DNA of 20,301 nucleotides, taken from the IMG/VR virus record IMGVR_UViG_3300031227_000555, positions 1 to 20,301 of that record. The stretch is one strand, 5' to 3'. The stretch comes from a virus. Below the pieces are notes generated by a model that saw nothing but the letters and a program-made list of their open reading frames with translations, was not told the DNA's origin and made no database searches. The position numbers and the translations under genes were made by a program. Shown piece by piece: positions 1-20,301 of the stretch (within the stretch, counting starts at the first letter, position 1; each line of letters begins with the position of its first letter).

Positions 1-1259
1 AAAAGTATGTATTAGAGGTAATAACAAATGCCCACAATATAACGGAAGATGGTTTTGGTACCGATTATTGTAATTATACTTTTGAAAATTTTAGTTTGTC
101 TGAATTAAATTTAGACGATGATGAGGTATTATCAAATGAGTATGCTGTAGTAGCGCAGTGTTATTATGGAAAATCAATTAAAAAGTTTGAGTCAATAGAC
201 AGTGCAGAAACGTATTTGATAGACGTAATTTGGTCGGATCGACATAAACATATTTACGGGGTAAAGGAAGACGGGTTTTCTACAAGTGAGTGTTTTTATA
301 GATTTAAAAATTTTACGTTATCAGATACTAGTTTATCAGATCTTTTAAATTCAAACAGTGTTAAGGATAATACGGCATCTTTTCATTTGAATACGGTTAT
401 TGATTCACTTAAAGAATTTGAAGATGAGTTTCTTCCTGCTTGGAAAAAATTTAAAGCAAGTGGAGATGTTGATCCAGCAGTATTGTCTGCTGCGTTTATG
501 TCTCTCTTAGCTCAAGATTTTTCAAATTATGAGCAGGGACAGAGATCTGTTCTTACATTGCTTGATGCATATGCTACTTCGATTCCTGAGAACGCTGTGT
601 TTGACAATCCTGTACTGCAGTCTATGTTTCTTAAAGTAGACCCTAATACGGCAATGACGGTTGTTCAACGGCTTACAGCGGCTATTGCACGTATATATGA
701 TCCGTCTGTTTTACGTGAACTGTACACTGAATTATCCTCAGCACTGCAAAGTAATACATTTAAAACTGAGACAGAGGAAGCACCAGAAGATTGGCGAAAA
801 GAGCCAGAAAGAACACTAGATTTCGGGGAGTCGGACGACCCCGCTCTTGAACTTGATATGACAACTGCGAGTAAACGCGTAGCAGCGCATAATCTTAGCG
901 TTACGGCTGTCCGTGTTGGCGATCACGAGTTCTCCGCACTAGTAGCTGAAGATGCAATGGCTAAAGCGGCTGGGCTTGAAGTTGTTGATGGTTTGGATGA
1001 TGGCGAGGGTATGCTCTTTCCCTTTTACCCGCAACAGCAAGTAACCTTCCATATGGGTGCTGTTGATTTTCCTATAGATATTCTTTTCCTTTTGGACGAT
1101 GGAAATGATTTGATTGTCGGTGATGTAATTGAAGATGCGAAGCCAGGAACTTCTGATAAGTGGACGTCTAAGGCTAAATATGTTTTAGAGCTTAAAGGCG
1201 GAACTGCAGAAGAGTTATGTATTTGTAAGGGTACAGTCTGTAAAATAGACGCCGAATAG
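1..1259 (+). CDS. Partial protein: duplicated N-terminal segment plus C-terminal DUF192-like domain
   Basis: The reading frame is open from base 3, so the gene begins upstream of the window; the TTG at 96 is only an internal codon. The C-terminal part (about 900-1256) resembles DUF192: a short strand ending in VRVGDHEF, a GLEVVDGL segment, the EGMLFPF motif, then VTFHMG followed by FPIDILFL, and a final KYVLELKGG strand, in the family's order. DUF192 is a small beta-rich family of unknown biochemical function. The N-terminal part holds two copies of a motif, EDGFGTDYCNYTFENFSLSE (45-104) and EDGFSTSECFYRFKNFTLSD (267-326), so it contains a tandem duplication. Between these lies an acidic, mostly helical-looking stretch. 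The next gene follows after 10 nt. The role is unknown; its place upstream of the portal suggests a packaging-region or virion-associated accessory. The CDS call is firm, the DUF192 match is by eye. Confidence 0.85.
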   Translation, partial: KYVLEVITNAHNITEDGFGTDYCNYTFENFSLSELNLDDDEVLSNEYAVVAQCYYGKSIKKFESIDSAETYLIDVIWSDRHKHIYGVKEDGFSTSECFYRFKNFTLSDTSLSDLLNSNSVKDNTASFHLNTVIDSLKEFEDEFLPAWKKFKASGDVDPAVLSAAFMSLLAQDFSNYEQGQRSVLTLLDAYATSIPENAVFDNPVLQSMFLKVDPNTAMTVVQRLTAAIARIYDPSVLRELYTELSSALQSNTFKTETEEAPEDWRKEPERTLDFGESDDPALELDMTTASKRVAAHNLSVTAVRVGDHEFSALVAEDAMAKAAGLEVVDGLDDGEGMLFPFYPQQQVTFHMGAVDFPIDILFLLDDGNDLIVGDVIEDAKPGTSDKWTSKAKYVLELKGGTAEELCICKGTVCKIDAE

Positions 1260-1269
1260 TGAGGTAGCT

Positions 1270-2337
1270 ATGAAAGTTAGCGGTAGCATTGCTTGGGATG
1301 ACCTTTCGAGAAATATCTCTGGGTCAATTAAAGATGATGATAAGCGCAAAAAGTTGGCTAAGCAAGATCATATCCTTATCGTATCAGAGGCAGATACGAA
1401 AGAGGAAGCTAAACAAAGTGCAGTCGCATATTGGACAATGGGGTGGAACTGGGACGAAATCGAAGCTGTGTTGGAGGATGCTGAATATCCGCCTGCTGCT
1501 ATCACATATGCGATGAATGAATCTAAAAGTTATGCACGAGAAATTCTTAATAATGGCCCGTTTACAACTGTGCGCGCTGGAAATCTTGTTTGTTTAAATA
1601 ATGGATATGTGTGTCGTTTTGTACGGGCTGATAGTGAAGGCGTACACGTTCGTGTGGTTGGAACTACGAAAAAGGAAGCGCATGCTCCCTCAGTTGAGTT
1701 GGTTATCTCGGCAGAGGATGTAGATAAACCCTTATCGAAGAAATTGGCAAAAGCGTATGAATTAGAGAAGAATGCGGAAAATATTTTAAATAAATTAGAT
1801 CGTACTGAGATGACACGTTCTGCTGGGTTGTCTACGTTGGAACAAACGTCATCTATTGATCACTTTGTGCGTTCGATGCGTGTGGTTGGTAAAACTGTGG
1901 TAGACGCGATGGCAGCTTTAGACCTAGTGTCAAGCACAAACGACGGTACAAAAAGTGCTGCGATAACGCGTGATAAAGCGCGGCTTCAGAAGTTAGCAGA
2001 GATGTTGTCTTTTGCAAATTCTCGTTTAGCGTATTTAGATGCTGCGGATTTAGATGATGGAACCCCTGAAGAGTGTACTACTGTAATTGCAAATTTAGTA
2101 AAAGTTTTTTCAGATTATGTTGTGGATAATGTTGAATCTATTCCTGATGAGTATAAAAAGAATTCAAGTAATGTATTAAATGTTACAAGCGCAAAAAGAT
2201 ATGATTTATGGGATGGGCCTGCACAAGGTGTATTGCACAGCGCAGTAGAGGAAGTAACGTCGATTGTTGCGTCGCATCAGGAGTACATACAAATTAAATC
2301 TGCACAAAAATTATTTTCTAGTAAGGATCGGAGATAA
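1270..2337 (+). CDS. Hypothetical protein, 355 aa, upstream of portal
   Basis: I do not recognise a family. The ATG at 1270 is preceded by GAGGTAG at 1260, directly after the previous stop, so the two genes are probably co-translated. The N-terminal quarter is charged and includes a compact segment (AYWTMGWNWDEIEAVLEDAE, about residues 53-72) that looks like a small helical bundle. A strand-rich patch follows around residues 100-150 (LVCLNNGYVCRFV, then GVHVRVVG). The remainder is predicted mainly helical with a charged C-terminal tail (SSKDRR). No signal peptide, membrane segment or catalytic motif is visible. Its fixed place ahead of the portal suggests a packaging or head-related role, but this is inference only. 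Confidence 0.88.
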   Translation: MKVSGSIAWDDLSRNISGSIKDDDKRKKLAKQDHILIVSEADTKEEAKQSAVAYWTMGWNWDEIEAVLEDAEYPPAAITYAMNESKSYAREILNNGPFTTVRAGNLVCLNNGYVCRFVRADSEGVHVRVVGTTKKEAHAPSVELVISAEDVDKPLSKKLAKAYELEKNAENILNKLDRTEMTRSAGLSTLEQTSSIDHFVRSMRVVGKTVVDAMAALDLVSSTNDGTKSAAITRDKARLQKLAEMLSFANSRLAYLDAADLDDGTPEECTTVIANLVKVFSDYVVDNVESIPDEYKKNSSNVLNVTSAKRYDLWDGPAQGVLHSAVEEVTSIVASHQEYIQIKSAQKLFSSKDRR

Positions 2338-2339
2338 TT

Positions 2340-2582
2340 ATGCAGCTTTATTATGATAGGTTTTCTAGAATGTACTCTTTAGATCTTGGAGATGGGTCTG
2401 TTGAGTTTTTAGGCCCATTAGGTCATGCAATGGTAGTTCTGCGTTCTAAGTATAATCTAACAGACTCTCAAGCAAGAGAAGCAACGTTGCAGGCATTATT
2501 TAATCTTGGTGATGCTGTAAACATCGAAACGATAAAGAAGATTGCAATTAATGAAAGTGAATACTTCACATCTAATGTTTGA
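2340..2582 (+). CDS. Small hypothetical protein, 80 aa
   Basis: The ATG at 2340 lies just after the previous stop, with GGAG (about 2330) as ribosome binding site. The protein begins with a strand-like stretch (MQLYYDRFSRMYSLDLGDGS) and continues into a helix-rich half with NLTDSQAREATLQALFNLGD, which is amphipathic. No catalytic or metal-binding motif is present. It is soluble-looking and overlaps the next small gene by 8 nt if that gene starts at 2575. Function not recognised; it belongs to the same operon as the portal. Confidence 0.8.
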   Translation: MQLYYDRFSRMYSLDLGDGSVEFLGPLGHAMVVLRSKYNLTDSQAREATLQALFNLGDAVNIETIKKIAINESEYFTSNV

Positions 2583-2805
2583 TTCTCATGCGGATGTCTG
2601 CATGTCTGACACCTCTATAGCGTGCGAGTCTGTAGCTACAACGGGGGTACATAATCCTGTTTGTGGCGTATCTGACTATGTTATGTTTTATAAAGGTGTT
2701 TGTCCGTATTCTGGGTGCCACACGTGTAAAGAATGCGCTCCAACTAGGTTAGAAGAAAAATTGTTACTTTTATTAACCTCTTCTGATATTTTTTGGCAGG
2801 CTTAA
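2575..2805 (+). CDS. Small cysteine-rich protein, about 76 aa
   Basis: The frame is open from a TTG at 2542, and ATG codons occur at 2551 and 2575. I chose 2575 because it gives the ATGTTTGA 8-nt overlap with the preceding gene, the same arrangement seen at 5262 and 13814 in this window; 2551 (84 aa) is the main alternative. The protein has seven cysteines, including a CPYSGCHTCKEC cluster (C43-x4-C48-x2-C51-x2-C54) and a nearby His49, which suggests binding of zinc or another metal. It ends 2 nt before the portal start. Unusual for a short phage gene is the combination of a metal-type cluster with a leucine-rich C-terminal helix (EEKLLLLL). Function unknown. It could also be a structural zinc-knob protein. 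Confidence 0.65.
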   Translation: MFDSHADVCMSDTSIACESVATTGVHNPVCGVSDYVMFYKGVCPYSGCHTCKECAPTRLEEKLLLLLTSSDIFWQA

Positions 2806-2807
2806 AA

Positions 2808-4742
2808 ATGGCGCGTAATGGAAAATTAATAATAACTGCTGGTGAGCATTCCAATATTCGTAGGGCTGCGGTTACTTCGCCTTATGATGCATCATTAGAT
2901 CGTGGACCAGCACCTCGTCGTCCACCTTTTGCTATGCATGGTAGTAAGGGCCTTGTACGGCGTGGGTCTATGGGATCCCTTGGTGGTGGTGCTGGAGCAG
3001 GTAGTGCGTCGCGTGGTGGTGGACAGTCTTTAGCGCAATCTCCGCTTTATTATGATTATCGTTGGTCTACTCCTGATAAATTTTATTACCCAAAAAATAG
3101 AGCGGTAGCTAACTCTATTTTCAGAGAAGTGTACAAACGCGATGCAGCGGTAGCCACAGCTACAGATATGTACGCTGAACTTCCTTGGTCAGAGTTTGAT
3201 TTGGCAGGAATAGATGATAAGCACATTAAACATATTTATGAAGATATGTTTTCTGAATTAAATCTTTTGCCAAAACTTACTGGTTTTACACGCGATTATC
3301 TTGTTTCTGGTGAACTTGTTTTACATAATATGTTTGATGCTACGCGGGGTATTTGGAATAGGATAATTCCGCATAATCCAGATTACGTTAGAGCGGAAGG
3401 TATTGGGCTGGTCGCGGAACAACCATTACTGTGGTTGTTGCCTACACCTGAAATTAAAAGATTGTTGAATTCGACTGATCCTAGAATCCGCCAATTGCAA
3501 AAGATACTACCAAAAGAAGTAGTAAATGCTTTCCGTGCGAATAAGGAAGTCCCGTTAGATCCACTTAATACTACCTTCCTAGCACGCCAATCTGTGTCAA
3601 CGGATGTACGTGGAACTTCGTTGTATTCGCGTATTTATCGTATTATTATGTATGAAGATTTCTTAGTGAATGCGGCATTAGCTGTTGCACAAAGAAATGC
3701 TGCACCGCTTCGAATATTTAAACTCGGTGATCCGACTACTGGGTGGTTGCCGGATGAGGATGATGAGGCAGCTTTCGCAGAAATGTTGTCTATGGCTGAA
3801 TCAGATCCACTTGGTGCGATCATTATGCACCATAACGTTAGCGCAGAGCTTGTTGGTGTGTCTGACCGTATGCTGTCCTTGTCCAAAGAATGGGACTTTA
3901 TTGAGCGTGTTAAGCTTATTGGGTTAGGTGTTTCTAAGTCATTCCTTGTCGGTGAAGCGTCGTTCGCGTCTAGTGTTGTAGGCATGCAAACACTATTACA
4001 ACGTCTGTTTGCTTTGCGTATGATGTTTGAAAATCAATGGATGATTCGTAAGATTTGTAAACCAATTGCACAGATTCATGAATTTTATAAACGGACTCCT
4101 GCTGAACTAGAGCATAGGATACGTATTAAAAAACCGTTAGACGAAGTTGAATTAATTCTTCCTAAGATTAAATGGAAGAAAACATTAGAATCACTGCAGG
4201 ACGTTGCGATTCTTAATGTTTGGCGCGATCTCAAAGAGCGGGGGGTTGTTTCCGACAGAACGTACGCTATGGGTGCTGGTGTAGACATTGAGTCTGAGCG
4301 TAAGAATATTTCTGAGGAACGCACGTATAAACAAGAGCACCCAGAAATTTATGGCATTCCTGGACAACAGGCACCCCAGTCTCCTATGGCAGGCCCTCCA
4401 GGTAAGCCCGGTAAACCCCCTGCGCCGGGTATGCCTCCAGCTTCAAAAGCTTTGAAAGAGGTAAGTAAAAAGCGTGCTGGATATAATCCATATTTACGTG
4501 ATCGGCATATCTCTGGTGTTGTTAGCGAGATTTCTGATGCTATCAGTGATGGTGTTGAGGAGTACACGAATAAAGAAGGCATGATTCATGCGGATGACGT
4601 AGCAGAAGTGGTAGATGATGCATTGGCTATGAATTCTGAAAATAACTTCTATTCAAAATTTGAGGAATTGAGTTCGTATCTTGAAGAAACAACGGATGAA
4701 GGGATTGATGATCTGTTAGATGAAAAGGAGTTTAAAATATAA
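2808..4742 (+). CDS. Portal protein
   Basis: The portal forms the dodecameric ring at one capsid vertex, through which DNA is packaged and to which the neck binds. The call rests on length (644 aa), position before the prohead protease and capsid genes, and a portal-like pattern: YYDYRWSTPDKFYYPKN near residue 80, an alpha/beta wing, a YEDFLVNAALAVAQRNAAP helix, and the long helical stem region ending in MGAGVDIESERKNISEER. I start at ATG 2808, 2 nt after the previous stop, rather than the TTG at 2793; the upstream GGCAGG is a weak binding site. The N-terminus is Gly/Ser/Arg-rich and probably disordered. Residues 516-544 are a Pro/Gly-rich linker, followed by an acidic helical tail, so the protein is longer than the T4 portal (about 520 aa). 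The stop overlaps the next ATG by 1 nt. Confidence 0.85.
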   Translation: MARNGKLIITAGEHSNIRRAAVTSPYDASLDRGPAPRRPPFAMHGSKGLVRRGSMGSLGGGAGAGSASRGGGQSLAQSPLYYDYRWSTPDKFYYPKNRAVANSIFREVYKRDAAVATATDMYAELPWSEFDLAGIDDKHIKHIYEDMFSELNLLPKLTGFTRDYLVSGELVLHNMFDATRGIWNRIIPHNPDYVRAEGIGLVAEQPLLWLLPTPEIKRLLNSTDPRIRQLQKILPKEVVNAFRANKEVPLDPLNTTFLARQSVSTDVRGTSLYSRIYRIIMYEDFLVNAALAVAQRNAAPLRIFKLGDPTTGWLPDEDDEAAFAEMLSMAESDPLGAIIMHHNVSAELVGVSDRMLSLSKEWDFIERVKLIGLGVSKSFLVGEASFASSVVGMQTLLQRLFALRMMFENQWMIRKICKPIAQIHEFYKRTPAELEHRIRIKKPLDEVELILPKIKWKKTLESLQDVAILNVWRDLKERGVVSDRTYAMGAGVDIESERKNISEERTYKQEHPEIYGIPGQQAPQSPMAGPPGKPGKPPAPGMPPASKALKEVSKKRAGYNPYLRDRHISGVVSEISDAISDGVEEYTNKEGMIHADDVAEVVDDALAMNSENNFYSKFEELSSYLEETTDEGIDDLLDEKEFKI

Positions 4743-5269
4743 TGGCTACAAAATTAAAAGTTAAAAAAATATTCATACATTGTTCAGCCTCCGCGTATGG
4801 TGATGTTCTCGTATTTGATGAATGGCATAAAAAGCGTGGGTGGTCAGGTGTAGGGTATCATTATATTATTTTGAATGGTAGGCCTTTTCCTGACGTGAAG
4901 TACTTCCCATTTCTTGATGGGCAAATACAGCCTGGAAGACATTTTGATGATGATCCTACATTTTCTCCAGATGAGATTGGGGCACATGTTGCTGGCCGTA
5001 ATGGGGAAAGTATTGGTATCTGTTTAGTTGGTGTAGATGTGTTTACTGCAGCCCAATTAAATCGTGCTAAATTTCTTGTATGGAGTTTGCTAGATTTCTT
5101 AGAGCTTACTGTTGAAGACGTCTTTGGACATTATGAGGATCCTAATACGAATAAAACGTGTCCTAATATTGAAATGGGGGATTTTAGAACATATTTACGA
5201 GGTAATATGACCATAGACGAATTAATCGCGAGCATAGCTGACTACAATAAGGGGTCAAAAAATGCCTGA
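4742..5269 (+). CDS. N-acetylmuramoyl-L-alanine amidase (T7 lysozyme-type endolysin)
   Basis: This is a zinc amidase of the Amidase_2/PGRP fold that cuts the bond between N-acetylmuramic acid and L-alanine in peptidoglycan. Compared with T7 lysozyme, the zinc ligands are His13 (in IFIHCSAS), His130 (FGHYED) and Cys140 (KTCPN), and the catalytic pair is Tyr39 (GVGYHYII) and Lys138. GAHVAGRNGESIGICLVG is the typical core strand. At 175 aa it is a single-domain enzyme with no separate wall-binding domain and no signal peptide, so export would need a holin or other route. The start is set by a 1-nt overlap with the portal stop and AAGGAG at 4725-4730. It overlaps the next gene by 8 nt (ATGCCTGA). 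Placement inside the head gene cluster is unusual, although this could also be a virion-associated or cell-entry enzyme. Confidence 0.93.
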   Translation: MATKLKVKKIFIHCSASAYGDVLVFDEWHKKRGWSGVGYHYIILNGRPFPDVKYFPFLDGQIQPGRHFDDDPTFSPDEIGAHVAGRNGESIGICLVGVDVFTAAQLNRAKFLVWSLLDFLELTVEDVFGHYEDPNTNKTCPNIEMGDFRTYLRGNMTIDELIASIADYNKGSKNA

Positions 5270-5894
5270 TATCCTAAAAGAATTTTTTGATAATGTAGTC
5301 AAAAAGGATATAAAGGGTGCAAAAATAAAGTTTAAAAATGAAAGCATATTTATGAAGGTTATGAGTGTACTTTTGTTTTTCAATAAAGATTTTATGAGTA
5401 ATTATACTACTGTTATTGGCAATACTGTGTATTTCCCGTCTAAAGAGTGGTTAGAGAAATCCAAGCATAAAGCTGTTAAAATTCTTTCACATGAATATGT
5501 GCATATGGTAGACAGGGATACTCATACGTTATTCTCTGTTAAATACTTGTTCCCACAGATATTAGCTTTGGGAGCGTTACTTTCATTTTTTTCTTTATGG
5601 TTTTTACTTTTTTTAATCTTTGCTGCACCACTGCCAGCACCTTGGCGCACGTATTTTGAGGTACGTGGGTACGCGATGAATATGTTGTTTGAGCAACACC
5701 TTGCACCGATTGGGTATAATGCACGTACAGCTGCAGGACGGCATGCTAAACGGTTTACTACGGCGGCGTATTATTTTATGGCATACCGCAAAGATCCTGT
5801 AGTTGATAAGCTTACGAAGTCTTTTGCAACGCTGCCAGGTAAACACCGAGCATTTATTGGAGTGGTGGCATGGCTAAAGACCCAAAAACTCTGA
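5262..5894 (+). CDS. Membrane-spanning HEXXH zinc metallopeptidase-like protein
   Basis: The protein (210 aa) has ILSHEYVHMVD, an HEXXH zinc motif with His77, Glu78 and His81, plus Asp84. A strongly hydrophobic segment follows (about residues 95-126), long enough for one membrane helix or a tight hairpin. Just after it lies WRTYFEVRGYAM, in which Glu133 is a good candidate third zinc ligand, as in gluzincins. This order, with a membrane insert between HEXXH and the third ligand, resembles M48-like membrane peptidases, but the chain is much shorter. The substrate is unknown. It is translationally coupled to the amidase by an 8-nt overlap, so a role in lysis, in membrane preparation, or in processing a host envelope protein is possible. 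Being in the head cluster, it could instead act on a virion protein. The motif is seen directly; activity is inferred. Confidence 0.85.
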   Translation: MPDILKEFFDNVVKKDIKGAKIKFKNESIFMKVMSVLLFFNKDFMSNYTTVIGNTVYFPSKEWLEKSKHKAVKILSHEYVHMVDRDTHTLFSVKYLFPQILALGALLSFFSLWFLLFLIFAAPLPAPWRTYFEVRGYAMNMLFEQHLAPIGYNARTAAGRHAKRFTTAAYYFMAYRKDPVVDKLTKSFATLPGKHRAFIGVVAWLKTQKL

Positions 5895-6658
5895 CGTTAT
5901 CTCCGACAAAAATTGATACGTTTTATGGGTGTCGTAGGTTGTTTAAGTACACATATCTGTCTCAACCCTTTAAGCAAAAAGATAATAAGTATTTTGTGAT
6001 TGGGAATATTGCACACAAGGTACTAGAGGACTGTCATAAAGTCGGCATGTCTAGTAAGATAAACTGGCGCAAAGATGCGTCACATTTTTTTAAAAAAGCA
6101 TATGCGACGTATAAAGTAAAGGAAAAACTAAAGTCAGGAATGTTAGAACCTGATGATGTAAAGAAAATTAAAATGATGCTTAAAAAATATATTGAATACA
6201 TAAAGTCTTTAGAAGAGCCACCCAATGTATTTAGTGTTGAAAAGTTAGCAAAGATTGCTATTGGTGGAGCAGTTGTTTGGCTTAAGTCTGATAGGGTAGA
6301 TAAATTAGGTGAAAACCATTATCGTGTGGTAGACTATAAGTCTGGGCAGGTTGCTTCAAAGAAGGCTGAGCTTGCTTCAGTCCAGTTGCCTTCATATGGT
6401 ATTTGGGTTCGCCAAAAGATAGACCCAGATGCTAAAGTTAGCGGTATGTATATATATCTTAAGGAAGTAGACAAGAAGAAGGGTAGGCACGAGTACGAGA
6501 TATCAGAGGCAATGATGGAAGAAGCGGAGGAAAAGTACAGTAATGTACGTAAGTTGCTTTCAAATGGTTGTGAATATTCTCAGAATTTTGATTATAAGTA
6601 CTGTTTTCACTGTGATTACAAACGCTTTTGCGTAAAGGATGAAAATGATGAGCTTTAA
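5870..6658 (+). CDS. PD-(D/E)XK nuclease, Cas4/RecB-like with Fe-S cysteines
   Basis: The 262-residue protein has the RecB/Cas4-type nuclease layout. LSPTKIDTFYGCRR gives Cys21 next to the N-terminal motif, GNIAHKVLE provides His49, SVEKLA and KSDRVDKL provide Glu124 and Asp141, VVDYKSG gives the catalytic Asp155 and Lys157, and QLPSY is the conserved QxxxY motif. The C-terminal CFHCDYKRFC gives Cys245, Cys248 and Cys254, which with Cys21 form the standard four ligands of a 4Fe-4S cluster. Such enzymes act on DNA ends as exonucleases. The start at 5870 overlaps the metallopeptidase gene by 25 nt and has GGAG upstream. The position between portal and protease is unusual for a recombination enzyme. 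Roles in end processing, recombination or counter-defence are possible and cannot be separated from sequence. Confidence 0.9.
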   Translation: MAKDPKTLTLSPTKIDTFYGCRRLFKYTYLSQPFKQKDNKYFVIGNIAHKVLEDCHKVGMSSKINWRKDASHFFKKAYATYKVKEKLKSGMLEPDDVKKIKMMLKKYIEYIKSLEEPPNVFSVEKLAKIAIGGAVVWLKSDRVDKLGENHYRVVDYKSGQVASKKAELASVQLPSYGIWVRQKIDPDAKVSGMYIYLKEVDKKKGRHEYEISEAMMEEAEEKYSNVRKLLSNGCEYSQNFDYKYCFHCDYKRFCVKDENDEL

Positions 6659-6839
6659 AAAAACAGGTGTTGCACCTATTGAAGACGTTTTGTGCCGCTG
6701 TGGTGCGAAGATCCCTCGTGGCGGGACAGTTTGTGGAAAGTGTGGCCAGGGAGTTACTGCTGCTGAGCAGCAAGCTCAAAAAAATGTTGATGAAGGCAAG
6801 GATGAAGGCAAGGATGAAGAAAAGGTTGAATCTGCATAA
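6648..6839 (+). CDS. Small zinc-ribbon protein, about 63 aa
   Basis: The protein starts within the end of the nuclease gene. ATG codons occur at 6639, 6645 and 6648; I favour 6648 because AAAGGA at 6634-6639 is then about 8 nt upstream. The N-terminal half is a four-cysteine zinc ribbon of the form CRCG, ten residues, then CGKCG. The C-terminal tail is highly charged, rich in Glu and Lys, with a short DEGKDEGKDE repeat. Such small ribbons usually bind nucleic acid or a protein partner; none can be named here. It is the last gene before a 92-nt intergenic region and is translationally coupled to the nuclease. Confidence 0.78.
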   Translation: MSFKKTGVAPIEDVLCRCGAKIPRGGTVCGKCGQGVTAAEQQAQKNVDEGKDEGKDEEKVESA

Positions 6840-6890
6840 GAAGTAAGTCCTTATCATATCAGCAGTTAAATAATCATACAATAAGTGCCG

Positions 6891-6896
6891 TATAAT
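6891..6896 (+). promoter_or_regulatory. Possible -10 box (TATAAT) before the prohead protease gene
   Basis: A perfect TATAAT lies 36 nt upstream of the protease ATG in the 92-nt gap after the zinc-ribbon gene. No convincing TTGACA-like -35 is present at 16-18 nt spacing, and the TG two bases upstream needed for an extended -10 is absent. In AT-rich DNA a TATAAT can arise by chance, so this is tentative. It overlaps the left arm of the hairpin at 6892-6933. Confidence 0.35.
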
Positions 6897-6933
6897 ACTC
6901 CTCGTTACTACTTTATGTACAGGAGAGTATTAT
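6892..6933 (+). promoter_or_regulatory. Inverted repeat covering the protease ribosome binding site and start codon
   Basis: ATAATACTC at 6892-6900 is an exact reverse complement of GAGTATTAT at 6925-6933. In RNA this gives a 9-bp, AU-rich stem with a 24-nt loop that would pair the end of the binding site AGGAGAG and the first two bases of the ATG at 6932. It is a plausible translation-blocking hairpin, but the stem has only two G-C pairs and is of modest strength. Confidence 0.4.
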
Positions 6934-7816
6934 GGCATTCTACAAGGTAGCTAAGGCACCTATTGTTGGCGTTTATCAATCCTCTGGTCGCTTTTCTAAG
7001 TTGGCTGCACAAAACGACGATATAAAGAAAACTGAGCAAGAGGGGATTGAGACTGCTCTTAATCTCCTATCAAAGGATGTCTTGACGGCTGTATCAAAGG
7101 TTTATGACATATCTGACGATATTAATGATTATATCTTCCCAATTCCTCGTGCTGTAACTGCAGACATACCTAATAATAATGGTGATAATTTTAAGCATGA
7201 TGAATTGATGCGCTTTTCTGCAGCACATCGTTGTTTAGTATTTCAAACACTTCGTAATGATCCACTACATGTAGAGCATGCTGCGGATGACCCAAAGACG
7301 GCACGCGGGTTTATTCCTGATGCATATTATGTCACTGGTGATCGTGACGACAAGCATGTGTTAACCCTCGTTGCTATGGATACATCAAAAGATCCACCTA
7401 TGGCAAATGGGTTACTTAGTGGTGAGATAGATTCATTTTCAATGGGGTGTATTTGCGAAGCGGTAACTTGTAGTATTTGTAATAAACGTGCAACCAGTGA
7501 TAGAAATTTATGTAATCATCTCCAATTTTATAAGATGTCGCACATTGATGGGCAGCTTGTGTATGAGGATTGTGAGGGGGTTGAATACCAGGAGTTATCA
7601 GCTGTTGGAAATCCTGCTGATCCTAAGGCAACGACACAAGCTTTGTTAAGATACGCAGCTAAGAAAGCTAGTGTTAATGATCTTCGTGCAGCATTTTCGA
7701 TATTATCGACATTGGTTAGTGATTCTGATCAACATGAAATAGCTAGATTTTTTGCAGCAAATTCAGGAAAGTTACCAGAAGCAATGTTGCGTTTAGCTGA
7801 TCAATTATTTTCTTAA
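6932..7816 (+). CDS. Prohead (capsid maturation) protease, S78-like, with zinc-finger insertion
   Basis: This serine protease of 294 aa cleaves scaffold and capsid N-termini inside the prohead. HK97-type protease signatures are visible: DPLHVEHA supplies the candidate catalytic His113 or His116, IDSFSMG contains the nucleophile Ser170 in the family's SxG setting, and YQELSAVGNPADP matches the usual ExSxVxxPAxP block with Glu221 as third member. Between Ser170 and Glu221 lies an insertion with Cys175, Cys180, Cys183, Cys194 and His196 (CSIC, ten residues, CNH), a likely zinc site. The N-terminal arm carries a NNNGDNF loop and the last 60 residues are helical, perhaps binding scaffold. The ATG has AGGAGAG 5 nt upstream; a hairpin may control it. 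It comes directly before the scaffold-like gene, the classic order. Confidence 0.85.
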   Translation: MAFYKVAKAPIVGVYQSSGRFSKLAAQNDDIKKTEQEGIETALNLLSKDVLTAVSKVYDISDDINDYIFPIPRAVTADIPNNNGDNFKHDELMRFSAAHRCLVFQTLRNDPLHVEHAADDPKTARGFIPDAYYVTGDRDDKHVLTLVAMDTSKDPPMANGLLSGEIDSFSMGCICEAVTCSICNKRATSDRNLCNHLQFYKMSHIDGQLVYEDCEGVEYQELSAVGNPADPKATTQALLRYAAKKASVNDLRAAFSILSTLVSDSDQHEIARFFAANSGKLPEAMLRLADQLFS

Positions 7817-7820
7817 TAAA

Positions 7821-7840
7821 AGTTAAACGAAAGTTTAATT
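7821..7840 (+). other. Small GAAA-capped hairpin after the protease gene
   Basis: AGTTAAAC (7821-7828), GAAA loop (7829-7832) and GTTTAATT (7833-7840) form an 8-bp stem including one G-U pair and mostly A-U pairs, followed by AAATTTTT. It could act as a weak terminator or a mark for transcript processing. A second, overlapping palindrome (TTAATTAAA with TTTAATTAA, about 7835-7854) competes with it. Confidence 0.3.
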
Positions 7841-7884
7841 AAATTTTTAATTAACAGCATAATTGGGTATAGTTAGGAGCTAGC

Positions 7885-9687
7885 ATGGCAAAAGCATTAC
7901 AGGGCATTCGAACACGTGTAGCAAAAAAGACCGCTGCGTTTGCAAAGCGTGCCCAACAAGCTCCCATGCCGTCTGCACCAGGCGCTGCTCCTGCACCTCC
8001 CGGACAAGATCCTGTAACTGCACCTCCAGGTGGTGCCCCTATGCCAGGTGGCCTGCCTAAACCGCAACCTCCTGCGCCAGGTGCAATGCCTAAGCCTCCA
8101 ATGCCCCCAGGAGCACCTGGCGCACCTGCTCCTCAAAAATCTAAAGAAGAGATTGAGCAAGATATTGAGAAAGAAATTCGAGAAAAGAAAGAACAAGAAA
8201 AGAAGATAGAAGAGCTTGATAAGAAAGTTACAAACATCGGAGATCAATTAGAAGGTTTGTCAACGTCGGTAAATACATTAGTTAATATGATGCAAGGTGA
8301 ATCCGGCGAATCTACCGATTTTGAAAAACGTCTTGAAGAAGTCAAGAAAGAGGATTCTTCTGGAGTTTCGTCTGGAGAATTCGGTTTACAGAACAGTACT
8401 AATCGATTAGTCCGTAAGGAGGATTTAAAAATGCCTAACGCTAAGAACAATGCAGCACTTCGTGCGGCTCGCAAAGCTCGGTTGCAAGCTAAAGTACAGG
8501 CGAAGACTGAGAAGAAAGCTGAAGAGCTAGATTTCGAGTACGGCACCCCAGAGAACAAGAAATACAAGCAACAAGTACCCCCACCTGCCAAGGGAACCAT
8601 TAAATCCAAGCCTGAAGATTGGGGCCAGTACCGCCTCAAAGCATCTCATATGGCTATGGATCTTAGTGCATCTGGTGATGCGTGGGTCGTGGTAGACAAG
8701 TACACAGACGATGCGTACTACACGATTGCTAACACAGACGCTGCGGAAGAATTTACCACAGAAGCTTTTGCTAAAGCAGTAATCAAAGATGTATTTGAGA
8801 TGGGCATGGAAGCTGCCATGCAAAAGTATTCAGCTGAGCCGCTTTTCGATAAAGATGAAGGAGATGATGGCGACGATGATGGCGACGATGTTTTGCCAGG
8901 GAAGAAAGATAATCAACCCCCAGGTATGCAGAATCGTAAGCGTAGAGGATTGCCTGACGCTCTGAAGCAAAAGATTGATGAGAAAAGAAATGGTAAACCT
9001 GGAATGCAGTCAAAGCCTGGCCTAGATGATAAGCCTGGATTGGGCGACAAACCTGGATTGGGTGATAAGCCCGGCTTAGGTAACAAACCAGGATTGGGTG
9101 ATGACAATAAGCCGTCTTTCCCAGAAAAACTAGGATCTGATGAAGACCAAGTTGAAGTAGAGCAGGTAGCACGTGTTGAGCCTGACCAAACTGACGTGGA
9201 AGCATCCTTTAACAAGGAATCTTATGCTAATGATTTCGGTCGAAGATTTGCTCGCGCTTTCCGTTTAGCTTTGACTGCACAACAAAAGAATCTAGAAGAC
9301 AATCCACTAAAAGGTGCTTGGTTTGAAATGCTGAGTGACTTGGATGTGGAAAATCCTGGCCGAGTAATTGAAAAAGTATTCGCAAGTGCTGTAGTTCCTC
9401 ATTTTGAGGCCGCACTTAAAAAAGCAGAAGAGTACTTGGACATGTCTGACGAATCTTTTGTGGATTTGGAATCGCAAATCGGTGACATGGATATTGGCGA
9501 GCCAGTAGACATGGACGAGATGGAAGAAGATGTGCGTAGTGAACGTGCTGCGAAAATGCGTGCACGTGCATCTCGGGCGTCTTTGCCTCTCTCAACTGCA
9601 ACGAGTGCAACTGCGCATGCTCAAGACATCGAGCGGATTAGTATGGCGTTGCCTAAGCCGAAGCTTTCTGGCATTAGCCGGAATTAA
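7885..9687 (+). CDS. Capsid scaffold-like protein (long form), Pro-rich and coiled-coil
   Basis: The 600-aa protein lies between protease and decoration/capsid genes, where the scaffold is usually found. Its order is a short basic N-terminus, a Pro/Gly/Ala-rich disordered segment (about residues 23-88), a charged coiled coil (about 88-140), a basic helix starting at Met183, a globular patch around residues 230-310, an acidic Asp/Gly run (DEGDDGDDDGDD), six KPG-type hexapeptide repeats (371-406), and a helical acidic C-terminus. There is no enzyme motif. Low complexity and coiled coil fit a scaffold that is cleaved and lost on maturation. TTAGGAG at 7874-7880 precedes the ATG. An in-frame internal start at 8431 probably gives a shorter product. 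A minor structural protein with a disordered linker is the main alternative. Confidence 0.8.
   Translation: MAKALQGIRTRVAKKTAAFAKRAQQAPMPSAPGAAPAPPGQDPVTAPPGGAPMPGGLPKPQPPAPGAMPKPPMPPGAPGAPAPQKSKEEIEQDIEKEIREKKEQEKKIEELDKKVTNIGDQLEGLSTSVNTLVNMMQGESGESTDFEKRLEEVKKEDSSGVSSGEFGLQNSTNRLVRKEDLKMPNAKNNAALRAARKARLQAKVQAKTEKKAEELDFEYGTPENKKYKQQVPPPAKGTIKSKPEDWGQYRLKASHMAMDLSASGDAWVVVDKYTDDAYYTIANTDAAEEFTTEAFAKAVIKDVFEMGMEAAMQKYSAEPLFDKDEGDDGDDDGDDVLPGKKDNQPPGMQNRKRRGLPDALKQKIDEKRNGKPGMQSKPGLDDKPGLGDKPGLGDKPGLGNKPGLGDDNKPSFPEKLGSDEDQVEVEQVARVEPDQTDVEASFNKESYANDFGRRFARAFRLALTAQQKNLEDNPLKGAWFEMLSDLDVENPGRVIEKVFASAVVPHFEAALKKAEEYLDMSDESFVDLESQIGDMDIGEPVDMDEMEEDVRSERAAKMRARASRASLPLSTATSATAHAQDIERISMALPKPKLSGISRN
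8415..8423 (+). promoter_or_regulatory. Strong internal Shine-Dalgarno inside the scaffold gene
   Basis: TAAGGAGGA is a near-perfect complement of the 16S rRNA anti-Shine-Dalgarno and stands 8 nt before the in-frame ATG at 8431. It is what supports the nested start. Confidence 0.65.
8431..9687 (+). CDS. Nested in-frame short form of the scaffold-like protein (418 aa)
   Basis: An ATG at 8431 sits in the same frame as the 600-aa gene (codon 183) and is preceded by TAAGGAGGA at 8415-8423, the best ribosome binding site of the region, at 8-nt spacing. The product would begin MPNAKNNAALRAARKARLQ, a basic helix, and keep the repeats and the acidic C-terminus but lack the Pro-rich/coiled-coil part. 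Nested in-frame scaffold genes are established in other phages: lambda Nu3 is expressed from within gene C. It may equally be an ancestral gene boundary where two genes fused and kept both starts. Translation from here is inferred from the binding site only. Confidence 0.6.
   Translation: MPNAKNNAALRAARKARLQAKVQAKTEKKAEELDFEYGTPENKKYKQQVPPPAKGTIKSKPEDWGQYRLKASHMAMDLSASGDAWVVVDKYTDDAYYTIANTDAAEEFTTEAFAKAVIKDVFEMGMEAAMQKYSAEPLFDKDEGDDGDDDGDDVLPGKKDNQPPGMQNRKRRGLPDALKQKIDEKRNGKPGMQSKPGLDDKPGLGDKPGLGDKPGLGNKPGLGDDNKPSFPEKLGSDEDQVEVEQVARVEPDQTDVEASFNKESYANDFGRRFARAFRLALTAQQKNLEDNPLKGAWFEMLSDLDVENPGRVIEKVFASAVVPHFEAALKKAEEYLDMSDESFVDLESQIGDMDIGEPVDMDEMEEDVRSERAAKMRARASRASLPLSTATSATAHAQDIERISMALPKPKLSGISRN
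8995..9102 (+). repeat. Six 18-bp coding repeats (KPGLGD type) in the scaffold gene
   Basis: Six consecutive 18-nt units begin at 8995, 9013, 9031, 9049, 9067 and 9085. They encode KPGMQS, KPGLDD, KPGLGD, KPGLGD, KPGLGN and KPGLGD. The first is degenerate. Third positions vary between units, so the peptide rather than the DNA appears to be maintained. The segment is probably a flexible extended linker. Confidence 0.9.
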
Positions 9688-9743
9688 AGTTCACTTATAA
9701 ACACTTTGATTTTGAACCGCCAAAACTAAAAGAGGAAAGAAAC

Positions 9744-10463
9744 ATGCTAGATAAAAAAAGAGGTTATGCTTATTCTCGCCCGTTCTTCGATGTTGACGGT
9801 AATGTTAATATCTATGCTGGTATGGTTGCGTTTTTAACAACCTCCGGTGGATCGGCTGTCGCTACTACTGGCGCATCTGGAACAGTGCCTATCGGTACTT
9901 TCTGGAAAGATGCTGCCGCAAGTTGGTTGCGTGCAACTGTTGAAGCAGGTACGTTCAGTGCCGCTGGTACGATTAACTTGAGCAAGGGTAATGTATCTAG
10001 TACTGCTTTTGTAAAAGTAACCAGTGCAGATGGTGCGACAGTTTATACCCAGGGTGTTGACTATACCATCGCAGCGGCTAATGGTGTCGTAACCCGCGTT
10101 GCTGGCGGAGCGATTGCTGCGTTAGCTAGTGTTCTTGTGTGGTACCGCTATACCGTGCAAAACGCTGAAGTGTACTGGGATAACGTGTCCACTCAGTGGA
10201 CTGCTGCTGGTCAGAATTATGATCGTCAGCCTAATGATACTCTCGGATCAAGTAAGATTACCGTTTGTACTGGTGATGCACTGCTTTATACCGATCAGTA
10301 TGATCCTACCCAGACTTATACACTGAATTCTACGTTGTATTCTGACGCAAACAGTCTGTGGACTACCGTTGGTACGTATACTTCTGCTTGTGGCCGTGTG
10401 GTTAAAGTTCCTACCGCGTCTGATCCTTTCTTGGGCGTACAACAGGTTACGGTAGCTGCATAA
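9744..10463 (+). CDS. Capsid decoration/stabilisation-like protein, 239 aa
   Basis: This gene sits directly before the major capsid gene, the usual position of a decoration protein that binds the capsid surface. The N-terminal part contains GNVNIYAGMVAFLTT and TVPIGTFWKD, which resemble phage capsid-decoration and related surface proteins. The C-terminal part contains GSSKITVCTGDALLYTDQYD and the ending DPFLGVQQV. Between them, at residues 80-137, is a beta-type module (GVDYTI, then WYRYT) that resembles a segment of the tail sheath protein at 16999. It is rich in Thr, Ser, Ala and Val, as expected for an all-beta surface protein. AGAGGAAAG precedes the ATG. The specific family is not recognised. 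Confidence 0.75.
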   Translation: MLDKKRGYAYSRPFFDVDGNVNIYAGMVAFLTTSGGSAVATTGASGTVPIGTFWKDAAASWLRATVEAGTFSAAGTINLSKGNVSSTAFVKVTSADGATVYTQGVDYTIAAANGVVTRVAGGAIAALASVLVWYRYTVQNAEVYWDNVSTQWTAAGQNYDRQPNDTLGSSKITVCTGDALLYTDQYDPTQTYTLNSTLYSDANSLWTTVGTYTSACGRVVKVPTASDPFLGVQQVTVAA

Positions 10464-10522
10464 TTGGGTAGGCCGGGAGTCTATTCCAATATTAACCGTT
10501 TGATTTTTTAAGGAGGAAGCAA

Positions 10523-11665
10523 ATGAGTAAGATTAATCCCTATGTAAAGAAGGCTTCCGGCATGGTAAATGTAGACCGGGCCACTGGGGACGAGTTTAAT
10601 CCCCTAAACGTTGGACGTACCCGTCGGTCTGGATCGTTGTCTCGTTCCGCCAACGAACGTATGTTTAACAATCGCGGCGAACTGAACGCCTCGAACACCA
10701 AAGAAGCGCTGCATACGATCCAACATGTGTTGGATTCGATCAGTGACGGATCATATACTGTTGATCTGCAAAAAAGCGCTTCGTTTGCCGGTGATGGAAT
10801 GGGCGCTGATGAGAGCGATGCTATCATTCGAGAAGCATTTTCGGATCCAAGTAGTGAAGGATTCCGTCAGGTCGGCCAGGGTCTCTTAAATCCGATCAAA
10901 GAAGTTATCGACTATGAGGGACTTGCACGCAAAGTATTCGCGCCAAGAACCGTAAAAGCCGGTGAAGTGGTTCGTTACGACAAGGATGTATATGTGAAGG
11001 CCTGGGTCATCGCAGAAGATGGTCAGACTCCACAATCCGTTGTCGAGGGACGTTACATCTATCCCCCAGAGTTTGAAGTAACTGCTTATCCCTCAATCGA
11101 GATCAAAGACAAGTATCGTGCGCAGTATGATATCTTAGCACGTGTCCAAGATCGTGCGCGTATGGCGATTGAGTATCAAGAAGATTTGGCGCTGATTAAT
11201 CTGTTGCAATCTGGTGCTAATCAAGTAAACACAACCACAGCGTTTGCCACTCTTAACTTGGCTGCGTTGGAATCCATCCGGTACCAGATTGAACGGCATC
11301 GGTTGATTTGTGATAAGTTCATTATTCATCGTCAAGAAGTTAGCGATCTGGTGAATACCTTGTCACAACAGGTTGATCCAGTTACCCAACGCGAATTAAT
11401 CTTGGCTGGTTATATTGGTACAGTATTGAATGCCATGATTATCACAACTGCCGGTACTCAGACTTTTGAGATTTTGGAACCTGGCGAAGTTGTGGCCGTT
11501 ACTGCTCCTGAGTACTTGGGTGGTATGCCTATTCGTGTCGAGCTTTTCTCTGAGCCAGTAAATGAGTTCATGGAAGGTAGACCTCGTCAAGGTTGGTTCT
11601 GGTATGAGTTGATCAGTCAGGTTCTGGTCAATCCAGCTGGTGTGGCCCTCGGGTCCAAGACTTAA
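10523..11665 (+). CDS. Major capsid protein (HK97-fold type)
   Basis: This 380-aa protein would form the capsid shell. Evidence is its place after protease, scaffold and decoration genes, and the pattern of an HK97-like shell protein: a polar, probably cleavable N-terminal arm (roughly the first 100 residues), an extended-loop segment around YPPEFEVTAYPSIEIKDKY, a long spine helix ILARVQDRARMAIEYQEDL, and a C-terminal strand set with PEYLGGMPIRVELFSEPVNE and VLVNPAGVAL. The ribosome binding site AAGGAGGAA at 10511 is strong. Codon use is richer in C-ending codons than in neighbouring genes, as expected for a very highly expressed gene. A strong terminator follows 21 nt downstream. Confidence 0.88.
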   Translation: MSKINPYVKKASGMVNVDRATGDEFNPLNVGRTRRSGSLSRSANERMFNNRGELNASNTKEALHTIQHVLDSISDGSYTVDLQKSASFAGDGMGADESDAIIREAFSDPSSEGFRQVGQGLLNPIKEVIDYEGLARKVFAPRTVKAGEVVRYDKDVYVKAWVIAEDGQTPQSVVEGRYIYPPEFEVTAYPSIEIKDKYRAQYDILARVQDRARMAIEYQEDLALINLLQSGANQVNTTTAFATLNLAALESIRYQIERHRLICDKFIIHRQEVSDLVNTLSQQVDPVTQRELILAGYIGTVLNAMIITTAGTQTFEILEPGEVVAVTAPEYLGGMPIRVELFSEPVNEFMEGRPRQGWFWYELISQVLVNPAGVALGSKT

Positions 11666-11686
11666 GAAGTAAGTTGATGATTAATG

Positions 11687-11728
11687 TACTACTTACAGTA
11701 TTATATTACTGTAAGTAGTATATTTTTT
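11687..11728 (+). terminator. Strong intrinsic terminator after the major capsid gene
   Basis: TACTACTTACAGTA (11687-11700) and TACTGTAAGTAGTA (11707-11720) form a perfect 14-bp stem with a 6-nt loop, extended by outer pairs. A run of six T follows at 11723-11728. This would end or attenuate the capsid transcript. Confidence 0.9.
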
Positions 11729-11783
11729 CTAATCATTCCGTAGTGAAATTACACTAGCGGCTTTGTATATTGCGGAGGATGAA

Positions 11784-12245
11784 ATGGACCGTAGGACAAA
11801 AAAGTCCAACCAGAATAAAGCTAGTACATTTTCCAAAGAAGCAGTGCAAAATCGTCTAGATCTTTCCGCTGAGTATTTTGAGCGTGAAGGTCATCACGAT
11901 TTGGCTGCTAAAGTGGATTACTACTGTGCAAAATTGGATGGTTGTGGACCAGATGGTTTTTCACTGATTAAGCGGGCGTTAGCTAGGGTTTTGGAAGAGG
12001 GCCGATCTCGTATCCCTAAAGTTAAGGGTGCGGTACAACAGCCTAGTCAGCGAGTCGAAAAAGCACGCGCAGCTACTCGCAAGGTTCGTAGGTCACCGAC
12101 TACGAAGAAAGCGGCTATTAAGAGACGTCTTAAGGCTATCGCAGCAAAACGCAAAAAAGCAAAAGATATGCTTGAGTCTTTTCGAGAAAGTAGAAAAGCA
12201 CGTTTGCGAAAACGCTCTGAGAATCTTAAGCGTTCGCGCAAGTAA
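11784..12245 (+). CDS. Very basic, histone-like or protamine-like protein, 153 aa
   Basis: The ATG at 11784 has GGAGG at 11774-11778 and replaces the in-frame TTG at 11763. The N-terminal half is a moderately charged helical domain (SAEYFEREGHHDLAAKVDYYCAKLD reads as two helices; only part is quoted: AAKVDYYCAKLD). The last 74 residues (80-153) contain 30 Lys or Arg, with Ala and no long hydrophobic run, resembling a linker-histone tail. This suggests DNA binding, DNA condensation or binding to acidic scaffold during packaging, but no family is recognised. The gene lies alone between two intrinsic terminators (11687 and 12271), so it is probably its own transcription unit or read by attenuation. 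Alternative: an RNA-binding regulator. Confidence 0.82.
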   Translation: MDRRTKKSNQNKASTFSKEAVQNRLDLSAEYFEREGHHDLAAKVDYYCAKLDGCGPDGFSLIKRALARVLEEGRSRIPKVKGAVQQPSQRVEKARAATRKVRRSPTTKKAAIKRRLKAIAAKRKKAKDMLESFRESRKARLRKRSENLKRSRK

Positions 12246-12270
12246 CGCTTATAACGCCCGATATAACATA

Positions 12271-12305
12271 GGGGGGTGCTATTCATTAGCATCCCCCATT
12301 TTTTT
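12271..12305 (+). terminator. Strong intrinsic terminator after the basic-protein gene
   Basis: GGGGGGTGCTA (12271-12281) pairs with TAGCATCCCCC (12287-12297) over 11 bp with one G-U pair and a 5-nt loop. Seven T follow at 12299-12305. This is a textbook factor-independent terminator. Confidence 0.9.
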
Positions 12306-12399
12306 ATACAACACTTAAACTTTTTATTCGTATGAGAGTAGACTTTGTACAATGGTGCAATTACGTACCGAAACGAAAAGTCAAACTGAGGAGAAGGTA

Positions 12400-13038
12400 A
12401 TGGTAAAAAAAAGAGAATCGAAACAGTACAAAAGATTAACACTCCAATCGTTGTTCGCAGATGGTTCTGAAGTCTGGGTAAAAAATTGCTACCATAAAGT
12501 AACGGGTAAAGAACCGGCAAACGTTGTTATGGAAGTTCGTAATGGCGCTATGGTAGACGTCGTTGTAGTTCCTCCAGGGAATGATCCTGTATGTCTTTCA
12601 GACCAAGTTGTTCCTAAGCTTTTAAGCGAGTGCATGGATTTGTACAAACTTGTACGTTCTGAAATTTTAGAGGTTTTAGATCCAGAGTTTGCTGAGGATT
12701 ACTACCTTGAGAATAAGGGGCGTAAAGACGCTATGGCAAATAAGATCAGTGCCATCTTAGATCATGGTAAGGGAAACAAGCGTAACGAGCTTCGTAAGAA
12801 AAATCCTCCTGTGTCAAAAAGTCAGCTTGGGCATACCGATGTTAATACCAAGGTTGGGGATATTTGCTTGAAGGCGCGGCATGCTGCGTTGACTGAGCAA
12901 CAAGCGATGGAACGTTTGCTTGAGCAAGAAGAGATCCTAAATATTAATGATTATAATTATTTGGTTGCAAATGGTGTGTTTCCTAAAATTCAAGATTGGG
13001 CAAGAGACCAGTCTAACAGATTAATTCAAGAAGGATAA
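12400..13038 (+). CDS. Hypothetical protein, 212 aa
   Basis: I favour ATG 12400 over the in-frame ATG at 12352, because GAGGAGAAGG at 12388-12397 gives a proper binding site. The product begins MVKKRESKQYKRLTLQSLF, a basic leader. A beta-like core follows (NVVMEVRNGAMVDVVVVPPG), then an acidic helical part (ECMDLYKLVRSEILEVLDPE). The C-terminal region contains GKGNKRNELRKKNP and a helical hairpin-like end. No enzyme motif, membrane segment or known family is seen. As it follows a terminator, it needs its own promoter or read-through. It lies between the capsid and neck genes, so a head accessory role is possible. Confidence 0.85.
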   Translation: MVKKRESKQYKRLTLQSLFADGSEVWVKNCYHKVTGKEPANVVMEVRNGAMVDVVVVPPGNDPVCLSDQVVPKLLSECMDLYKLVRSEILEVLDPEFAEDYYLENKGRKDAMANKISAILDHGKGNKRNELRKKNPPVSKSQLGHTDVNTKVGDICLKARHAALTEQQAMERLLEQEEILNINDYNYLVANGVFPKIQDWARDQSNRLIQEG

Positions 13039-13042
13039 GAAA

Positions 13043-13076
13043 AAGTATGGGGGAGACGAAAGTTTCCCCCATACTT
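13043..13076 (+). other. 15-bp hairpin capped by a GAAA tetraloop, no U-tract
   Basis: AAGTATGGGGGAGAC (13043-13057) pairs with GTTTCCCCCATACTT (13062-13076) along 15 bp with one G-U pair, and the loop GAAA is closed by C-G, a GNRA tetraloop. The downstream bases (ATCATAATAGG) do not form a U-tract on the + strand, so it is a poor + strand intrinsic terminator. It lies between the gene stop and the next binding site. On the - strand five U follow, but no - strand gene is present to terminate. Confidence 0.7.
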
Positions 13077-13095
13077 ATCATAATAGGAGAGAGAA

Positions 13096-13821
13096 ATGCC
13101 GCTACTTACCGCACAGAAACATGGGCTGGGAATGGATATTCCTTATAATTTTTATCATTTCCCAGAGGTGCATAAAGAAAATTGGGAATCATTTTGGGAA
13201 AGTAATGACGGCGATATAGATAAGATACTTGACTTTGCAAAGAAAGCGGATATTGCACACCCAGAAGAATGGTTAGAAAGTCTTCATATCTTCTTGTTCG
13301 ATACCTTCAGTGGAAGTACCAAACTTCTTAAAAAAGCATCAAAAGGTACGTTTGGGTCTTTTATTACTAAGGTTATTGGGAATCATAAAAAAGAACCAAA
13401 AGATAAACATTGGTATATTACACGCGGCGTAACAAAGGATTCTTTTATCGGTATTCTTGAGCGCGCCTCTGAGATCAATGCTATCCAACATTGTGTGTCA
13501 TTTATTAATGCGCGTGTAAAAGATCTTGGTTTTCATTTGTATAGTGAGTATATCTTATCGCAAACTTCTGAAAAAAGTAAGATGAAAAGTGTTGCGTCAG
13601 GTATGCGTAAAGAGTCTAAAGAGATTATTGCACAGGTAACGGGGTCATCAATTCTTGATGAGCTTGAGCCTGGAAGCGCAGTCTCCCATAGGTTATTTGC
13701 TAATGAAGTGTTAGAAGTAATTGGGTCAGGTAGTTTGGATGATGCTAATTTTGTGGCAATCGTTGATGAGGATTATCGAGTAGGTTTTGTATTTGACCAC
13801 TGGAACTTAGAGCATGTCTAA
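13096..13821 (+). CDS. Hypothetical protein, 241 aa
   Basis: Not recognised. The ATG at 13096 has AATAGGAGAGAG upstream and follows the GAAA hairpin. The N-terminus is aromatic and polar (YNFYHFPEVHKENWESFWES), followed by helical segments containing HPEEWLESLHIFLFDTFSG and a basic patch NHKKEPKDKHW. The C-terminal part is more strand-like, ending VAIVDEDYRVGFVFDHWNLE. No catalytic motif or membrane segment is visible. The position just before DUF5659-like and neck genes suggests a virion or assembly protein, without further support. Its stop overlaps the next ATG by 8 nt (ATGTCTAA), so the two genes are probably translated together. Confidence 0.85.
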   Translation: MPLLTAQKHGLGMDIPYNFYHFPEVHKENWESFWESNDGDIDKILDFAKKADIAHPEEWLESLHIFLFDTFSGSTKLLKKASKGTFGSFITKVIGNHKKEPKDKHWYITRGVTKDSFIGILERASEINAIQHCVSFINARVKDLGFHLYSEYILSQTSEKSKMKSVASGMRKESKEIIAQVTGSSILDELEPGSAVSHRLFANEVLEVIGSGSLDDANFVAIVDEDYRVGFVFDHWNLEHV

Positions 13822-14038
13822 CATATTGTACACTAATGATTTAAGCTTTGCTGCGTATTTACATATGCAGGGATTCGAGCTTACGTCTGCGAAACGTTTA
13901 GGAAAATCTTTTAAATTTTCTATAGATTTGGTGGATAAAGACGACAAGCAAGTTAAATTAATGTACCTGAATTCTGAAGCACGTAAATTCGATGCTTCTG
14001 TTCGCGATCTTAAAAAGGTACTATTTGGTGGTACTTGA
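13814..14038 (+). CDS. Small DUF5659-like protein, 74 aa
   Basis: The chain fits the short phage family DUF5659: an initial YTNDLSFAAYLHMQGFEL, a middle SFKFSIDLVDKDDKQV, and a helical end with FDASVRDLKKVLF. The family is known in phage structural clusters and has no established function. The start overlaps the previous stop by 8 nt and its own TGA overlaps the next ATG by 1 nt (TGATG), so the gene is held in a tightly coupled operon. The identification is by pattern recall, not by search. Confidence 0.75.
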   Translation: MSNILYTNDLSFAAYLHMQGFELTSAKRLGKSFKFSIDLVDKDDKQVKLMYLNSEARKFDASVRDLKKVLFGGT

Positions 14039-14904
14039 TGGCGCAGTCATTTACAGACTTTGATGTGTTTCTTGCAAACCAAACAGAGTATTTAACTATC
14101 TTTGTTCGGGATCCAAACACGGACACTCTTGTTGATGTCTACGGGACGAGTACATTTACTCTTATTGATATTTCAAATAATACTACTGCAATTACACTAA
14201 CATTTGGTCCAAGCGGTAGTGCAGAAATCGTGCATCCCGCTCCTGGTGTATACCAGTATAACTTAGATACGTCTACATATACTCGGGAATACCTTGCTGC
14301 GTTCCGCTGTGTTCTGCGTGGTGAGATTATTAATCAGAATATATTCATAAAAAGCGAGCCTGCGGTGTTCTTTGCGCGTGCGGCTGCTTTGCGTGTTCAG
14401 GTGGATAAAGCTAGGAAGTCTATCTCGGATCCTATCGAAAATATGGACAATGCCGAGAATGACCCGTCTGTACAGATGTTCTACGGATACGATGATAAAC
14501 ATTTGATATACTACTTAGAACGTGGCGCACAGATGATCAATGCAGTTTCTCCGTACACTGGGTTTAGTCCCGCAAACTTTCCGTGGGGACAATATGGGAT
14601 GATTCTTACAGACGCAGCCGTAATTGCGGCATTAGAATCGCAAGGAATATTCGCGATAGATACAGATTATAGTTATTCATTAGGCGGTAATAGCCTAGTG
14701 ATTGATCATTTTGGGAAGATATCGCAATACTTGGCTACATTGACTTCGCGTTTTGATAAGCAGCTTATGCAGTTTAAACAACAGTACCGTTCAAAAGGTA
14801 TGGTTATGTTCCAATGGATGCCTGGTGGTGTGCGTGCTGCACGGCAATTGTCTGCTATGCCTAGTGGTTTTTGGTCGCGTATGTTGAGTAGTGCATTCGT
14901 ATAA
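14038..14904 (+). CDS. Probable neck / head-tail adaptor protein with N-terminal Ig-like domain, 288 aa
   Basis: The ATG at 14038 overlaps the preceding TGA by 1 nt; the in-frame TTG at 14035 is rejected. Residues 1-115 look like an Ig-type beta sandwich (strands YLTIFVRD, STFTLIDIS, GVYQYNLDTS, YLAAFRCVLRG). The rest is helical and contains HLIYYLERGAQMINAVSPYT and VIDHFGKISQYLATLTSRFD, which resemble the helices of head-tail connector proteins of contractile-tail phages. It lies between the capsid genes and the tail genes, where neck proteins are encoded. No enzyme motif is visible. The adaptor call is based on position and shape; the exact neck component is not settled. Confidence 0.6.
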   Translation: MAQSFTDFDVFLANQTEYLTIFVRDPNTDTLVDVYGTSTFTLIDISNNTTAITLTFGPSGSAEIVHPAPGVYQYNLDTSTYTREYLAAFRCVLRGEIINQNIFIKSEPAVFFARAAALRVQVDKARKSISDPIENMDNAENDPSVQMFYGYDDKHLIYYLERGAQMINAVSPYTGFSPANFPWGQYGMILTDAAVIAALESQGIFAIDTDYSYSLGGNSLVIDHFGKISQYLATLTSRFDKQLMQFKQQYRSKGMVMFQWMPGGVRAARQLSAMPSGFWSRMLSSAFV

Positions 14905-14905
14905 T

Positions 14906-15352
14906 ATGCTTTTACTTGATTCATATATTAGTAAATTGATGGATGATAATGATTCATTTTCTGCATTTTTAGGCAAATCATATGTAGATACAACATTAAT
15001 TATAAATTCATATTTGCAGAAAATTCTTTATTTAGAGGTAGGTAAAAAAAACATGAGCAAACATTATGTTGAAACTATCGGAACGGTTATTAGAGTAGCT
15101 GCTGGGCAAGCCATATCTGATGCGACATCTTTATCTTTTGTTGTGCGTAAGCCGTCTGGCAAACGTATTACGTGGGTAGCTGAGTTAGGTCCGGCTGATG
15201 CAATGGGGGAGTACACAACACTCCAATACACCGTGCAGGATGGTGATTGGGATGAAGCGGGCTGGTGGACATTGCATGCGTATGTGGTATCGCCGTCGTG
15301 GACTGGTCCTGGTGATGCTGTAAAATTTGAACTTACTGCGGAGTTTGATTAA
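14906..15352 (+). CDS. Ig-like virion protein, long form; internal start at 15053 possible
   Basis: The frame is open from ATG 14906, 1 nt after the previous stop, but has no good binding site there and relies on translational coupling. A second in-frame ATG at 15053 has AGAGGTAGG at 15034-15042 and would give a 100-aa protein. That 100-aa part is the recognisable piece: YVETIGTVIRVAAGQAISD, SFVVRKPSGKRITW, then the GDWDEAGWWTLHAYV strand pair, which is the widespread phage Ig/BppU-N-like beta domain of tail and neck proteins. The first 49 residues are helical with hydrophobic stretches and probably translated, as no stop interrupts the frame. The true start could be 15053. Confidence 0.7.
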   Translation: MLLLDSYISKLMDDNDSFSAFLGKSYVDTTLIINSYLQKILYLEVGKKNMSKHYVETIGTVIRVAAGQAISDATSLSFVVRKPSGKRITWVAELGPADAMGEYTTLQYTVQDGDWDEAGWWTLHAYVVSPSWTGPGDAVKFELTAEFD

Positions 15353-16267
15353 TTGCCTTTCTGGGTACGCCCATATAAGACACGGCGATCAACTAGAATT
15401 CTAAGTTTAGCCGTGAAGCAAAATATGACCTTACTTGAGGTCGGTGGGGAGGCGTGTTACTTGCTGCAGCGCAAGTCGCGTTATGGGACTACGTTCCAAA
15501 AAAGTGCACGCAGTGTAAGCACGATTACCGAAACTGCGTCTGCGGGGTCCTACTCGGTTGACCCTGACACGGGTTATATGCGGTACTGCTTGTGGTCAGC
15601 GACCACTGACAGGGGTACGTCCTATCCAGATATTGGAACGCTTACAGCGACTGTACAGGCGTCTGCTACGACTTCTGTGTGGGAGTCCGCAGTAGATAAG
15701 TATTCGTTTATTGAAGATCGATCAGAATATGCGTTCGATTTATACCAAGATGAGATGACAAATGAGGGTGTGGCAATCCCTGATGCCGCTTATGTGGTGT
15801 TTAATACGCCCCCATTTACAAGCACGAATACGTCAATTTTTAATTTTGGTACGATTAATCCAAAGGTCAACTTTTCCGGCATGCAACCTGTGGTGGATGA
15901 CGGGGATGGTTTTCAAAGATCCTTATTTGGGTTCGATCAATGGAGGAAGTCTAATTCTAAGATTCGTAGCCGGAATAAACCGAATGCATTTTTGCTTGCA
16001 TTCCCAGGCGTTCAGTCAGATTTTGTAATTACTGATGGAGGTCTTTTAAGAGAAACTCGGTCGGATTTTTGGACGGTACCGCCGCCGTATAGTCCACAAG
16101 TAGCGGAACATGACATTGTGATTAGAAGCGCAACAAGTCAGCGTTTTCAGATAATTAACTATACCCCTATTTATATTGAAAATATTTTGGTATCTCAACA
16201 CTTTGATATGGTAGAATTGGATCCACGTAGTAGCATATATAATATTTCTTATGAGGTTGGGAGTTAA
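15353..16267 (+). CDS. Probable neck or tail-completion virion protein, 304 aa
   Basis: The start is a TTG at 15353 immediately after the previous TAA, with GCGGAG at 15338-15343 as binding site; the first in-frame ATG is at 15425 and would remove 24 residues. The protein is mostly beta-rich. Its last third contains HDIVIRSATSQRFQIINYTP and ILVSQHFDMVELDPRSSIY, typical of neck and head-tail joining proteins in myoviruses, though I cannot name the family. No enzyme motif or membrane segment is visible. It sits between an Ig-like protein and the tail-terminator candidate, so it probably bridges head and tail. Uncertain whether TTG is really used. Confidence 0.6.
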   Translation: MPFWVRPYKTRRSTRILSLAVKQNMTLLEVGGEACYLLQRKSRYGTTFQKSARSVSTITETASAGSYSVDPDTGYMRYCLWSATTDRGTSYPDIGTLTATVQASATTSVWESAVDKYSFIEDRSEYAFDLYQDEMTNEGVAIPDAAYVVFNTPPFTSTNTSIFNFGTINPKVNFSGMQPVVDDGDGFQRSLFGFDQWRKSNSKIRSRNKPNAFLLAFPGVQSDFVITDGGLLRETRSDFWTVPPPYSPQVAEHDIVIRSATSQRFQIINYTPIYIENILVSQHFDMVELDPRSSIYNISYEVGS

Positions 16268-16269
16268 TT

Positions 16270-16899
16270 ATGGCTGCGTTAACTACATGGTTTCGTGGAA
16301 CATGGTTTATTAAAGATTTTGTAGTTAAATATCTTAACTATATTTTTTATGCTAATTCTAAGGGACAATTACAGTTTTATGATGGAACAAAGAATTATGT
16401 GTTTTCAAATAAACCATATTCAGTAAAGGAAGGGTCATGGACTACCCGTCCAGAGTTACCGTTTGTAACTGTGGGGGATGCTACTGGAGCCATGGAATAT
16501 GTTTCATTTTCTAGAGATCTTCTTAGGAATGATACTGAAGTAGTTGATTCTACAACTGTAAATGAAATAAAATCATATGGCGGGGACTTTAATGTATCGT
16601 TGGACATTGAAATATGGGCAAATACTGGGGAAGAACGTGATAGATTAACTGATGTTGTGTGCGTCTTCTTATCACACCCAGATGCAAAGTACTATTTTGA
16701 TCAAAATTATTTGGTTTTACCAGAGGGGTTAAGCATTGGTAGCGATGGGGAACGTTTTGAGCCCGGAATAGATCACCCAGTGTACACAAAAACGCTGGGA
16801 CTAACAGTACTGGGTCGTTGGGAAGATAATATAGAACATGAGAGATTAACCTTAGGTGATATTATTGTCGATGTTTCTGCAAAAATGGAATTTGAATAA
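16270..16899 (+). CDS. Probable tail terminator / tail-completion protein, 209 aa
   Basis: Tail terminators cap the growing tube and connect it to the neck. The call rests on position just before the sheath gene and on features seen in such proteins: RPELPFVTVGDATGAME, the strand-helix core FNVSLDIEIWANTGEERDRL, and TDVVCVFLSHPDAKYYF. The ATG at 16270 follows the previous stop by 2 nt and has GGGAG upstream. The N-terminus is amphipathic and aromatic (TTWFRGTWFIKDFVVKYLNY). It ends 99 nt before the sheath gene; that gap has only AGGAG at 16988-16992 and no clear promoter. Assignment is moderate, since the family is sequence-diverse. Confidence 0.6.
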   Translation: MAALTTWFRGTWFIKDFVVKYLNYIFYANSKGQLQFYDGTKNYVFSNKPYSVKEGSWTTRPELPFVTVGDATGAMEYVSFSRDLLRNDTEVVDSTTVNEIKSYGGDFNVSLDIEIWANTGEERDRLTDVVCVFLSHPDAKYYFDQNYLVLPEGLSIGSDGERFEPGIDHPVYTKTLGLTVLGRWEDNIEHERLTLGDIIVDVSAKMEFE

Positions 16900-16998
16900 G
16901 TACATACAATAGTTAAATATTTGAAAAGGTTTAGTGGTAGTCTTTAACAGGTAATTGATGGCCTAACTTCGCATATGTGTGTGTGATAGGAGATAATT

Positions 16999-18363
16999 AT
17001 GGCAATACGCATACCCGGCATTATAGTACGGATTGTAAACGACACTGGTAACGTTGCCCCCGCTGCTTATGAGCGGTTTCCTGTGATTATCGGTACAGGC
17101 GATGTGTATCGGGTAATCACTAATGAGAAAATTCTTAGGGGGACTGGAAGTACAGATACCCTCAGTGCACCTACGGCGGTAAATGCTATTGCAAGTATTG
17201 GTGATTTGCCCGGTATTTCGAAATATGTAGCTACGACAGATTATACATTAATTGGGAATACAGTCTCCTGGGCTGGTGCGGCGGATGCCCCTACGGCTGG
17301 GGAGTATTACTATACCACGTATACAGATACGCGAGCAGCGTCCGCGTATACTCCCACACTGTATTTCGATGAAAATTTGATTTACGCAGATCATGGTAAT
17401 ACTATAAAAAGTGATGGGGAAATTAATGATGTATCGGTAGGTGGAATGCTCGCATTAAACGCTGGTTCAAACGGTGTAATTATAGCGCAGTTGGATACGC
17501 GTTTGGCCGTGGACCGTGAGAATCCTACGAATTCTGAATTAGAAGTAGAGTTCACAGAGGTAATAACTGCGTTAGAGAAAATCACAGACTATAAATTACT
17601 TTTGGTTCCTATGAGTTCTGGAACGTTGGATACCACGACTGCAGCTACGATTTTGTTTAACCACGCGGTTGTGGCCTCACAGCCCGAGAACAAACAAGAA
17701 CGTACAGTTATCGGTGCGTTAGAGAAGGCACAGGGATATGTTGCTGTAGCTACGTTTGCGCAGAGTTATGCACATGAGCGCATGGTTGCTCCTGCGGTTC
17801 CGAATACTACAACGCAAGTTGGCGGTATTGGGGTCACTGATACATATGATATGCGCTTCTATAATGCGGCGTTAGCAGGCAAACTTTGTTCAGTAGGTAT
17901 TGGTCGGACAATCTCTGATGAGACTATTCCAGGTGTTACGTTCGATGATAATTACAGTCCCGCTGAGGCGAACTATTTGGTGCAACGCGGTGTATCCCCC
18001 GCTAAGATTAGTGGTGATGTCGCCAGGAATATTATGGCGATTACCACAGATACTACTAGTGCGCTCACCGAAGATCTTGGTGTACAAGATACTAAAGATT
18101 ACGTCAAGAAATATTGGAGAGAAGGTTTGTGGCGGATTTATAAGAATTCCCCAATTACGGGTGCTTTACCCGGAGCTATTAAACAATCTTCCGTGTCAAT
18201 TTTAGATAGTTTGATTGATAGAAGTATTGTAGCAGAGTATAAAAGCCTTACGGCTACACAAGATTCTTCTGAGCCCAGAAGAGTTAATGTAACGGGTAAA
18301 ATAAAGCCAGCTTTTGGGTTACAGTGGATGGACATAACATTCACGTTCGTCCTTAGCTTCTAA
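16999..18363 (+). CDS. Tail sheath protein
   Basis: The sheath is the contractile outer layer of the tail. The 454-aa protein has the expected form: an N-terminal region with RIPGIIVRIVNDTGNVAP, an inserted beta module (about 36-109, with TTDYTLIGNTVSWAG and YYYTTYT), an alpha/beta core with VITALEKITDYKLLLVPMSS, and a C-terminal domain with GALPGAIKQSSVSILDSLID and a final strand MDITFTFVLSF, where C-terminal strands of sheath subunits interlock. At 454 aa it is shorter than T4 gp18 (about 660 aa), near the size of smaller sheaths. AGGAG precedes the ATG. It is followed by the tube gene, the standard order. Confidence 0.9.
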   Translation: MAIRIPGIIVRIVNDTGNVAPAAYERFPVIIGTGDVYRVITNEKILRGTGSTDTLSAPTAVNAIASIGDLPGISKYVATTDYTLIGNTVSWAGAADAPTAGEYYYTTYTDTRAASAYTPTLYFDENLIYADHGNTIKSDGEINDVSVGGMLALNAGSNGVIIAQLDTRLAVDRENPTNSELEVEFTEVITALEKITDYKLLLVPMSSGTLDTTTAATILFNHAVVASQPENKQERTVIGALEKAQGYVAVATFAQSYAHERMVAPAVPNTTTQVGGIGVTDTYDMRFYNAALAGKLCSVGIGRTISDETIPGVTFDDNYSPAEANYLVQRGVSPAKISGDVARNIMAITTDTTSALTEDLGVQDTKDYVKKYWREGLWRIYKNSPITGALPGAIKQSSVSILDSLIDRSIVAEYKSLTATQDSSEPRRVNVTGKIKPAFGLQWMDITFTFVLSF

Positions 18364-18381
18364 GTTAGAGAGGTGTATTAA

Positions 18382-18897
18382 ATGACTTACCCACATGCGA
18401 CTTTTCCGAATACACAGCATTCAGTATTCTATGCATACTCGATCACTGTTGGTGGTGAACCAATCGGATCTTTTGAGAAGTTTGGATCAAATTTTACGCG
18501 TACTCATGAGCGTATTCGTGAAATTTATTTCCCCCGTGGTCCCCAAACAAAAGAAATTATCTGGGGTGGAACGGATATCAGTGTCACCGTTACCCAAGTA
18601 GAGCTATACGATAAGGCTATTTTTCAGGCTTTTGGAGTGCAGATCTACAGTATAGAGGATTTCAATCAAGTTGTGGATATTAACGAAGTAATGCATAAGC
18701 CAGAAAATATAAATTCACCACAAACAGCGCCTACAATTGATGTTACTGGTGAAGAGACTTCAGCATTCCGTACGCGTGTGATTACGTATAGAGATTGTGT
18801 ACCAACAAGCGTAACAAAAGATATTGATACAAGTTCGGCTAAAGTGGCTGTAAGTATGACATTTGAGTGTCGGACAGTTACTGGCGAAGAAGTATAA
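18382..18897 (+). CDS. Tail tube protein
   Basis: The 171-aa protein would polymerise into the inner tube inside the sheath. Its position between sheath and assembly-chaperone genes is conserved in contractile phages, and the content is beta-rich: HSVFYAYSITVGGEPIGSFE, a TRTHERIREIYFPRGP segment, ISVTVTQVELYDKAI, then a C-terminal VAVSMTFECRTVTGEEV, consistent with the T4 gp19-type tube fold. AGAGAGGTG precedes the ATG. No enzyme motif is seen. The fold assignment depends mainly on position and composition. Confidence 0.85.
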   Translation: MTYPHATFPNTQHSVFYAYSITVGGEPIGSFEKFGSNFTRTHERIREIYFPRGPQTKEIIWGGTDISVTVTQVELYDKAIFQAFGVQIYSIEDFNQVVDINEVMHKPENINSPQTAPTIDVTGEETSAFRTRVITYRDCVPTSVTKDIDTSSAKVAVSMTFECRTVTGEEV

Positions 18898-18930
18898 TAG
18901 AATAGTACTACGAAACGAAAGGGTATCTTA

Positions 18931-19416
18931 ATGTCAAAAAAGGATGTTTCTCCTTCAGATATTTCTGTATCAGACTTTTCTATTTTTGATGGGTTGTTTA
19001 CGCGTGGGTATACACAATCTGCGCCATTAAAGGTTCTTAGTATCCCTGAAGAAAATTTGGATTTAATTGTTGTTTATAGAACACTTTCCCCACTAGAATT
19101 GCGTGATATTTTTGAAGAAGTTTTCAAATTTAATTCAACTGTTGGCCAAGCTGTTACAGAACAGTTAGAAACGTTAGCACGCGCAATTGTTACGATAAAT
19201 GGGCAACCATTAGCTATGGCTAAGCCGGATGTGGATAAATTTTATGAAGCGCATAAAAGATATCCTTCTCCTTTAGAAATGGCTAGGTATGTTATAAAGA
19301 ATAAAATTATGTCAATTCCAGTTCTAGACACTTTGTACGGAAGGTATAATGAGTATGCGTCCAGCATAGTGGATACGTTTGATGATCTAAAAAAAAAATC
19401 GGAGGAAAAGGAATAA
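18931..19416 (+). CDS. Tail assembly chaperone (zero-frame product, 161 aa)
   Basis: Tail assembly chaperones guide the tape measure protein during tail assembly and are not part of the final virion. This gene lies in the usual place between tube and tape measure. It has AAAGGG upstream and helical content with ELRDIFEEVFKFNSTVGQAV, PSPLEMARYVIKNK and the charged end DDLKKKSEEKE. Its last codons lie over a run of ten A (19389-19398), and it stops at 19414-19416, 16 nt after the run. Because the -1 frame continues for 157 codons, this is one of two products of a programmed frameshift, as in lambda gpG/gpGT and many long-tailed phages. Confidence 0.88.
   Translation: MSKKDVSPSDISVSDFSIFDGLFTRGYTQSAPLKVLSIPEENLDLIVVYRTLSPLELRDIFEEVFKFNSTVGQAVTEQLETLARAIVTINGQPLAMAKPDVDKFYEAHKRYPSPLEMARYVIKNKIMSIPVLDTLYGRYNEYASSIVDTFDDLKKKSEEKE
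19389..19398 (+). other. Programmed -1 ribosomal frameshift site (A10 run)
   Basis: Ten consecutive A (19389-19398) contain the heptamer A AAA AAA in the correct phase for a tandem -1 slip. The zero frame stops at 19416 while the -1 frame, entered at codon 19398-19400, is open to 19868. No start codon with a binding site is found between 19400 and the in-frame ATG at 19512. A run this long could also slip during transcription, giving mixed RNA. A possible short weak hairpin follows but I do not count on it. Confidence 0.82.
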
Positions 19417-19871
19417 GTTCTTTTTTATCAAATGATTTAGTTATTTGTACCTTCTTTAAAGTCCTCCCAACAGACCCCAATTTTCAGAAATTAAATTTCT
19501 TTCAGAAAACTATGTTACTGTGTGGCATAGATAAAGATTACACAGAAAAAATAGATATTGCATCAGCGTTTTCTGATATGTTTAAGTTGTATATGAACCC
19601 GGAAATGTATCGGGATGAGGCACAGTATAAGAAGACAGGAAAAGTGCCAGGACAAAATGTAAATATGGATTTTAAAAGACAACAAGCAACAGGGCGTTTA
19701 TATGGTATTCCTCGCCCGTCCAGTATCGTACGAAAAGCACTTGATGCTGTTTACAAGAAAAAGGGTAAAGACATTGCCCCAATTAGAAAGGTAGATCTTA
19801 ATTCATTACTTGGTTCTGATGAAAAATTTATAAGGCGTGCGCAGATAAACGAAGAAGATACTGTAGGATAA
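19398..19871 (+). CDS. Tail assembly chaperone, -1 frame extension (fusion product with the upstream gene)
   Basis: This frame is joined to the 18931 gene by the slip at A10, giving a fusion of about 313 aa (156 plus 157 residues). The first -1 codons read IGGKGISSFLSNDLVICTFF, then NFQKLNFFQKTMLLCGIDKD, so the segment before the ATG at 19512 reads like real protein. No Shine-Dalgarno precedes 19512. The later part has MNPEMYRDEAQYKKTGKVPG and a basic stretch around AVYKKKGKDIAPIRKVD. By analogy with lambda GT, the extension would bind the tape measure protein whose gene starts 6 nt downstream. Independent expression from 19512 is the alternative. Confidence 0.82.
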   Translation: MGGKGISSFLSNDLVICTFFKVLPTDPNFQKLNFFQKTMLLCGIDKDYTEKIDIASAFSDMFKLYMNPEMYRDEAQYKKTGKVPGQNVNMDFKRQQATGRLYGIPRPSSIVRKALDAVYKKKGKDIAPIRKVDLNSLLGSDEKFIRRAQINEEDTVG

Positions 19872-19877
19872 TTTGGT

Positions 19878-20301
19878 ATGAATGGTCCTAATCTAACTGC
19901 GAAACAGATGGAACAGCTGGAAGTTGCTGCTGAGCGTGTTACTAAAAAGTTTGATGCATTAGGAGCATCTCTAACAAAGTCTCTTGGTAAAGCCTTCGGT
20001 TCTAAAGACATGAAAAAGTCTATGAAGGAGATTGCTAAATTAGAAGCTGGGATGACTGACGCGGCAGATTCTATGAAAAAAAGCGCTACGATGACTGAGC
20101 GCGCAGCTAAAGCAACTAAACAATTATCTAGTGAGGTAAAGGGGGCAGCATCGTACGCCACTGGATTGACCCTATCTTTAGGTGGTATATTAAAACTTCT
20201 TATCGATGCGTGGAATTTAGGTAGGCGAATTAAAGGGTTAGCGATGCAAGCAGCCGGACCTCTTGGTAGGGGGTTAACTGGCATTCAGCAAGCTAGAGCA
20301 T
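19878..20301 (+). CDS. Tape measure protein, N-terminal part (gene runs past the window)
   Basis: The frame from ATG 19878 is open to the last base with 141 complete codons, so it is truncated by the window edge. AGGA at 19865-19868 serves as binding site. The sequence is helical and rich in Lys, Ala, Met and Glu (MNGPNLTAKQMEQLEVAAER at the start), later with a hydrophobic segment ASYATGLTLSLGGILKLLID, as is typical of tape measure N-termini. It follows the tail assembly chaperones, the invariant location of the tape measure gene, which sets tail length and helps DNA entry. The full length cannot be seen. Confidence 0.8.
   Translation, partial: MNGPNLTAKQMEQLEVAAERVTKKFDALGASLTKSLGKAFGSKDMKKSMKEIAKLEAGMTDAADSMKKSATMTERAAKATKQLSSEVKGAASYATGLTLSLGGILKLLIDAWNLGRRIKGLAMQAAGPLGRGLTGIQQARA

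Follow-up and report, generated by a model that had tools for sequence, protein, structure and literature searches.

In this study, we present comparative evidence that a nested, in-frame translation start within the scaffold-like gene of an uncultured virus is real, in an arrangement like that of C and Nu3 in phage lambda; one gene therein probably makes both a long and a short scaffold protein. The gene lies in the head module of a 20.3-kb viral contig, which is referred to here as the window. This module comprises a portal gene (2793-4742), additional genes between portal and protease, a separate head maturation protease gene (6932-7816, plus strand; PHROG 18299, E 4.9e-42, with homologues in phages), a scaffold-like open reading frame (ORF) of 600 amino acids (7885-9687, plus strand), a gene for a decoration-like, Ig-like virion protein (9744-10463, plus strand; PHROG 807, E 4e-7), the major capsid protein gene (10523-11665, plus strand; PHROG 2522, E 3e-56) and a tail sheath gene. 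The order of portal, protease and scaffold, decoration and major capsid protein is the same in the window and its relatives, in which the decoration-like gene occupies the same slot.

An earlier note on this DNA had pointed to a consensus Shine-Dalgarno sequence ahead of an in-frame ATG at codon 183, and this is what the gene contains. The sequence TAAGGAGGA (8415-8423, plus strand), read in the long frame as the codons AAG GAG GAT (K-E-D), precedes an ATG at 8431-8433 of the 600-codon ORF, with 8 nt between GGAGG and the ATG; from this ATG, a nested ORF of 418 amino acids runs to the shared end (8431-9687, plus strand). The start of the long form is preceded by a weaker Shine-Dalgarno sequence in the TTAGGAGC region (7874-7879, plus strand; dG -6.5). 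On both strands of the window, TAAGGAGG is present in only two copies, one at the scaffold-internal site and one ahead of the major capsid protein gene (10509-10516, with the ATG at 10523); in itself the sequence is mildly rare, since at least two copies were found in 10 of 100 shuffles. Shine-Dalgarno sequences are generally depleted within bacterial genes (PMC5100845), and across the related loci GGAGG was in range at only 5 of 1,136 other in-frame internal ATGs. This scarcity, together with the conservation at the nucleotide level described below, argues that the position of the internal motif is not due to chance. Compared to the gene average, the mRNA around the internal site is modestly less structured (mean percentile 0.32), and a search of the plus strand for internal promoter candidates found none.

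A direct search with the scaffold protein gave no matches among phages or viral contigs, and a search of genome contigs found no relatives. The major capsid protein retrieved 19 viral contigs, 17 of which contained enough upstream sequence; each of these carries a single long ORF of 419 to 600 amino acids in the scaffold slot. Further members were added by a profile scan, giving a set of 22 nonredundant sequences, including the window, from which duplicates and contig L001 were removed. The internal ATG is at the same alignment position in all 22, just 3' of an E(F/L/M)G motif and nearly always just 5' of a basic segment of the LRxxRKxRL type, and GGAGG is located 5 or 8 nt upstream of it in 20 of the 22. 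Both the internal binding site and the boundary, which the earlier note had proposed to compare among relatives, are therefore kept. Furthermore, the pattern that would count against a second start, a peptide that is kept while the Shine-Dalgarno sequence is lost, is mostly reversed: the residues at the site vary (KED, KEG, KEE, TED, NEE, REE, LEE, VEE and EEE), whereas the bases stay constant. The exception is a pair of near-identical contigs, L045 and L046, which retain KED but spell it with the weaker AAAGAGG; the only other weak site is GGGAGA in L040. No relative was found in which the two halves are separate genes.

The comparison indicates that selection maintains the internal site across distant relatives. 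Under a synonymous-codon null based on the usage of each gene, GGAGG is expected in 4.9 of the 22 sequences, compared to the 20 observed; among the 17 relatives that are near saturation at fourfold sites, it is expected in 3.4 and observed in 15 (tail, ~1.5e-10). Glu179, which lies centrally in the motif, is encoded by GAG in 16 of 16 sequences, whereas GAG makes up 12 to 53% of the codons in other conserved Glu columns, none of which exceeds 10 of 19. The predicted pairing with the anti-Shine-Dalgarno sequence is as strong at the internal site (median, -12.1 kcal/mol) as it is at the major capsid protein start (-12.0 kcal/mol), compared to -8.8 kcal/mol for both the long form and the decoration protein and -7.4 kcal/mol for the protease, and the short-form site is the stronger of the two scaffold sites in 20 of the 22 genes. 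If output follows Shine-Dalgarno strength, then the two high-output products would be the capsid protein and the short scaffold. Taken together, these sequence comparisons strongly support an internal translation start that would yield a 3'-coterminal short scaffold. Contig L001, which was left out of the set, differs from L013 at a single base over 16 kb (99.99% identity), apart from a clean in-frame deletion of 75 nt (around position 5987; compare L013 4810-4884) that removes the internal Shine-Dalgarno sequence, the ATG and the first short-form codons and leaves the long frame intact. This deletion may be an assembly artefact or may mark a viable variant that lacks the short form; if it is real, it represents a natural variant that lives on the long form alone or starts elsewhere.

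The nearest named genome is that of Rctr197k, the capsid protein of which is 47% identical to that of the window. Together with the IMG/VR contigs L049, L059 (near-identical to L061), L060 and L062, it forms a sister group that shares with the window a homologous C-terminal domain, the same gene order and, at the homologous place just 5' of an alpha/beta patch, an internal ATG; however, in this group the protease and scaffold are fused in one ORF that encodes about 1000 amino acids (KX853510, 55254-58250 in Rctr197k), so that the lambda-type layout, with the protease encoded at the 5' end of the long ORF, is found here. The sites before the internal ATG are AAGGAG, AAGGAG, GGAGG and AAGGAGG in four of the five members; L060 has only CGAGGA. 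In these genes the motif is encoded by the rare Arg codons AGG and AGA, and the synonymous null predicts 0.25 occurrences in five (tail, ~4e-7). A profile of the helical C-terminal domain (9211-9650, plus strand, in the window) matched Dickeya phage AD1 gp140 (6.9e-11), Rctr197k (4.2e-8), L049 (6.8e-7) and PaBG gp082 (3.3e-4); hhalign gave an E value of 8.8e-9 for this domain, and Foldseek related it to the PaBG protein with an E value of 5.3e-6 and a low TM-score. PaBG gp082 and AD1 gp140 occupy the same slot as the window gene and likewise accompany a separate protease gene, but neither of these scaffold genes, nor the separate ones of BcepSaruman and RHEph12, contains an internal Shine-Dalgarno-ATG pair. 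An extra AD1 gene in this region, gp141, has no detectable homology to the arm, the part of the window protein that is present only in the long form.

In the capsid protein tree, the fused sequences form one clade that joins the split ones, and the PaBG/AD1 group falls outside both; support for the fork that unites fused and split sequences is 89/80, and it was drawn open, with long branches present. The arms of the fused and split groups have in common a Pro-rich composition and the E(F/L/M)G motif, a resemblance for which we do not claim homology. Based on the sequences compared, the common ancestor of the fused and split groups probably already had the nested start, which would then have outlasted a move of the protease in either direction. 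The nested start is kept both with and without a protease on the long form. On this basis we advance a broader proposal tentatively, giving it slightly less than an even chance: the nested start would be independent of the protease, the arm would accordingly have a protease-independent role, such as in nucleation, in recruiting the portal or protease, or in the control of size, and two ribosome sites of unequal strength would set the ratio of long to short forms, which may matter for assembly, as the earlier note suggested.

The earlier note also held that the protein changes character near codon 183, and the AlphaFold2 model supports this boundary, at a mean pLDDT of only 58. In the long form, a low-confidence Pro-rich stretch (residues 26 to 81) is followed by a long helix (87 to 138) and a second low-confidence region (158 to 183); past codon 183, there is a helix (186 to 219) and then an alpha/beta patch (256 to 314). 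The structure models are weak (pLDDT, 58 and 74). The arm (7885-8430, plus strand), delimited by the alignment and the model, is composed of a basic N-terminal helix that is conserved among relatives, the Pro-rich stretch, a coiled coil and an acidic region with the E(F/L/M)G motif, and the short form is composed of a basic helix, the alpha/beta patch, a flexible linker and the helical C-terminal domain. The linker varies greatly in length among relatives, and in the window it contains a tandem 18/36-nt repeat (9011-9102) that encodes KPGLGD units.

The identification of this protein as a scaffold draws on the order of the genes and on weak homology. No family in Pfam or PHROG was matched (no PHROG at E 0.001), and the relative L018 reached PHROG 20988 at only E 0.043. 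Among solved structures no scaffold was matched; the best Foldseek hit in the PDB had an E value of 2.5, and the best VIA-align match (Z 6.2) fell on the long-helix stretch and is not meaningful. It could be argued from these searches, and from the annotation of the PaBG and AD1 homologues as ATPases, that the protein, rather than being a scaffold, is a different part of the head, such as an internal or core protein, of which two forms are made. We regard this as unlikely, although it deserves consideration: in the relatives the gene is preceded by that for the protease and followed by those for the decoration and major capsid proteins, its sister-group counterpart is fused to a protease, as in lambda and P2 (PMC8508860), and its low-complexity, helical composition is frequent in scaffolds. 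The ATPase label of PHROG 20988 (PaBG gp082, L053 2419-4350; AD1 gp140, L051 2683-4677) is itself doubtful; judged by position and C-domain homology, this is the scaffold family of these large phages.

We consider it likely that two 3'-coterminal scaffold proteins arise from one mRNA region by means of two independent starts. Ribosomes would initiate at 7885, behind a moderate Shine-Dalgarno sequence, to give the 600-amino-acid long form and independently at 8431, behind the consensus sequence, to give the 418-amino-acid short form. Most of the internal scaffold, which gathers the major capsid protein, would probably consist of the short form; the long form, probably the less abundant of the two, combines the common C-terminal domain with the arm, which may anchor it to the portal, protease or core. 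We infer that the phage makes both proteins and more of the short one, that the C terminus binds the capsid protein and that the arm has a role of this kind. The lambda protease, scaffold and portal come together in an initiator complex (PMC3224144), and by analogy the long form may couple the scaffold to the portal or protease. The greater strength of the short start and the lack of a known domain in the arm would also fit a simpler explanation, in which only the short form matters and the upstream stretch is a small gene without its stop codon, with incidental readthrough. However, the frame is open across the junction in all of the relatives examined, no stop was found between the halves, and the sister group likewise reads from the protease into the scaffold, which makes this explanation improbable.

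There is little likelihood that the internal GGAGG serves instead to pause translating ribosomes, for example, during folding of the arm or coiled coil. Internal Shine-Dalgarno-like sequences can slow translation, as discussed previously (PMC5100845), and the site does lie at a domain boundary; however, pausing requires no ATG, and an ATG follows at the same position in every relative, at a start-like distance of 5 or 8 nt from GGAGG wherever that motif is present. Furthermore, in 19 of 22 sequences the internal Met is followed by a small residue (S, P, T or G), as expected of a true N terminus, compared to 115 of 288 (40%) for other internal Mets, and the pairing strength equals that of the major capsid protein start. 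The suggestion that a conserved Lys-Glu-Asp/Gly peptide gives rise to the motif incidentally, with no translational role for it, can draw on the presence of KE(D/G/E) in over half of the relatives, for which AAG GAG G is one spelling, but it is scarcely credible given that the bases are constant under a changing peptide, that the 17 divergent relatives carry the motif far more often than codon choice predicts, that GAG is fixed at Glu179 and not at other Glu columns, and that the sister group spells the motif with other residues, using Arg AGG.

The nested, independently started scaffold thus remains the preferred reading, and the parallel with lambda that the earlier note drew for it holds in part. 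In lambda, the long product of gene C is a protease, and the Nu3 scaffold is nested within it in frame. As in lambda, the shorter scaffold of the window starts in frame inside a longer gene, with its own Shine-Dalgarno sequence and a common stop codon, and the gene is placed between those for the portal and the decoration and major capsid proteins; unlike lambda, the protease is encoded separately and the long product carries a Pro-rich, coiled-coil arm that is not a protease. The likeness is one of arrangement, and we claim no sequence homology to gpC or Nu3. In the Mu-like phage KS10, the scaffold gp29 is embedded in frame in gp28 and has its own ribosome site (PMC2628397), which again resembles the window except that the host gene of the embedded scaffold is the protease; KS10 was the only case that our literature search on Mu gpI/gpZ turned up. 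Since its long ORF is not a protease, the clade of the window represents a variant of the nested scaffold of lambda and Mu.

These comparisons extend the nested-scaffold arrangement of lambda and Mu to myovirus-like phages of a large uncultured group and indicate that the nested start persists when protease and scaffold are separate genes, thereby providing a natural comparison for the purpose of the long form when it does not deliver a protease. They also imply that annotation pipelines miss a second, probably abundant, head protein in these genomes.

Several related observations were made. In the fused ORFs of Rctr197k (L025, codon 350-354) and L059 (codon 404), a second internal ATG with a Shine-Dalgarno sequence (MSRAAQ.. 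and MSRSAS.., respectively) is located at the protease/arm boundary, roughly where the long form of the split group begins, and these ORFs possibly give three products. Fused-protease ORFs of actinophages also contain an internal ATG after AAGGAGG or GGAGG (Phrappuccino gp53, L058 1081-3639, codon 321; I3 gp103, L052 1866-6092, codon 632). In Bacillus phage G, gp23 is annotated as a join that extends gp22 (L050 4366-6035), between the protease and capsid genes, and may be a frameshift product. Finally, the head module of the window includes a gene (5262-5894), flanked by amidase and PD-(D/E)XK nuclease genes, for a protein that combines hydrophobic stretches with an HExxH-like motif (SHEYVH).
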